Shown here in pieces: positions 1 through 64,000 of a stretch of DNA of 64,000 bases (the stretch's first letter is position 1; each line of letters starts with the position of its first letter). The notes under the pieces are model-generated. The model did no database searches. It was not told the DNA's origin and was given only the letters and a program-made list of their open reading frames with translations. This DNA comes from Rhodanobacter sp. B04 (GTDB lineage: Bacteria > Pseudomonadota > Gammaproteobacteria > Xanthomonadales > Rhodanobacteraceae). The translations under genes were made by a program, and so were the position numbers. The stretch is taken from assembly GCF_002001125.1 (NCBI RefSeq), contig NZ_MUNV01000008.1, forward strand, positions 62,001-126,000. Reading direction: 5' to 3'.

Positions 1-579
1 CATCAGCAGTCGCTGCGTGTGCTGGTGTCGGCGATGGATATTCGCCACAAGGAAACCGGCGACCACTCCGACCGGGTGATGCGCATGGCCGCCGGCTTGG
101 CCAGGTTCGCCGGCGTGCAGGGCGAGGCGCTGCACAACCTCATGCTGGGGGCGCTGCTGCACGACATCGGCAAGCTGGCCTTGCCCGATGCGGTGCTGAT
201 CAAGCCGGGCAAGCTCGATGAGAACGAGATGACGCTGATGCGCCAGCATCCGCAGATCGGCTACGACTTGCTGCAACGGGTGGATTTCCTGCGTGGGGTT
301 GCCGACATCCCGTACAGCCATCACGAACGCTGGGACGGTACCGGCTATCCGCAAGGTTTGCGCGGCGAGGCGATTCCGCTGGCGGCGCGGATTTTCAGCG
401 TGGTCGACGTATGGGACGCGGTGATCACGGCGCGCGTCTACAAGCCGGCATGGCCGGAGGCGGACGTGCTGGATTACCTGCGCAAGGCCGCCGGCAGCCA
501 GCTGGATCCGAATCTGGTGGCGCTGTTCCTGCAGCATCGCGAGGACATCAGAAAGCTCGGCGATGCCGTCAACGGCTGA
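1..579 (+). CDS. HD-GYP domain phosphodiesterase, 3' part
   Basis: The frame is open to the first base, so this is the C-terminal 192 codons of a longer protein. It carries the HD-GYP hallmarks in order: the HD pair with following GK (HDIGKL, visible codons 54-59), then a PxxxLxKPGKL stretch, and finally HHERWDGTGYP near nt 319-351. These residues bind the metals that hydrolyse cyclic-di-GMP in this family. The lost N-terminal part probably holds a sensory or receiver domain, but that cannot be seen. It converges on aat with 15 bp between the stops. A diguanylate cyclase of the opposite activity lies at 8.7-11.8 kb. Confidence 0.9.
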   Translation, partial: HQQSLRVLVSAMDIRHKETGDHSDRVMRMAAGLARFAGVQGEALHNLMLGALLHDIGKLALPDAVLIKPGKLDENEMTLMRQHPQIGYDLLQRVDFLRGVADIPYSHHERWDGTGYPQGLRGEAIPLAARIFSVVDVWDAVITARVYKPAWPEADVLDYLRKAAGSQLDPNLVALFLQHREDIRKLGDAVNG

Positions 580-594
580 ATCTGCAGCGACTTG

Positions 595-1341
595 TCAGTC
601 CGGCCGATCCGTTGCCCGATCCACGCACGGCTGCGATAGCCGTGGGGTGAGCCAGGCCCAGTTGCCAGTGGGTCCGGGCAACCGCGTAAGGCGTTCAACC
701 TCCGACAGGTACCACGCACGCGGCACTTCGAGTGCACCCATGGACCGTGTGTGTGGATTGCTCACCTGGGCGTCGATCAGCGGAAATTCCAGTTCGCGCA
801 GCAGCTGGGCCAGCGCTGTCAGGGCGATCTTCGAACCGCCGCTGACGGCGCTGAACATCGACTCGCCACAGAACAGCCGGCCGATCGCGACGCCATAGAT
901 GCCGCCGATCAGGCGGGCGCCATCCCAGACCTCCATGCTGTGCGCATGGCCCTGGCGATGCAGCTGCGCATAGGCATCGATCATCGCCGGGACCAGCCAG
1001 GTACCTGACTCCCCGGCGCGCGGCGCGGCGCAGGCGCGGATCACCTGGTCGAACGCATGATCGACAGTCAATCGCCACGACTTGCCGGCAAGCTGGCGGC
1101 GCAGGCTGCGGTTGATCTTCAGGCTCCCGGTGCGAAACACGCAGCGCGGGTCCGGCGACCACCACAGGATCGGTTCGCCTTCGCTGAACCAGGGAAAGAT
1201 GCCGATGCTGTAGGCGGTGAGCAGCCGTGACGGTGACAGGTCGCCACCGAACGCCAGCAGCCCGTTCGGCTCGGCCAGGGCAGCGCGTGGATCGGGGAAA
1301 TGATCCGGTAGATCGGCGGCGAGCTGCGGCAGGTGGATCAT
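595..1341 (-). CDS. aat: Leucyl/phenylalanyl-tRNA--protein transferase
   Basis: A 248-residue protein of normal Aat length. It transfers Leu or Phe from aminoacyl-tRNA to N-terminal Lys/Arg of proteins, making them substrates for ClpS/ClpAP (N-end rule). The N-terminal region shows the family signature: PNGLLAFGGDLSP, then YSIGIFPWF and PILWWSPDPR; GTWLVPAMIDAY follows near residue 120. The ATG overlaps the stop of the upstream acetyltransferase gene (ATGA at 1338-1341), so the two are translationally coupled. In many proteobacteria a related N-end rule transferase gene sits nearby; none is seen here. Confidence 0.96.
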   Translation of the reverse strand: MIHLPQLAADLPDHFPDPRAALAEPNGLLAFGGDLSPSRLLTAYSIGIFPWFSEGEPILWWSPDPRCVFRTGSLKINRSLRRQLAGKSWRLTVDHAFDQVIRACAAPRAGESGTWLVPAMIDAYAQLHRQGHAHSMEVWDGARLIGGIYGVAIGRLFCGESMFSAVSGGSKIALTALAQLLRELEFPLIDAQVSNPHTRSMGALEVPRAWYLSEVERLTRLPGPTGNWAWLTPRLSQPCVDRATDRPD

Positions 1342-2477
1342 CGTCTGGCGTGGTCGGCGTACGGGCTGTGATGTTGCAGTTCGGCAGCATAAGCGTCGAC
1401 CGCTTCCGCCTCACGCGCAAGCGCGGTGGCCACGGCGGCGCGAAACCCCGGATTCAGCAGACAATGCCGCGAGTGCGTGCGCACCGGCAGAAAGCCGCGC
1501 GCCAGTTTGTGCTCACCTTGCGCGCCGGGCTCGAAGCGGATCAGCTGCTGCGCAATCGCATGCTCGATGCCGCGGTAGTAGCACAGCTCGAAATGCAGCC
1601 CTGGCACGTCCACCGAGGCACCCCAGTAGCGGCCGTACAGCACATGCTCGCTCTGCACGAACAACGCCATGGCGACGATGGACTGATCGTGGCGGGCCAG
1701 CGCCAGCTGCGCAGTCTGGCCCAGTGTGCCGAGCTGGCGGAAGAAGGCCGCGGTCAGCGCGGCATGGTTGCCCTTGGCATCGAAGGTGGCTTCGTACAGC
1801 GCATGCACCTGGCGCCATTCGTCGTGGCTGAGCGTGTCGCCGCTGCGCCATTCGATCAGCAGGTCGCTGGCGGCGACCTGGCTGCGCTCGCGCAGGATGT
1901 TCTTGCGCTTCTTGTGGTTGAGCGCGGCGAGGAAATCCGGAAAGTGCCGGTAGCCGCGGTTGTGCCAGTGGAACTGCACGTCCGAGCGGGCCAGCCAGTC
2001 TGCACCGAACGCCGCCAGTTCGGCTTCCTGCAGGAAGTTGGCATGCACCGAGGACAGTCCCAGCCGCGCGGCTTCACTGCGCATCGCCTCGACCAGCGTG
2101 CGCTGCAGGAAGGCTGTCCGTGCATCGTTGCCGGCAAGCAGGCGAGGGCCGGGCACCGGCGAGTAGGGCACGGCATTGAGCAGCTTCGGGTAGTACTCGC
2201 CGCCGGCACGTTGCCATGCGCTGGCCCAGCTTAAGTCGAACACGAACTCGCCATGCGAGTTGCCTTTCAGGTACAGCGGTGCGGCAGCCAGCAGTCGGCC
2301 ATCGTCGTACAGGCCCAGGTGATGCGCCTGCCAACCCCACTCGGGGCGCACGCAACCAGCCTGTTCCAGTGCGGCGAGGAACGCGTGCGACACGAATGGA
2401 TTCGCATCGGCGCGCAGCGCATCCCACTCCGCGGCAGGCAGTTCGGCGATCGCGGCGTGGAAACGGATGTCATGCAT
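1338..2477 (-). CDS. GNAT-fold protein of the COG3146/DUF482 family
   Basis: A 379-residue soluble protein resembling the COG3146 group, described as GNAT acyltransferase-like and related to FemAB enzymes. Recognisable segments are NPFVSHAFLAALE near the start, VHANFLQE, the aromatic FHWHNRGYRHFPDFLAALNHKKRKNI region split over residues 175-200, and GFLPVRTHSRHCL at the end. The reading frame also allows a GTG start ten codons upstream at 2507, but the ATG at 2477 begins the conserved MHDIRFH segment and the upstream option runs into a palindromic repeat. It overlaps aat by 4 bp. Substrate is unknown. Confidence 0.85.
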   Translation of the reverse strand: MHDIRFHAAIAELPAAEWDALRADANPFVSHAFLAALEQAGCVRPEWGWQAHHLGLYDDGRLLAAAPLYLKGNSHGEFVFDLSWASAWQRAGGEYYPKLLNAVPYSPVPGPRLLAGNDARTAFLQRTLVEAMRSEAARLGLSSVHANFLQEAELAAFGADWLARSDVQFHWHNRGYRHFPDFLAALNHKKRKNILRERSQVAASDLLIEWRSGDTLSHDEWRQVHALYEATFDAKGNHAALTAAFFRQLGTLGQTAQLALARHDQSIVAMALFVQSEHVLYGRYWGASVDVPGLHFELCYYRGIEHAIAQQLIRFEPGAQGEHKLARGFLPVRTHSRHCLLNPGFRAAVATALAREAEAVDAYAAELQHHSPYADHARR

Positions 2478-2500
2478 GGTGGGTGCGGCCTTGCTGCAGC

Positions 2501-2563
2501 AGCGCACCCTGTGCGCGATGGCTCTTCGTCACGTGACGGAAAGCGTCGCGCACAGGGTGCGCT
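2501..2563. repeat. REP-like inverted pair of palindromes
   Basis: Perfect 18-bp inverted arms at 2501-2518 and 2546-2563, and each arm is itself a hairpin (GCGCAC-CCT-GTGCGC). The 27-bp spacer contains CGTCACGTGACG, another palindrome. Two head-to-head hairpins in the gap between trxB and the next gene on the same strand is the layout of a BIME/REP element. The GCGCACCCTGTGCGC core is, from memory, common between genes in Xanthomonadales. Confidence 0.75.
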
Positions 2564-2571
2564 CCCGCATG

Positions 2572-3570
<999 letters not shown>

Positions 3571-3749
3571 TTATTCGCTTCAACCCCGGCCGTGGTTTCA
3601 TGCAACCGTTTCGCGGCACGAGGCGGAGTCTGAATTCGCAAGGATGGGGAAGGGAGCACCCCGATTCAAGCTTTCCAGTCCATTGATGCTTTATTAACCA
3701 GGCTGGGCGCATGCAATCGCCCCTGCTACGAACCCACAGGACTGCTCCC

Positions 3750-4814
3750 ATGCGTATCGGTATCCCCTCCGAAACCAAGACCCTCGAAGGTCGCGTTGCC
3801 CTCGTTCCCGCCGCCGCCGCCGACCTGGTGCGCCGTGGCCACGAAGTGTTCCTGCAGGCCGGCGCCGGCCTGAAGAGCGGCTTCGCCGACGAGGCCTACG
3901 TCAAGCAGGGCATCAAGATCGTGCCGGACGCCGCCGCGCTGTACGAGGCTGGCGAGCTGATCGTCAAGGTGAAGGAGCCGGTCGCGGGCGACCTGGCGTT
4001 GCTGAGGAAGCACCACCTGCTGTTCTGCTACCTGCACCTGGCTGCCGAGCCGGCGCTGACCAGGAGCCTGCTCGACATCGGCCTGACCGGCGTGGCGTTC
4101 GAGTCGGTGGAAGAAAACGGCGGCCTGCCGCTGCTGCTGCCGATGTCGGTGATTGCCGGTCGCATCGCGACCCAGATCGGCACGACCCTGCTGCATCGTC
4201 CGCAGGGCGGCAAGGGCAAGCTGCTGGGCGGCATGGCCTCGACCCCGCGCGGCAAGGTGGTGGTGCTGGGTGCCGGCGCGGCCGGTGGCAACGCTGCCGC
4301 ACTGGCCGCGGCGGCCGGTGCCAACGTGGTGGTGTTCGACAAGCGCCAGGATCGCCTTGCCGAGATGATGGCGATGGGCCCGAACGTCACCGCGCTGTAC
4401 GCCTACGAGTCCTCGGTCGCCGAGGAAGTGCGCGATGCCGACATCGTGGTCGGTGCCGTGCTGATCCCCAGCGCCAAGGCCCCGCGCGTGGTCACCGAAG
4501 CGATGGTCAGGACGATGGAGCCGGGCTCGGTGCTGGTCGACATCTCGATCGACCAGGGCGGCTGCTTCGAGACCTCCAAGCCGACCACCTGGAAGGAGCC
4601 GACCTATGACGTGCACGGCGTGACGCACTTCTGCGTGACCAACATGCCGGGCGCGGTGCCGCAGACCTCGTCGGTGGCGATCTCCGCCGCGATCCTGCCG
4701 TACGTGCAGCGCCTGGCGGCCGGCAACGAATGGCGCGAGTTCGCTCCGCTGGCCGGCGGCATCAATGTCGACGGCGGCAAGCTGGTACATCCGGCATTGC
4801 AAGGTATGCTCTGA
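3750..4814 (+). CDS. ald: Alanine dehydrogenase
   Basis: A 354-residue NAD-dependent enzyme interconverting L-alanine and pyruvate plus ammonium. It begins with [18 protein letters not shown], has KVKEPV near residue 75 (pyruvate-binding region), the Rossmann motif [13 protein letters not shown] around residue 172 and the conserved [16 protein letters not shown] near residue 295. The frame extends 13 codons upstream, but only the ATG at 3750 has a Shine-Dalgarno (AGGA, spacing 8) and matches the family N-terminus. ftsK follows 44 bp downstream on the same strand. Confidence 0.96.
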
Positions 4815-4858
4815 CCCTGTCCGGAACGAACCGGTCCAAACAAGGGAAGCCTTCCAAG

Positions 4859-7183
<2,325 letters not shown>

Positions 7184-7203
7184 GCCAGGCGCCGACACGC
7201 GTT

Positions 7204-7243
7204 CTTTGCCGTCATCCCGGCGTTCGCCGGGATGACGGCAAAG
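7204..7243. repeat. Perfect 40-bp palindromic repeat between ftsK and lolA
   Basis: Two perfect 19-bp arms (7204-7222 and 7225-7243) separated by TT, containing GTCATCCCGGCG and its complement. It sits 20 bp after ftsK and about 75 bp before lolA. There is no T-run, so it is better read as a dispersed palindromic repeat or RNA-stabilising hairpin than as a classical terminator. The GTCATCCCGG core resembles small dispersed repeats known from many proteobacteria. Confidence 0.75.
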
Positions 7244-7317
7244 ATGTATGCGGTATTCCTTGCCATTAAGCCTGCACAACCCACAATACGCGTCATCGCC
7301 TCACCCTCAAGGCATTT

Positions 7318-7980
7318 ATGAAACGCCATCTTCTTATCGCCTCTGCGGCACTCCTGTTGTCGCTGACCAGCCTCGCTCAGGCCGCCGTCGGCCCCGCCCG
7401 TGCGAAGCTCGACGCCTTCGCCACCGGCCTGCATTCGCTGACCGGCCACTTCACCCAGACGCTGACCGACATCAACGGCCAGGCCAGCAAGAGCAGCGCC
7501 GGCACGCTGGCGCTGGAGGCGCCGCGGCAGTTCCGCTGGGACACGCTGACGCCGTACAAGCAGACCATCGTCGCCGACGGCAGCCGGGTGTGGATGTACG
7601 ACCCGGAGCTGGAACAGGTCACCGTGCGCGTGCAGAGCAGCGAGGAGTCGCACAGCCCGCTCACCGTGCTGACCGATCTCAAGCAGATGGACAAGGACTT
7701 CAAGGTGGTCGAGCAGGGCGAGCATGATGGCCTGGCGTGGCTGCGGCTCACCTCCACCGCGAAGGACCCGCAGTTCGACCATGCCGACCTGGGCTTCGAC
7801 GCGAACGGCCTGGCGCGCATGACGTTCCGCGACCAGCTCGGCTCCACCACCGAGATCCGTTTTTCCGGCTGGCAGCGCAATGCGGCGATGCCGCCGTCCA
7901 CCTTCAACTTCGTGCCGCCGAAGGGGGCCGACGTGATCGGCGATGTGCCGGTGATCACCACCCAACCGCTGAAAGACTGA
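7318..7980 (+). CDS. lolA: Outer-membrane lipoprotein carrier protein LolA
   Basis: A 220-residue periplasmic chaperone that takes lipoproteins from LolCDE and hands them to LolB. A clear signal peptide ends at about residue 22 (LAQA|AVG). The LolA core is visible: LTGHFTQTLTD, GTLALEAPRQFRWDTLTPYKQTIVADGSRVW (in two stretches), LEQVTVR, and near the end PPSTFNFVPPKGADVIGD. It follows ftsK, the usual ftsK-lolA-rarA-serS order in this group, here interrupted by about 7 kb of inserted genes before rarA. Confidence 0.96.
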   Translation: MKRHLLIASAALLLSLTSLAQAAVGPARAKLDAFATGLHSLTGHFTQTLTDINGQASKSSAGTLALEAPRQFRWDTLTPYKQTIVADGSRVWMYDPELEQVTVRVQSSEESHSPLTVLTDLKQMDKDFKVVEQGEHDGLAWLRLTSTAKDPQFDHADLGFDANGLARMTFRDQLGSTTEIRFSGWQRNAAMPPSTFNFVPPKGADVIGDVPVITTQPLKD

Positions 7981-7987
7981 TCCGCCG

Positions 7988-8680
7988 ATGCCTGTGCTGC
8001 GTCAGTTGCCAGGCTGGGCGTGGATCGGTGGCGGCGCATTGGCCTTCGTCGCCGGTATCGTCAACGCTGCCGGCTACATGGGGTTCCGTCATCAGTCGAT
8101 CACCAACCTGACCGGGTCCACCAGTCTGCTAGGCATCTCGCTGGGTACCGCCGACGGTGGCGAGGTCGTGCATTGGGTGCTGTCGATCGGCGCGTTTCTG
8201 GCCGGCGCCATCCTCAGTGGCTTGCTGGTGCAGCAGCGCACACTGAAACTCGGGCGCCACTACGGTATGGCACTGATGCTGGAATCGCTGCTGCTGTTTG
8301 CCGCCGTGCCGCTGCTCGATGCCGGCAGCTCCATCGGCCTGTACCTGGCCTCGATGGGGGCCGGGCTGCAGAACGGCATGGTCAGTACCTACAGCGGCAT
8401 GGTGTTCCGCACCACCCATGTCTCGGGCATGTTCACCGACCTCGGCATCTACATCGGCCAGCGCCTGCGTGGTCTGCAGGTGGACACGCTGCGTGTGCGC
8501 GTCTGCGTGCTGGTGATCGGCAGTTTCCTGCTGGGCAGTGCTGCCGGTGCGTTGCTGTTCGGCGTGCTGCAGGAACGGACGCTGCTGATTCCGGCGGTGC
8601 TGACCGGCCTGTGTGGCGTGGCCTACAGTCTTTACTGCCAGTACACGGGCAGCACCGGGATGCATGCCGACGGGGACTGA
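7988..8680 (+). CDS. DUF1275 (YoaK-type) membrane protein
   Basis: A 230-residue integral membrane protein with about six hydrophobic segments. The N-terminal LAFVAGIVNAAGYMGF and SITNLTGSTSLLGI, and the central GAGLQNGMVSTYSGMVFRTTHVSGMFTDLGI are typical of the DUF1275/YoaK family, whose function is unknown. It begins 8 bp after lolA and could be cotranscribed with it. It converges on the GGDEF gene with a 10-bp gap. Confidence 0.85.
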   Translation: MPVLRQLPGWAWIGGGALAFVAGIVNAAGYMGFRHQSITNLTGSTSLLGISLGTADGGEVVHWVLSIGAFLAGAILSGLLVQQRTLKLGRHYGMALMLESLLLFAAVPLLDAGSSIGLYLASMGAGLQNGMVSTYSGMVFRTTHVSGMFTDLGIYIGQRLRGLQVDTLRVRVCVLVIGSFLLGSAAGALLFGVLQERTLLIPAVLTGLCGVAYSLYCQYTGSTGMHADGD

Positions 8681-8690
8681 TCGCGGTGTT

Positions 8691-11600
8691 TCAGGACGCC
8701 GTGACGCAGCGATTGCGTCCCGCATGCTTGGCTTCGTAGAGGGCCTTGTCGGCGCGTGACAGCCATTGCTCGATGGATTCGCCAGGCTGCAGCGCGGCGA
8801 CGCCGATGCTGACGGTCACCGCGATCGAGCGTCCCTCGTGCATGACCTCGGCCATGGCCAGCTCGTTGCGGATGCGCTCGGCGATGTCGAGCGCCTGCGG
8901 CAGGGCGGTGTCGGGCAGGCACAGTACGAATTCCTCGCCGCCGTAGCGCCCGACCAGGTCGCCTTGCCGGCAATGTTGCCGGATCACCTCGATCGCACAG
9001 CGGATCACCGCGTCGCCGGCCAGATGGCCATGGGTGTCGTTGATCCGCTTGAAGCGATCCAGGTCGAACAGGGCGATGCAAAGCGCGCGCCCCTTCGCCA
9101 GCTCATGCTCGCCACCGGCCAGTTCAAGGAAGCGGCGACGGTTGTAGGCGCCGGTCAATCCGTCGGTGCCGGCCAGTTCGTCGAGGCGCTGGTTGGCCGA
9201 CAGCAGGTCGCGCGTGTGCTCGTCGATCTGCCGCTGCAGCTGCAAGGCCTGCCGCCTGAGGTAGAGCGTGCGCAGGTGAACCAGCAGGACGATCAGTGCG
9301 ATCAACAGCAGGACGGCGACGAACCGGCTGACCAGGGTCTCGTACCAGCGCGGCTTGACCACGATGCCGATGCGGGTTTCGGCGGTGTGCGGTTGCATGC
9401 CGTGAGTCTCGGCGCGCAGTCGCAGGTGGTATTCGCCGTGCGGCAGGTTGGTGTAGATCGCGCTGGGCAGGCTGCCGCGGGTGATCTGGTTCCAGCCATC
9501 GTCGAGACCTTCCATGCGATAGCTGTAGGAGGTTTCCAGCGGTGTCTGGTAGTCGAGCAGCGCGAAATCCACGCGCAGGTTTCGGCTGCGCGGATCCAGC
9601 TGGATTTCCTGGCCGTCCTGCGGAAGCTGCGCGAACGGTATCTCGTCGCCGTTGACGACCGCATGGGTGATCGCCAGGGCGGCGGGGGTGCCTGCCGGCG
9701 GCCGCCAGTGCGGCCGGATCACGGTCAGGCCGCCCAGGCCGCCGAACATCAGCTCGCCACCCGGCGCACGGGCGGCGGCCACGTAGATGTAGCTGGGAAT
9801 GTGCAGCCCGTCGCGCGGTCCTAGGTTGTGCACGGCATGCGTGTCGTTGTCGATCATCGACACGCCGCCGGAAGTGCTGACCCACAGATTGCCGCGATCA
9901 TCGTCGAGCAGGCTGCTGACCTTGTCGCTGGCCAGCCCCTGCGCAATGCCGACGGTGCGGAAGCGGTACGGGCCGCCCGGCGAGTAATGATCGATGACGC
10001 CCAGTCCGCCGAACGTGCTCACCCACAGCTGCCCCTGCGGAACCAGGGTGATCGAACTGATGTAGTTCTGCGGCAGGCTGGAGGGATCGTCGCGATGGTG
10101 CGCCAGGTTCACGAAGCCGCGATCGTCCAGCACGCTGTTGGCGATGCTGATGCCGTGGGTCGTGCCATACCACCAGCTGTCGCCGACGCGGGCAATCTCG
10201 CGCACGGTGTCGCTGCTGAGGCTGCCCGGGTCATTCGGGTCGTGGCCGACGTGATCGAGCGCTCCGCCACGCGTGTCGTAGCGATACAGGCCGTCATAGG
10301 TGCCGATCAGGATGTACGAACCATCGCGTTGCAGGCTCAGGACGGGCTTGTTTTCCAGCGCCGGCAGCACCGAGGGCTGGATCGCCAGCGTATCGGGATT
10401 GATCCGGGCCAGCCCCTGCGTGCCCACCAGGATCGAACCGTCGGCGGCTTCCACAAAGGTCTGCACGTCGCGATGGACCTGGTTGCCGCCCAGCTGCAGG
10501 TGAGTCATGCGGCCGGTCTTGAGATCGATCATGTCGATCCGGCCCGAGCCGAGCCCAAGCCAGATGCGGCTGCGCGCATCGACGTAGATGCCGCGCACGC
10601 TGGTGTCGCTCAGCGCGTTCTGTTCCAGCGGCGAGGGCAGCAGCGAAAACGCGCTGCGGGCATTGGGGTCGGTGCGGGCCAGGCCCAGGTCGGTGGCCGT
10701 CCAGATATTGCCCGAGCGATCCTGCAGCAAACCCCGCACGGAGTCGCCGGGCAGCGAGGAACTTATCGCCGCATCGTGATCGATCCGGCGCAGCTGGCTG
10801 TCCCCTGCCTTGTACGCGAGCACGCCGCTGCCGTCGGTGGCGATCCACATGGTGTCCGTCGCGATCTCCAGGAAGTCGCGCACGGTGGATTGCTGCGCGC
10901 CGTTCTGGTATCCGCTGAAACCCGGTACGGGATGCCATTGCCCATCGGTGTCGCGATAGACCGCACCGGTCTGCCCGCTGCCCACCCACAGCCGGCCGGC
11001 ATGATCCTCGTAGATGGCCCAGATCTGGTTGGTCAGCACGGTTGCCACGGTGCCCGCCGGGTGGTCGGGCCTCACGAAGGCCTTCGAACCGGCATGGCGC
11101 ACGAACAAGCCGTCGTTGTTGCCCAGCCACAGGTTGCCGGCCCGGTCCTGCATCACGCTGAAATTGCGCGCCGCGGTGCCGGTGCCGGTTTTCAGCTGGA
11201 CGATCGCGTTGGTGCGCGGGTCGAAGTGATCCAGTCCGGAGTCGGTGGCGATCCACACACCGCCGGCATGATCGTCGGCAAGATCGTAGATCTTGCGATC
11301 CGAGGTGCCGTTCGCGCCGATCGGATAAGCCTGGAAGCGGTTGGTCGCCGGATCGAAACGGACCAGGCCACCCGCATTGGTGCCGATCAACAGGCCGCCA
11401 TCGGGCAGGGCGAACAGGCTGCGCACGTAGGCGTCGGGCAAGCCCTGGCCGCTGCCGCTGTTGCGGGTGTCGAACACCTGCGCGCGATAGCCGTCATAAC
11501 GGGCCAGGCCAACCATGGTGCCGACCCAGACCAGGCCGCTGCGGTCCTGCGCGAGCGAGGTGATGATCGACTGCGGCACCCCTTCGCTGCTGCTTACCCG

Positions 11601-11795
11601 GTCGAACCAGGGTGCATCGAATGGTGCCCACGGGTCGCCGGTCGATGCGCGGGTGCCGACGCCGAAGGCCAGCAAAAAGAGCCCGAGCAGGCTCAGGCAG
11701 CAGTGCTGCAAACGGCGGCGTAACCGGTGGCTCATGCCATGTGCAGACGGCCGGCCACGCGCGCGCAAGGGAGTCCCCTTGGCATGGTCGCCCAT
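8691..11795 (-). CDS. Two-component-regulator-propeller diguanylate cyclase
   Basis: A 1034-residue protein. A signal peptide/anchor (HCCLSLLGLFLLAFGVGT) is followed by about 650 residues of repeated RSGLVWVGT-, GNLWLGN-, GRLWVGS-type blades, i.e. two seven-bladed periplasmic Reg_prop propellers, then a Y_Y_Y domain, one transmembrane helix (VAVLLLIALIVLLVHL), a short coiled coil and a GGDEF domain. GGEEF at 952-956 is intact, and RQGD five residues before it is a product-inhibition I-site. It therefore should make cyclic-di-GMP in response to an external ligand. No kinase domain is present. Translation may instead start at the internal ATG 11735, just before the signal peptide; neither start has a strong ribosome site. 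Confidence 0.92.
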   Translation of the reverse strand: MGDHAKGTPLRARGRPSAHGMSHRLRRRLQHCCLSLLGLFLLAFGVGTRASTGDPWAPFDAPWFDRVSSSEGVPQSIITSLAQDRSGLVWVGTMVGLARYDGYRAQVFDTRNSGSGQGLPDAYVRSLFALPDGGLLIGTNAGGLVRFDPATNRFQAYPIGANGTSDRKIYDLADDHAGGVWIATDSGLDHFDPRTNAIVQLKTGTGTAARNFSVMQDRAGNLWLGNNDGLFVRHAGSKAFVRPDHPAGTVATVLTNQIWAIYEDHAGRLWVGSGQTGAVYRDTDGQWHPVPGFSGYQNGAQQSTVRDFLEIATDTMWIATDGSGVLAYKAGDSQLRRIDHDAAISSSLPGDSVRGLLQDRSGNIWTATDLGLARTDPNARSAFSLLPSPLEQNALSDTSVRGIYVDARSRIWLGLGSGRIDMIDLKTGRMTHLQLGGNQVHRDVQTFVEAADGSILVGTQGLARINPDTLAIQPSVLPALENKPVLSLQRDGSYILIGTYDGLYRYDTRGGALDHVGHDPNDPGSLSSDTVREIARVGDSWWYGTTHGISIANSVLDDRGFVNLAHHRDDPSSLPQNYISSITLVPQGQLWVSTFGGLGVIDHYSPGGPYRFRTVGIAQGLASDKVSSLLDDDRGNLWVSTSGGVSMIDNDTHAVHNLGPRDGLHIPSYIYVAAARAPGGELMFGGLGGLTVIRPHWRPPAGTPAALAITHAVVNGDEIPFAQLPQDGQEIQLDPRSRNLRVDFALLDYQTPLETSYSYRMEGLDDGWNQITRGSLPSAIYTNLPHGEYHLRLRAETHGMQPHTAETRIGIVVKPRWYETLVSRFVAVLLLIALIVLLVHLRTLYLRRQALQLQRQIDEHTRDLLSANQRLDELAGTDGLTGAYNRRRFLELAGGEHELAKGRALCIALFDLDRFKRINDTHGHLAGDAVIRCAIEVIRQHCRQGDLVGRYGGEEFVLCLPDTALPQALDIAERIRNELAMAEVMHEGRSIAVTVSIGVAALQPGESIEQWLSRADKALYEAKHAGRNRCVTAS

Positions 11796-11854
11796 GCAAA
11801 AGAATTGTGCGTCGCGGTTTTCACCTGCGTGCCTCCCCCAGTCACGTCATGCAT

Positions 11855-11873
11855 TTGCGAACCAGGTTCGCAA
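11855..11873. promoter_or_regulatory. Perfect palindrome upstream of the GGDEF gene
   Basis: TTGCGAACC-A-GGTTCGCAA: 9-bp arms around a single central base. It lies 60 bp before the upstream start candidate of the cyclase gene and 79 bp after the end of the acid phosphatase gene, in a 156-bp gap. It looks like an operator for a dimeric regulator; the regulator is unknown. Confidence 0.45.
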
Positions 11874-11951
11874 TGGAGTGCATGATACCGGTATTGCTGC
11901 TTAATTTTGCGCCAGCAGTTCAGTCATGAGGCCGGGCCGGCGCAGGTCGCC

Positions 11952-12695
11952 TCAGGAGCGGCCTGCGCCATGCCGGTCAGCAGCAACTTGCGGGGCGGCG
12001 GTCGGCTTCAGGGCCAGCGACTTCCTCAGTTCATCCTGCGCGGCGACAAAATCCGCGTGCCAGAGCGGGTCCCGCAGCAGTTCTGCCGCGATGACCGTTC
12101 CCGCAATCCGGCCTGCTTCCACGTCACTGGGAAAGTGCGCGCCCATCACCACCCGATGATGGGCATACAACGCCGCCCTGTCGAAAATCGCCACCCGCTT
12201 CTCCGGCAGCATGTTGGCCAGCAGGATCGCGGCGGTATAGCCGAAGGTGGCATGCCCGCTCGGGTAGCTCCAGTCGCCGGGCTTTCCCATGCTGAGCGGA
12301 TGCACCTTGTCCGATACCTCGCTCGGACGCGGATGCCGCCACCAGGACTTGGCTTCCTTGGCGGAGGCCTTGTCGAGCTCCGCGACACGCTTGAAGAAGG
12401 CGGCGGTTCGCGGCAGCGTGGCCGGGGACAGGCCGGGGCCGAGCGTGTCGGTCAGGCGAAACACCGAACGTTCCGCATCGGCTTTGGCGGCCTCGTCTTC
12501 AGCCGGTGTCCTTGACGCCTGGGTCGCCAGGACAGCCTGCAGGTCGGCAAGCGCCGCCGGCGACCCGGCCGCTGGCGGCGGCGCCAGCAGCCGGATCAGG
12601 TCGATGCCATCGGTGCCGGCGTTGCCGTCGGCCGCAAGCGCCGGCGCAGCGGGCAGCAGCAAAGCGGCAAGCAGCAGGAGGCCGCGAGGCATCAT
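11952..12695 (-). CDS. Class A acid phosphatase (PAP2 superfamily), PhoN-like
   Basis: A 247-residue exported phosphatase. The signal peptide runs to about residue 22 (APALAAD). The three PAP2 motifs are present: KSWWRHPRP (K-x6-RP), YPSGHATFGYTAAI with the catalytic PSGH, and HRVVMGAHFPSDVEAG with the second catalytic His. Spacing and size match class A nonspecific acid phosphatases (PhoN/PhoC), which release phosphate from organic esters in the periplasm. Its ATG overlaps the stop of the TonB receptor (12692-12695), so the two are translationally coupled and presumably share the Pho-box promoter at 15004-15037. Confidence 0.92.
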   Translation of the reverse strand: MMPRGLLLLAALLLPAAPALAADGNAGTDGIDLIRLLAPPPAAGSPAALADLQAVLATQASRTPAEDEAAKADAERSVFRLTDTLGPGLSPATLPRTAAFFKRVAELDKASAKEAKSWWRHPRPSEVSDKVHPLSMGKPGDWSYPSGHATFGYTAAILLANMLPEKRVAIFDRAALYAHHRVVMGAHFPSDVEAGRIAGTVIAAELLRDPLWHADFVAAQDELRKSLALKPTAAPQVAADRHGAGRS

Positions 12696-14956
12696 TGGAA
12701 CTTGGCCGACAAGGTGACGAAGTAGCTGCGCTCGGGAATCGTGTAATACAGCGGCGTATTGTCCTGCGCCGTATAGCCGGCCAGGTAATAGATGCTCTTG
12801 TTGTCGAAGATGTTGTTCACCTGCAGCCCGAGCTTGATGTCCTTCAGCTCGCCCATGTCCTGCGCGAAGGTGTAGCTGGTGGCGAAATTGGTGATGGCAT
12901 AGCCGCCGATCGGCTGGGAATTGCCGGTGTCGCCGTAGCTGTGGCCGACGAACTTGTCGATGAGCGAGGCACGGAACGGGCCGTTGTGATAGAGCAGGCC
13001 CAGCGCGGCGGTCTTGTGCGGCGAGTTGGGTACCCAGTCGCCGGTGGCCTTGTCGTTGGCGCGATTGAGCGAGCCATTCGCGTAGATGCTGAGGCCATCG
13101 CCGATGACATAGGTGCCTTCGGCCTCGAAGCCTTTGTAGACGGCACCGCCCTCGTTGTAGAAGTACGTGACCCCACCGATCTTGTGGCTGTTGATCAGGT
13201 TGTTGAAGTCGATGCTGTAGACGTCGGCCGAGAGCGTGAGGCGCTCATCGCTCCAGGTCGTGCCGAGCTGGCGGTTGACGGTCTGTTCCGGCTTGAGGTC
13301 GCTGCTGGCCTGCGGATTGGTGGTGTAGAAGGTATTGAGGTTGGGCGCCAGGAAGCCTTTCGCCCACTGCGCGTAAGCCGTCCAGTTCGGGCTGAACTGC
13401 CAGTGCAGGGCCAGCGACGGCAGCGGCTTGCTCCAGTCCTTGGTGTAATCCAGCGGCTTCTTGGTCTTCTGGTTGATCAACGCATCGATGCTGCGTTCGA
13501 AATCCGCATATTTCACGCCGCCGGTGAGCCAGGCCGTGTCGGTGATGTTCCAGTTGTATTCGACAAAGGGCTGGAAGGTCTTCAGCGTGTCGGTCATGTA
13601 GCGATCGCTGGCTGCGGCCGGCGTCTTGGCGTTGTAGATGAAGTCCAGGGTGTCGTCCACCTCGTTCTCCCAGCGCTCGTTGGTCTGGTAGTCGTACCAG
13701 AAACCGGTGCGCAGTTCGCCGGGCCCGAGTTCCTTGCTGATGCGGAAGACATCGCCCCAGGATGTGTACGTGTTGCGCATGTCCTGGCCGGGCACATCGG
13801 TCGGACTGTATATCGTGCCATTCGGCGTTTCGCCGTTCGGATCCTCGCCATTCCAGCCGAAATGGTTGTAGGAAAGGGTGTACACCTTGTTGTCGATGGT
13901 CCAGCCATCGAATGCCGAATGGAGACCTATGTAGCCGAAGTAGGTGTTGATTTCATCGCGGTTGTAGCCGTAGAAGTTCTGGCTGTCCGGGTTGCTGCTC
14001 AGGCCGTAGTTCGGACCGTACTCGCTGATCTGGGCACGTGTTGCGCCGGGCGGCACGTACTGGTTGAGGTTGTTGTACATGCCGACGAAGGTGAGCGTGG
14101 TGTTGTCGCCGATCGGCTGCACCACCTTGGCGAAGACGTTCTGCCGGCGCTGCCCGGCATCGGTGAGATAGCCGTCCGAGGTCGAGTTCTGCAGGTTGAT
14201 GAAGGCGGTGGTGCCGCCGGTCTGGGCGATCGCGCCGGTGTTCAGTTGCAGGCCCTGCACCTGGGTATCCCAGCTGCCGAAACTCAGCGAAGGCTCGATG
14301 CTGAACGTGCCCGAGGGCGTGCGCGAATCCACCGCGATGGTGCCGCCGAAGGTGGCATTGCCCAGCGTGCTGGCGGTGCCGGGACCGCGGTCGACGACGA
14401 TGCCGCCGGTATCCTGGTTGGTGTAGTACGAGGTCGAGTGATGGGTGAAGTCGTTCGAGTCGCCCCACGGGATGCCGTCGAAGGTGACGTTGTACTGGCC
14501 GTCCTGGAAGCCGCGCATGGTGACGCTCGCCGCTTCCATCAGGCCGGGCCCGTTCGGCGCGACCGTGGATACGCTGGGCGCGATCGAGATGGCGTCGGTG
14601 TAGTCGCCGGTCGGCGACATGTTTTCGCGCAGGTACAGGTCGCCGATGATCGACTGTGGCTGTATCGCCACCATCGAGCCCTGGGTGGGGGCGATATCGC
14701 TCACCGTGCTGGCGATGCCGGTGACGTGGACCGTGCTGAGGTTCTGCGCATTCTGTACCGACGCACCGGTGGCTGCATTGTCATTCGGGGCGGGATTATT
14801 CGCGGCTGAATTATTCGGGTTGGAGGCATTCGCGGCAGCTGCGGTGCCAGTCGCCGTGGAGTTTTCGGCAAATGCCGGGGCGGATAATGCCGCGGCGATG
14901 CAGAAGGCGAGCAGGGCGGGTTTGCGAAAACGGGTGGTCGAGGTCAGCCGCGTCAT
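12692..14956 (-). CDS. TonB-dependent outer-membrane receptor
   Basis: A 754-residue receptor. The ATG at 14956 has GGGA seven bases upstream and begins a good signal peptide (LAFCIAAALSAPAFAEN); a TTG four codons earlier is less likely. A low-complexity Asn/Ala linker (residues about 35-60) precedes the plug domain (NLSTVHVTGIASTVSDIAP, then SVTMRGFQDGQYNVTFDGI), and a 22-strand type barrel follows, ending in YFVTLSAKFQ with terminal Phe-x. Many barrel segments resemble siderophore-type receptors, but coupling to an acid phosphatase and a Pho box points to uptake of a phosphate-containing compound. The ligand itself cannot be read from sequence. Confidence 0.93.
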   Translation of the reverse strand: MTRLTSTTRFRKPALLAFCIAAALSAPAFAENSTATGTAAAANASNPNNSAANNPAPNDNAATGASVQNAQNLSTVHVTGIASTVSDIAPTQGSMVAIQPQSIIGDLYLRENMSPTGDYTDAISIAPSVSTVAPNGPGLMEAASVTMRGFQDGQYNVTFDGIPWGDSNDFTHHSTSYYTNQDTGGIVVDRGPGTASTLGNATFGGTIAVDSRTPSGTFSIEPSLSFGSWDTQVQGLQLNTGAIAQTGGTTAFINLQNSTSDGYLTDAGQRRQNVFAKVVQPIGDNTTLTFVGMYNNLNQYVPPGATRAQISEYGPNYGLSSNPDSQNFYGYNRDEINTYFGYIGLHSAFDGWTIDNKVYTLSYNHFGWNGEDPNGETPNGTIYSPTDVPGQDMRNTYTSWGDVFRISKELGPGELRTGFWYDYQTNERWENEVDDTLDFIYNAKTPAAASDRYMTDTLKTFQPFVEYNWNITDTAWLTGGVKYADFERSIDALINQKTKKPLDYTKDWSKPLPSLALHWQFSPNWTAYAQWAKGFLAPNLNTFYTTNPQASSDLKPEQTVNRQLGTTWSDERLTLSADVYSIDFNNLINSHKIGGVTYFYNEGGAVYKGFEAEGTYVIGDGLSIYANGSLNRANDKATGDWVPNSPHKTAALGLLYHNGPFRASLIDKFVGHSYGDTGNSQPIGGYAITNFATSYTFAQDMGELKDIKLGLQVNNIFDNKSIYYLAGYTAQDNTPLYYTIPERSYFVTLSAKFQ

Positions 14957-15003
14957 GGGTTGTCCCAAAGTTGTTGTTGGATAGGGGCGCTGTGCGGGGC
15001 GCC

Positions 15004-15037
15004 AACCTAGTCATCCAACATGACAGTTTGGTAACAG
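15004..15037 (-). promoter_or_regulatory. PhoB box and -10 element for the receptor-phosphatase operon
   Basis: On the minus strand CTGTTAC-CAAA-CTGTCAT (15037 to 15020) is two 7-bp PhoB half-sites on an 11-bp period, against the known consensus CTGTCAT-4 bp-CTGTCAT. Ten bases further on is TAGGTT (15009-15004), a plausible -10. The start codon is 64 bp past the box. Layout and match are those of a PhoB-activated promoter in which the box replaces the -35. Confidence 0.75.
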
Positions 15038-15269
15038 GCGTATTAATTGAAAATCTTTCGACATAATCGAAAATAAATACGCTAAGCGGAATCTAAGCTT
15101 GGTAATTAAATGCAAATAAAGTGTGTATGACGGATACTTTCATTAATCGGTTAATACGGTTTATTCCCGCTGTTCGAGTTGCCCGGCGGCGAGCCTTGGG
15201 GATGGCGAATCATTCAGGCCAGCCATAGTCATCGAGCAGCGCCGCTCGTTCCCGCGCGCAGCTGGCTGG
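15038..15269. other. AT-rich intergenic stretch between the Pho box and rarA
   Basis: The gap between the receptor start and rarA is 313 bp. Apart from the Pho box it holds a conspicuously AT-rich block (about 15041-15165, with runs such as TATTAATTGAAAAT and GGTAATTAAATGCAAAT) in an otherwise GC-rich genome. No coding frame or clear hairpin is seen in it. It may carry the rarA promoter and upstream activating DNA for the Pho promoter. Confidence 0.5.
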
Positions 15270-16625
15270 ATGTCTTATCATCCCAATATGTCATCCCGTG
15301 TTGCTCCAGGCGTCCCCGGCCTGTTCGCCGAACCCGACGCGCTCAAGCCGCTGGCCGAGCGCATGCGCCCGCGCAGCCTTGACGAGATCGTCGGCCAGCA
15401 GCGGCTGGTCGGTCCCGACAAGGCGCTGCGCCGCGCGCTGGAGGCCGGCAAGATCCACTCAATGGTGCTGTGGGGGCCGCCCGGTTGCGGCAAAACCACG
15501 CTGGCGCTGCTGGTGGCGCGTTATGCCGATGCGGATTTCCGCGCGATCTCCGCCGTGCTGTCCGGCCTGCCGGACGTGCGCAAGGCGCTGGCCGAGGCCG
15601 AGCTGAATTTCGCGCAGGGGCGGCGCACCGTGTTGTTCGTCGACGAGGTGCATCGCTTCAACAAGACCCAGCAGGACGCCTTCCTGCCGCATATCGAAAA
15701 AGGCGTGATCATCTTCATCGGCGCCACCACCGAGAACCCCTCGTTCGAGTTGAACTCCGCGCTGCTGTCGCGCTGCCGCGTGCACGTGCTGGAACCGATC
15801 TCCACCGACGACATCGTGGCGGCGCTCAAGCGCGCGCTGGCCGACAACGAACGCGGCCTCGGCGAATTGCAGTTGCAGGTGGGCGACGAATCGCTTGAAT
15901 CGATCGCCCAGGCCGCCGACGGCGACGTGCGCCGCGCGCTGACCCTGCTGGAAATCGCCGCCGAACTGGCCGAAGACAAGCGCATCGACGAGGTCACCCT
16001 GGCCCAGGTGTTGGCCGACCGCACCCGCCGCTTCGACAAGCAGGGCGAGCAGTTCTACGACCAGATCTCGGCGCTGCACAAATCCGTGCGCTCGTCCGAT
16101 CCCGATGCCGCGGTGTACTGGCTGTGCCGCATGCTCGACGGCGGCGTCGATCCGTTGTACCTGGCGCGCCGGATGACACGCATGGCGGTGGAGGATGTCG
16201 GCCTGGCCGAGCCGCGCGCCTGGCGCATGGCGCTGGACGCGTGGGATACCTACGAACGCCTGGGCAGTCCCGAAGGCGAACTGGGCCTGGCCCAGCTGGC
16301 GATCTGGCTGGCGATCTCGCCCAAGAGCAACGCCGCCTACATGGCCTACAACAAGGCCCGCGCCGCGATCCGCGAGGGCGGCACGCTGGAAGTGCCGATG
16401 CACCTGCGCAACGCGCCGACCAAGTTGATGAAGGGCCTCGGCTACGGCAAGGGCTACCAGTACGACCACGACGCCGAAGGCGGCATCGCGCTCGACCAGC
16501 AATGCCTGCCCGACGAACTCGTCGGCAGCGTGTTCTACGAGCCGGTCGAACGCGGGCTGGAGCTGCAGTTGCGCGATAAGCTGCTGGCGCTGCGTGCGGC
16601 GCGTGCAAAGGCACGCGGCAGGTAA
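15270..16625 (+). CDS. rarA: Replication-associated recombination ATPase RarA (MgsA)
   Basis: A 451-residue AAA+ ATPase of the clamp-loader family acting at stalled replication forks. Walker A is GPPGCGKTTLA near residue 70, Walker B VLFVDEVHRFNKTQQDAFLP near 123, sensor 1 GATTENPSFELNSALLSRC follows. The C-terminal tetramerisation domain (ISALHKSVRSSDPDAAVYWL and the conserved GYGKGYQYDHD) is complete. An alternative ATG six codons downstream (15288) is equally possible; neither has a strong Shine-Dalgarno. It belongs to the lolA-rarA-serS neighbourhood. Confidence 0.95.
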   Translation: MSYHPNMSSRVAPGVPGLFAEPDALKPLAERMRPRSLDEIVGQQRLVGPDKALRRALEAGKIHSMVLWGPPGCGKTTLALLVARYADADFRAISAVLSGLPDVRKALAEAELNFAQGRRTVLFVDEVHRFNKTQQDAFLPHIEKGVIIFIGATTENPSFELNSALLSRCRVHVLEPISTDDIVAALKRALADNERGLGELQLQVGDESLESIAQAADGDVRRALTLLEIAAELAEDKRIDEVTLAQVLADRTRRFDKQGEQFYDQISALHKSVRSSDPDAAVYWLCRMLDGGVDPLYLARRMTRMAVEDVGLAEPRAWRMALDAWDTYERLGSPEGELGLAQLAIWLAISPKSNAAYMAYNKARAAIREGGTLEVPMHLRNAPTKLMKGLGYGKGYQYDHDAEGGIALDQQCLPDELVGSVFYEPVERGLELQLRDKLLALRAARAKARGR

Positions 16626-16713
16626 TCAGCATGCGTGGCGTGACTGCTGCGCGCGCCCTTGCAGGGCTTCCGACGTCCGACTTAGATTCGCGCCATCAAC
16701 CGGGAGGTGAGTC

Positions 16714-19111
<2,398 letters not shown>

Positions 19112-19159
19112 TAAACTGCGACGCTCGCTGGTAGTGGAAGCCTGTCAGCAACAAGTTTT

Positions 19160-19325
19160 GGAGAGATGGCCGAGTGGTTTAAGGCAGCAGTCTTGACGCG
19201 TAGGCAGGAAGCCGAAGCGGACAGCGACGCAGTCGCTGGCCCCGAAGGGGCGAAGGGCAGGATGCCCGGAGCAAAACTGCCGTAGTGGCGCGCGAAGCGC
19301 GCCTTCGACAGGACAACGAGTTTAT
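19160..19325 (+). ncRNA. Chimeric tRNA-Ser 5'-half repeat, unit 1 (166 bp)
   Basis: Positions 19160-19196 are identical to the first 37 nt of the intact tRNA-Ser(UGA) at 19515, up to and including the anticodon TGA. A 76-nt insert then holds three hairpins: CAGCGAC-GCA-GTCGCTG, GCCCC-GAA-GGGGC and GGGCA-GGA-TGCCC. After it AAAACTGCCGTAG restores the 3' strand of the anticodon stem, followed not by the rest of the tRNA but by a GGCGCGC-GAA-GCGCGCC hairpin and a tail ending GACAACGAGTTTAT. Acceptor 3' strand and T-arm are missing, so it cannot be a functional tRNA. It may be a structured RNA or a decayed tRNA copy; see findings. Confidence 0.55.
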
Positions 19326-19514
19326 GGAGAGATGGCCGAGCGGTTTAAGTCAGCAGTCTTGACGCGAAGGTAGGAAGCCGAAGCGAACATCGACGAAGTC
19401 GATGGCCCCGAAGGGGTGGAGGGCAGAGCCTGTCCTGGACTTGATCCAGGAATGCCCGGAATAAAACTGCCGTAGTGGCGCGCAGCGCGCGCCTTGCAGC
19501 AGACAACGAGTTCT
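19326..19514 (+). ncRNA. Chimeric tRNA-Ser 5'-half repeat, unit 2 (189 bp)
   Basis: Second tandem copy of the same design. The tRNA part (19326-19362) differs from the real tRNA at two bases. The first insert hairpin is CATCGAC-GAA-GTCGATG, a double change relative to unit 1 that keeps the pairing. GCCCC-GAA-GGGG is kept. The GGGCA/TGCCC stem has its 3-nt loop expanded to 27 nt by a palindrome (TCCTGGA-CTTGA-TCCAGGA, 19433-19451). AAAACTGCCGTAG and the GGCGCGC-AGC-GCGCGCC hairpin follow, then GACAACGAGTTCT, directly abutting the intact tRNA-Ser. Confidence 0.55.
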
Positions 19515-19604
19515 GGAGAGATGGCCGAGTGGTTTAAGGCAGCAGTCTTGAAAACTGCCGTAGGTGTGAGCCTACCGTGGGTTCGAATCCCACTCTCTCC
19601 GCCA
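19515..19604 (+). tRNA. serT: tRNA-Ser (anticodon UGA)
   Basis: A complete 90-nt class II tRNA with encoded CCA. Acceptor GGAGAGA pairs with TCTCTCC, the anticodon arm GCAGT-CTTGAAA-ACTGC gives anticodon TGA (decodes UCA), the long variable arm TAGGTGTGAGCCTA and the T-arm GTGGG-TTCGAAT-CCCAC are intact. It is the only functional tRNA in the window and is preceded by two defective chimeric copies. Confidence 0.97.
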
Positions 19605-19611
19605 GCTTCAC

Positions 19612-19640
19612 AAAAAAGCCTAGTTTTATAGGCTTTTTTT
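19612..19640 (+). terminator. Rho-independent terminator of tRNA-Ser
   Basis: Stem AAAAAAGCCTA / TAGGCTTTTTT (11 bp) with loop GTTTTA and T-run, eight bases after the tRNA CCA end. A-run before and T-run after make it potentially bidirectional. Confidence 0.9.
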
Positions 19641-19780
19641 GTGAGTTGAGAGAAAAATGGCGCTTGGCGAAGTCGGTTGAACTGAGGTATGCGGTCGGTT
19701 GCTGCAAAAATTATTCGCGATCGCTCAGGAATGTGGTCAAATCGGCCCTGTTGGGTGGGGACTGACAGGGGATTGGGATC

Positions 19781-20752
19781 ATGCGCCACATCGGAAGTGA
19801 GTGGATCGCTGGCATCGTGTTGTTGCTGGCCATTTCAACCGCCTCGGCTCAGAGCACGGGCACAGTGACTTACATCTACACAGATCCCCAGGGGACCCCT
19901 CTGGCGGAAGCTGATGCCCAAGGCAACATCACGGCCACCTTCGATTACACGCCCTATGGCAGCCAAGCAAACGGCACACCTCCAAATGGGCCTGGCTATA
20001 CCGGTCATGTGAACGACCCGGACACCGGTTTGGTTTACATGCAGCACCGATACTACGACCCAACGACCGCTCGGTTTTTGTCAGTTGATGCTGTGCCGCC
20101 CAAGGCGGGCGACCTTGTTTCGTTTAATCGATACAGCTACGTCGGTGACAATCCGATCATGCGAACAGACCCCACGGGTGACTACCTGTGCGGCGGTTCA
20201 AAAACGCAGTGCGCCATAATCAGCAAAGCGTTGACCACTGTCTCCAATGCTGCCAAAAATTTGCCTGCCAACTCCAAGGGACAAGCGACGCTCAATGCCA
20301 TTGTTTCTTTCTATGGAAAGGAAGGTGTGGACAATCACGTTAACGTGGCATTTGGGTCAGCGAACGGAAACAACTCGATCACCGAGACCAAGGGTAACCA
20401 ACCAGAAACCCGAGTCACGACGATCACGTTCAACCTCGCCAACATCAAAATGACGGGCAGCAACCCTGGAACGAACGGTTCAGCAGAGCTTGCGGGTGCG
20501 GTTGCTCATGAGGGGCAAAATGGCATCACCGGGCGCTTCTTCGGTCAGCCAAGCAATCATGCAACCCTGCTGAACACAGAAATTAAGGGCTTCACGGCAC
20601 AGTCTTACGTCAACGAAGGAACAAACACGACCTCGCCTTATGGCCTTTGGACAAGTGGTTGGTCGGAAACACCAGAAACCAATGCGGCCCGCGATGCGTC
20701 AGCCTATTCAAACGCGCATGATGTGGCCTACCCACCGAGTGATGCGCAATGA
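19781..20752 (+). CDS. Orphan exported RHS-core protein with variable C-terminal domain
   Basis: A 323-residue protein with a signal peptide (IVLLLAISTASAQ, cleavage near 23). Residues about 28-135 are a single RHS/YD-repeat core segment (YIYTDPQGTPLAEADAQGN, then RYYDPTTARFLSVDAV, YSYVGDNPIMRTDPTGDY), the module that in full RHS proteins precedes the toxic tip. Residues 138-323 are a non-RHS domain with VAHEGQNG at 241-248; related RHS tips often carry a zincin-like HExxH, and here the second His position is Asn, so activity is doubtful. It lacks the 1000-residue shell of real Rhs effectors. Base composition is clearly less GC-rich than neighbours, suggesting transfer. Coupled to the next gene. 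Confidence 0.8.
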   Translation: MRHIGSEWIAGIVLLLAISTASAQSTGTVTYIYTDPQGTPLAEADAQGNITATFDYTPYGSQANGTPPNGPGYTGHVNDPDTGLVYMQHRYYDPTTARFLSVDAVPPKAGDLVSFNRYSYVGDNPIMRTDPTGDYLCGGSKTQCAIISKALTTVSNAAKNLPANSKGQATLNAIVSFYGKEGVDNHVNVAFGSANGNNSITETKGNQPETRVTTITFNLANIKMTGSNPGTNGSAELAGAVAHEGQNGITGRFFGQPSNHATLLNTEIKGFTAQSYVNEGTNTTSPYGLWTSGWSETPETNAARDASAYSNAHDVAYPPSDAQ

Positions 20753-21162
20753 AAACCTTGGCGTTGACTGCTTCCTTCGTGTGGCTCATGAGCGTTCCCC
20801 TTACGGCATCCGCAGGGACCATGAAAGGCGAGCCCAAGGTCATCTCAACTGACGTTTGCAGCGTGTTGAAGACGCCTGAGACCTTCGTCAATCAGGTTAT
20901 TCGCCTCCGGGGGCTTGTCTACCTTGGTGAGGACCACATGAACATCAGCGACAAGGCATGCCCTGGCCAGGGGATCGAGCTCGTTATCAAGTCGGACCCG
21001 GTGTTCAAACAAAAGGACGTGCATCACTTTTACGTGCAAATGAACCATCAGGGCCGCAAGGGCATCGCCACCATCACGGGGCTCTTTCAATCAGACCCAA
21101 GTCCGCTGACGCCCTACGTTCTCAACATCCAGCATGTAAAGGATGTGGCGCCCCGGAAGTGA
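20749..21162 (+). CDS. Small exported protein, candidate partner/immunity of the RHS protein
   Basis: A 137-residue protein whose ATG overlaps the RHS stop (20749-20752). A signal peptide (residues 1-22, SVPLTASAG) sends it to the periplasm. The mature part has two Cys (CSVLKTPETFVNQVIRLRG, KACPGQG) and alternating strand-like segments that could form an OB-like barrel; I do not recognise a family with confidence. Position, coupling and shared compartment fit an immunity protein, but that is inference only. Confidence 0.65.
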   Translation: MKTLALTASFVWLMSVPLTASAGTMKGEPKVISTDVCSVLKTPETFVNQVIRLRGLVYLGEDHMNISDKACPGQGIELVIKSDPVFKQKDVHHFYVQMNHQGRKGIATITGLFQSDPSPLTPYVLNIQHVKDVAPRK

Positions 21163-21308
21163 GTTATACGACACCCAGCGGCGGGGGACCAGAGCGAGGT
21201 TGATCGCTCCGGTGCAGAAACGATAGTCTTCCGCAACTTGGCCAACTCAGAGAGAAAACTCCAACTGATCGGTCAGGCGCCGCAGGGGTTGATGGGTTGA
21301 GCGCTACT

Positions 21309-21330
21309 CGCTTCCCGCCCTCTCCGCCAG
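21309..21330 (+). repeat. Degenerate direct repeat of the tRNA-Ser 3' end (att-like)
   Basis: TCGCTTCCCGCCCTCTCCGCCA-type 22-bp block matching the last 22 bases of tRNA-Ser (TCGAATCCC... to CCGCCA) at 18 positions, and followed by G as in the tRNA copy. With the tRNA it brackets the 1.7-kb RHS island, the layout left by site-specific integration into a tRNA gene. No integrase gene is present. Confidence 0.45.
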
Positions 21331-21343
21331 TTATGCAACTAGG

Positions 21344-21365
21344 CCCATGAATTGATGGGATTTTT
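21344..21365 (+). terminator. Hairpin with T-run after the RHS island
   Basis: CCCAT-GAATTG-ATGGG followed by ATTTTT. Short stem but correct terminator layout, 13 bp after the degenerate tRNA 3' end; it may be the displaced original terminator of the tRNA. Confidence 0.5.
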
Positions 21366-21801
21366 GCAAAATGTTCGCCGTCCCTACTACATGCCTCGCT
21401 TGTAAACGGACTGCTAGGGATGGCCATGAAGCGGATGAGCGCGGTTTGCGTGTTTACTGTGGAAGCCGGGTCAGCAGGGGCAGGTGCTGACCTATCCGCG
21501 CGAGGCCCTCCCGCACATGCCTGCATGGCCTACGCGCACCTTTTAAGATCAATAGCCGTAGCAATTAAGCGGTATGCACGCTGTGTTTCTTTTGCGCTGC
21601 GTATGGTCTCGTTGCAACGTGATACATTGCTAGCACACGGTGAAAGGGGAGTCTAAGGATGCTCTGATCAATTGAGTTCGAAACGGCCGTCCAGGCGGCC
21701 ATGCGAAAACACCGAACTTGCTACGACAAAAAGGCGACTGTGGAGGTGGATCGCTGCCACCGTAGTGCCGACTTTCCTCCGAATCACCTCGATTTCCCGC
21801 C

Positions 21802-21945
21802 TCACAGGCGCACCTCCCCTGCAGACGCCAGCAACGTTCGTCGCGCCATCCACAGGTTCGACAGGGCAAATAGGGTCAGCACCTGCGCCGTGTTCTTGAG
21901 CAGCCCCTTGAAACGCACCTTTTGATAGCCGAACTGAGATAAGGG
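21802..21945 (-). pseudogene. 3' remnant of an IS5-family transposase
   Basis: The minus strand encodes QFGYQKVRFKGLLKNTAQ followed by VLTLFALSNLWMARR and a stop at 21802, which is the conserved C-terminal end of IS5-group transposases. Upstream of QFGY the similarity ends abruptly, so at least 80 percent of the gene is gone. AATTGATCAGAGCATCC (complement of 21659-21675) about 130 bp past the stop may be the element's right end. Confidence 0.7.
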
Positions 21946-22078
21946 GACGGGGGTAGTTAAATCGGATACGTGGGCCAGGTCACCTATGGCGGCCACGCGC
22001 AGCGAGAAAAGGTGTCGGGGATAATTGCTGCAAGGCGCTTGGGACGACTGCTTCAGCCGAGGAATTGACTTCAAGGGC

Positions 22079-23551
22079 TCACAGACACTCCCGCAACCGC
22101 TTCACGCCCTCCTCAATGGCATCCTCATCCACATTGCCATACCCCAGGATGACGCCACTGCATCGCGTTTCGCCGCGATAGCAAGGCGACAGCGGTCGTA
22201 TCGACACGCCGGCCTGTGTCGCCCGTCGTGATAGCGCGATGTCGTCCAACTCCGGCGCCAGCAGGGCAGTCAGCTGCATGCCCGCTTCGGCGCCCACCAC
22301 GTGTAGCGCATCGGGCAGGTGCTGGCGGATTGCGGCCTGCAAGGCCGCGCGTCGTGCCGCGTACAGCATACGCATGCGGCGGATATGTCGTGCGAAGTGG
22401 CCCTCGCGGATGAAGTCGTGCAGTGCGCGCTGCGGCAGCATCGGCGAGCAGGTGTCCAGCGCGTCGCGGGCGGCGCGGAAGGCTGGCAGCAGGTCCTTCG
22501 GCACCACCAGGTAGCCGAGCCGCAGCGCGGGGAACAGTACCTTGCTGAAGGTGCCGACATAGATCACCCGCGCGTCCGTATCCAGGCCTTGCAGCGCGGT
22601 GATCGGCCGGCCGCCGTAGCGGTATTCGCTGTCGTAGTCGTCCTCGACGATCCAGCTGCCCGCGCGTGCGGCCCACTGCAGCAGCTCGATGCGCCGCGCC
22701 GCACTCATCGTGGCGCCCAGCGGAAACTGGTGCGAGGGCGTGACGTAGGCCAGCCGCGCCGTCGGCGCACGGCGAACGCCGGTGGCGACATCCATCCCGT
22801 CCGCGTCCACCGGCACCAGCACGGGGACGGCGCCGACCGCCGCCAGCGCCTGGTGTGCACTGGGGTAGCCGGGTTCTTCCACCCAGGCGCGGTCGCCGGG
22901 ATCGAGCAGGGCGTGCGCGCAGATCTGCAAGCCATGCTGCGCGCCGCTGGTGATCATCAGCTGGGCGGTATCGGCATGCACGGCGCGCACCGTCGCCAGG
23001 TATTCGACGATCGCTTCGCGCAGCGGCGCATGGCCCGAGGTGTCGCCGTAGATCAGCGCGTCGCTGCCGACATGGCGTGCATGCCGGCTCAGCAGGCGCG
23101 ACCACACGGCGTGCGGGAAGTGGTCAAGCGCCGGCACGCCCACGCGAAACGCGCCCTGGCTTTTCAGCCAGGTCTGCGGTGGCGAGGCCATGGCTGCCAC
23201 GCGCGCAGCGACCGGGCGCGGCGCCAGCGCCGCGGATGCAGCCACGACGCGCGGCAGGCGGCGGGTCGGTGCGGGCGGCGCTTCGTGCGGAATTGCCGCG
23301 GCCACGCAGGTGCCGGCGCCGCTGAAGCTCTCCAGATAACCCTCGGCATGCAGCAGTTCGTAGGCGCTCAGCACCGGCAGGCGCGACACGCCCAGTTCGC
23401 CGGCCAGCGCGCGGGTGGAGGGCACGCGCTGGCCCGGCCGCAGCCGGCCCTCGGCGATGGCGCGGCGAAACCAGTCGGCCAGTTGCTGGTAGATCGGGCC
23501 GCTGTCCTCAAGGGCGATCGATGGCAGCAGACCGGTAGGCAGGCGTTTCAT
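22079..23551 (-). CDS. MocR/PdxR-type GntR regulator with aminotransferase domain
   Basis: A 490-residue fusion: an N-terminal GntR winged helix (IYQQLADWFRRAIAEGRLRPGQRVPSTRALAGELGVSRLPV in two parts, residues 20-60) and a fold-type I PLP aminotransferase domain with the PLP-lysine region VGTFSKVLFPALRLGYLV. Such regulators sense pyridoxal phosphate or amino compounds and bind direct/inverted repeats near their own promoter. The ATG at 23551 has GGAG seven bases upstream. It is divergent from the outer-membrane-type gene at 23660, with three repeats of an AAGTGGCY motif between them. Confidence 0.92.
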   Translation of the reverse strand: MKRLPTGLLPSIALEDSGPIYQQLADWFRRAIAEGRLRPGQRVPSTRALAGELGVSRLPVLSAYELLHAEGYLESFSGAGTCVAAAIPHEAPPAPTRRLPRVVAASAALAPRPVAARVAAMASPPQTWLKSQGAFRVGVPALDHFPHAVWSRLLSRHARHVGSDALIYGDTSGHAPLREAIVEYLATVRAVHADTAQLMITSGAQHGLQICAHALLDPGDRAWVEEPGYPSAHQALAAVGAVPVLVPVDADGMDVATGVRRAPTARLAYVTPSHQFPLGATMSAARRIELLQWAARAGSWIVEDDYDSEYRYGGRPITALQGLDTDARVIYVGTFSKVLFPALRLGYLVVPKDLLPAFRAARDALDTCSPMLPQRALHDFIREGHFARHIRRMRMLYAARRAALQAAIRQHLPDALHVVGAEAGMQLTALLAPELDDIALSRRATQAGVSIRPLSPCYRGETRCSGVILGYGNVDEDAIEEGVKRLRECL

Positions 23552-23560
23552 GGCGATCTC

Positions 23561-23612
23561 CAAGTGGCCATGTCATTTTCTCATCAAGTGGCTATTCGTT
23601 CGAGCCACTTTG
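23561..23612. promoter_or_regulatory. Repeated AAGTGGC motif, probable MocR operator
   Basis: CAAGTGGCCA at 23561-23570 and CAAGTGGCTA at 23585-23594 are direct repeats 24 bp apart; GAGCCACTTTG at 23602-23612 is the same motif inverted. MocR regulators are known to bind two direct repeats plus an inverted half-site, so this 52-bp block just upstream of the regulator start is a strong operator candidate controlling both divergent genes. Confidence 0.6.
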
Positions 23613-23659
23613 CTGCCTAGTCTGCTCGCAACGGGCGAACGGCGGAGGTGTCGGTGGTC

Positions 23660-24640
23660 ATGCGATGGCGGTCAGGCAAGCCACGGCAGGCGCGACGGAC
23701 GGCATGCCGTCTCGCGGCATGGCTGGTCCTGCTGCTGGGCATGGGCACGGCTTCGGCCCAGGACGCTGCCGCGCCGCGCCAGTCGCTGGACGACGCCTGG
23801 TGGACCGGCCCGATGCTGGCCAATTCCGCCGAGACGCTGCCGCCCGGACACCTGCTGATCGAGCCATACGTCTACGACGTCAGCTCGAAAGGCGCCGATG
23901 CGTTCGGTTCGCGCGCCTACGTGCTGTACGGGCTCACCGAACGGCTGACCGTGGGCCTGATTCCGATCATCGGCTACAACCGGGTCAGCCAGGGACCGAG
24001 CAGCTCGGGCATCGGCGCCGGCGACCAGATCGTGCAGGCGCAGTACCGGCTGACGCGCTTCCACGAGGGCAGCTGGCTGCCCTCGCTCGCGGTGGAGTTG
24101 CAGGAGACGGTACCCACCGGTCGCTACGATCGACTGGCGCGCGCCAGCGACGGCATGGGCGGCGGCGCCTGGGCCACCACGCTGGGCCTCAATGCGCAGA
24201 GTTATTTCTGGATGCCGAACGGCCGCCTGCTGCGCGTGCGGCTCAACCTGACCCGCACCTTCTCCGGCGATGCCGAGGTGACCGGAGCCAGCGTCTACGG
24301 TACCGCGCCCGGCTTCCACGGCACGGCCCGGCCGGGCGACGCGTTCTACATCGGCAGCTCGTTCGAATACAGCCTCACTCGTCGCTGGGTGCTGGCACTG
24401 GATCTGTTCCGCAGCCACGACGGCGCCAGCCGGGTGAACGGCTATACCGATCCGCTCGATGCCTTGCCTGCGCCGGTAAGCCTGCGCACCGGCGCCAGCG
24501 ACGCCTACGGTTACGCACCCGCGGTCGAATACAGCTGGACGCCGAATCTCGGCGTGCTGCTGGGCGTGCGCGTGATCGCAGGCGGGCACAACACACAGCG
24601 TTCGCTGACGCCGGCCATCGCGATCAACTATGTCCACTGA
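23660..24640 (+). CDS. Exported outer-membrane beta-barrel-like protein
   Basis: About 326 residues with a signal peptide (LAAWLVLLLGMGTASAQD). The mature part alternates aromatic strand-like segments (LIEPYVYDVSSKGADAFGS, LTVGLIPIIGYN, YAPAVEYSWTPNLGVLLGVRVIAG) and ends INYVH, resembling the transporter/phenol-degradation MetA-like barrel group. GGAGG at 23644-23648 rules out the most upstream GTG; ATG 23660 or GTG 23654 are the possible starts. It is transcribed away from the MocR gene and is its likely target. Confidence 0.7.
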   Translation: MRWRSGKPRQARRTACRLAAWLVLLLGMGTASAQDAAAPRQSLDDAWWTGPMLANSAETLPPGHLLIEPYVYDVSSKGADAFGSRAYVLYGLTERLTVGLIPIIGYNRVSQGPSSSGIGAGDQIVQAQYRLTRFHEGSWLPSLAVELQETVPTGRYDRLARASDGMGGGAWATTLGLNAQSYFWMPNGRLLRVRLNLTRTFSGDAEVTGASVYGTAPGFHGTARPGDAFYIGSSFEYSLTRRWVLALDLFRSHDGASRVNGYTDPLDALPAPVSLRTGASDAYGYAPAVEYSWTPNLGVLLGVRVIAGGHNTQRSLTPAIAINYVH

Positions 24641-24772
24641 TGGGTTGAGCCGGCCAGAACATCGTGCCTGCTCGGGCTTGGGCGGGCAGGCAGGGCGGCG
24701 AGTCGGTGTTCCTTGGCGGCGCGGGCAACGAGCCTCGCTCCGTGACGTATTCCAACCCAGAGGGTAATCGTG

Positions 24773-25837
24773 ATGCATACAAAGATGATCTTGCGGGCAG
24801 GCCTGCTTGTGCTGCTGGCGACCGGATGGCAGTCGTCGTTGGTCGCGGGCAGCCAGGGCGACGATCAGCAGCATGCCTTCGATTTTCATTTCGGCACCTG
24901 GGCGACGCAGATCATGAGCCGGGACGTGACGGCATCGGGTGTCGGCAAGTGGGTCAAGTTCAGCGGAACGGTGATCGACCAGCCCTTGTGGCAGGGGCGG
25001 GCCAACCTGGAAAAGATCGAAGCCTCCGGGGCGGGCGGCCACTTCCAGGGCCTGACGCTGTTTCTGTACAACCCGAAGTCCGGGCAATGGAGCGAGCAGT
25101 TCGCCGGCAGCAGCGATGGCATCATGCAGGAAGCTTCGTATGGCTCGTTCAAGGATGGACGCGGTGTGTTCTATGGCTGGACCGAGTCTGCGGGCAAGCG
25201 GATTTTCGAGCGCGACATCTGGTCGAACATCACGCCGGATTCCTACCATTACGAGATTGCGTCTTCGCCCGATGGCGGCAAGACCTGGGTCATCCATTTC
25301 GTCGCGCAGCTCACCCGGCTGAAGAAAAATTCCGACGACCCTGCACGCTACACGCCGGGCACGGGAGCGGAGCACGATTTCGATTTCAACCTGGGACACT
25401 GGTCGACCCGGATACGGGCCGTGCCGGATCCGTTGTCCTCACCCCACGCGTGGAGCGATTTGAGCGGCACGCATCAGGTGTATCGCGTCTGGGACGACTG
25501 GGCCCATGTGGGCCAACTCGAAGTCGACGGGCCGAAGGGTCACATCGAGGACCTGGCGCTACGCCTGTACGACCGCAAGACGCAGCAATGGCGCGTCTAT
25601 TTCGCGGACAGCAAGTCCGGCACGCTGGAAAAGCCGATGGTCGGCGGATTCAAAGATGGCGTGGGCAGCTTCATCGGCATGGACGAGATCGACGGCAAGA
25701 CCGTGCTGACCCGGAACGTCTGGTCGCACATCACCGCAAAATCCGGCCAACAGGACTGGGCCATTTCCACGGACGCAGGCAAGAGCTGGGTACCCACCTG
25801 GACGTCCACCGACACGCCCGCTGGCCGATCGCCGTGA
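24773..25837 (+). CDS. Exported protein with two DUF1579-like halves
   Basis: A 354-residue secreted protein (signal peptide to about residue 26, SSLVAGSQ). The mature protein is an internal duplication: FDFHFGTWATQIM near residue 38 and FDFNLGHWSTRIR near 205 start two lipocalin-like repeats of about 160 residues, each later showing GSFKDGRGVFYG/GGFKDGVGSFIG and DIWSNIT/NVWSHIT. This resembles the DUF1579 (lipocalin-like) group. Function unknown. The start may be GTG 24770 instead; AGAGGG precedes both. Confidence 0.75.
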   Translation: MHTKMILRAGLLVLLATGWQSSLVAGSQGDDQQHAFDFHFGTWATQIMSRDVTASGVGKWVKFSGTVIDQPLWQGRANLEKIEASGAGGHFQGLTLFLYNPKSGQWSEQFAGSSDGIMQEASYGSFKDGRGVFYGWTESAGKRIFERDIWSNITPDSYHYEIASSPDGGKTWVIHFVAQLTRLKKNSDDPARYTPGTGAEHDFDFNLGHWSTRIRAVPDPLSSPHAWSDLSGTHQVYRVWDDWAHVGQLEVDGPKGHIEDLALRLYDRKTQQWRVYFADSKSGTLEKPMVGGFKDGVGSFIGMDEIDGKTVLTRNVWSHITAKSGQQDWAISTDAGKSWVPTWTSTDTPAGRSP

Positions 25838-25867
25838 GCAAACGCAACCGTCTGACGAGGAGGCGCC

Positions 25868-26018
25868 ATGGCTTCGATCCACAAGGACATTCTGCTCGAT
25901 GCCGAGCCCGCGGACGTCCGGGCGGGCATCGGCGAGGCCGGCGCCGCCCACGTACGCCTCGTGCTGGGCGTGCTGGTGGACGCGAGGCTTGGGTGGCGAG
26001 GTCAGGATCGTCGGGCGA
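25868..26018 (+). pseudogene. Truncated, frameshifted SRPBCC-family gene
   Basis: An excellent ribosome site (GAGGAGG) precedes ATG 25868, and the first 40 codons (MASIHKDILLDAEPADV, then AAHVRLVLGVLVDARL) look like the start of an SRPBCC lipid-binding-fold protein. At about 25993 one extra base shifts the frame: GEVRIV continues in the next frame and then similarity is lost. The rest of the gene appears deleted. A 109-codon frame reads through but its later part has no family character. Confidence 0.5.
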
Positions 26019-26138
26019 GTGTGCATGAGGCCGTGCCGGCAGCCTTGGTGGAACCCCGAGTGGCGGGACGACCAGTTCCTTGCCATCCACGTCTTGGTTG
26101 TCAGTCTTGGTTTGGCAAGTGTCTGGGCGAGCCAGTGC

Positions 26139-27089
26139 CTAGTTCAGCGCGGCGCTGGCGATATCCGAGCGGATCCTGCCGGGACACATGCCGCTGACGC
26201 GCTTGAAAAGGCGTCGGAAAGCCGCTTCGCTGCTGTAGCCAAGCTGCTCGGCAATGCACGCCACGGACTGCTGCCGATCGCGCAGCAACTGTTCGGCGAC
26301 ACTCACTCGCCATTGAGTGACGTATTGCATCGGCGGTATCTGCATCAGATGGGTAAAGCGTTCCGCGAAGGCCGAGCGCGACATGCAGGCAAGCCCGGCC
26401 ATCGTCTGCATGGTCCAGGGATTGCCGGGGCTTTCATGCACGGCTTGCAGCACTTTGCTGATGCGCGAATCAGCCACTGCGGCAAACAAGCCACGCCGCT
26501 CGCCGGTACGCCTGGCGTAGTCGCAGACGGCGAGCGTGAACAGGGCGTCGGCCAGCTTGTTCAGCAGCACCTGCCGTCCGTCCTGGCCGGCATTGACCAC
26601 CTCGACCATCATCGCCGAGAGCTGCCGGAAGGTATTTCCGGCGTCCTTCGAGCGCACCACGAAACAGGCCGGCAGGGCGTGGTTGAGCGGGTGGTGTGCG
26701 TTGCCGGAGAACTTCATTTCGCCGCAGACAAGGCTGGTCCGGCCGGCATCTTCCGGATTGGCTTGCCCATCGGTGCTCAAGCGATGCGGATCGCCCTGCG
26801 GAAACACGACCAAGTCGCCGGCTTCCAATTGCATGGCGTGGCCGAGTGCGGCGCACTCGACTTTGCATTGGCCGGTACCGACGAGATGGAACAGTCCGCA
26901 GTGGTAGCGTGGCCCATCGAGAAACCACGAGCCGCACCGATGCAGCTCGGCGACGACCGCCACGCGCAATATCGATTGATTCAGCAGCGATTCGAGTGCC
27001 GGCTCGATCAGCGGCGGACGAGGTTCGCTGGCCAGCATCGGATTGGGTTCGATATACACAGGTGTGTCCTTCCGGCGAGTGGCGCTCAT
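26139..27089 (-). CDS. AraC-family regulator with cupin sensor
   Basis: About 316 residues starting at ATG 27089 (AGAGG just upstream); the frame runs another 57 codons upstream without family character. The N-terminal half is an AraC-binding cupin (GPRYHCGLFHLVGTG, MQLEAGDLVVFPQGDPHRL, FSGNAHHPLNHALPACFVV). The C-terminal two helix-turn-helix motifs are intact (WTMQTMAGLACMSRSAFAERF and QSVACIAEQLGYSSEAAFRRLF). It lies 59 bp downstream of bufC on the same strand and may be the last gene of, or a regulator for, the bufferin operon. Confidence 0.9.
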   Translation of the reverse strand: MSATRRKDTPVYIEPNPMLASEPRPPLIEPALESLLNQSILRVAVVAELHRCGSWFLDGPRYHCGLFHLVGTGQCKVECAALGHAMQLEAGDLVVFPQGDPHRLSTDGQANPEDAGRTSLVCGEMKFSGNAHHPLNHALPACFVVRSKDAGNTFRQLSAMMVEVVNAGQDGRQVLLNKLADALFTLAVCDYARRTGERRGLFAAVADSRISKVLQAVHESPGNPWTMQTMAGLACMSRSAFAERFTHLMQIPPMQYVTQWRVSVAEQLLRDRQQSVACIAEQLGYSSEAAFRRLFKRVSGMCPGRIRSDIASAALN

Positions 27090-27148
27090 AGCCTCTTTCG
27101 CCAAAGGCACACCGATGGTTACATCGGCCGTCAGGTGCGATGGATACC

Positions 27149-27928
27149 TCAGTCCGGCAGGCAGCGGCTGATCAATCCGTCGGCGAGCCATTGATGCAGG
27201 AAGCCCGCCATGCGCGGCAACGCTTCTGCCGGGTCGTGATGCTCGGAAAGCAGTTCGCACAGGATCGCGAATGGCTCGCCCTTGATCGCACCATGCAGTG
27301 CCGACAATTCGTCCAGGCCGATGGATCGGTAATGCACCGTCAGCGCCTGGCGCCAGACCAGCAGGTGGCGTGCTGTGTCATGGCGGTGCAAGCGCGGGCG
27401 TTTGTCGTTGCGATCCGCCGCACGGCGAAAAGCTTCCACGTTGTGGTGGGTGGAAAGGATCTGCAGGTGGTTTTGCGGAAGCAGGCGCAGATTCGCCCAG
27501 GCGTCGGCGGGCACGCCAGCCAGGTCGGCAGCGGCAAGCACCGGTTCATCGGCGGCGTCGAACGCGGTGGAGATGGCCCAGTCCAGACGCGCCATCTCGG
27601 CCAGCGCGGGCCGCTCGCGCCAGGGCAGGGCATATTCCAGGAAGGCCGCGATGCCTGCGCCGTGCCAGCGGATGTTGTAGTGCACGGACGGGTGCGTCTC
27701 GACATAGCGGTCCAGCAAGTTGCCGAATCGGCGGCCCATCATCAAGCCCAGGCCAGGGTATTCGATGGCCAGCGCATCCCGCAGCCGCACGCGGTAACCG
27801 TTGCGATAGATCGCCAGACGCATCATGGCATCCGCGCGCGCATCGTTCCGCAGTTCCGGCAGCTGGGGTGGCCTGTCGGCAAGCACGGCCTGCAGCATGC
27901 GTTGTTGAAGTGCCTGCAGCTGGCTCAT
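27149..27928 (-). CDS. bufC: BufC/HvfC-type DUF2063 protein, MNIO partner
   Basis: A 259-residue protein. The N-terminal 100 residues show the DUF2063 pattern (LQQRMLQAVL, MRLAIYRNGYRVRLRDALAIEYPGL divided, then GRRFGNLLDRYVETHPSV). In bufferin and similar peptide systems this protein is the partner that presents the precursor to the iron enzyme. The ATG at 27928 overlaps the bufB stop by 4 bp. The frame extends into bufB but without family character. Confidence 0.87.
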   Translation of the reverse strand: MSQLQALQQRMLQAVLADRPPQLPELRNDARADAMMRLAIYRNGYRVRLRDALAIEYPGLGLMMGRRFGNLLDRYVETHPSVHYNIRWHGAGIAAFLEYALPWRERPALAEMARLDWAISTAFDAADEPVLAAADLAGVPADAWANLRLLPQNHLQILSTHHNVEAFRRAADRNDKRPRLHRHDTARHLLVWRQALTVHYRSIGLDELSALHGAIKGEPFAILCELLSEHHDPAEALPRMAGFLHQWLADGLISRCLPD

Positions 27929-28776
27929 GCCGCAGCCCGCAGCAGTGGTCTGGCCAGCGAACGCGCGTCGTCGAGTTCGGCCAGCAAGTCGGCGAGAGGC
28001 GGCATATGGTCGTCGCGTTCGATCATCGTCGAGACCGCGCCATATCGACGAACCGCCTCGACATAGAGGTTCCACACGTCGTCGACGATCGGCGCATCGT
28101 GCGTGTCGATCAGCAGCTGTTCGCCGTGTTCGTGGCCGGCCAGATGGAACTGCTGGACGCGCGATGCCGGGATGCCATCGAGATAGTCCAGCGGCGAAAA
28201 CCCATGGTTGTGCGCGCTGACATGGATATTGTTGATATCCAGCAGGATCAGGCAATCGGCGCGTTCGGCCACGGCCGCCAGGAATTGCCATTCCGTCAGC
28301 TGTGCGTCGGCAAAGCTGATGTAGCTCGAAACATTTTCCAGCAGGATGCGCCGGCCCAGCACGTCCTGCACGCGGCGCACGCGATCGACCACATGCGCCA
28401 GGGCCTCTTCGGTATAGGGCAGCGGCATCAGGTCGTGCAGGTTGATGCCCTGCACGCCGGTCCAGCACAGGTGATCGGAAATCCATGCCGGCTCCACGCG
28501 GCGGGCCAGCGCGGCGAGGCGCGCAAGATAGCCCTCGTCCAGCGAATCGGTGCCGCCGATCGACATCGATACGCCATGCATCACCAGCGGAAAGCGCTCG
28601 CGGAATTTATCCAGCCACACCAGCGGGCGACCGCCGGGGATCATGTAATTCTCGGAAACGATTTCCAGCCATTCGACGTTGCCGGGTTCCTCCAGCAGGC
28701 TTTCGTAATGCTCGACGCGCAAGCCAAGGCCGTAACCCAGATAGGGCAACCGATGGATGTCTGTCTCGATGGTCAT
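27925..28776 (-). CDS. bufB: MNIO-family (DUF692) bufferin maturase
   Basis: A 283-residue TIM-barrel multinuclear non-heme iron oxidative enzyme. Conserved blocks: GYGLGLRVEHYESLLEE, WLEIVSENYM, VMHGVSMSIGGTDSL, ISDHLCWTG, ILLENVSSYISF, LDINNIHVSAHNHGF, HLAGHEH and DTHDAPIVDDVW; the His, Asn, Asp and Glu in these bind the irons. Members convert precursor cysteines to thiooxazole-type rings. Start ATG 28776 fits the family N-terminus. It is preceded by the precursor gene and overlaps bufC. Confidence 0.93.
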   Translation of the reverse strand: MTIETDIHRLPYLGYGLGLRVEHYESLLEEPGNVEWLEIVSENYMIPGGRPLVWLDKFRERFPLVMHGVSMSIGGTDSLDEGYLARLAALARRVEPAWISDHLCWTGVQGINLHDLMPLPYTEEALAHVVDRVRRVQDVLGRRILLENVSSYISFADAQLTEWQFLAAVAERADCLILLDINNIHVSAHNHGFSPLDYLDGIPASRVQQFHLAGHEHGEQLLIDTHDAPIVDDVWNLYVEAVRRYGAVSTMIERDDHMPPLADLLAELDDARSLARPLLRAAA

Positions 28777-28810
28777 GATTTGGGAAAGCCGCAGGCAGGC
28801 GCAGGAGGAA

Positions 28811-28843
28811 GGGGCTTTCCGTGCATCGGAACCGGAAAGCCCC
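28811..28843 (-). promoter_or_regulatory. Hairpin between bufA and bufB
   Basis: Perfect 10-bp arms GGGGCTTTCC / GGAAAGCCCC around a 13-nt loop, in the 77-bp gap between precursor and maturase genes; on the minus strand it is followed by CTTCCTCC. It could be a partial terminator or a 3' stabiliser that lets precursor mRNA exceed maturase mRNA. Confidence 0.55.
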
Positions 28844-28853
28844 GCCTGGTGGA

Positions 28854-29132
28854 TCAGGAAGACGACTTGTTGGTCGCTTGCGCAGCGGTGCAGTCCGCCT
28901 GTGTCTTCTGCATGGTGAAGCCCTGGCCCTTGCAGGAGTTCTGGCCCTTGCACGAGTTGGTGGCCTGCTTGCATGCGCCATGGCCTTTGCAGGATGACGA
29001 GTTCATGCATTTGACCGTGGCGGTATCGCTGGCGCCGCTGGGCGATGCGACTGCGGACGACATCGAGCTCATCGCAAACAGGCCGGCAACCATCACTGCC
29101 ATTGCAGCACCGTTGAGTTTGTTGGTCTTCAT
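28854..29132 (-). CDS. bufA: BufA2-like bufferin precursor peptide
   Basis: A 92-residue exported peptide. The signal peptide ends near residue 29 (SMSSAVA). The mature part has six Cys (42, 48, 54, 61, 67, 81) in a CKG-repeat context: SSCKGHGACKQATNSCKGQ and NSCKGQGF. This is the pattern of periplasmic bufferin-type metallophores, ribosomal peptides modified by the neighbouring MNIO enzyme and shown in Caulobacter to protect against copper. The tail (AAQATNKSSS) is polar. Confidence 0.88.
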   Translation of the reverse strand: MKTNKLNGAAMAVMVAGLFAMSSMSSAVASPSGASDTATVKCMNSSSCKGHGACKQATNSCKGQNSCKGQGFTMQKTQADCTAAQATNKSSS

Positions 29133-29419
29133 GGGTAACTCCAGCTAAGTCGTATGGGCCGCAATCGAATGCGGCATAAGGAGATGTCTCGCCGGGTAGG
29201 TTTGCCTTGCCGCCTTGAGCCGATCCCGACGAGCGCATCTTCGGCATTCGCAGGGGGCACTGGCTGTTCCCGTGCATCCCGTTTTTGTGCCCGATCGTCC
29301 GGTAGCGAGCAACCGGGCGCAGAGCCGGACGCGCGGCAAGAAAGCATGGACGCACGAACATGGCGGCGGCCCGGATACGCACGCAAGATGCCGGCTCGTC
29401 ATGCTCACGGGATTTTACG

Positions 29420-29881
29420 ATGCGCCAGTTCATCGCTGACAAGGCTTCACGATTACTCGAATTGCTGCATGCCAACCGCTGGGTGGGGCCGCTCGTGGTG
29501 CGCCTGGTGTTCGGTTATTTCTGGCTCGAGACAGGCATCGCCAAAGTGCAGAACCTGGATGGCTTCACCCAGCGTTTTGTCGGTTGGCACATTCCCCATC
29601 CAGCCTTCAACGCGGCGCTCTCGGCGTGGACCGAACTGCTCGGCGGCCTGTTTATCCTGCTGGGCCTGTGCACGCGGCTCGTCTGCATTCCGATGATCAT
29701 CAATATGGCCGTTGCGGTCACCCTGGTGGTGTCGGCCAACTTGATGGGCCTGGACGATTACGTCGAGGCGGACGAGGTGGTCTACAGCCTGATCTTCTTC
29801 TGGCTGCTCATTGCCGGACCGGGCAAGGCCAGCCTCGACACGCTGGTGGCGCGCTGGCTCGGCATTCGCACGCAGGACTGA
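29420..29881 (+). CDS. DoxX-family membrane protein
   Basis: A 153-residue protein with four transmembrane segments and the DoxX pattern (VRLVFGYFWLETGIAKVQNLDGF, TELLGGLFILLGLCTRL, IINMAVAVTLVVSANL). ATG 29420 is chosen because the upstream extension lacks hydrophobic or family character. It is divergent from the bufferin operon across a 287-bp gap in which I see no clear operator. DoxX proteins often accompany bufferin-type operons, so a role in the same copper/thiol stress response is likely but inferred. Confidence 0.85.
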   Translation: MRQFIADKASRLLELLHANRWVGPLVVRLVFGYFWLETGIAKVQNLDGFTQRFVGWHIPHPAFNAALSAWTELLGGLFILLGLCTRLVCIPMIINMAVAVTLVVSANLMGLDDYVEADEVVYSLIFFWLLIAGPGKASLDTLVARWLGIRTQD

Positions 29882-30020
29882 TTGCCTGCGCTGCACGCGC
29901 GGACCGATGACGGCGACATCGCATCGTTGGCGCGGCTTGTAACCGGACGCATTCAGCGGACGAATGACTGGATGTAACGCGTCGCTGCAGATTGAAAAAG
30001 TCACGAGGACGGTCTTCATC

Positions 30021-30395
30021 ATGAAAAAACTTCTATTGGGCGTGTTCCTGCTGGCGCTGGCATGCGGCGCGATGGCGGACGAGGTGCCTTTCAACCAGGC
30101 GAAGTTCGACCAGGCCAGGGCCGCCGGCCAGCCGGTCGTGGTCTATTTCCACGCCGACTGGTGCCCGACCTGCCGCGTACAGCAGCCCATCGTGGCGCGG
30201 CTCGCGGTGGAGCCGCAGCTCAAGGCCGTGACGATCTTCGAGGCCGACTTCGATACGGAAACCGCGCTGGAAAAGACGCTTAAGGTCGGCCAGCAATCGA
30301 CCTTCGTGGTTTTCAGCCACGGCCACGAAGTCGCGCGTTCCACCGGGCAGACGCAGGAGCCGGCGATCCGCGAAATACTGCAGAAGGCGTTGTGA
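30021..30395 (+). CDS. Exported thioredoxin-fold protein (CPTC active site)
   Basis: A 124-residue protein with a signal peptide (LLLGVFLLALACGAMAD) and the thioredoxin active site HADWCPTCRVQQP near residues 47-59; QSTFVVFSHGHEV supplies the cis-Pro region in modified form (Ser-Thr rather than Thr-Pro). It is coupled to the CcdA-like gene by a GTGA overlap, so it most likely receives electrons across the membrane from that protein and works in the periplasm on protein thiols, possibly those of the bufferin. Confidence 0.87.
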   Translation: MKKLLLGVFLLALACGAMADEVPFNQAKFDQARAAGQPVVVYFHADWCPTCRVQQPIVARLAVEPQLKAVTIFEADFDTETALEKTLKVGQQSTFVVFSHGHEVARSTGQTQEPAIREILQKAL

Positions 30396-31123
30396 TGGAT
30401 TTTGGCCTCGCCACGTATGCAGTGAGTTTCCTGGCCGGCTGCGCCTCGATCCTGTCGCCGTGCGTGTTGCCGATCCTGCCCATCCTGATCGCCTCGGCAT
30501 TGTCCAGGCACCGCCTCGGCACGGCGGCGCTGGCACTCGGGCTGGCCCTGTCGTTTGCCGTGGTCGGGATTTTCATCGCCACGCTGGGTGCATCGATTGG
30601 TCTGGGTACGGAGACGCTGCGCCGCGTGGCCGCCGCGCTGATGGTGCTGTTCGGTGTGGTGATGCTGTCGCCGCGGTTGCAGCTGGCGTTCGCCACCGCC
30701 AGTTCCCGGGTCGGCTCGAGCGGGCAGCACGCCCTCGGCGCGATCAAGGGCGAAGGCCTGGCGAGCCAGTTCGCGATCGGGTTGCTGCTGGGCCTGGTCT
30801 GGAGCCCATGCGTCGGGCCGACGCTTGGCGCCGCTTCCACGCTCGCGGCACAAGGGCGCGATCTTGCGCAGATCGCCTTGCTCATGCTGGTGTTCGGGCT
30901 GGGGGCAGGCTTGCCGTTGCTGCTGCTGGGCGGCCTGTCGCATGCCACCATGATGCGGATGCGCGGTTCGCTGTCTTCGCTCGGGCATGCCGCAAAAGCG
31001 GTGATGGGCGGACTGTTCGTGATCCTCGGCACGCTCATCCTGACCGGCTTCGATCGCAAGCTCGAGGCGCTCATTCTCTCGATCAGTCCCGACTGGCTGA
31101 CGCGCCTGACGACTTCGCTGTAA
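30392..31123 (+). CDS. CcdA/DsbD-type thiol-electron transporter
   Basis: A 243-residue membrane protein with about six hydrophobic segments. The redox Cys pair sits in ASILSPCVLPILPIL (helix 1) and GLVWSPCVGPTLGAA (helix 4), each Cys-Pro flanked as in CcdA. It passes reducing equivalents from cytoplasmic thioredoxin to periplasmic thioredoxin-like proteins. Start is GTG 30392 (overlapping the previous stop) or ATG 30395. Part of the doxX-trx-ccdA run. Confidence 0.88.
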   Translation: MMDFGLATYAVSFLAGCASILSPCVLPILPILIASALSRHRLGTAALALGLALSFAVVGIFIATLGASIGLGTETLRRVAAALMVLFGVVMLSPRLQLAFATASSRVGSSGQHALGAIKGEGLASQFAIGLLLGLVWSPCVGPTLGAASTLAAQGRDLAQIALLMLVFGLGAGLPLLLLGGLSHATMMRMRGSLSSLGHAAKAVMGGLFVILGTLILTGFDRKLEALILSISPDWLTRLTTSL

Positions 31124-31229
31124 CAGGCCGCTTTTGCAGCGGGGCAGGTCGAGGTGAAGAGCATGCCCGGGCCGAGTGCCCAAGCGATAGTCGGATCAGG
31201 CACGACACCCGTTCACGCAGGTGACTGGA

Positions 31230-32114
31230 ATGACGGATACCAGCGCGATCATCGACAGCACAACCCGACGCACGGCCTTTGTGCTCGCCGGCGGCGGCAG
31301 TCTTGGCGCGGTGGAAGTGGGCATGCTGCAGGCCCTGCTCGACTGGGGCGAGACGCCTGCCTTCATGGTCGGCGCATCGGCGGGCGCCATCAATGCGGCT
31401 TACTTCGCCGCTGATCCCACCCGCGCGGGGGCCGACAAGCTGGAGCGGCTCTGGTGTGTGCTGCGCCGCCGGGATGTTTTTCCGCTCAACCTGAGCAGCG
31501 TGCTTGGTCTGCTGCGTCGTCGCGATTACCTGGTGGATCCGGATGCGCTGCGGCGTCTGCTGGAGCAGCATCTGCCGTATCGGCGACTCGAAGAAGCGGC
31601 CATGCCGATTCACATCGTGGCCTCGGACATGTTGACTGGGCATGAAGTGTTGCTGTCGTCGGGATCGGTGATTGACGCGGTGCTGGCGAGCACGGCGATA
31701 CCTGGCGTGTTTCCGCCGGTGCAGGTCGGCGCACGCTTGCTGGTCGATGGCGGTGTCGCCAACAACACGCCGATTTCCACGGCGGTGAAGCTGGGCGCAA
31801 CGCGGATCATCGTGCTGCCCACGGGCTTTGCCTGCGCACTCAACCAGATGCCAAGAGGGGCCATCGCACGCGCGATGCACGCACTCAGCCTGCTGGTATC
31901 GCGCCAATTGGTGCACGATGCGGAGCAGTTCGCAGGTGGCCGGGTCGAACTGCGAATCGTCCCCAGCTTATGCCCACTCGAAACATCGCCGTACGACTAT
32001 TCCATGGCGCACGCGCTCATTGCCCAGGCCAAAGCATGCACACGGCAATGGCTGGATGACGGCGGCCTGGATGGTGCGGCTGTACCGATGCAGCTGCACG
32101 AGCACCATCACTGA
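31230..32114 (+). CDS. Patatin-like phospholipase
   Basis: About 294 residues. The patatin motifs are complete: oxyanion glycine run VLAGGGSLGAVEVGML, the nucleophile elbow GASAGAINAAYF with catalytic Ser, and DGGVANNTPIS with catalytic Asp. No signal peptide. ATG 31230 follows CAGGTGACTGG; a GTG three codons earlier is possible. Short C-terminus ends in a His-rich tail (LHEHHH). It probably hydrolyses acyl lipids in the cytoplasm. Confidence 0.9.
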   Translation: MTDTSAIIDSTTRRTAFVLAGGGSLGAVEVGMLQALLDWGETPAFMVGASAGAINAAYFAADPTRAGADKLERLWCVLRRRDVFPLNLSSVLGLLRRRDYLVDPDALRRLLEQHLPYRRLEEAAMPIHIVASDMLTGHEVLLSSGSVIDAVLASTAIPGVFPPVQVGARLLVDGGVANNTPISTAVKLGATRIIVLPTGFACALNQMPRGAIARAMHALSLLVSRQLVHDAEQFAGGRVELRIVPSLCPLETSPYDYSMAHALIAQAKACTRQWLDDGGLDGAAVPMQLHEHHH

Positions 32115-32362
32115 TCAGCAGTTTGAATTCGAGTTCCAGCTCGGCAGATTTCATTCGGCATCGCGGATTAGATCAGCCAGATGACGAACGCCAAACGCGA
32201 GCGGCACGCTGGTCCGCAGCCGCCCTCGTGGTGTCGTTGTTGCCGAGCCGACTTCGGCTGCCGCTCCGAGCCTGCACAAATGCGCCCCGCAACCAACAGC
32301 GGGCTTGCTGCATCTGGGGACCCATACCGCCATGTCGGCCGGTGACCCAGAGAGCCTCCCCC

Positions 32363-33886
32363 ATGATCGAGCGCACCTCCAGCGTCAGGATTGCGATCCA
32401 CGCGTTCCGACTCGTTCCCTTGTGGATTTTCGTTGCGCTGTACAGCGCCGCGGGTCCGTCCATGGCCGCGGCGTCCTTGCACACGCAACTGCCCGATACG
32501 CCGGTGGGCCGGCTTGCCGGCGAACTGATCCGTCATGCCAATGCCGATGGTCCCGTGCGGATCCGGCAATGGGCGCCCAGTATCCTGTCGGCGTCCGTCG
32601 CTTCCGACGACAAGGCGGCATTTGTCACGGACCTGGTCTCGGCGGCACGCGACAGCGGCGGCCTGGACGTGTTCGATGTGCGCACCGATCCGCACCAGCC
32701 GGGACTGCTCGAAGTTGCCGTCAAGGGACGTCACAACGGGCAGGCCGCCCTGTTCTGGCTGACCGCCGACCCGGCGCATCCGGACCGGCTCGCGCAGGCG
32801 ATGCTGGTCCCGATGGACAATCCGCTTTATGCCGACTGGCCCAGGCGGCCGGTATCGCATGCGGAGCTGGGAAAACAGATACATGCCGTACTGGACCGAT
32901 TGGTGCGCGTGTCAGATTTCTCAGGTTGCGTGACCGTCTTCGATGGCGGCGAGACCGTGTTCGACGAATGCCGCGGACTGGCCGATCGCAGTTTCAACGT
33001 GCCGGTCGATCACCAGACCAAGTTCCGCATCGCCTCGGTCGGCAAGATGTTCACCGCGGTCGCCATCGCGCAACTGGTCGAGGCCGGCAAGCTGTCGTGG
33101 AACGACACGCTGGCGAAGCTGGTTCCGGAATATCCCGACCAGGCGATGGCGAAGAAGATCACGGTGTGGGAACTCCTGCACCACACCTCGGGTCTGGGCG
33201 ATTTCATGGTGCCGGACTATTTCGAGCACGCCGAACGCTACGTCAATCCGGTGGACTATCTGGGGCTGATCGCCCGCCAGCCGAAGGTGGGCGAGCCGGG
33301 CAAGGGGTTGAGCTACAGCAACGCCGGCTACATTCTGCTCGGCCGCATCATCGAGAACGTCTCCGGCGAAAGTTACTTCGACTATATCCAGCGCCACGTC
33401 TTCGAACCCGCGCAGATGGCATCCAGCGGCTTCGACAGCGTGGACGAGATCGTGCCCGGGCTTGCGGTCGGCTACTACCACGACGATGGGGTGTTCTCCC
33501 GGACGTGGAAGGCAAACTGGGTGCAGGGCATCTACAAGGGCAGTCCCGCAGGTGGCGGTTATTCGACCAATGCCGATCTGTTGCGGTTCGCCCGGGCCGT
33601 GCATGGAGGCAAGCTGCTCAAAGCCACCACGCTGGCGAAGATGTTCGACGGCGAAGTGCCGAACGACGGCCCCGGTGCCATTGGCGCCGGCATCGACGAG
33701 CGGCTCGCGCACGGTCGCCACATCCGTGGCCACCAGGGCGGCATCGAGGGCACCACGGCCAACCTGGAGATGGTTTGGGAGACCGGTGCGGCGGTGGCGC
33801 TGACCAGCAACGAAGGGCCGTCGCAACACTGGCTGCTGGCCGAGCAGATCGCCGACTTGCTTGCCGCTGAAGGCGCGAAAAACTGA
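32363..33886 (+). CDS. Exported serine hydrolase of the beta-lactamase (class C-like) family
   Basis: A 507-residue protein with a signal peptide (LVPLWIFVALYSAAGPSMAAA). Residues about 30-170 form an extra domain with no recognised family. The beta-lactamase/transpeptidase-fold domain starts near 180: SxxK nucleophile motif ASVGKMFTAVAIAQL, Tyr-Ser-Asn motif YSNAGYILLGRII, and HQGGIEG in place of the KTG box. These enzymes are usually esterases or peptidases rather than antibiotic-resistance enzymes. The frame extends upstream 80 codons, but ATG 32363 begins the signal peptide. Confidence 0.88.
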   Translation: MIERTSSVRIAIHAFRLVPLWIFVALYSAAGPSMAAASLHTQLPDTPVGRLAGELIRHANADGPVRIRQWAPSILSASVASDDKAAFVTDLVSAARDSGGLDVFDVRTDPHQPGLLEVAVKGRHNGQAALFWLTADPAHPDRLAQAMLVPMDNPLYADWPRRPVSHAELGKQIHAVLDRLVRVSDFSGCVTVFDGGETVFDECRGLADRSFNVPVDHQTKFRIASVGKMFTAVAIAQLVEAGKLSWNDTLAKLVPEYPDQAMAKKITVWELLHHTSGLGDFMVPDYFEHAERYVNPVDYLGLIARQPKVGEPGKGLSYSNAGYILLGRIIENVSGESYFDYIQRHVFEPAQMASSGFDSVDEIVPGLAVGYYHDDGVFSRTWKANWVQGIYKGSPAGGGYSTNADLLRFARAVHGGKLLKATTLAKMFDGEVPNDGPGAIGAGIDERLAHGRHIRGHQGGIEGTTANLEMVWETGAAVALTSNEGPSQHWLLAEQIADLLAAEGAKN

Positions 33887-33929
33887 GTTCCCGCAAGTGC
33901 GATGCCGAGAGGGTGGACAAGGTCTGAAA

Positions 33930-33959
33930 CGCGCGCGGAGCGGATCGGTTCCGCGCGCG
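33930..33959. terminator. GC hairpin after the serine hydrolase gene
   Basis: Perfect 10-bp arms CGCGCGCGGA / TCCGCGCGCG around a 10-nt loop, 44 bp past the stop and before the convergent lipocalin gene. No T-run, so either a weak bidirectional terminator or a stabilising hairpin. Confidence 0.4.
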
Positions 33960-34056
33960 GGTCGAAGCCAGAACCAGCTGTAATGTCGTTGCATGCCGGA
34001 TCGGGCGACCGCGGCATGCCCGTAGTGTCCCTGCCACCATGCTTTGGCTTGCCCGC

Positions 34057-34608
34057 TTATGAGTGAACGCGCCGCCATACCACCTCGCCATGGGCGCCTT
34101 CGGCGGCACCGCTTGACGGCTTGGCCACGCGATAGGTCAATTCATCGCCGTTGATGGTGTAGCCCGAATCTCCGCTCTTGCCGTCCCAGTTCGGGAACGA
34201 CGCATGCAGGATCTGAGTGTGCATGACCTTGGCGTCGGCGCTGACATGGCCGAAGTGGGCATTGCTGTCCATCGAGGCGGCACGGTACTCGTCCGGGGTT
34301 CCCCTGGATTTGTCGTTCGCCGCGAAGGGCATCCGTTTCGCCCGCACGATCTGCATCATGTAGTCGCCTTGGGCATCGATGAGCCACATGCCTTCCGGAT
34401 GGGGACCGTACAGCTCCACGCGGCGACCATCGGGGTAGACGTTGTCGCAGCGGACGAGGGTCCAGGCGCTGATCAGTTCCCTGGGCACCAGCGCGTGATC
34501 GCCGGTGCCGCCACTGTGCTTCATCGCCGCATCCTGGGCGGCGGCCGTGATCGGCGCGAGCATCGGGGCGAGGAAGGCGGCGAGCAGCAGGAGTTTTGCG
34601 CGTGACAT
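34057..34608 (-). CDS. Exported lipocalin-like domain protein
   Basis: A 183-residue protein with signal peptide (LLLLAAFLAPMLAPITAAAQ). The mature part has the lipocalin-like motif LISAWTLVRCDNVYPDGRRV, the YGPHPEGMWLIDAQGDYMM strand pair, and EYRAASMDSNAHFGHVSAD. It is divergent from a LysR regulator whose operator-like palindrome lies between the two, so it is the probable target of that regulator. Ligand unknown. Confidence 0.82.
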   Translation of the reverse strand: MSRAKLLLLAAFLAPMLAPITAAAQDAAMKHSGGTGDHALVPRELISAWTLVRCDNVYPDGRRVELYGPHPEGMWLIDAQGDYMMQIVRAKRMPFAANDKSRGTPDEYRAASMDSNAHFGHVSADAKVMHTQILHASFPNWDGKSGDSGYTINGDELTYRVAKPSSGAAEGAHGEVVWRRVHS

Positions 34609-34686
34609 GGGGATGCCTTGGGTGTGTGGGGTAGCTGGCATCGTCTCCCGCGCCTTCCTTTTTGATAATAGGCTTTGGTCTTTATT

Positions 34687-34711
34687 GATCTTCAAATGGG
34701 ATTTGAAGATC
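34687..34711. promoter_or_regulatory. Perfect LysR-type operator palindrome
   Basis: GATCTTCAAAT-GGG-ATTTGAAGATC: 11-bp perfect arms, containing the T-N11-A LysR signature (TTCAAATGGGATTTGAA). It lies 37 bp before the LysR start and 79 bp before the divergent lipocalin gene. Confidence 0.75.
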
Positions 34712-34747
34712 ATCCCGCCATGCCTTCCGCAGCCCGGACCTGACGCC

Positions 34748-35683
34748 ATGAATCGCCTCAGCGACATGCAGCTCCTCGTCGATGCGGCCGACCTCAGCAG
34801 CCTGTCGGCTGCCGGGCGTCGGGCCGGGCTTTCGCCGGCCGCCGCCAGTGCCTGTCTGCAACGGGTCGAGGCCATGCTCGGTGCGCGGCTCTTCGAGCGC
34901 ACGAGTCGTCAATTGCGCCTGACCGATGAGGGGCGCATCTACATCGACTCCTGCCGGGTCGCCATCGAGACCATGAAGGAGGCCGAGCGCGCGGTTCGCA
35001 GCGGCACCGACGGTGTGCGCGGGACGCTGCGCGTATCGGCGCCGTCCGACCTGGGGCGCAACCTGCTGGTCGACATCCTCGACGGTTTCATGGGCCTCCA
35101 CCCGGAGGTGCGCATCGTGCTGACGCTGTCGGATTCGCTCTCGCGTTTCGTGCCGGATGACATCGACGTGGCCATCCGCGTCGGCCCCTTGGAGGACAGC
35201 GATCTCGTTGCGCGCCATCTTGCCGACAGCTGGCGCGTGGTGTGCGCTTCGCCGACATGTATCGCGACCCATGGGACACCAGGGCAACCCGAGGATCTGG
35301 TCGAATTGCCCACGCTGGTACTGACTACGAATGCCGGGCCACGCAACGAATGGCGCCTTGGGGAGGCCGTCGTGCGGGTTCGGCGATATCACGAGTGCAC
35401 CGACAGCGAAGTCATCCGCAGGTGGGCCGTGCGCGGTCGCGGGTTTGCCTACCGGCAGCTTTGGGCGGTGGCGGCGGATGTGCGCGAAGGCCGGCTGGTG
35501 CTGGTCAACGCACCGGCGTGGTCCGCCCCCACACCCATCCATGCGATGTACCACCGGAACGTCTTTCAGCCGCCGCGCGTGCGCCGGTTTGTCGACTTTC
35601 TGCACGCCGAGTTGGCGCGGCAGCTTGCGTCAAATGCGAACGACGCGGCGGTGTTTTCATCGATGCGCCGATCGAGCCGCTAG
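34748..35683 (+). CDS. LysR-family transcriptional regulator
   Basis: A 311-residue regulator. The N-terminal winged helix (MQLLVDAADLSSLSAAGRRAG, LSPAAASACLQRVEAMLGARLFERTSR in pieces) is followed by the substrate-binding domain (LRVSAPSDLGRNLLVDIL, DIDVAIRVGPLEDSDLVARHL), matching the CrgA-like group. ATG 34748 is the family start; the frame extends upstream without homology. It probably controls itself and the lipocalin gene from the palindrome at 34687-34711. Confidence 0.92.
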   Translation: MNRLSDMQLLVDAADLSSLSAAGRRAGLSPAAASACLQRVEAMLGARLFERTSRQLRLTDEGRIYIDSCRVAIETMKEAERAVRSGTDGVRGTLRVSAPSDLGRNLLVDILDGFMGLHPEVRIVLTLSDSLSRFVPDDIDVAIRVGPLEDSDLVARHLADSWRVVCASPTCIATHGTPGQPEDLVELPTLVLTTNAGPRNEWRLGEAVVRVRRYHECTDSEVIRRWAVRGRGFAYRQLWAVAADVREGRLVLVNAPAWSAPTPIHAMYHRNVFQPPRVRRFVDFLHAELARQLASNANDAAVFSSMRRSSR

Positions 35684-35870
35684 CTGCGAAGTCGGTTTGC
35701 CGCGCTCCAGCCACTGTTCTTCCGGACTGCGTAAACCGCTCGACCTGCGTTGCCCAGTCACGCCTTGAGTGGCTTCATGGTTTTCGCCACTATGCCCGGA
35801 GCGCCCGTACGAACCGGCGCTCGACGGCCATGCCTGCATTCCGCAGCCTTGGCAACCAAAGGGGACGATG

Positions 35871-37640
35871 ATGATAAGGATGTTGCGTTTGGGCTGCCTC
35901 GGCATCAGCGCTGTGCTGGCCGGCCACGCCTGGGCTGACGGCTGCCAGTTGAGGGATTACGGCACGTTGCCGGTGGAAATGGTCGGTGGGCAAGCCACCA
36001 CCATGGTGAAGATCAACGGGAGCGATACGCGCTTCATCATCGATACCGGAGCTTTCTTCAACACCATGTCGCGTGCCAACGCGTTGTCGCTGGGGCTCAA
36101 GCTGCGACCTGCGCCATTCGGTTATCGCATCAGCGGCATTGGAGGTTCCACGGACGTCCAGTTCACCCAGGTCAAGGATTTCGGCATCCTCGGCACCACC
36201 CTGCACGATATTGCTTTCATCGTTGGAGGCACCGATACCGGTCATGGATTGCTCGGCGCCAACCTGCTCGATCTGGTCGATCTGGAAATCGATCTGGCCC
36301 ATGGCAAGTTGACTCTGTTCAAGGCCGATCACTGCGATAAGCGGGCGCTGGCGTATTGGTCCAAGGACGGCAAGTACAACGATGCAGACATCGAGCCGGC
36401 CGTCAATCGGAGCGATCGGCGCACGTTTCTCGACGTGATGATAAATGGCAAGAAGGTGCGTGCCGTGCTCGATTCGGGGGCGTATGCCACCTTGCTCAGC
36501 CGCCGCGGCGCCGAGCGGGTTGGCATCGACTTGAATGCGCCCGAGGCCGGGGTGGGCAGCAGCTTCGGCATTGGCGCCAGATCGGTCAAGACATGGACCG
36601 TGCCGATTGATTCGTTCTCGGTCGGTACGGAAACCATCCAGCACAGCCAGATGCAGGTCATCGACGGAAACATTGGCGGCGGCGACACCGACATGTTGCT
36701 TGGCGTGGATTTCATGCTCGCTCATCACATGTTCATTGCCAACAGCCAGAGGAAAGTCTATTTCACCTACAACGGCGGGCGCGTGTTCAGCCTGGCCCAG
36801 GCGCCGAGCGACAGCGACAAACCTGATGCCGGTGCCACAGCGGACGACGACGGTTCGGCACCAAAGACCGCGGCCGACTACGCGCTGCGTGGCGAGGCGG
36901 ACCTGTCTCGCGGCGAACCAAAGGGCGCCGTAGCCGATCTGGACGAGGCGATCCGCATGGCCCCCGATCAGGCGGCTTACTATGCTGCCCGTGCGCGGGC
37001 ACACATGGCGGACAAACAACCCGATGCGGCGCTCGCCGATCTGGACAAGTCACTGAGCCTGGATTCGAACAACGTCGATGCCTTGTTGCTGCGCGCCGAA
37101 TTTCGCTTCTTGCACAAGGACCGCGCGGGTGCGGCGGCCGACGTGACGGCGGCAAGCGTCTTGGCGCCGGCGGGATCGGCACAGGCACGCGTGCTTGCCA
37201 ACCTGTATGTCCGGCTCGATCAACCGGCCGTGGCGCTGCCGATGCTCGACGAATGGATTCGGCTGCACGGCAATGACGCCATGCTCGGAGCGGCGCTCAA
37301 CGAGCGCTGCTGGGCGCGTGGTCTGAGCAATCAGATGCTTGACGATGCCTTGAAGGACTGCCGCAAGGCGATCAGGCGCGATGGCGAAAAGCCGGCCTAC
37401 CTCGACAGCCTCGGCCTGGTGCAGTTGCGACTGGGGCATTATCCCGAATCGGTCGAGGCCTACGAGCAGGCCGTGGCGCAAATGCCGCACAACGCGTGGT
37501 CGCGCTATGGCCTTGGCTTGGCCAAGATTCGCAGTGGCCAGACCGATGCGGGCAACGCCGACCTGGTCGCTGCGCGCGCGCTCGATCGGGAAATCGAGGC
37601 GCGTGCCGCCAAGTATGGCTTGGTTGCGGCGGGGCCATAG
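35871..37640 (+). CDS. Exported double retropepsin-like aspartic protease with TPR repeats
   Basis: A 589-residue protein starting at ATG 35871 (AAAGGGG six bases upstream; ATG 35868 also possible). Signal peptide to about residue 22 (GHAWA|DG). Two retropepsin folds follow: FIIDTGAFFNTMS with catalytic Asp at 58-60 and AVLDSGAYATLLS with Asp at 201-203, each with a later GLLGANLLD or MLLGVDFML flap/end motif. Residues about 330-580 are tetratricopeptide repeats. One chain thus carries both halves of an aspartic protease, a pepsin-like arrangement, plus a peptide-binding scaffold. Substrate unknown. Confidence 0.85.
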   Translation: MIRMLRLGCLGISAVLAGHAWADGCQLRDYGTLPVEMVGGQATTMVKINGSDTRFIIDTGAFFNTMSRANALSLGLKLRPAPFGYRISGIGGSTDVQFTQVKDFGILGTTLHDIAFIVGGTDTGHGLLGANLLDLVDLEIDLAHGKLTLFKADHCDKRALAYWSKDGKYNDADIEPAVNRSDRRTFLDVMINGKKVRAVLDSGAYATLLSRRGAERVGIDLNAPEAGVGSSFGIGARSVKTWTVPIDSFSVGTETIQHSQMQVIDGNIGGGDTDMLLGVDFMLAHHMFIANSQRKVYFTYNGGRVFSLAQAPSDSDKPDAGATADDDGSAPKTAADYALRGEADLSRGEPKGAVADLDEAIRMAPDQAAYYAARARAHMADKQPDAALADLDKSLSLDSNNVDALLLRAEFRFLHKDRAGAAADVTAASVLAPAGSAQARVLANLYVRLDQPAVALPMLDEWIRLHGNDAMLGAALNERCWARGLSNQMLDDALKDCRKAIRRDGEKPAYLDSLGLVQLRLGHYPESVEAYEQAVAQMPHNAWSRYGLGLAKIRSGQTDAGNADLVAARALDREIEARAAKYGLVAAGP

Positions 37641-37664
37641 TTGGCATGGGCAATATTCCGAGCG

Positions 37665-38948
37665 CTACAGGGGAACCTTGAGACCGCCCTCCATCTCGCC
37701 CTCGTCAACACTGAACCGTATCCACCCGTCCACGACCCGCACCCGCAACCCCCGGTACCTCAGCAGGTAACGGATGCCAACCATCGCCGCCGAGAATCCC
37801 GACATCGCACCAACCCAAAGTGCCCGGCGCGGCCCCAAGGTGTCCGCCACCCATCCCACCAGCGGTGCACCGATCGGTGTGCCACCCAGGGCAATCGCCA
37901 GCAAGATCGCCATCACGCGCCCGCGCATCGCAGGCTCGGTGGACAGCTGCACCAGGCTGATCGTCGAGGTGGTGAGGGTCTGCGCGGACACGCCGATGAT
38001 GACGAGAGCGAGGCCGAACAGCTGGACGTCCGGCATGACTGCGGCCAGCGCGAAACCAAAGCCGAAGATGGCCACGGCAACGAGTAGCAGGGCGATGTGC
38101 GGTTTGCCACGCTGGGCAGCCAGCAATGCACCGGCGACCGAGCCGATCGCCATGATTGACGTGAGCAATCCGTATTCGGTCGCGCCGGCGTGGAACACGG
38201 TCACCGACATGGTGGAGATGAAGATCGGAAAGTTGAGCCCGAACGTGCCGATCAGGAACAGCATGAGCAGGATGGCTTTCAAGTCGGGACGATGCCAGAC
38301 ATAGCGGAAACCTTCGACGAGGCTGCCGCGGGTACGCACCGGCCGATGGCTTCGGTGCAGTTCGCCGGTGCGCAGGCAGCCCAGCGAGCAGAGCACCGCA
38401 ACAAACGACGCTGCGTTGATCAGGAATACCCAGCCGGTGCCCACGCCGGCGATCAGCATGCCGGCGACGGCGGGGCCGATCATCCGTGCCACGTTGAACG
38501 AGGTGGAATTCAACGCCACCGCATTCGACAGGTCGGTTTCGCCGACCAGGTCGGAGACAAAGGTCTGGCGTGCCGGTGCATCGAATGCGGCCACGCAGCC
38601 AAGCAGGAAGGCGAACACATAGACGTGCCACAACTGCACGAGGCCGCTGACGGTGAGCAGGCCCAGCCCCAGCGCCAGCAAGCCCATCGCTGCCTGGGTG
38701 GCGATCAGCAGTTTGCGGCGGTCGAGATGATCGGCGGCAAAGCCGGTCAGTGGCAGCATCAGCAGCTGCGGCCCGAACTGCAGCGCCATCACCACGCCGA
38801 CGGCCGCCGCATTGTGGCGGGTGAGCCGGGTGAGGACGATCCAGTCCTGCGCCGTGCGCTGCATCCAGGTGCCGATATTCGACACGATCGCGCCGCTGGC
38901 CCATACGCGGTAGTTGTAGTTGCGCAGCGAGCGGAAGGTGCCTTTCAT
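37665..38948 (-). CDS. MFS transporter, EntS-like group
   Basis: A 427-residue protein with about 12 hydrophobic segments. It begins FRSLRNYNYRVWASGAIVSNIGTWMQRTAQDWIV, has the A-motif FAADHLDRRKLL after helix 2 and AFDAPARQTFVSDLV, all typical of the EntS/DHA3 export group. It is the last gene of a minus-strand run marR - isochorismatase - small membrane protein - MFS, so export of an aromatic or quinone-like compound is plausible. Confidence 0.9.
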   Translation of the reverse strand: MKGTFRSLRNYNYRVWASGAIVSNIGTWMQRTAQDWIVLTRLTRHNAAAVGVVMALQFGPQLLMLPLTGFAADHLDRRKLLIATQAAMGLLALGLGLLTVSGLVQLWHVYVFAFLLGCVAAFDAPARQTFVSDLVGETDLSNAVALNSTSFNVARMIGPAVAGMLIAGVGTGWVFLINAASFVAVLCSLGCLRTGELHRSHRPVRTRGSLVEGFRYVWHRPDLKAILLMLFLIGTFGLNFPIFISTMSVTVFHAGATEYGLLTSIMAIGSVAGALLAAQRGKPHIALLLVAVAIFGFGFALAAVMPDVQLFGLALVIIGVSAQTLTTSTISLVQLSTEPAMRGRVMAILLAIALGGTPIGAPLVGWVADTLGPRRALWVGAMSGFSAAMVGIRYLLRYRGLRVRVVDGWIRFSVDEGEMEGGLKVPL

Positions 38949-38949
38949 G

Positions 38950-39288
38950 TCACTCGCCGCGTGCCGGGTCGTTGCCGCCGTGCAGCCGTCCGAACATGCG
39001 CGCGGTCAGCACGCCCGTCAGCGACATGCCCAGTCCCGCAGCTATCGCATCAGCCGTGGAACGCAGGTCGAAGTTGCCCACCCGGCATAGCAGGACGTAG
39101 CCGACGGCCAGGTTGAAGCATCCCCACAGCACGTTGACGGTCGAACTGGAAAGCCCGACGCCATGCGGCGTGGCGAACGGGCTTTGAAAAGGCCGTCCCA
39201 TCACGCCGCTGACAAAATGCGGGACCGCATTGGTGAGGAAAGCGCCGCCCAGGAACCAGGCGGCATAAGGCAGCCACGCCATGGTCAT
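38950..39288 (-). CDS. Small membrane protein in the MarR operon
   Basis: A 112-residue protein with three hydrophobic stretches (YAAWFLGGAFLTNAVPHFVSG, TVNVLWGCFNLAVGYVLLC, ADAIAAGLGMSLTGVL). Similar proteins with the AFLTNAVPHFVSGVMGRPFQSPFA motif occur widely but have no known function. Its start (ATG 39288) overlaps the isochorismatase stop (ATGA at 39285-39288), and its stop is 1 bp from the MFS start. Confidence 0.8.
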   Translation of the reverse strand: MTMAWLPYAAWFLGGAFLTNAVPHFVSGVMGRPFQSPFATPHGVGLSSSTVNVLWGCFNLAVGYVLLCRVGNFDLRSTADAIAAGLGMSLTGVLTARMFGRLHGGNDPARGE

Positions 39289-39848
39289 GCGCTCCTGCGG
39301 TCGAGCAGGTCGATGATCTCCTGCGTCGCGCCGGTTTCGCCCAGGCGCGGGAAGATCCGCGTGACGCTGTTGTGGTGGGCATCGGGATTCATGTCGGTCA
39401 TCGCGTCGATGGCGAGGGCGACGTTGTAGCCGTTCTCGTGCGCGTGGCGCGCGGTCGATTCGACGCCGATGCTGGTGGCGATACCGACGATCACGACCTG
39501 GCTGACGCCCAGCTTCTTCAGGTATTCGTCGAGGCCGGTGTGAGTGAATGCGCCCCAGGTGCGTTTCGTCACCGTATGGTCCGTGGGTTGCTGGTTGAGC
39601 TCGGGCACGAGTTCGGCCCAATCGGCAGGAAGCTCATCCAGATTGCGCACCTGTTCCGTGCGGCCCGGTGCGCCACCGGTGACGTTGACCAGCACAATCG
39701 GCAAGCCGTGGCGACGGAACGCATCAGCCAGCGTGCTGGCCTGCTTCACGACCTCGGCAGCGGGATGCGCGGTGGGATAGGCGACGATGCCTTTCTGCAG
39801 GTCGATGACGATCAGGGCGGTCTTCGGATCGAGGGTGGTGAGTGCCAT
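39285..39848 (-). CDS. Isochorismatase-family hydrolase lacking the catalytic Cys
   Basis: A 187-residue protein starting at ATG 39848. The family Asp (VIDLQKG) and Lys (TKRTWGAFTHTGLD) are present, but where cysteine hydrolases have TNVCVES this has TSIGVESTARHAHENGY, so the nucleophile is Gly. True isochorismatases (EntB, PhzD) also lack the Cys and cleave an enol ether, so the protein could be of that type. It is the first structural gene after marR (145 bp gap). Confidence 0.9.
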   Translation of the reverse strand: MALTTLDPKTALIVIDLQKGIVAYPTAHPAAEVVKQASTLADAFRRHGLPIVLVNVTGGAPGRTEQVRNLDELPADWAELVPELNQQPTDHTVTKRTWGAFTHTGLDEYLKKLGVSQVVIVGIATSIGVESTARHAHENGYNVALAIDAMTDMNPDAHHNSVTRIFPRLGETGATQEIIDLLDRRSA

Positions 39849-39993
39849 GGCTGTTCCTTCGGGTGAGGTGGATGGCGGGAGGTCGCGAATGCATTGCGCC
39901 GCCGTGGTTCGATGCGCCGGTTCCGTGCCCGGATGACGGCGAAACCATGACCGGTAACGCCGCTGTCGCACGGTCAATGCTGGGCCGGGGAGG

Positions 39994-40461
39994 TCAGGAA
40001 TCGGCGATGCGCTTGAGCAGCTCGACAGCGCTCGCGAGCTGCTTTTGTTCGGCAAGTGTCAGGTTTGCCCGCATGCTGCGGAATAACCAGTCCTCCCGCG
40101 CTGCGCGGCTGGCCTTGATCAAATCCCGGCACGCCGCGGTGAGCGAGATGACCGTTTGCCGACCGTCGTTCGGATCCGCACTGCCGCTGACAAGCCCGGC
40201 CTTTTCCAGCGTGGCCACCGTGGCGCCCATGGATTGCGGGCGCACACCCTCGGCTTGCGCAAGCGCGGTGACGGTCGCGGGGCCGCCACGCTCAAGGTGA
40301 CCGAGCACCGACACCTGCGGCCAGGTCAGATTGCCCATGTGCAGCTCTTCGCGCAGGCGCCGTTTCAGCTTGCCCAGCACGACGCGAAGTTCGCCGGCTG
40401 CAGCCAGCGTGCGTGCAGCCTGGGGATCGTTCGCTGGCTTGCCCATGGTCATGTCCGGCAT
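39994..40461 (-). CDS. MarR-family transcriptional regulator
   Basis: A 155-residue regulator with the winged helix TWPQVSVLGHLERGGPATVTALAQAEGVRPQSM (two pieces) and wing SADPNDGRQTVISLT. It heads the isochorismatase/membrane protein/MFS run and most likely represses it in the absence of an aromatic ligand. An imperfect palindrome lies 6-30 bp upstream of its start. Confidence 0.92.
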   Translation of the reverse strand: MPDMTMGKPANDPQAARTLAAAGELRVVLGKLKRRLREELHMGNLTWPQVSVLGHLERGGPATVTALAQAEGVRPQSMGATVATLEKAGLVSGSADPNDGRQTVISLTAACRDLIKASRAAREDWLFRSMRANLTLAEQKQLASAVELLKRIADS

Positions 40462-40466
40462 GTGTG

Positions 40467-40491
40467 AAGGATAACTACAAAGGTTAACTTC
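40467..40491. promoter_or_regulatory. Imperfect palindrome upstream of marR
   Basis: GAAGGATAAC-TACAAAG-GTTAACTTC: inner arms TAAC/GTTA are perfect and the outer GAAG/CTTC nearly so. Its position right before marR fits autorepression. The rest of the 304-bp gap up to the GlxA-type gene holds no other clear signal. Confidence 0.45.
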
Positions 40492-40765
40492 ATATATTCA
40501 TGATGCGCGCGCCATGGCACGTCGTCAAGCTGGTTGCGCCACGACGCGTCGGTGATAGCGGCGAATGCTTTGCTGGAGGCCAGCTCGGAGTGGGCAAATA
40601 CAGCTCCTGTGCGCGATGTCCCAAATCGTCGTATTTATGTCCTTTACGCCAAATCCGCGAATCAGCAGAATCAGGCGTCGGGCGCCATAGGGAAAGATTC
40701 ATGCCACCGTTATTGAGTGCGCACTCCGCGCCGCAGCCGCTTTGCAGCTTGGTTCGATCCGGTCG

Positions 40766-41785
40766 ATGAAACCCGTCGGGCCGAGGGAGCGAACTGTCGC
40801 GCTGATCCTTTTCGAGGGATTCCAGGCGCTGGACGTATTCGGTCCACTGGATGCTTTCGATGCGGCCAACGCGCTGGTGCCTGGCAGTTACCGTTTGCAG
40901 TCATGGAGTCTCGAAGGCGAGGTGGTGCGAGCCGAGAACGGCGCACGCGTGCTGGCCGATCGTTGCATGCATGCCAATCTGCGTCCCGACACCTTGATCA
41001 TCCCCGGCGGCTGCGGTGCGCGGTCTCTGCAGTTGAGTGGCTTGCAACGCAAGCTGCTGGCCACGCTTGCCCGTCGCAGCCGCCGCCTGGTCAGTGTCTG
41101 CACGGGTGCTTTCCTGGCCGCTGAACTCACCCAGGGCTCTCATCGCATCGCCACGCACTGGAAGTACGCAGATGAGCTGCGCACACGCTTTCCGTCATTG
41201 CAGGTGGATGCCGATGCACTGTATGTGCACGACGGCAACCTGTGGTCGTCGGCGGGCGTGACGGCGGCGATTGACCTGGCCTTGAAATTGATTGCCGAGG
41301 ATCTTGGCGAAACGGTGTCGATCGCCTGTGCGAGGCAGCTGGTCGTGCATTACCGGCGGCCCGGTGATCAGGCACAGTTTTCCGAGCCTTTGCAATGGCA
41401 GCAGCGCAGCGCCGGCAAAATGGGAGATTTACTGGCCTGGATGCTGGCCAATCCGCAGGCCGACCATTCGGTTGCCGCGTTGTGCGAGCGCACAGGCACC
41501 AGCCCGCGGCACCTGACCAGGCGCTTCATGCAGGCTTTCGGCGAGCCGCCGGCCCGGTTCGCCGAGCGCATGCGCCTTGACCATGCGCGGAGCCTGTTGA
41601 TGCAGGGATTGCGTGTCGAGGCGATCTCCCGCGCCGTCGGATTTCGCAGCGCCGATGCGTTTCGGCGCGCGTTCGAGCGAAGGTTCTCCGTATCACCGAG
41701 CACGTACTGCCGGCGCTTTGGTCTGGCCGGGCCAGACCAGGTCAGTCAAACCCAGGCCCATCGAACAAGCAAGGATCCATCGTGA
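40766..41785 (+). CDS. GlxA-family AraC regulator with DJ-1/PfpI domain
   Basis: A 339-residue regulator starting at ATG 40766. The N-terminal half is a DJ-1/PfpI amidotransferase-like sensor (VALILFEGFQALDVFGPLDAF, LIIPGGCGARSLQ, VCTGAFLAAELT with the elbow Cys). The C-terminal half is the AraC DNA-binding domain (SVAALCERTGTSPRHLTRRFMQAF, VEAISRAVGFRSADAFRRAFE). It is divergent from marR and overlaps a small downstream frame by GTGA. Confidence 0.92.
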   Translation: MKPVGPRERTVALILFEGFQALDVFGPLDAFDAANALVPGSYRLQSWSLEGEVVRAENGARVLADRCMHANLRPDTLIIPGGCGARSLQLSGLQRKLLATLARRSRRLVSVCTGAFLAAELTQGSHRIATHWKYADELRTRFPSLQVDADALYVHDGNLWSSAGVTAAIDLALKLIAEDLGETVSIACARQLVVHYRRPGDQAQFSEPLQWQQRSAGKMGDLLAWMLANPQADHSVAALCERTGTSPRHLTRRFMQAFGEPPARFAERMRLDHARSLLMQGLRVEAISRAVGFRSADAFRRAFERRFSVSPSTYCRRFGLAGPDQVSQTQAHRTSKDPS

Positions 41786-41907
41786 AGACAGTTGTTCTCG
41801 CCGTGTTGCCGAGCATGCCCTCGGCTGCCAGTGTGCGGGCCGCCGAACTTTCGAAAGCCGGCACTCCCAAGGGCGTCAATGCACGCCTTACGACAAAGGG
41901 CGCATGA
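41782..41907 (+). CDS. Possible 41-codon exported peptide or truncated gene
   Basis: GTG 41782 overlaps the GlxA-type stop (GTGA) and has AAGGA six bases upstream, a good translation start. The peptide begins VKTVVLAVLPSMPSAASVRAAE, a signal-peptide-like stretch, and stops after 41 codons, 1 bp before the P460 start. It could be a short exported peptide or the remaining 5' end of a secreted-protein gene. Confidence 0.35.
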   Translation: MKTVVLAVLPSMPSAASVRAAELSKAGTPKGVNARLTTKGA

Positions 41908-41908
41908 C

Positions 41909-42535
41909 ATGTCCAGACCGGTTCTTTTCCGCCTCGCACTTGTTGTTGCCGCCGTGGCTGCGCTGCCGATCGGATCGTTCGCTGATGGCCAGACGAAGAA
42001 TGCTCATGAGCCCGTCTACACGAGCGACGGCAGGATCATTCCGCCGAAGGACTACCGCGAATGGGTCTTTCTGAGTTCTGGCCTGGACATGAGCTACAAC
42101 AAAAAGGCCATCGCATCCGACAAGCCGGTATTCGACAATGTCTTTGTCAACCCAGAGGCTTATCGTGTATTCCGCCAGACAGGTACCTGGCCAGACAAGA
42201 CGCAATTTGTGCTTGAGGTCCGCAGCTCATCCAGCAAGGGCTCAATCAATCAACGCGGCCATTTCCAGAGCACTGATGTCCTGGGGTTCGAGATGCATGT
42301 GAAGGATATGGCTCGGTTCGACCGTGGCTGGGCGTTTTTCGATGTCGATGGCAATGCGCCGGCCGCGAAGATACCGACGACAGCAACCTGCTACGCATGC
42401 CATGGCGAGCATGCGGCGGTGGACACGACTTTCGTCCAGTTCTACCCAACGCTGCTGCCGATTGCGCAGAAACAGGCGACGCTCAGCGCAAGCTATCTCA
42501 AGGATGAGGCTGAGCTCGCGAAGACAGTTCATTAG
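41909..42535 (+). CDS. Cytochrome P460-family protein
   Basis: A 208-residue exported protein (signal peptide FRLALVVAAVAALPIGSFAD) with ATG 41909 preceded by AAAGGG. The P460 pattern is clear: YREWVFLSSGLDMSY, FDNVFVNPEAYRVFRQTGTWPDKT split by two residues, and the heme-binding CYACH followed by VDTTFVQFYPTL at the C-terminus. Cytochrome P460 oxidises hydroxylamine or related nitrogen compounds in known cases; members in heterotrophs are often of unknown role. It follows the GlxA-type regulator closely. Confidence 0.88.
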   Translation: MSRPVLFRLALVVAAVAALPIGSFADGQTKNAHEPVYTSDGRIIPPKDYREWVFLSSGLDMSYNKKAIASDKPVFDNVFVNPEAYRVFRQTGTWPDKTQFVLEVRSSSSKGSINQRGHFQSTDVLGFEMHVKDMARFDRGWAFFDVDGNAPAAKIPTTATCYACHGEHAAVDTTFVQFYPTLLPIAQKQATLSASYLKDEAELAKTVH

Positions 42536-43122
42536 TCTCCCGGCGGGCTGCGAGGACGGATTTCGAACATCAAGAACCGGTGCCAAGCGGGACTCATGGC
42601 TCGTGCCCTTCCGACCGCCTGCGGTTCGTCCGAAGACAAGCTTTCCATACCTGGCGGGAAAGGCAACAAGACCACGGTCGTCCTGCGCTCCAGGCGATCG
42701 GTCAGCGGCATTCATGTCGGAAATGGTTTGTGATGAGTCTGTCGCATGACGGCATGGCGCGCGCTTGCGAACCACGCTTTCTTGCGAAACTCGGCATGTC
42801 ATTATCCGCTGCCAAAAAATTTCGAGTAGAACTTGCGTCAGCGATGGCCATGGTCTCGATGATTAACACTCGTCCATGAATCAGCCGGCATGGTGATTTT
42901 GCGGCATGCAAAATGATACGCATGGATCGCATTATGTTTCAGCGCCGGGCTTGTTTTATCGACGGGCTGGGTCGGTGGTTATTCAAGACAAAATTCATCA
43001 CCCGAAGATAACAAATGTCGTCATACGCTTCGGCGGCCAATCGGCACCGGGGGAGCATGCTGTGGGGAGCATGCGGTCAGTCCCCCTCAATCTTTCACTG
43101 GTAATACGGGGAGTGATTTCCA
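42536..43122. other. 587-bp gap before the sedolisin gene, no gene seen
   Basis: Several short frames cross this region but none has a ribosome site, signal peptide or family character. The last 200 bp are somewhat AT-richer and presumably contain the peptidase promoter. No hairpin with T-run was found. Confidence 0.5.
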
Positions 43123-44853
43123 ATGAATAGAATAGATTCGCGTGGGACCGCTCGGGGAATTGACCTTGCCAACCTGGTCCGCAGGACATGCGGGCTTTCG
43201 GTGGCCGTTGCCCTGGCATTGGGCACAACCACGGCGGTGCAAGCTGCCGGAGTGATGACTCACCATGTGCGCAATGTAGTGAGCGAACATGCCGCAGCGC
43301 AGGTCGGTACTCTTCCGATGCATCAGGTGATGAGTCTCAATGTGGTCCTGCCGGTGCGCGACAAGGCGGGCCTGGATGCGTTCGTGGCCAGTGTGGCCGA
43401 CCCGGCCAGCCCGTCTTTCCGCCAATACCTCACGCCGGCGCAGTTCACGGCCCGATTCGGTCCGACCCAGCAGGACTATGACGCCGTCGTCCAGTATCTG
43501 CGCAAGAACGGGCTGACGGTGACCGGTGGAAGCCGCGATGGCATGGATGTGCAGGTAAGGGGGCCGGTCTCGGCGGTCGAAGCGGCCTTCAATGTCCGCA
43601 TGCTTACCTATCGGCACCCGACGGAGAATCGCGTCTTTTTCAGCCCGGACCGCGAGCCCACGACTTCGCTGGCAATACCGCTCTGGCATGTTTCCGGTCT
43701 GGACAACTACTCGATCCCGCATCCGCTGTACGTCAAGAAGGGCGATTACGCCAAGGCCCATGGCATCAGTCCCGATGCGGTGGTCACGCATGCGACGACC
43801 GGTTCGGGTCCCTCGGCCTCGTTCCTGGGCAGCGACATGCGCGCCGCCTACTACGGTGGCACGGCGCTGACCGGCGCAGGCCAGAACCTGGGGCTGTTCG
43901 AATACTACGGCACCGACCTGGCCGACCTGACGACGTATTACAAGAACGTCAAGCAGACCAACAACGTTCCCGTGACGCTTTTCTCGACCGACGGAACCAG
44001 CACCTCGTGCGTCTATACGAAGGCCGGCGGCGACTGCGACGATGGCGAGCAGAATCTCGACATGACGCAGGCCCTTGGCATGGCGCCCGGCCTGAGCAGC
44101 CTGGTGATGTACGTCGGTTCCACCGACACCGCCATCATCAGTGCCATGACGACGCACAGCCCGCTGCCCACCACGATCGGCTGCTCATGGGGCTGGACGC
44201 CGGCGGACCCGACCACGCTCGATCCGTACTTCGAGAAGATGGCCGCGCAGGGCCAGACCTTCTTCGCCGCGTCGGGCGATGATTCGACCTGGAAGAAAAC
44301 CGGCAGCGCCGCGGCATGGCCCGCCGACGACGCCTATGTCATCTCCGTCGGTGGCACCGACCTGACGACCAGCAGTGCGGCAGGTCCCTGGAAGTCGGAG
44401 ACGGCCTGGGTCGATAGCGGTGGCGGCATCTCGCCCGACAAGATCGCCATTCCTTCGTGGCAGAAGCTTTCGGGCGTGATCACCTCGACCAACAAGGGCT
44501 CGACCACCTATCGCAATGGTCCGGATGTCTCGGCCAACGCCAATTTCACCTTCTACACCTGTGGCGACCAGCAAGCCTGCCAGGCCAACGAATATGGCGG
44601 CACCAGTTTTGCGGCGCCGATGTGGGCGGCGTTCATTGCGCTGGTCAACCAGCAATTGGTTGCCAATGGCGGGGCACGCGTCGGCAACTTCAACGCGACC
44701 ATCTATCCGCAGAACGTGACGAGTACCTACGCCACGGACTTCCACGACATCACCAGCGGCAAGTCCGGCAGCTATTCGGCCGTGACCGGCTACGACCTGG
44801 TGACCGGCTGGGGTAGTCCGAAGGCCGCATTGATCACGACACTGGCTCAATAA
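43123..44853 (+). CDS. Secreted S53 (sedolisin/kumamolisin) peptidase
   Basis: A 576-residue secreted peptidase. After a signal peptide (LSVAVALALGTTTAVQA) comes the pro-kumamolisin activation domain (MHQVMSLNVVLPVRDKAGLDAFV, SFRQYLTPAQFTARFGPT). In the catalytic domain EQNLDMTQALGMAPGL supplies Glu and Asp, SWGWTPADPTTLDPYFEKMAAQG surrounds the oxyanion Asp region, and YGGTSFAAPMWAAF carries the catalytic Ser; DFHDITSGKSG near the end binds calcium. Sedolisins act at acid pH, fitting an acid-tolerant soil bacterium. Confidence 0.94.
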   Translation: MNRIDSRGTARGIDLANLVRRTCGLSVAVALALGTTTAVQAAGVMTHHVRNVVSEHAAAQVGTLPMHQVMSLNVVLPVRDKAGLDAFVASVADPASPSFRQYLTPAQFTARFGPTQQDYDAVVQYLRKNGLTVTGGSRDGMDVQVRGPVSAVEAAFNVRMLTYRHPTENRVFFSPDREPTTSLAIPLWHVSGLDNYSIPHPLYVKKGDYAKAHGISPDAVVTHATTGSGPSASFLGSDMRAAYYGGTALTGAGQNLGLFEYYGTDLADLTTYYKNVKQTNNVPVTLFSTDGTSTSCVYTKAGGDCDDGEQNLDMTQALGMAPGLSSLVMYVGSTDTAIISAMTTHSPLPTTIGCSWGWTPADPTTLDPYFEKMAAQGQTFFAASGDDSTWKKTGSAAAWPADDAYVISVGGTDLTTSSAAGPWKSETAWVDSGGGISPDKIAIPSWQKLSGVITSTNKGSTTYRNGPDVSANANFTFYTCGDQQACQANEYGGTSFAAPMWAAFIALVNQQLVANGGARVGNFNATIYPQNVTSTYATDFHDITSGKSGSYSAVTGYDLVTGWGSPKAALITTLAQ

Positions 44854-44884
44854 ACACCGTTCCAACAAGCATGTGAAACATTTG

Positions 44885-44915
44885 AAGGCCCGGGGATTCA
44901 GCCCGGGCCTTTTTT
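44885..44915 (+). terminator. Rho-independent terminator of the S53 peptidase gene
   Basis: AAGGCCCGGG-GATTCAG-CCCGGGCCTT followed by TTTT: 10-bp perfect stem, 31 bp after the stop codon. Confidence 0.92.
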
Positions 44916-45070
44916 CGTGCAAGCGTCTGGCATGGCGGTGCCGCTGGTTGCGCCTGCGCGTCTCCGGGAAACACGCTGCACTTCCCGAAGCCGGAACCGA
45001 GCCATTCAGGCCAACATGCACGACTTGTGCACCGCGCCTCCCTCCATGCGCACCAAGGATACTGTTCGGA

Positions 45071-46276
45071 TCAGGTAGGGAGGTTTGCAAACCGGCGGCA
45101 ATGTTCGAGGTAAGCGCCTTCGTGGGCTTTCACCAGCTCCACGACGCTATGCCATAGCCAGGACGGCGTATCGATGGTTTTCGGCCGGTTGCGACTCAGC
45201 TCTTGCAGCCATCGCCCCCGATCGGCGCTTTTCATCTGGTGAGCATGCGCCCGCCCTACGACATTTCCGAGGTAGGCGGCGACCTCCATCGCCTGCTCAT
45301 GGTCCAGGTGATCAAGGTCGACTTTCAGATCCTGCGGCAGCAACTCCCGCAGAAAGACCGCGTTGCCTCGGATGCGCCCGGCCAGCATGCGTTCGCCGAG
45401 GTTGGGCGCAAGATGGAGTGCACCCTGGATGATCCGCGACGCGTTGTCTCTTGGCATCCGGATGCCTTTGGCCCTTGGCGCTGCGGAGCGAACGGCCTCC
45501 TTGACGTCGATGAGGCAAAGGCTGCTCTCCGGATCCTTGGATTCACCCACCCTGAGCAGGACGGCGTAGCGCAGCAGCCCCAGCGAACTGCAGCCTTTGA
45601 CCCAATAAGCCGCGTCCAGCATCTCCACTTGATCCTTTGCGTCGCGCTGGATCAGGGCAGTGGCGAGCAGGCGAACTTTCTCGGTCGACATGAGCGCCTT
45701 CAGTTCGGTCCGTTCGGATCCTGAAATGGGCCAGTAGTTTTTCGACAGGGGAATGTTGGGCTCAAGGCCTTCAATGCGTTCGGCGGCCAGATGCCTCCAC
45801 TTGCGCCGCATCGCGCGCTTCATGATGAGTCGAATCGTGTCCGGCCGCTTTTGCATCGTCTTGCGACTGCCCGGCCTGGCGCTGAATGCCAATTCGTAGC
45901 CGACGATGAGCTGTTCCATCATTTTCGCGGTGACCACGCCCGGCAGGTCGGACCCTCGTGCCGCCATCGCCAGTGAAACCCCAAGCCGGATGATGTCGTG
46001 TGCCGGGTTGCCGACGACGGTCTGGTCCAGGTCGCGGATCTGCACCTTGATGTTGCCGTCCGCATCCGCGATGGGACCGATGTTGCTGACGTGGCAATCG
46101 CCACAGATCCATACGGGGGGACCGTGCGGAAGCACGCGCTCCGACGCCTCCAGCCATTCGTAGAACTGAATGGTATTGCCCCGTACATAGGCATGCGCGG
46201 ACTTCGCCATCTTCAGATTGCGCAGCTGGGCAAGCCTTTCGTCGCGGTGTGCGGGAGCGGGGTATTTCTTGCCCAT
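45071..46276 (-). CDS. DUF2252 family protein
   Basis: A 401-residue protein beginning MGKKYPAPAHRDERLAQLRN. WICGDCHVSNIGPI and, 20 residues on, QIRDLDQTVVGNPAHDIIRLGVSL give the pattern of an aminoglycoside-phosphotransferase-like kinase fold (HxxN and D motifs). The family (DUF2252) has no established substrate. A stand-alone receiver protein is encoded 160 bp upstream on the same strand. Confidence 0.88.
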   Translation of the reverse strand: MGKKYPAPAHRDERLAQLRNLKMAKSAHAYVRGNTIQFYEWLEASERVLPHGPPVWICGDCHVSNIGPIADADGNIKVQIRDLDQTVVGNPAHDIIRLGVSLAMAARGSDLPGVVTAKMMEQLIVGYELAFSARPGSRKTMQKRPDTIRLIMKRAMRRKWRHLAAERIEGLEPNIPLSKNYWPISGSERTELKALMSTEKVRLLATALIQRDAKDQVEMLDAAYWVKGCSSLGLLRYAVLLRVGESKDPESSLCLIDVKEAVRSAAPRAKGIRMPRDNASRIIQGALHLAPNLGERMLAGRIRGNAVFLRELLPQDLKVDLDHLDHEQAMEVAAYLGNVVGRAHAHQMKSADRGRWLQELSRNRPKTIDTPSWLWHSVVELVKAHEGAYLEHCRRFANLPT

Positions 46277-46436
46277 GTCCGATGGCCCTGAAAGTTTTCG
46301 ACAGGCCAGGCAACCTCGGGAATTTCGTCGCGCCGGTGTCTGGTCAACGAGGGAGTATTTCCCTGGTGACGTGAAAAGGGCATGCCCATGCGGTTGCGCG
46401 CGATTTCCTGATGCCTAGGACGAGCTGATCCAGGCC

Positions 46437-46823
46437 TTACGCCGAATCCCCACCCACACGTCCCAGCGCTTCTCCGATCGCTTCCAGCAACTGTTCCCCG
46501 CCAAACGGTTTGCGCAGAAAGACGCCTCGTTGCGGAATCTCGGCGCAATGCACTTCCGGGTCGGCGGTGATCACGACCACGGCGATGGCGGGGTGTTGTT
46601 CGATGGCTTTCTGACTGATGTCGATGCCAGTCATGCTTCCGGCCAGGACGACGTCGGCAATGATGACGTCGATCTTCTGGGCATTCACCAGGTGGCTGGC
46701 GGCGCCCACTGAGCCCTGGGCGCGGATAGTCTGAAAGTCATCGGTCGCCGATAGATGCAGGTCGATCGATTCCAGCACCAGGACATCGTCATCGACGATC
46801 AGGACGGTTTTCTTCGTATCCAC
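46437..46823 (-). CDS. Single-domain response regulator
   Basis: A 128-residue receiver domain starting at GTG 46823 (GAGGGG seven bases upstream). Acidic pocket DDD at 11-13, phospho-acceptor Asp57 (IADVVL), Thr86 (VVITAD) and Lys105 (FLRKPFG) are all present. There is no output domain and no histidine kinase gene nearby, so it works as a phospho-shuttle or by protein contact. Confidence 0.9.
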   Translation of the reverse strand: MDTKKTVLIVDDDVLVLESIDLHLSATDDFQTIRAQGSVGAASHLVNAQKIDVIIADVVLAGSMTGIDISQKAIEQHPAIAVVVITADPEVHCAEIPQRGVFLRKPFGGEQLLEAIGEALGRVGGDSA

Positions 46824-46905
46824 GCATAGCCCCTCAGGCCCATTCCGGCGTGGCCCAGCATATTCCCACTTCGCTGCCAAAAGAACGCGGGCCCGAGTTG
46901 GCCCT

Positions 46906-48192
46906 TCAGTCTCCCCAGGTAATGAACATCACCACCGCCGCTGCCGCCATCGCGGCCGTGGCTATCCAGCCGAACAGCTTCAATGGCCACGGCATCGTGA
47001 ACTTGCCCATCACCTTGCGGCTGGAGCCCATCAGCATCATCACGATCATCAGCGGCACCGCGGCCACGCCATTGATCACCGCGCTCCAGTACAGTGCCTT
47101 GATCGGGTCGAGCGGGGTCAGGTTCAGCGCGATGCCGGCGAGGCTGGCGACGATCAGCACGCCGTAGAAGAACTTGGCCTCGTGCAGTTTGTTCTCCAGC
47201 CCGCTGCGCTGGCCGAACGCGCCGGATGCGGCGTAGGCGGTGGCGCCGGCCAGCACCGGCACGGCCAGCAGGCCGGTGCCGATGATGCCTGCGGCGAACA
47301 GGGCGAAGGCCAGCCTGCCGGCCAGTGGCCGCAGCGCTTCGGCGGCTTGGGACGAGGACTGGATGTCGGTCTTGCCGTGGGCGTGCAGCACCACCGCGGC
47401 AGTGAGGATGATGAAGAAGGCGATCAAGTTGGAGAAGATCATGCCGATGGTGGTGTCGATGCCGATGCGGCGCAGCGCACTCGGTGCCTGGTGGGGCGCT
47501 TTTCGCAGTGCCTTTCGTTGCTTGTTGGATCCGATCTCTTCCACTTCCTGCGACGCCTGCCAGCAGAACAGGTAGGGGCTGATGGTGGTGCCGAGCAGGG
47601 CGACCAGGCCGACGGCGTATTTGGCATTCCAGGTGATCGGCGGCACCACGATGCTCTTCAACACGGCCAGCCAGGGCACCTCGATCACCAGCACGGTCGC
47701 CACGTAGGCGAACAGGCTCAGCGTGAGCAGCTTGAGGATCGGCGAGTAGCGGGTGAACGGGATGAAGATCTGCAGCACCAGCGACAGCATGGCGAAGACG
47801 GCGGCGTAGACCAGCGCCGGACCACCGATCAGCAATTTCAGCGCAGCGCCCATCGCGCCGATGTCCGCGGCCAGATTGATCACGTTAGCCACGACGATGG
47901 AGACGACCAGCCCGTACACCAGCGTCCTCGGATAGTACGTGCGGATGCCCTCCATCAGGCCGTTGCCGGTGACCCGCCCGATGCCGGCACTGATCGCCTG
48001 GATCGCGATCATCAACGGCATGGTCAGCAGGATGCACCACAGCATGCCATAGCCGAAGGCGGCGCCCACCTGCGAGTAGGTGGCGATGCCGCTGGGGTCG
48101 TCGTCGGCTGCGCCGGTGATCAGGCCGGCGCCCAGGTTCGCCCATGGCGGTGTTTCCAGGCCGCCATCTTCGGTGTTCTTGCGACTGACCAT
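46906..48192 (-). CDS. Nramp-family divalent metal transporter
   Basis: A 428-residue membrane protein with about 11 helices, starting at ATG 48192. The metal-binding helix 1 motif appears as DDDPSGIATYSQVGAAFGYG, i.e. DPS instead of the DPGN of manganese/iron Nramp proteins, and helix 6 has LFAAGIIGTGLLAVPVLAGATAY rather than the canonical metal-binding MPH. This places it in the Nramp-related subgroup whose substrate may not be Mn2+. It starts just before the divergent phrB. Confidence 0.87.
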   Translation of the reverse strand: MVSRKNTEDGGLETPPWANLGAGLITGAADDDPSGIATYSQVGAAFGYGMLWCILLTMPLMIAIQAISAGIGRVTGNGLMEGIRTYYPRTLVYGLVVSIVVANVINLAADIGAMGAALKLLIGGPALVYAAVFAMLSLVLQIFIPFTRYSPILKLLTLSLFAYVATVLVIEVPWLAVLKSIVVPPITWNAKYAVGLVALLGTTISPYLFCWQASQEVEEIGSNKQRKALRKAPHQAPSALRRIGIDTTIGMIFSNLIAFFIILTAAVVLHAHGKTDIQSSSQAAEALRPLAGRLAFALFAAGIIGTGLLAVPVLAGATAYAASGAFGQRSGLENKLHEAKFFYGVLIVASLAGIALNLTPLDPIKALYWSAVINGVAAVPLMIVMMLMGSSRKVMGKFTMPWPLKLFGWIATAAMAAAAVVMFITWGD

Positions 48193-48333
48193 GGATGTGT
48201 TCCCGATGCGTGAAGTGCCGAGCCGGACGTGGCGTACGGGACGATGATCTTCCCCAATCATGCAGCATCGGCAGGTCGATGCGGTGAAGGCGTGAATATC
48301 GAAGACCCGCTGCAACTCACGTAAACTCGCCGG

Positions 48334-49749
48334 ATGACGACGGCCATCCTGCTGCTTCGCCGCGACCTGCGCCTGGCCGACAACCCGGCGCTTGCAGCTG
48401 CATGCGCCGCACACGAGCAGGTGTTGCCGCTCTACATCCACGCGCCCGACGAGGATGCTGACTGGGTGCCCGGCGCGGCAAGCCGCTGGTGGCTGCACCA
48501 TTCGCTGGCGTCCTTGCAGCGCGGCTTGAAGGCGCGTGGCGGCGAGTTGCATATCCGTCAGGGCGACACGCTCGCCGTGCTGCAGGCTTTGCTGGAGCAG
48601 ACTGGCGCCGGCGCGGTGTACTGGAACCGCCTGTACGAGCCGGCGACGATCAGGCGCGACACGTCGATCAAGGCGGCGCTGCGTGAGCGGGGTGTCGAGG
48701 TGCATAGCAGCCATGCCGCGCTATGGCGCGAGCCGTGGCAGATCGCCACCAGGCAGGGCGAGCCGTATCGGGTGTTCACGCCGTACTGGCGCAATCTGCG
48801 CGCGCAGTTGAGCGTGAGCGCACCGTTGCCGGTGCCATCCTCGCTGCGCTGCGCGAAGGCGACGGGCAGCACCTCATTGGAATCGCTGGCCTTGTTGCCG
48901 AGGATCGGCTGGGATGGCGGCCTGCGCGAAGCCTGGACACCGGGCGAGCAGGGTGCAGAAGAGCTGCTGGAACTGTTCGGCGACGACGCGATCGGCGACT
49001 ACGCGCAGGCGCGCGATCTGCCGGCGCGGCATGGCACCTCGCGGCTGTCGCCGCATCTGCATTTCGGCGAGATCTCGCCGCGGCAGATCCATCATGCGCT
49101 GCATGTGCAGACGCAGCGCGTGGATGCAAGGCGACGGCCGGATATCGAGCCCTACCTGCGCGAGCTGGGCTGGCGCGAGTTTGCGCACCACCTGCTGTAT
49201 CACTTCCCAGGCACGCCGACGGAGAACTTCAACCCGCGCTTCGATGGTTTCCGCTGGGCTGCTGCCGATGAGGCGTTGCTGCAGCGCTGGCAGCACGGCC
49301 GCACCGGCATCCCGCTGGTCGACGCCGGCATGCGCGAGCTGTGGCATACCGGCTGGATGCACAACCGCGTGCGCATGATCGTCGCCAGCTTCCTCACCAA
49401 GAACCTGCGTCAGCACTGGTTGCACGGCGCGCGCTGGTTCTGGGACACGCTGGTCGATGCAGACCTCGCCAACAACACGCTGGGCTGGCAGTGGGTGGCC
49501 GGCTGCGGTGCGGATGCAGCGCCGTATTTCCGTGTGTTCAACCCGGTGACGCAGTCGCTGAAGTTCGATCCGCAGGGCAGCTATCTGCGCCGCTGGTTGC
49601 CGGAACTGGCCGAGGCGCCGACCGCGTTGCTGCATGAACCATGGAAGGATCCGGCGCTGCTGAAGCGCAGCGGTTACCCGACGCCGGTGGTGGATCTCGG
49701 CGCCTCGCGCGCCGAGGCGCTGGCGGCGTATCAGCTCTCGCGTGGCTGA
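48334..49749 (+). CDS. phrB: Deoxyribodipyrimidine photo-lyase
   Basis: A 471-residue CPD photolyase using FAD and an antenna chromophore. The N-terminal antenna domain starts LLRRDLRLADNPAL; the FAD domain shows GTSRLSPHLHFGEISPRQ, LGWREFAHHLLYHFP, NPRFDGFRW, PLVDAGMRELWHTGWMHNR and LANNTLGWQWVAGCGADAAPYFR. All are conserved. Its 3' end overlaps the convergent antiporter gene by 19 bp. Confidence 0.96.
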   Translation: MTTAILLLRRDLRLADNPALAAACAAHEQVLPLYIHAPDEDADWVPGAASRWWLHHSLASLQRGLKARGGELHIRQGDTLAVLQALLEQTGAGAVYWNRLYEPATIRRDTSIKAALRERGVEVHSSHAALWREPWQIATRQGEPYRVFTPYWRNLRAQLSVSAPLPVPSSLRCAKATGSTSLESLALLPRIGWDGGLREAWTPGEQGAEELLELFGDDAIGDYAQARDLPARHGTSRLSPHLHFGEISPRQIHHALHVQTQRVDARRRPDIEPYLRELGWREFAHHLLYHFPGTPTENFNPRFDGFRWAAADEALLQRWQHGRTGIPLVDAGMRELWHTGWMHNRVRMIVASFLTKNLRQHWLHGARWFWDTLVDADLANNTLGWQWVAGCGADAAPYFRVFNPVTQSLKFDPQGSYLRRWLPELAEAPTALLHEPWKDPALLKRSGYPTPVVDLGASRAEALAAYQLSRG

Positions 49750-50933
49750 TCGACGACTTCGGCGCTGCCGGTACGCTTCAGCAGCCATGCCAGCACCGGC
49801 GGCGTCACCATCGCGGTGAGCAGCGACATCGCCACGATGATCGCGTAGATGCGGTTGTTGAAGACGCCGGCCGCGAGGCCGAGGCTGGCGATCACCACGC
49901 CGACTTCGCCGCGCGGCACCATGCCGAAACCGATGATCGTGGCGCTGCGCTTGCCCAGCGACAGCGAACCGAGCCAGCCGCCGGCGAGTTTGGAAATGAT
50001 CGCGATCGCGGTGACCGCCGCGAGCATCAGCAAAGCGTCCGCGCTGGCCAGCTCATGCAGGTCGATCTTGCTGCCGGTGATCACGAAGAAGAACGGCGTG
50101 AGCAGCGCGAGCAATGGCATGGTCTGCTTCTCCAGCGTGTGCTGCTGACGCGTTTCCGAGGCGATCATGCCGGCCAGGAAAGCGCCGATGATCGCCGCCA
50201 GCCCGAACTGGGTGGACAGATAGGCCAGCCCGAGGCACAGCGCCAACACGATCATCAGCGGCGAATGCGGATCCATCGGTTTTTCCAGCCAGCTGGAGTT
50301 CCAGCGCATCACTCGCGCACCGCCCAGGCCGACGACGGCAATGAAGCCGACCGCGCCCGCCAGCACCATCAGCAGGTGCGAGAGATTGAAACCGCCGCCA
50401 CCCTGCATCGACACCACCACGCCAAGCAGCAGCATCGCCAGGATGTCGTCGATCACCGCCGCGCCGAGGATCACCTTGCTCTCGACGCGTTGCAGCACGT
50501 GCAACTCCTGCAGGACACGCGCCGTGATGCCGGCCGAGGTGGCGACGAAGGCGGCTGCCACGAACAACGACTTGTCCCAGTCGAAGCCGTTGCCATGCGC
50601 CCACACGCTACCCATGCCGAACGGCACCAGCACGCCGAGCACGCCTACCAGAAAGGCCACCTTGCCGACTTTCTTCAGATCCTCCAGCCGGGTTTCCAGG
50701 CCGACCGAGAACAGCAGCAGCACCACGCCGATCTCGGCCAGCACATCCAGCGGCGTGCCGGTGGCGGTTTGCTCGGGAGTGATCCAGCCGAGCAGCGACG
50801 GACCGATCACGCAACCGGCGGCGATCTGGCCCACCACGCCGGGCAGCTTCAGCCGTTGCGCAATCTCGCCGCCGATCTGGGCGGCGACGAACACGATGAA
50901 CAGGGTGAACAGGATGTCGCTGGCGTGGTGCAT
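49731..50933 (-). CDS. CPA2-family cation:proton antiporter
   Basis: A 400-residue protein with about 12 hydrophobic helices, limited to the Na+/H+ exchanger domain without a TrkA-N tail. KLPGVVGQIAAGCVIGPSLLG, the discontinuous helix SVGLETRLEDLKKVGK, FVATSAGITARVLQEL and AIIGAFLAGMIAS are KefB/YbaL-like. It ends in the tail of phrB. Confidence 0.92.
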   Translation of the reverse strand: MHHASDILFTLFIVFVAAQIGGEIAQRLKLPGVVGQIAAGCVIGPSLLGWITPEQTATGTPLDVLAEIGVVLLLFSVGLETRLEDLKKVGKVAFLVGVLGVLVPFGMGSVWAHGNGFDWDKSLFVAAAFVATSAGITARVLQELHVLQRVESKVILGAAVIDDILAMLLLGVVVSMQGGGGFNLSHLLMVLAGAVGFIAVVGLGGARVMRWNSSWLEKPMDPHSPLMIVLALCLGLAYLSTQFGLAAIIGAFLAGMIASETRQQHTLEKQTMPLLALLTPFFFVITGSKIDLHELASADALLMLAAVTAIAIISKLAGGWLGSLSLGKRSATIIGFGMVPRGEVGVVIASLGLAAGVFNNRIYAIIVAMSLLTAMVTPPVLAWLLKRTGSAEVVDQPRES

Positions 50934-51011
50934 GCGGCGAACTCAAGCTGTCGGCAGAGCCAGCATCCTACATGTGTGCAGATCATGTCGCGACCACGCG
51001 CAGGGGCCTGC

Positions 51012-52487
51012 CTACTCGGTCGCGGCAGCGCCTGGCAGCGGGCGATCGTGCCGCAACCGGCTGAACACCCGGCTGGCCGCGGCGGTGACTGCCGCCAGCA
51101 GCAATACCGTCCAGCGGAACGCCACGACGTAGTCATCATGGGCATGGCCCTGCAGCAGCGCTTCCATCAACAGCGTGGACAGCGCGATACCGAAACTCAT
51201 CGCCAGGTATTGCACCGTCGAGGCCATCGACGAGGCCATCGAGGCGTGCTTGATGTCCAGGTCGTTGTAGATCAGCGTGTTCATCGCGGTGTACTGCAGC
51301 CCCGAGAAACTGCCGTACAAGAAGGTGAGCAGGGTGATCAGCCAGACCGGCGAGGTCGGGCCGAGCAGGGCGAAAGCGGCCAGCAGCACCGCCACCATCA
51401 GCGTGTTGCCGAGCAGCAGGCGGCGGTAGCCGAAGTGGACCAGGGCCCGGTTGATCACCCACTTGGCGCTGATCGAACCCAGTGCCTGCGGCACCATCAT
51501 CAGGCCGGCCATCATCGGCGACCAGCCGCAACCCACCTGCAGGAACAGCACCAGCAACAGGAACATGCCGGAGATGCCGAGCCGGGTGAACAGGCCGCCG
51601 GCCAGCGCCACCCATACGCTGCGCACGCGCAGCAGGCCGAGGTCCGCCACCGGATGCGCGGTGCGGCGGCTGTGCCATACGTACACGGTGCCGAGCAGCA
51701 GCGCGAGCGCACTGCACAGTCCGATGTGCGCCCACGGTAGCGGCTTGCTGCCGGCCAGTTCCGATGCGGTGAGCAGCAAGGCCGAGGCGGCGGCAAACAG
51801 CAGGAAGCCGAACAGGTCGAAGCGGTTTGCATGTTCCAGCCGGTAGTCGGGCATGTCGCGCCGGTTCATCCACACGCCGGCGATCGCCACCGGCACATTG
51901 ATCAGGAAGATCAGCCGCCATGAGGTGAATTCGACCAGCGCGCCGCCGAGCAACGGCCCGAGCACCGAGCCGAGCAGGCCGAACGTGGCCACCGTGCTCA
52001 TCGCACGCACGAACTCGCGCTTGGCGATGCTGCGCACCAGCACGTAACGGCCTACCGGCATCAGCGAGGCGCCACCGACACCTTGCAGCACACGCGCCGC
52101 AACCAGCTCGGGCAGTGTCTGCGCGATGCCGCACAGCAGTGAGCCGAGGCCGAACACCACGATCGCGGCGCCGAATACCCTGCGCGTGCCCAGGCGATCG
52201 CACAGCCACGGGCTGGCGGGAATCAGGATCGCCAGGGTCAGCACGTAACTGGTCAGCGCCGTGCGCATGCCCAGCGGCGTGACATGCAAGGCATCGGCCA
52301 TCGCCGGTACCGCGGTGTTGACCACGGTCGAATCCAGCGACTGCATGAAGAACGCGGCGGCTACCAGCCACAGCAGACCGCGGAAGCGTTCGCGCGTGGA
52401 AACCTCGGACAGGGCTGCTGAAACCGTCGCTGGCATGGAGGCAGCGGAGGCGGCAGCGTGGGGATCTGCGGCAGCTTGGGGAGGCAT
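51012..52487 (-). CDS. MFS drug transporter, DHA2 (14-helix) group
   Basis: A 491-residue protein with 14 predicted helices. Motif C-like LATGL... is replaced by LTLAILIPASPWLCDRLGTRRVFG (motif A) and LQGVGGASLMPVGRYVLVRS; FMQSLDSTVVNTAVPAMADAL is the DHA2 helix 1 signature. It is divergent from rnk. Confidence 0.9.
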   Translation of the reverse strand: MPPQAAADPHAAASAASMPATVSAALSEVSTRERFRGLLWLVAAAFFMQSLDSTVVNTAVPAMADALHVTPLGMRTALTSYVLTLAILIPASPWLCDRLGTRRVFGAAIVVFGLGSLLCGIAQTLPELVAARVLQGVGGASLMPVGRYVLVRSIAKREFVRAMSTVATFGLLGSVLGPLLGGALVEFTSWRLIFLINVPVAIAGVWMNRRDMPDYRLEHANRFDLFGFLLFAAASALLLTASELAGSKPLPWAHIGLCSALALLLGTVYVWHSRRTAHPVADLGLLRVRSVWVALAGGLFTRLGISGMFLLLVLFLQVGCGWSPMMAGLMMVPQALGSISAKWVINRALVHFGYRRLLLGNTLMVAVLLAAFALLGPTSPVWLITLLTFLYGSFSGLQYTAMNTLIYNDLDIKHASMASSMASTVQYLAMSFGIALSTLLMEALLQGHAHDDYVVAFRWTVLLLAAVTAAASRVFSRLRHDRPLPGAAATE

Positions 52488-52560
52488 CGGCGCAGATGAT
52501 ACTTGCTATGACAGCTTGCTTTTCGTGAGTGGCGTCTGCAGAGTTAAGCCGGTTTCATCT

Positions 52561-52639
52561 GCCGTCACGCCCAGCGGGCCATGACGGCGCCATAACGACC
52601 ATGCGCGCCGAGGCGGTTTCGTCTCGGCGCGTGTTTTTT
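52561..52639 (+). promoter_or_regulatory. rnk leader with two hairpins, the second an intrinsic terminator
   Basis: Hairpin 1: GCCGTCA (52561-52567) pairs with TGACGGC (52582-52588). Hairpin 2: CGCGCCGAG (52604-52612) pairs with CTCGGCGCG (52623-52631), followed by TGTTTTTT. No gene reads rightwards into this terminator, since the upstream MFS gene is divergent, so it stands inside the rnk 5' leader, 33 bp before the rnk ATG. That is the layout of transcription attenuation. Confidence 0.65.
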
Positions 52640-52672
52640 GCGCGGCAGGAGCCGCCCGCAGGAGGAGTCACC

Positions 52673-53083
52673 ATGAGCAGCAAGCCACCGATCACCGTGT
52701 CCCGCATCGATCTCGAGCGCATCGAGGCGCTGCTGGAGCGCCTGCCAGCCGCCGAGTCCGCGCATTTCGACGCATTGCGCGCGGAGCTCGATCGTGCCGA
52801 GGTGGTCGAGCCGACGGCGATGCCGGAACACATCGTGACGATGAACTCCACAGTCAGCTTCGAGGATGAAAGCAACGGCGAGAAGCTCACCTTGACGCTG
52901 GTCTATCCTGCCGCTGCCGGAGCGCCAGGCACGGTATCGATCCTGGCGCCGGTAGGCAGCGCACTGCTCGGTTTGTCGCGCGACCAGCAGATCGATTGGC
53001 CGACCCCGGACGGCCGTCATCGCCGCCTGCGCGTGCTGGAGATCGGCTATCAGCCGGAAGCGGCGGGGCATTACCACCGCTGA
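52673..53083 (+). CDS. rnk: Nucleoside diphosphate kinase regulator Rnk
   Basis: A 136-residue GreA/Rnk-family protein: an N-terminal helical region (RIDLERIEALLERLP) and a C-terminal FKBP-like domain (STVSFEDESNGEKLTLTLVYP, ILAPVGSALLGLSRDQQIDWP). It binds RNA polymerase in the secondary channel in known cases. AGGAGGAG lies six bases before ATG 52673; the frame continues upstream through the terminator hairpin but without homology. Confidence 0.93.
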   Translation: MSSKPPITVSRIDLERIEALLERLPAAESAHFDALRAELDRAEVVEPTAMPEHIVTMNSTVSFEDESNGEKLTLTLVYPAAAGAPGTVSILAPVGSALLGLSRDQQIDWPTPDGRHRRLRVLEIGYQPEAAGHYHR

Positions 53084-53102
53084 ACCAGGCCGCGGCCGGG
53101 AT

Positions 53103-53735
53103 TCAGGGCTTGAAGTGATGCACGAAGCCAACCTGAAAACCGCCCGGCAGCCAGCCGAGGATCAGCGGCGACTGCCGATGCGCGGCCCACAGGCCCACGC
53201 CAGTGCCCAGCGCCGCACCGACCAGCACGTCGCTCTGCCAGTGACCGCGGGTCTTCATTCGCGCCACGGCGTCGTAGGCTGGCAATAAAGCCAGGGCGTA
53301 GACCGCAGGATGATCGTCGCCGTAGGCGGCCATGAAGGGCGTCACGGCAGCGGCAATCGCGGTGACCTCACCGCTGGGAAAGCTCTGGGCGTGGGTGCCC
53401 TTGAAGAACTCGTTAGGATTGCTGGTCTGCGAAGGGCGTTCGCGCTGGAAGGTGTATTTCATCGCCTGCGCGCCGATGCTGCTGATCACCATCGCGTCGA
53501 CCGCGCGCCACATCGTGTCGCCGAACTTGTCCTCATCGCCGAACGCCAACGCGCCGCCGCCCACGGTGAGGATGGTGCCGTACATCAGCACGTTCTGGTC
53601 GCTGCGCTTCCAGATGCCGCTGTTGTCGTAATGCAGGCGGTGGTCGATGCCGAGCGGGCCACCGCCAGCCAGGGCAGTGCCGGAGGCGACCACGGCAACC
53701 AAGGCCAGCAAATACCGCGGAACACGCATGATCAT
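53103..53735 (-). CDS. PAP2-superfamily exported protein with PSGE variant
   Basis: A 210-residue protein, ATG 53735 with GGAGGG five bases upstream and a signal peptide (LLALVAVVASGTALAGGG). PAP2 motif 1 is KYTFQRERPSQ and motif 3 is RMKTRGHWQSDVLVG with its catalytic His, but motif 2 reads SFPSGEVTAIAAAV: the usual PSGH His is Glu. The fold is surely PAP2; phosphatase activity is uncertain, although I recall PSGE in other proteobacterial members. Confidence 0.87.
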   Translation of the reverse strand: MIMRVPRYLLALVAVVASGTALAGGGPLGIDHRLHYDNSGIWKRSDQNVLMYGTILTVGGGALAFGDEDKFGDTMWRAVDAMVISSIGAQAMKYTFQRERPSQTSNPNEFFKGTHAQSFPSGEVTAIAAAVTPFMAAYGDDHPAVYALALLPAYDAVARMKTRGHWQSDVLVGAALGTGVGLWAAHRQSPLILGWLPGGFQVGFVHHFKP

Positions 53736-53754
53736 GTTGCCCTCCTCGACGTGA

Positions 53755-57224
<3,470 letters not shown>

Positions 57225-57231
57225 GTGGCGC

Positions 57232-57630
57232 ATGAGCAAACCGCTGCTGGGCGCCATCCACCATGTAGCGCTGATCTGTTCGGACTATCCGCGTTCGCGT
57301 GCGTTCTACAGCGAGACGCTGGGATTGCCGATCGTGCACGAAGTCTATCGCGAGGCGCGCGATTCCTGGAAATGCGATCTGCTGGTCAGTCCCGGCGTGC
57401 AGCTGGAGCTGTTTTCCTTTCCCGGGCCACCGCCACGGCCATCGCGACCGGAGGCGCAGGGCCTGCGTCACCTGGCTTTTGCCGTGTCCGACGTGGACGC
57501 GACGGTCGGCGTCCTGGGCGGGCGTGGGGTGAATTGCGAGCCGGTGCGGGTCGACGAATACACCGGTCGGCGCTTCACCTTTTTCGCCGATCCCGATGGC
57601 CTGCCGATCGAGCTTTACGAGGCAGGTTGA
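57232..57630 (+). CDS. VOC-family (glyoxalase-like) protein
   Basis: A 132-residue protein of the VOC fold resembling the YaeR/SMU1112c group. IHHVALICSDYPRSRAFYSETLGL holds the first metal His and LRHLAFAVSDVD the second; VQLELFSFP and LPIELYEAG supply the two Glu. It follows epmA by 7 bp and is probably cotranscribed. Substrate unknown. Confidence 0.9.
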   Translation: MSKPLLGAIHHVALICSDYPRSRAFYSETLGLPIVHEVYREARDSWKCDLLVSPGVQLELFSFPGPPPRPSRPEAQGLRHLAFAVSDVDATVGVLGGRGVNCEPVRVDEYTGRRFTFFADPDGLPIELYEAG

Positions 57631-57641
57631 GCGGCCCAGAA

Positions 57642-57663
57642 CCCCACCCGTTGCCGGGCGGGG
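57642..57663. terminator. GC hairpin between VOC gene and aqpZ
   Basis: CCCCACCCG-TTGC-CGGGCGGGG, eight of nine pairs, in the 42-bp gap between two convergent genes. No T-run; possible bidirectional terminator. Confidence 0.35.
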
Positions 57664-57672
57664 CGGCTCGCA

Positions 57673-58377
57673 TCAGGCGTCGCGGCTTTCCAGCAAAAAG
57701 CGGTAGATCAGACCGCCGACGATGCCGCCGAGCAGCGGCACCAGCCAGAAGAACCACAGCTGTTCGACGGCCCAACCGCCCTGGAACAACGCCACGCCGG
57801 TCGAGCGGGCCGGGTTCACCGAGGTGTTGGTGACCGGGATGCTGATCAGGTGGATCAGGGTCAGGGTGAGGCCGATCGCGATGCCGGCGAAGCCGGCCGG
57901 GGCGCGCTTGTCGGTGGCGCCGTGGATCACGATCAGGAAGAACGCGGTCATCACCAGTTCGCACACCATGGCCGCGCACATCGAATAGCCGCCCGGCGAA
58001 TGCGCGCCGTAGCCGTTCGAGGCGAAGCCGCTGGCACTGGCGTCGAAGCCGGCCTTGCCGCTGGCGATCACGTACAGCACGGCCGCTGCGGCAATGGCGG
58101 CGATCACCTGCGCGACGACGTACGGAACCACGTCTTTCGCCGGGAAGCGGCCGCCGGCGCAGAGCCCCACGGTCACCGCCGGATTGAAATGGCCGCCGGA
58201 GATAGGCCCGACCGCGTACACCATGGTCAGCACGGTGAGGCCGAAGGCGAATGCGACGCCCGCGAAACCGATGCCCAGTCCGGGAAAGCCTGCAGCCAGT
58301 ACCGCGCTGCCACAGCCGCCGATCACCAGCCAGAACGTGCCGAAGAATTCGGCAGCCAAACGCTTGCTCATGCTCAT
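57673..58377 (-). CDS. aqpZ: Aquaporin Z
   Basis: A 234-residue water channel with six helices, starting at ATG 58377 (AAGGAG seven bases upstream). Both NPA half-helix motifs are present: [17 protein letters not shown] and [15 protein letters not shown], with the ar/R selectivity Arg after the second (NPARS). It is divergent from the MHS-type transporter. Confidence 0.94.
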
Positions 58378-58633
58378 CAGGAAACTCCTTGTCGGTTGAA
58401 TGCAGGCGCGCGTGCGCACCACGAGCGCTATTCGTCACAACATGCGAAGACGTTTTCCCCAGAACCCCAAGTCCACAAGCGTACGGACTGCAGCAACGCA
58501 TGTTGCGTGGACGCGCGCTGCCGCCCGCGGACTTCATTCACCCGCGATCCATGCCGGTCGCGCGCAGCATAAGCGATGCGGAGGGCGGGCACGAGCGATG
58601 CCTTGCCCCCTTCCAATCACGTGGCGATACGTT

Positions 58634-60010
58634 ATGTTGCGCAAACCTTTACCTGAGCGTCCCGTGGAACCACCGATGCCTGATGCCGCGATTTCGCCTC
58701 TTTCGAATGCCTCGGCATCCTCGCGCGCACTCGGTCGACGCGATCTGCGCACATTGGGCCTGTCGGCCCTCGGTGGCGCGCTGGAGTTCTACGATTTCGT
58801 GGTGTTCGTGTTCTTCGCGATCCCGCTGAGCCACCTGTTCTTTCCGAAGGACACGGCCTCCTGGCTGGCCCAGTTGCAGGTGTATGGCATCTTCGCGGCC
58901 GGCTACCTGGCGCGACCGCTCGGCGGCATCGTGATGGCGCATTACGGCGACAAGCTGGGGCGCAAGAAGATGTTCACGCTCAGCGTGTTCCTGATGGCGG
59001 TGCCGACGTTGGGCATCGGCCTGCTGCCCGTATATGTGCAGATCGGCATGCTGGCGCCGCTGCTGTTGCTGCTGTTGCGCGTGGTGCAGGGCATCGCCGT
59101 GGGCGGTGAAGTGCCGGGTGCCTGGGTGTTCGTGGCCGAGCATGTGCCGGCGCAACGGATCGGGTTTGCCTGTGCCAGCCTTACCTCGGGACTTACCGTC
59201 GGCATCCTGATCGGCTCGCTGGTGGCGGCGACGATCAATCACCGGATGACGCCGGCCGAAGTGCTCGACTGGGGCTGGCGGCTGCCGTTCCTGGTCGGTG
59301 GCGTGTTCGGTTTCTTTGCGGTATGGCTGCGCCGGTGGCTCAGCGAGACGCCGGTGTTCGAGGCGATGCATGCGCGCCGCGAACTGGCGTTGGGACTGCC
59401 ATTGCGGCAGGTGTTTGAACGGCATCTGCCCAGCGTGCTGCTGTCGATGCTGGTGACCTGGATGCTCACCGCCGCGATCGTGGTGATGATCCTGATGACC
59501 CCGTCGCTGGTGCAGTCGGTGTTCCATGTCGAGCCCGAGCGCGCCTTTCTCGGCAACAACGTGGCCTCGTTCGCGCTGGCGCTGGGCTGCCTGTGTTATG
59601 GCTGGCTGGCCGATCGCATCGGTTACCCGCGCGCACTGCTGCTCGGGGCAGCCGGCTTGCTGGTTTCTAGCTATGCGCTGTACCTGGATTTGCAGGTCGG
59701 TGGCGCACATTTCGTCGCGCTGTATGCGCTGGCCGGTTTCAGCGTCGGCGTGGTCGGCGTGGTGCCGGCACTGATGGTGGTGGCGTTTCCGCCGGCAGTG
59801 CGTTTCTCTGGCCTGTCGTTTTCCTACAACATCGCCTATGCGCTGTTCGGCGGTCTCACGCCGCCGCTGATCGGGTTGCTGGTGCAGCGGTTCGGCGTGC
59901 TGGCACCGGCGCACTATGTGGCGTTTACCGCCGTGATCGGGATCGCCGTTGCGGCCTGGTCGATGGCCACGCGCCGAGCCGGGCATGACGTGGCGCGGGC
60001 CGGCGGTTAG
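58634..60010 (+). CDS. MFS transporter, metabolite:H+ symporter (MHS) group
   Basis: About 458 residues with 12 helices. GGALEFYDFVVFVFFAIPLSHLFFP (in two pieces), the motif GDKLGRKKMF after helix 2 and GEVPGAWVFVAEHVP are typical of MHS transporters such as ProP, KgtP and ShiA, which import organic acids or osmolytes. Start is ATG 58634 or 58676; neither has a good ribosome site. Convergent with the DUF2461 gene (4-bp overlap). Confidence 0.88.
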   Translation: MLRKPLPERPVEPPMPDAAISPLSNASASSRALGRRDLRTLGLSALGGALEFYDFVVFVFFAIPLSHLFFPKDTASWLAQLQVYGIFAAGYLARPLGGIVMAHYGDKLGRKKMFTLSVFLMAVPTLGIGLLPVYVQIGMLAPLLLLLLRVVQGIAVGGEVPGAWVFVAEHVPAQRIGFACASLTSGLTVGILIGSLVAATINHRMTPAEVLDWGWRLPFLVGGVFGFFAVWLRRWLSETPVFEAMHARRELALGLPLRQVFERHLPSVLLSMLVTWMLTAAIVVMILMTPSLVQSVFHVEPERAFLGNNVASFALALGCLCYGWLADRIGYPRALLLGAAGLLVSSYALYLDLQVGGAHFVALYALAGFSVGVVGVVPALMVVAFPPAVRFSGLSFSYNIAYALFGGLTPPLIGLLVQRFGVLAPAHYVAFTAVIGIAVAAWSMATRRAGHDVARAGG

Positions 60011-60693
60011 AACTCCAGTTCCTGTGCCGCGCACAGATAGTCGATCAGTGGCGATATGCGCTTGAACGTTGCCACGGTCCACGGCAGCAGTTCACCCGAG
60101 CAGGCGAGCGCCTCGTCGAAGTTCTCGCCCACCGCGAAATCCTTGCGCTTCAGATCCTCGATCAGCTCGTGCTCCGGATCGAAGCCGCGTGGCGGCCGGC
60201 TCAGCGACTCGCCCCAGAACGTGAAGTGCTCGCGGAACGGCTTGCTCCGGGTGGCGCGTTTCCATGCGGCAGGGTTGTCGGCGATGAACGCGCGGATGCG
60301 CTTCAGCGCATCGGGTTCCGGGTGCCACATGCCGCCGCCGGCGAAACAGTCGCCGGGCTGGATGTGCATGTAGAACGACGGCGCCGGGATCTCGTGGCGG
60401 CGTTCGTGGAAAAAGCGCGAACCCTGCCACGGCTTGTACGGCAGCTTGTTGTTGGAAAAGCGCGTGTCGCGAAAGATGCGGAACAGCGAGCCGCCGTTCT
60501 TGCGCGCATCGGCGCGGTAGTGCGGGCTGATCTTCGCCAGCGGTGCCTGCAGGTCGGTGATCAGCTGCAGGAACGGTTCGCGCACGTGGCGCTCGTAATC
60601 GTCCTTGTGCGCGGCAAACCAGTCGCGGCTGTTGTTCTTGTCGAGGGCGCGCAGGAAGCGGAAGGTGGCGGGGGTGAAATAGGTTTGCGGCAT
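60007..60693 (-). CDS. DUF2461 domain protein
   Basis: A 228-residue soluble protein starting MPQTYFTPATFRFLRALDKNNSRDWF, then RIFRDTRFSNNKLPYKPW, FYMHIQPGDCFAGGGMWHPEPDAL, all hallmarks of DUF2461 (TIGR02453). Function unknown. It follows sbcB by 13 bp on the same strand and may be cotranscribed with it. Confidence 0.92.
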   Translation of the reverse strand: MPQTYFTPATFRFLRALDKNNSRDWFAAHKDDYERHVREPFLQLITDLQAPLAKISPHYRADARKNGGSLFRIFRDTRFSNNKLPYKPWQGSRFFHERRHEIPAPSFYMHIQPGDCFAGGGMWHPEPDALKRIRAFIADNPAAWKRATRSKPFREHFTFWGESLSRPPRGFDPEHELIEDLKRKDFAVGENFDEALACSGELLPWTVATFKRISPLIDYLCAAQELEF

Positions 60694-60706
60694 GGTTGTC
60701 GTTGAC

Positions 60707-62167
60707 TCAAGGTGATTGGACCAAACCAGTGTCGATACCGGCGGCGAGCTGTTCGCCCCAGGCCTGCAGCTGATCGAGCAGGGGCAGCTTGTCTTGCGCC
60801 GGCGGATCTTCGCGCAATTCGGCGATGCGGGTGAAGTAGTCTTCCAGGGTCAGGCCGGTCAACGCCGTGTGGCGCGTCAAGCGCGCCTGCCGGAAACGTT
60901 CCCAGCGCGAATGCTCGCCGGCATCCAGGGTATCCGGCCAGTTGCGTGCACGGTAGCGAAACAGCAGCTCCGGATAACGCGGGTCGCGGAATGGAAAGGC
61001 GCGCCTGCCCAGCTCCGCCGGCGGCGTGGCACGTACCTGGGCCAGCAGCTTCTTGTCGGCGTCGGGCAGGAAGCCGCCACCGTACAGCGCCAGCTCGGGG
61101 TCCTCCGGCGGCGGCAGTTCGGCGGCGCGCTGGAACACGCGGCGCAGCTTTTCGGTCAGCCCCTCCACCGCGCGCAGGGTATCGCGATGCGCGATGCAAC
61201 GGTCGAGGTCCAGTTGCAGACGATTCAAGTCGGTACCTTGCAGTACGGACAACGGCGCCAGCGCCGGTGCGTGATTGGCGCGCACGGTACGCAGCGGGAT
61301 GCGCCCGACGCCTTCCGGCAGGTCGGCGCGCGCGGTGAAGATGCGGTCGGCGATCTCGTCCTCGTCCAGCGCCAGCCATTCGGCCGGGTCGCTGGCCAGG
61401 TCGTACACGATCACTTCGCCGGCACGACTCGGATGTGGCGCCAGCGGCGCGATCACCGCCAGGCAATGCCGGCTGGCCGGATAGCGCGAGGACACATGCA
61501 CCACCGGTGTCATGTTCACCACGTCGAGCAGCTCGAACACCTTCTGCTTGCGGCGCAGGCCGTAATACCAGTCCCACAGCCGTGGCTGGCGCACGCGGAT
61601 CAGCCGGGCCAGACCGATCAGCGCGTATACGTCGGAGAGTGCATCGTGCGCGCGCTCCTGTTTCAGCTGGTTGGCGCTGGCCAGGTGCTCCAGCTTGAAG
61701 CTGGGCGTGCCGTCGTCTCGCGCCGGCCAGACGATGCCTTCCGGGCGCAGTGCCTGGCACAGGCGCACCAGGTCGATCAGGTCCCAGCGCGAGTTGCCGT
61801 TTTCCCACTCGCGGCCGTACGGCTCGTAGAAGTTGCGGTACAGCATCTGCCGGGTGAACTCGTCGTCGAAACGCAGCGAGTTGTAGCCGACGCCGCAGGT
61901 GCCCGGTTCGGCCAGTTGCTCGTGCACGCGTGCGGCGAATTCGGCCTCGCTGACGCCTTCGCGTTCGGCCTGTTGCGGGGTGATGCCGGTGATCAGGCAG
62001 GCATCCGGGTGCGGCGGCATCTCGCGTGGTGGCTTGCCGTAGAACATCACCGGCGCACCGATGATTTCCAGCTCCGGCGTGGTACGGATGCCGGCGAACT
62101 GCAGTGGACGGTCACGGCGCGGGTCGGCGCCGGAGGTCTCGTAGTCGTGCCAGAAGAAGGTCTGCAT
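60707..62167 (-). CDS. sbcB: Exodeoxyribonuclease I
   Basis: A 486-residue 3'-5' single-strand exonuclease. The DEDD residues are in [28 protein letters not shown] and [17 protein letters not shown]; the SH3-like domain and C-terminal helical domain ([21 protein letters not shown]) complete it. ATG 62167 starts [11 protein letters not shown]; the longer upstream frame has no homology. It is divergent from orn, another DEDD exonuclease. Confidence 0.95.
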
Positions 62168-62237
62168 GGGGCCGATGATCGCATGCTCCAAAGTCGAAGC
62201 GGCAAGACTGATAAACTCGCTGGCACAAGGAGAGCTC

Positions 62238-62804
62238 ATGAGCCAAGCCCACGAAGACAACCTGATCTGGATCGATCTGGAAATGACCGGCCTCGATACC
62301 GACAACGACTCGATTCTGGAGATCGCCACGGTCGTCACCGACAAGCATCTCAACGTGCTGGCCGAAGGACCGGTCTTCGCGATCCGTCATGAAATCGACC
62401 GGCTGGAGTCGATGGACAGCTGGAACTGCAACCAGCACCACAAGTCCGGCCTGTGGCGACAGGTGCTGATCTCGGAGACCGATCACGCGATGGCCGAGCA
62501 GGCCACGGTCGATTTCCTGCGCGCATGGGTGCCGCCGGGGAAGTCGCCGATGTGCGGCAACTCGATCTGCCAGGACCGGCGCTTCATGCACCGGCAGATG
62601 CCGCGGCTGGAGCGTTATTTCCATTACCGCAACCTGGATGTCTCCACGCTCAAGGAGCTGGCCCGGCGCTGGGCGCCGAACATCGCCAAGAGTTTCGGCA
62701 AGGAATCGGCGCATACGGCGTTGTCGGATATCCGCGATTCGATTGCCGAGTTGCGTCACTACCGCAGCTACATGGGCGAGTTGGGCGGTCAGGTCGAGGT
62801 CTGA
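62238..62804 (+). CDS. orn: Oligoribonuclease
   Basis: A 188-residue DEDDh exonuclease that degrades dinucleotides, including pGpG from cyclic-di-GMP breakdown. Catalytic residues are in [25 protein letters not shown] and [14 protein letters not shown] (His and Asp). AAGGAGAG lies just before ATG 62238. It completes the c-di-GMP turnover seen in this window with the HD-GYP and GGDEF proteins. Confidence 0.97.
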
Positions 62805-62855
62805 CATTGACCTGTTGCCAATCGGCATGATGCCGGATCAGTTTGGGAGTTGAAC

Positions 62856-63764
62856 ATGTCGATCGATCTGTTTGCGCCGGTGCTGGACTGTGCCGGGCGT
62901 CCGTTGCGGCTCGATCGGCCGCGCGTGGTCGGCATCCTCAATCTCACCCCGGATTCGTTCTCCGACGGCGGTGCGCACGCCAGCGTGGATGCGGCGGTGG
63001 CGCACGGCCTGTGCATGGTGGAAGAGGGCGCCGACATGCTGGACGTCGGCGGCGAATCCACCCGGCCTGGCGCGGCGGATGTCTCGGTCGAGGAAGAGTT
63101 GCGGCGTGTGCTGCCGGTGATCGAACAGCTGATCGCGCGCACCACGTTGCCGATTGCGATCGACACCTCCAAGCCGGAGGTGATGCGTGCCGCGGTGGCT
63201 GCCGGTGCCGGCATGATCAACGACGTGTATGCGTTGCGCCGCGACGGCGCGCTGGATGCCGTCGCCGAGCTGGGCGTGCCGGTATGCCTGATGCACATGC
63301 AGGGCGAGCCACGCAGCATGCAGGCCGATCCGCACTACGACGACGTGGTCGGCGAGGTGCACCGCTTCCTCACCGACCGGCTGTTCGCCTGCGAACTGGC
63401 CGGCATCGACCGGCGCAAGGTGATGCTCGATCCCGGTTTCGGTTTCGGCAAGACACTGGAGCACAATCTGGCCCTGCTGTGTGCGCTGGAGCGCTTCGCC
63501 AGCCTGGGCAGTGGCGTGTATGCCGGGCTGTCGCGCAAATCGATGATCGGCACGCTGACCGGTCGCGCCGAGCCTGCGGATCGTGCCGCCGGCTCGGCGG
63601 CGGCCGCGTTGATTGCGGTTCAGCGAGGGGCCCGCATGGTGCGTGTGCACGATGTGGCCGCCACGGTGGATGCGCTGGCAGTCTGGCAGGCGGTTCATGC
63701 GGTCGATGCAGCGCCGCGACGTGACGAGAAAACCGCCGCGCCGCGCTGGCCCGACGACGACTGA
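62856..63764 (+). CDS. folP: Dihydropteroate synthase
   Basis: A 302-residue TIM-barrel enzyme condensing pABA with dihydropterin pyrophosphate, the sulfonamide target. The full motif set is visible: [80 protein letters not shown] and [15 protein letters not shown] 62856 is preferred to TTG 62850; GGGAG is upstream. glmM follows, the common proteobacterial order. Confidence 0.96.
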
Positions 63765-63853
63765 GCGCCGTGGCAGATGAATGTTTGAGGAGGGCGGCGC
63801 AGTACCATGCTTCGCCGCAGGGACAGGGAAACCCATTGGGATCGCAGCACACG

Positions 63854-64000
63854 ATGAATCAACGCAAATATTTCGGCACGGACGGCATTCGCGGCATGGT
63901 CGGGCAGTGGCCGATCAGCGCGGACTTCATGTTGCGGCTGGGCCGTGCCGTAGGCAGCGTGCTTGCACGAGACGGCAAGGATCGGCCCAAGGTGCTGATC
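63854..64000 (+). CDS. glmM: Phosphoglucosamine mutase, 5' part
   Basis: The first 49 codons, running off the window. [18 protein letters not shown] followed by [12 protein letters not shown] is the GlmM N-terminus; the enzyme makes glucosamine-1-phosphate for peptidoglycan and LPS. The active-site Ser lies beyond the window. Confidence 0.95.

Follow-up and report, generated by a model that had tools for sequence, protein, structure and literature searches.

A tandem array of tRNA-Ser-derived units with recurrent GGA hairpin loops upstream of tRNA-Ser(UGA) in Rhodanobacteraceae: a candidate CsrA-binding leader

tRNA-linked repeats (TLRs) have been known in Escherichia coli since 1978 and, as described in PMC8144298, are without a settled function. 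The same account includes RrA, RrB, and RrF, the TLRs of the rRNA operons, which bind CsrA in vitro via a looped GGA and whose deletion has modest effects only; for 19 repeats in E. coli tRNA operons, it gives no predicted CsrA binding (PMC8144298).

Csr sponges are known mostly as dedicated genes. The CsrB repeat reads CAGGA(U/A/C)G. The SELEX consensus of CsrA/RsmA sites is given in PMC3856055 as RUACARGGAUGU, with the sites often placed in hairpin loops. RsmU of Xanthomonas is an RsmA-binding RNA made from the 3′ UTR of an mRNA; as reported in PMC7694677, RsmA still bound RsmU in vitro when all four GGA motifs had been changed, and therefore, a GGA motif alone proves little.

The locus described here lies in a 64,000-nt stretch (hereafter the window; contig NZ_MUNV01000008.1, forward-strand positions 62,001 to 126,000) of the 3.8-Mb genome of Rhodanobacter sp. 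B04 (G000), and consists of two tandem units of 166 and 189 nt directly 5′ of an intact tRNA-Ser(UGA) gene. As with the TLRs described in PMC8144298, the repeats adjoin a stable-RNA gene, carry a piece of that gene, and number one to five per locus (two here); structure is conserved among genera in both, and some TLRs bind CsrA via a loop GGA. In contrast to TLRs, the window's units lie 5′ of the gene, carry its 5′ half instead of its last 18–19 bp, and hold their hairpins enclosed inside the tRNA anticodon stem (PMC8144298); the rule that 18–19 bp at the 3′ end of a repeat reproduce the 3′ end of the upstream stable-RNA gene does not describe them. Units that carry an insert of the same family in the T-loop, 3′ of other tRNA-Ser genes, come closer to the E. 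coli repeats as characterised there (PMC8144298). The array appears to resemble a tRNA-linked repeat with CsrA-type sites that falls outside the E. coli TLR class by this 3′-end rule, and is a candidate Csr sponge.

Several short hairpins with GGA in the loop are a feature shared with CsrB/CsrC, RsmX/Y/Z, and RsmU as presented in PMC3856055 and PMC7694677, and the loop of the fourth insert hairpin (H4) matches the core of the SELEX consensus (PMC3856055) and also the CsrB repeat. Unlike those RNAs, the array gives no match to the Rfam models of CsrB (RF00018) or RsmZ (RF00166), has no gene of its own, and stands as tandem copies in what would be a tRNA leader, with CsrA binding predicted. A third likeness is to the GTAG REP/BIME elements treated in PMC3733652: the terminal hairpin of each unit (H5) stands behind GTAG, with one base between GTAG and stem, and head-to-head pairs of the insert, designated E, occur at related loci. 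E itself, however, lacks a GTAG foot, occurs infrequently in this genus, leans towards the sense strand, and keeps two GGA loops; Rhodanobacter is not named in the main text of PMC3733652. Arrays of this kind were not found described in the open-licence literature.

Layout of the array

Each unit runs from tRNA-Ser positions 1–37 through an insert of 76 or 100 nt, AAAACTGCCGTAG, and the hairpin that GTAG precedes to a short spacer whose end resembles the tRNA leader (Table 1). A sequence-only reading of the window had placed the two units at 19160..19514, 5′ of the intact tRNA-Ser, with 76 or 100 nt of hairpins inserted after the anticodon TGA, and both the coordinates and the insertion point are confirmed. 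The break follows CTTGA in both units and is exact only to one base, because an A comes next in either reading. The accompanying claim that each unit begins with the first 37 nt of tRNA-Ser is correct for unit 1; in unit 2, two bases of this half depart from the tRNA sequence. Unit 2 owes its added length to another hairpin (GAGCCTGTCCTGGACTTGATCCAGGA), which is nested within the H4 loop and is also present in one relative (G023, L010). After the insert, both units carry AAAACTGCCGTAG and end in a GGCGCGC/GCGCGCC hairpin, with no variable arm, T-arm, or 3′ strand of the acceptor stem.

SerRS recognises the acceptor stem and the long variable arm of tRNA-Ser as identity elements. Both are missing from the units, and the closing pair of the anticodon stem is lost in 6 of 43 aligned units, which makes the previously suggested decoy of SerRS, as a tRNA-like RNA, unlikely. 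A tRNA intron, whether group I or bulge-helix-bulge, was likewise rejected: no 3′ half follows AAAACTGCCGTAG, so splicing would restore no tRNA. At the Rfam gathering score, no family besides tRNA was found in the window. Just 3′ of tRNA-Ser lies a gene for an RHS-repeat-like protein, and a 155-aa ORF runs antisense to unit 2 and the tRNA; the latter presumably belongs with the spurious proteins that are frequently annotated across tRNA-Ser genes.

Table 1. Features of the array and its surroundings in the window (positions counted from the first base of the window).
Feature	Position	Strand	Remarks
Promoter-like CCTGATAAACT	19107..19117	+	Extended -10 type; putative promoter, 53 nt before unit 1
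Unit 1, whole	19160-19325
Unit 1, 5′ half of tRNA-Ser(UGA)	19160..19196	+	tRNA positions 1-37
Unit 1, insert E	19197..19272	+	76 nt, four hairpins; window's best match to covariance model R1, 97.3 bits
Unit 1, H1	19203..19213	+	GGC-AGGAA-GCC; GGA 19207-19209, P unpaired 0.97 in leader fold
Unit 1, H2	19222..19238	+	CAGCGAC-GCA-GTCGCTG; covarying
Unit 1, H3	19239..19251	+	GCCCC-GAA-GGGGC
Unit 1, H4	19255..19267	+	GGGCA-GGA-TGCCC; GGA 19260-19262, P unpaired 0.58 in leader fold
Unit 1, AAAACTGCCGTAG	19273..19285	+	3′ side of anticodon stem plus GTAG
Unit 1, H5	19287..19303	+	GGCGCGC-GAA-GCGCGCC, 3′ of GTAG; four covarying pairs
Unit 2, whole	19326-19514
Unit 2, 5′ half of tRNA-Ser	19326..19362	+	Two mismatches
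Unit 2, insert E	19363..19462	+	100 nt; extra hairpin nested in H4
Unit 2, H1	19369..19379	+	GGT-AGGAA-GCC; GGA 19373-19375, P unpaired 0.98 in leader fold
Unit 2, H5	19477..19493	+	GGCGCGC-AGC-GCGCGCC
155-aa ORF	19322-19789	-	Antisense to unit 2 and tRNA
Intact tRNA-Ser, anticodon TGA	19515..19604	+	Rfam tRNA, 62.7 bits
RHS-repeat-like protein gene	19781-20752		Named by eye from translation

Conserved structure and distribution among relatives

Unit 1 folds with z = -3.0 (2/200 shuffles as good), and unit 2 more weakly, with z = -1.9 (10/200). Structure was followed in an alignment (A2) of BLAST-found units together with units from a pattern that already demanded the H1 GGA; 7 of its 49 units matched, or fell under, a left-out list, and 43 rows were kept. 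Across these 43 units, 98.6% of cells are paired in the named structure, as against 29%–42% in slid structures; 10 pairs show both-sided changes versus 4.4 +/- 1.1 in shuffles, and 56 cells do so versus 14.9. One H2 pair is G-C in 23/43 units and U-A in 19/43, four pairs of H5 covary, and there are two versions of the anticodon stem. The H1 stem proper is invariant across units, and alternative pairing is possible there. A set of 24 diverse inserts behaves similarly, with 96.9% of cells paired and 8 pairs with both-sided changes versus 3.9 in shuffles. The compensating changes noted earlier between units 1 and 2 (AGCGAC/GTCGCT versus ATCGAC/GTCGAT, among others) are present, and the proposed constraint on structure is upheld by further covariation in homologues, in the 43 units and in the 24 inserts alike.

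The intact tRNA-Ser(UGA) of four relatives (G020, G027, G037, and G042; L030, L028, L022, and L054) has a CCGGT/ACCGG anticodon stem, most relatives having GCAGT/ACTGC. The units of G037 and G042 retain GCAGT, and that of G027 has a mixed stem; such mixed stem forms read as a trace of allele replacement or gene conversion.

Homologous units do occur outside the strain. Counted as BLAST matches from query position <= 3 to >= 96 of 121, they are present in at least 64 of 233 Rhodanobacteraceae genomes, in at least 13 of 26 genera, and in at least 24 of 45 congeneric genomes; among the matches listed, 169 of the family genomes and 21 of the congeneric ones have no unit. Tandem arrays hold one to five units, and counts among close relatives run from none to five. 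An exact-pattern scan of contigs of 84,980 species returned 39 stretches, 38 of which contain a unit or unit start and come from Rhodanobacter, Dyella, Fulvimonas, Oleiagrimonas, or metagenome bins; an Agromyces stretch, without tRNA context, was set aside as chance.

In loci long enough to compare, the order serS, small protein, units, tRNA is found in Rhodanobacter, Dyella, Fulvimonas, and seven further genera, the comparison leaving out genera g2–g5, g20, g24, and Oleiagrimonas. At 17 loci of other genera, the insert is 82%–95% identical to that of the window and the adjacent small protein 50%–71%. Copying from the adjacent tRNA could account for the 5′ half of the units, but not for the insert. 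The array is real, family-wide, and structured, and is probably transcribed.

GGA loops and the wider insert family

The sequence-only reading did not mention the GGA loops. In a set restricted to BLAST-found units, 84 of 87 parsed units have GGA at the H1 position, and 79 of 86 have it in the H4 loop (there were 89 candidates, of which 87 were parsed and 86 gave an H4 hairpin; two, the second match of L148 and L212, were false). The H1 and H4 loops are of the CAGGA(A/U/C)G type, and the H4 stem takes forms that include GGGCA/UGCCC, GGGACA/UGUCCC, GGCACA/UGUGCC, GGCGCA/UGCGCC, and GGAGC/GCUCC. The loops of H2 (GCA, GAA, GUA, AAA, and others), H3 (mostly GAA, also GCA and others), and H5 (15 forms in A2) are more variable. 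A constant GGA loop on a changing stem, as in H4, is characteristic of CsrA/RsmA sites, and binding is predicted by analogy with these.

In whole-unit folds, GGA is unpaired at P > 0.5 in 80% of 83 H1 sites and 94% of 79 H4 sites. The window has three GGA hairpin sites, two strong (19207 and 19373) and one moderate (19260); the H4 site has disappeared from the window's unit 2, as it has from three G065 units and from the amplified copies of G130/G131. In minimum free energy (MFE) folds, only 30 of the 89 candidate units (versus 18 of 400 shuffles) form at least two hairpin loops with GGA, a low score that arises because H1 often pairs elsewhere.

The plan of E is H1, RAC, H2, H3, linker, H4, GGAGTC, and the tRNA-Ser(UGA) units are one of its several settings. 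Additional copies of tRNA-Tyr (L100–L103) and of tRNA-Ser(GGA) (L107, L112, L113, L124, and L125), which lie 5′ of the intact genes, carry E in the T-loop after TTCGA; E further occurs 3′ of the terminators of tRNA-Ser(GCT), (CGA), and (TGA), and beside tRNA-Gln. Away from tRNAs, E occupies the loop of a palindrome that also exists without it, as TTACTTTCTCTTTGCGTGGCC|AAAGAGAAAGTAA, in the same genomes (G001, G003, and G008), and other hairpins are nested in unit loops, H4 of the window's unit 2 included. Since the same insert family is present in T-loops and other hairpin loops, the idea of an element that targets the anticodon loop was abandoned.

At E <= 0.001, a covariance model of E matches 97 of the 299 genomes searched in the order. 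Six of these, from other genera, hold at least 14–16 matches each, and E therefore behaves like a dispersed repeat in them. Within the genus, a strict pattern gave 20 matches in 8 genomes, 14 at tRNA loci (contexts read by eye) and 6 elsewhere. The window's genome has five matches by covariance model, and a high-copy repeat in this genome was rejected: sequences close to the H4 end number only six, and of these, three are identical to it or differ by a single base.

Two further arrangements were observed. At L110, L111, and L039 (G039, G012, and G002), head-to-head E pairs lie 3′ of tRNA-Ser(GCT)-type terminators, each pair joining one copy of the T-loop type to one of the anticodon-loop type on the other strand; these pairs form tandem repeats of ~256–260 nt, in which the 3′ end of the tRNA recurs in inverted orientation. 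In G130 and G131 (L266 and L269–L277), E lies inside a TTGGGGT/ACCCCAA palindrome in many near-identical copies, with TGA instead of GGA in the H4 loop.

T-loop inserts have H4 loops of CAUGGAUG or CAGGAUG type, and fixed-window MFE folds place GGA in the H1 loop of 28/55 and in the H4 loop of 42/55. A comparison of 67 distinct copies among 93 E matches found GGA near tRNAs in H1 of 28/32 and H4 of 31/32, and, with no predicted tRNA within 350 nt, in H1 of 34/35 and H4 of 29/35. Contrary to expectation, GGA was not kept significantly more near tRNAs than away from them (Fisher p 0.19 and 0.11); seven of the 35 copies away from tRNAs have tRNA-like flanks, and without these the counts become 28/28 for H1 and 22/28 for H4 (p 0.08). 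GGA is thus kept to a similar extent away from tRNAs, and therefore may be a trait of E, not of the leader.

Orientation was scored at 40 sites picked by eye, mostly from five genomes, with genes called by our own ORF/GC3 script. The raw count, 34/40 with a sense upstream gene, is unfair because convergent gaps always score so; hence, only the 20 codirectional gaps were used, in which dispersed E has sense orientation in 16 (p = 0.012). This sense-strand bias of 16:4 fits a role in RNA.

csrA is present in all 45 congeneric genomes, and E copies lie behind it in at least 13 of the 45. E follows csrA-tRNA-Ser(GCU) in 13 of 17 genomes with the csrA locus examined (16 of 21 locus records), a biased sample in that most loci were chosen because E was already known there; of six loci chosen blind (G000, G014, G029, G037, G038, and G039), two have E behind csrA, and the window's own genome has none at this place. 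Whole-genome searches for Csr RNAs, which covered the CsrB and RsmZ models, matched 0/41 genomes for CsrB, with the E. coli positive control found, and 0/45 for RsmZ, with none of 14 control genomes positive.

Proposed leader function and competing explanations

Of 49 distinct upstream sequences from unit-bearing loci, 26 have the promoter-like motif CTGATA <= 95 nt 5′ of the first unit and 39 have it <= 250 nt 5′; 0/89 candidate units contain it. Its spacing to the tRNA is similar in L032 and L034, which lack units, and it is absent there in L033. No other place in the window's genome matches the 5′ half of tRNA-Ser(UGA), and therefore, the tRNA-Ser(UGA) gene is probably transcribed through the array.

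In the model we propose, extra tRNA-Ser copies would have gained E in the anticodon loop, a GTAG-hairpin would have replaced their 3′ half, and these modified copies would then have multiplied in tandem. The array would form the structured 5′ leader of the pre-tRNA-Ser(UGA) transcript, each unit supplying two GGA-loop hairpins (H1 and H4) of putative CsrA/RsmA type. RNase P cleavage at the tRNA 5′ end would release a free leader, here with two strong GGA hairpins and one moderate. CsrA dimers would be held on this leader while the tRNA is made, and the leader would thereby reduce the unbound CsrA pool in proportion to both tRNA synthesis and unit number. A transcribed, tRNA-linked, CsrA-binding leader RNA with sponge-like action, derived from a partly mobile element, is the reading that we favour tentatively, at somewhat short of an even chance.

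A possible, if doubtful, alternative is that E is a palindromic repeat acting at the DNA level—non-autonomous, and similar to REP/BIME or IS200/IS605 elements—which enters the loops of extruded hairpins, tRNA arms included, with arrays arising by slippage, the GGA loops being seen by a recombinase, and no role in RNA. The palindrome that is both filled and empty in the same three genomes is consistent with this, as are the hairpins nested in hairpins, the GTAG preceding H5, the abundance of E in six genomes outside this genus, and the GGA kept in copies away from tRNAs. Y1 transposase domains occur in 7/8 genomes; G010, however, has a unit but no such domain. Also against a DNA repeat are the scarcity of E in this genus with most strict-pattern matches at tRNA loci, and the sense-strand bias; the changing stems, constant GGA loops, and kept position across genera exceed the needs of mobile DNA.

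Improbable, in our view, is a leader acting only in cis, in which the units fold against or delay the pre-tRNA and so set the level of tRNA-Ser(UGA) without CsrA. The units do copy the 5′ half of the tRNA that follows, sit between the promoter-like motif and the gene, and have an anticodon stem that tracks the tRNA in some genera (CCGGT/ACCGG in L072 and L090). Nevertheless, numbers from none to five between close relatives argue against it, and it leaves E at other tRNAs, intergenic E, and the GGA loops unexplained.

Both insertion points, the anticodon loop and the T loop, are classic integrase crossover sites. Simple degeneration of duplicated tRNA genes, or an origin as leftovers of integrative elements at such attachment sites, is most improbable, even with tRNA fragments a known trace of integration as noted in PMC9897764, because the inserts covary; they are also ~75–100 nt long without a coding element and conserved between genera, and an origin from phage or plasmid was rejected, the units having no match in phage or plasmid records.

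Returning to the favoured CsrA-binding leader, a broader and speculative form, which we consider unlikely to hold in full, would make E a partly mobile CsrA-binding RNA module that enters hairpin loops, namely tRNA anticodon and T loops and intergenic palindromes, and thereby connects the CsrA pool with tRNA operons, with many 3′ UTRs, and in some genomes with the csrA locus. Tandem tRNA-linked modules would then serve Rhodanobacteraceae instead of a dedicated CsrB/RsmZ gene, with a sponge capacity that rises with tRNA transcription and evolves by copy number.

The array is a candidate CsrA antagonist for a family where searches with the CsrB and RsmZ models gave no match. With its CsrA sites predicted, it may represent a new way to tune CsrA; if true, a covarying GGA-loop array in the tRNA-Ser leader, together with the copies behind csrA, would tie tRNA synthesis to the Csr network.
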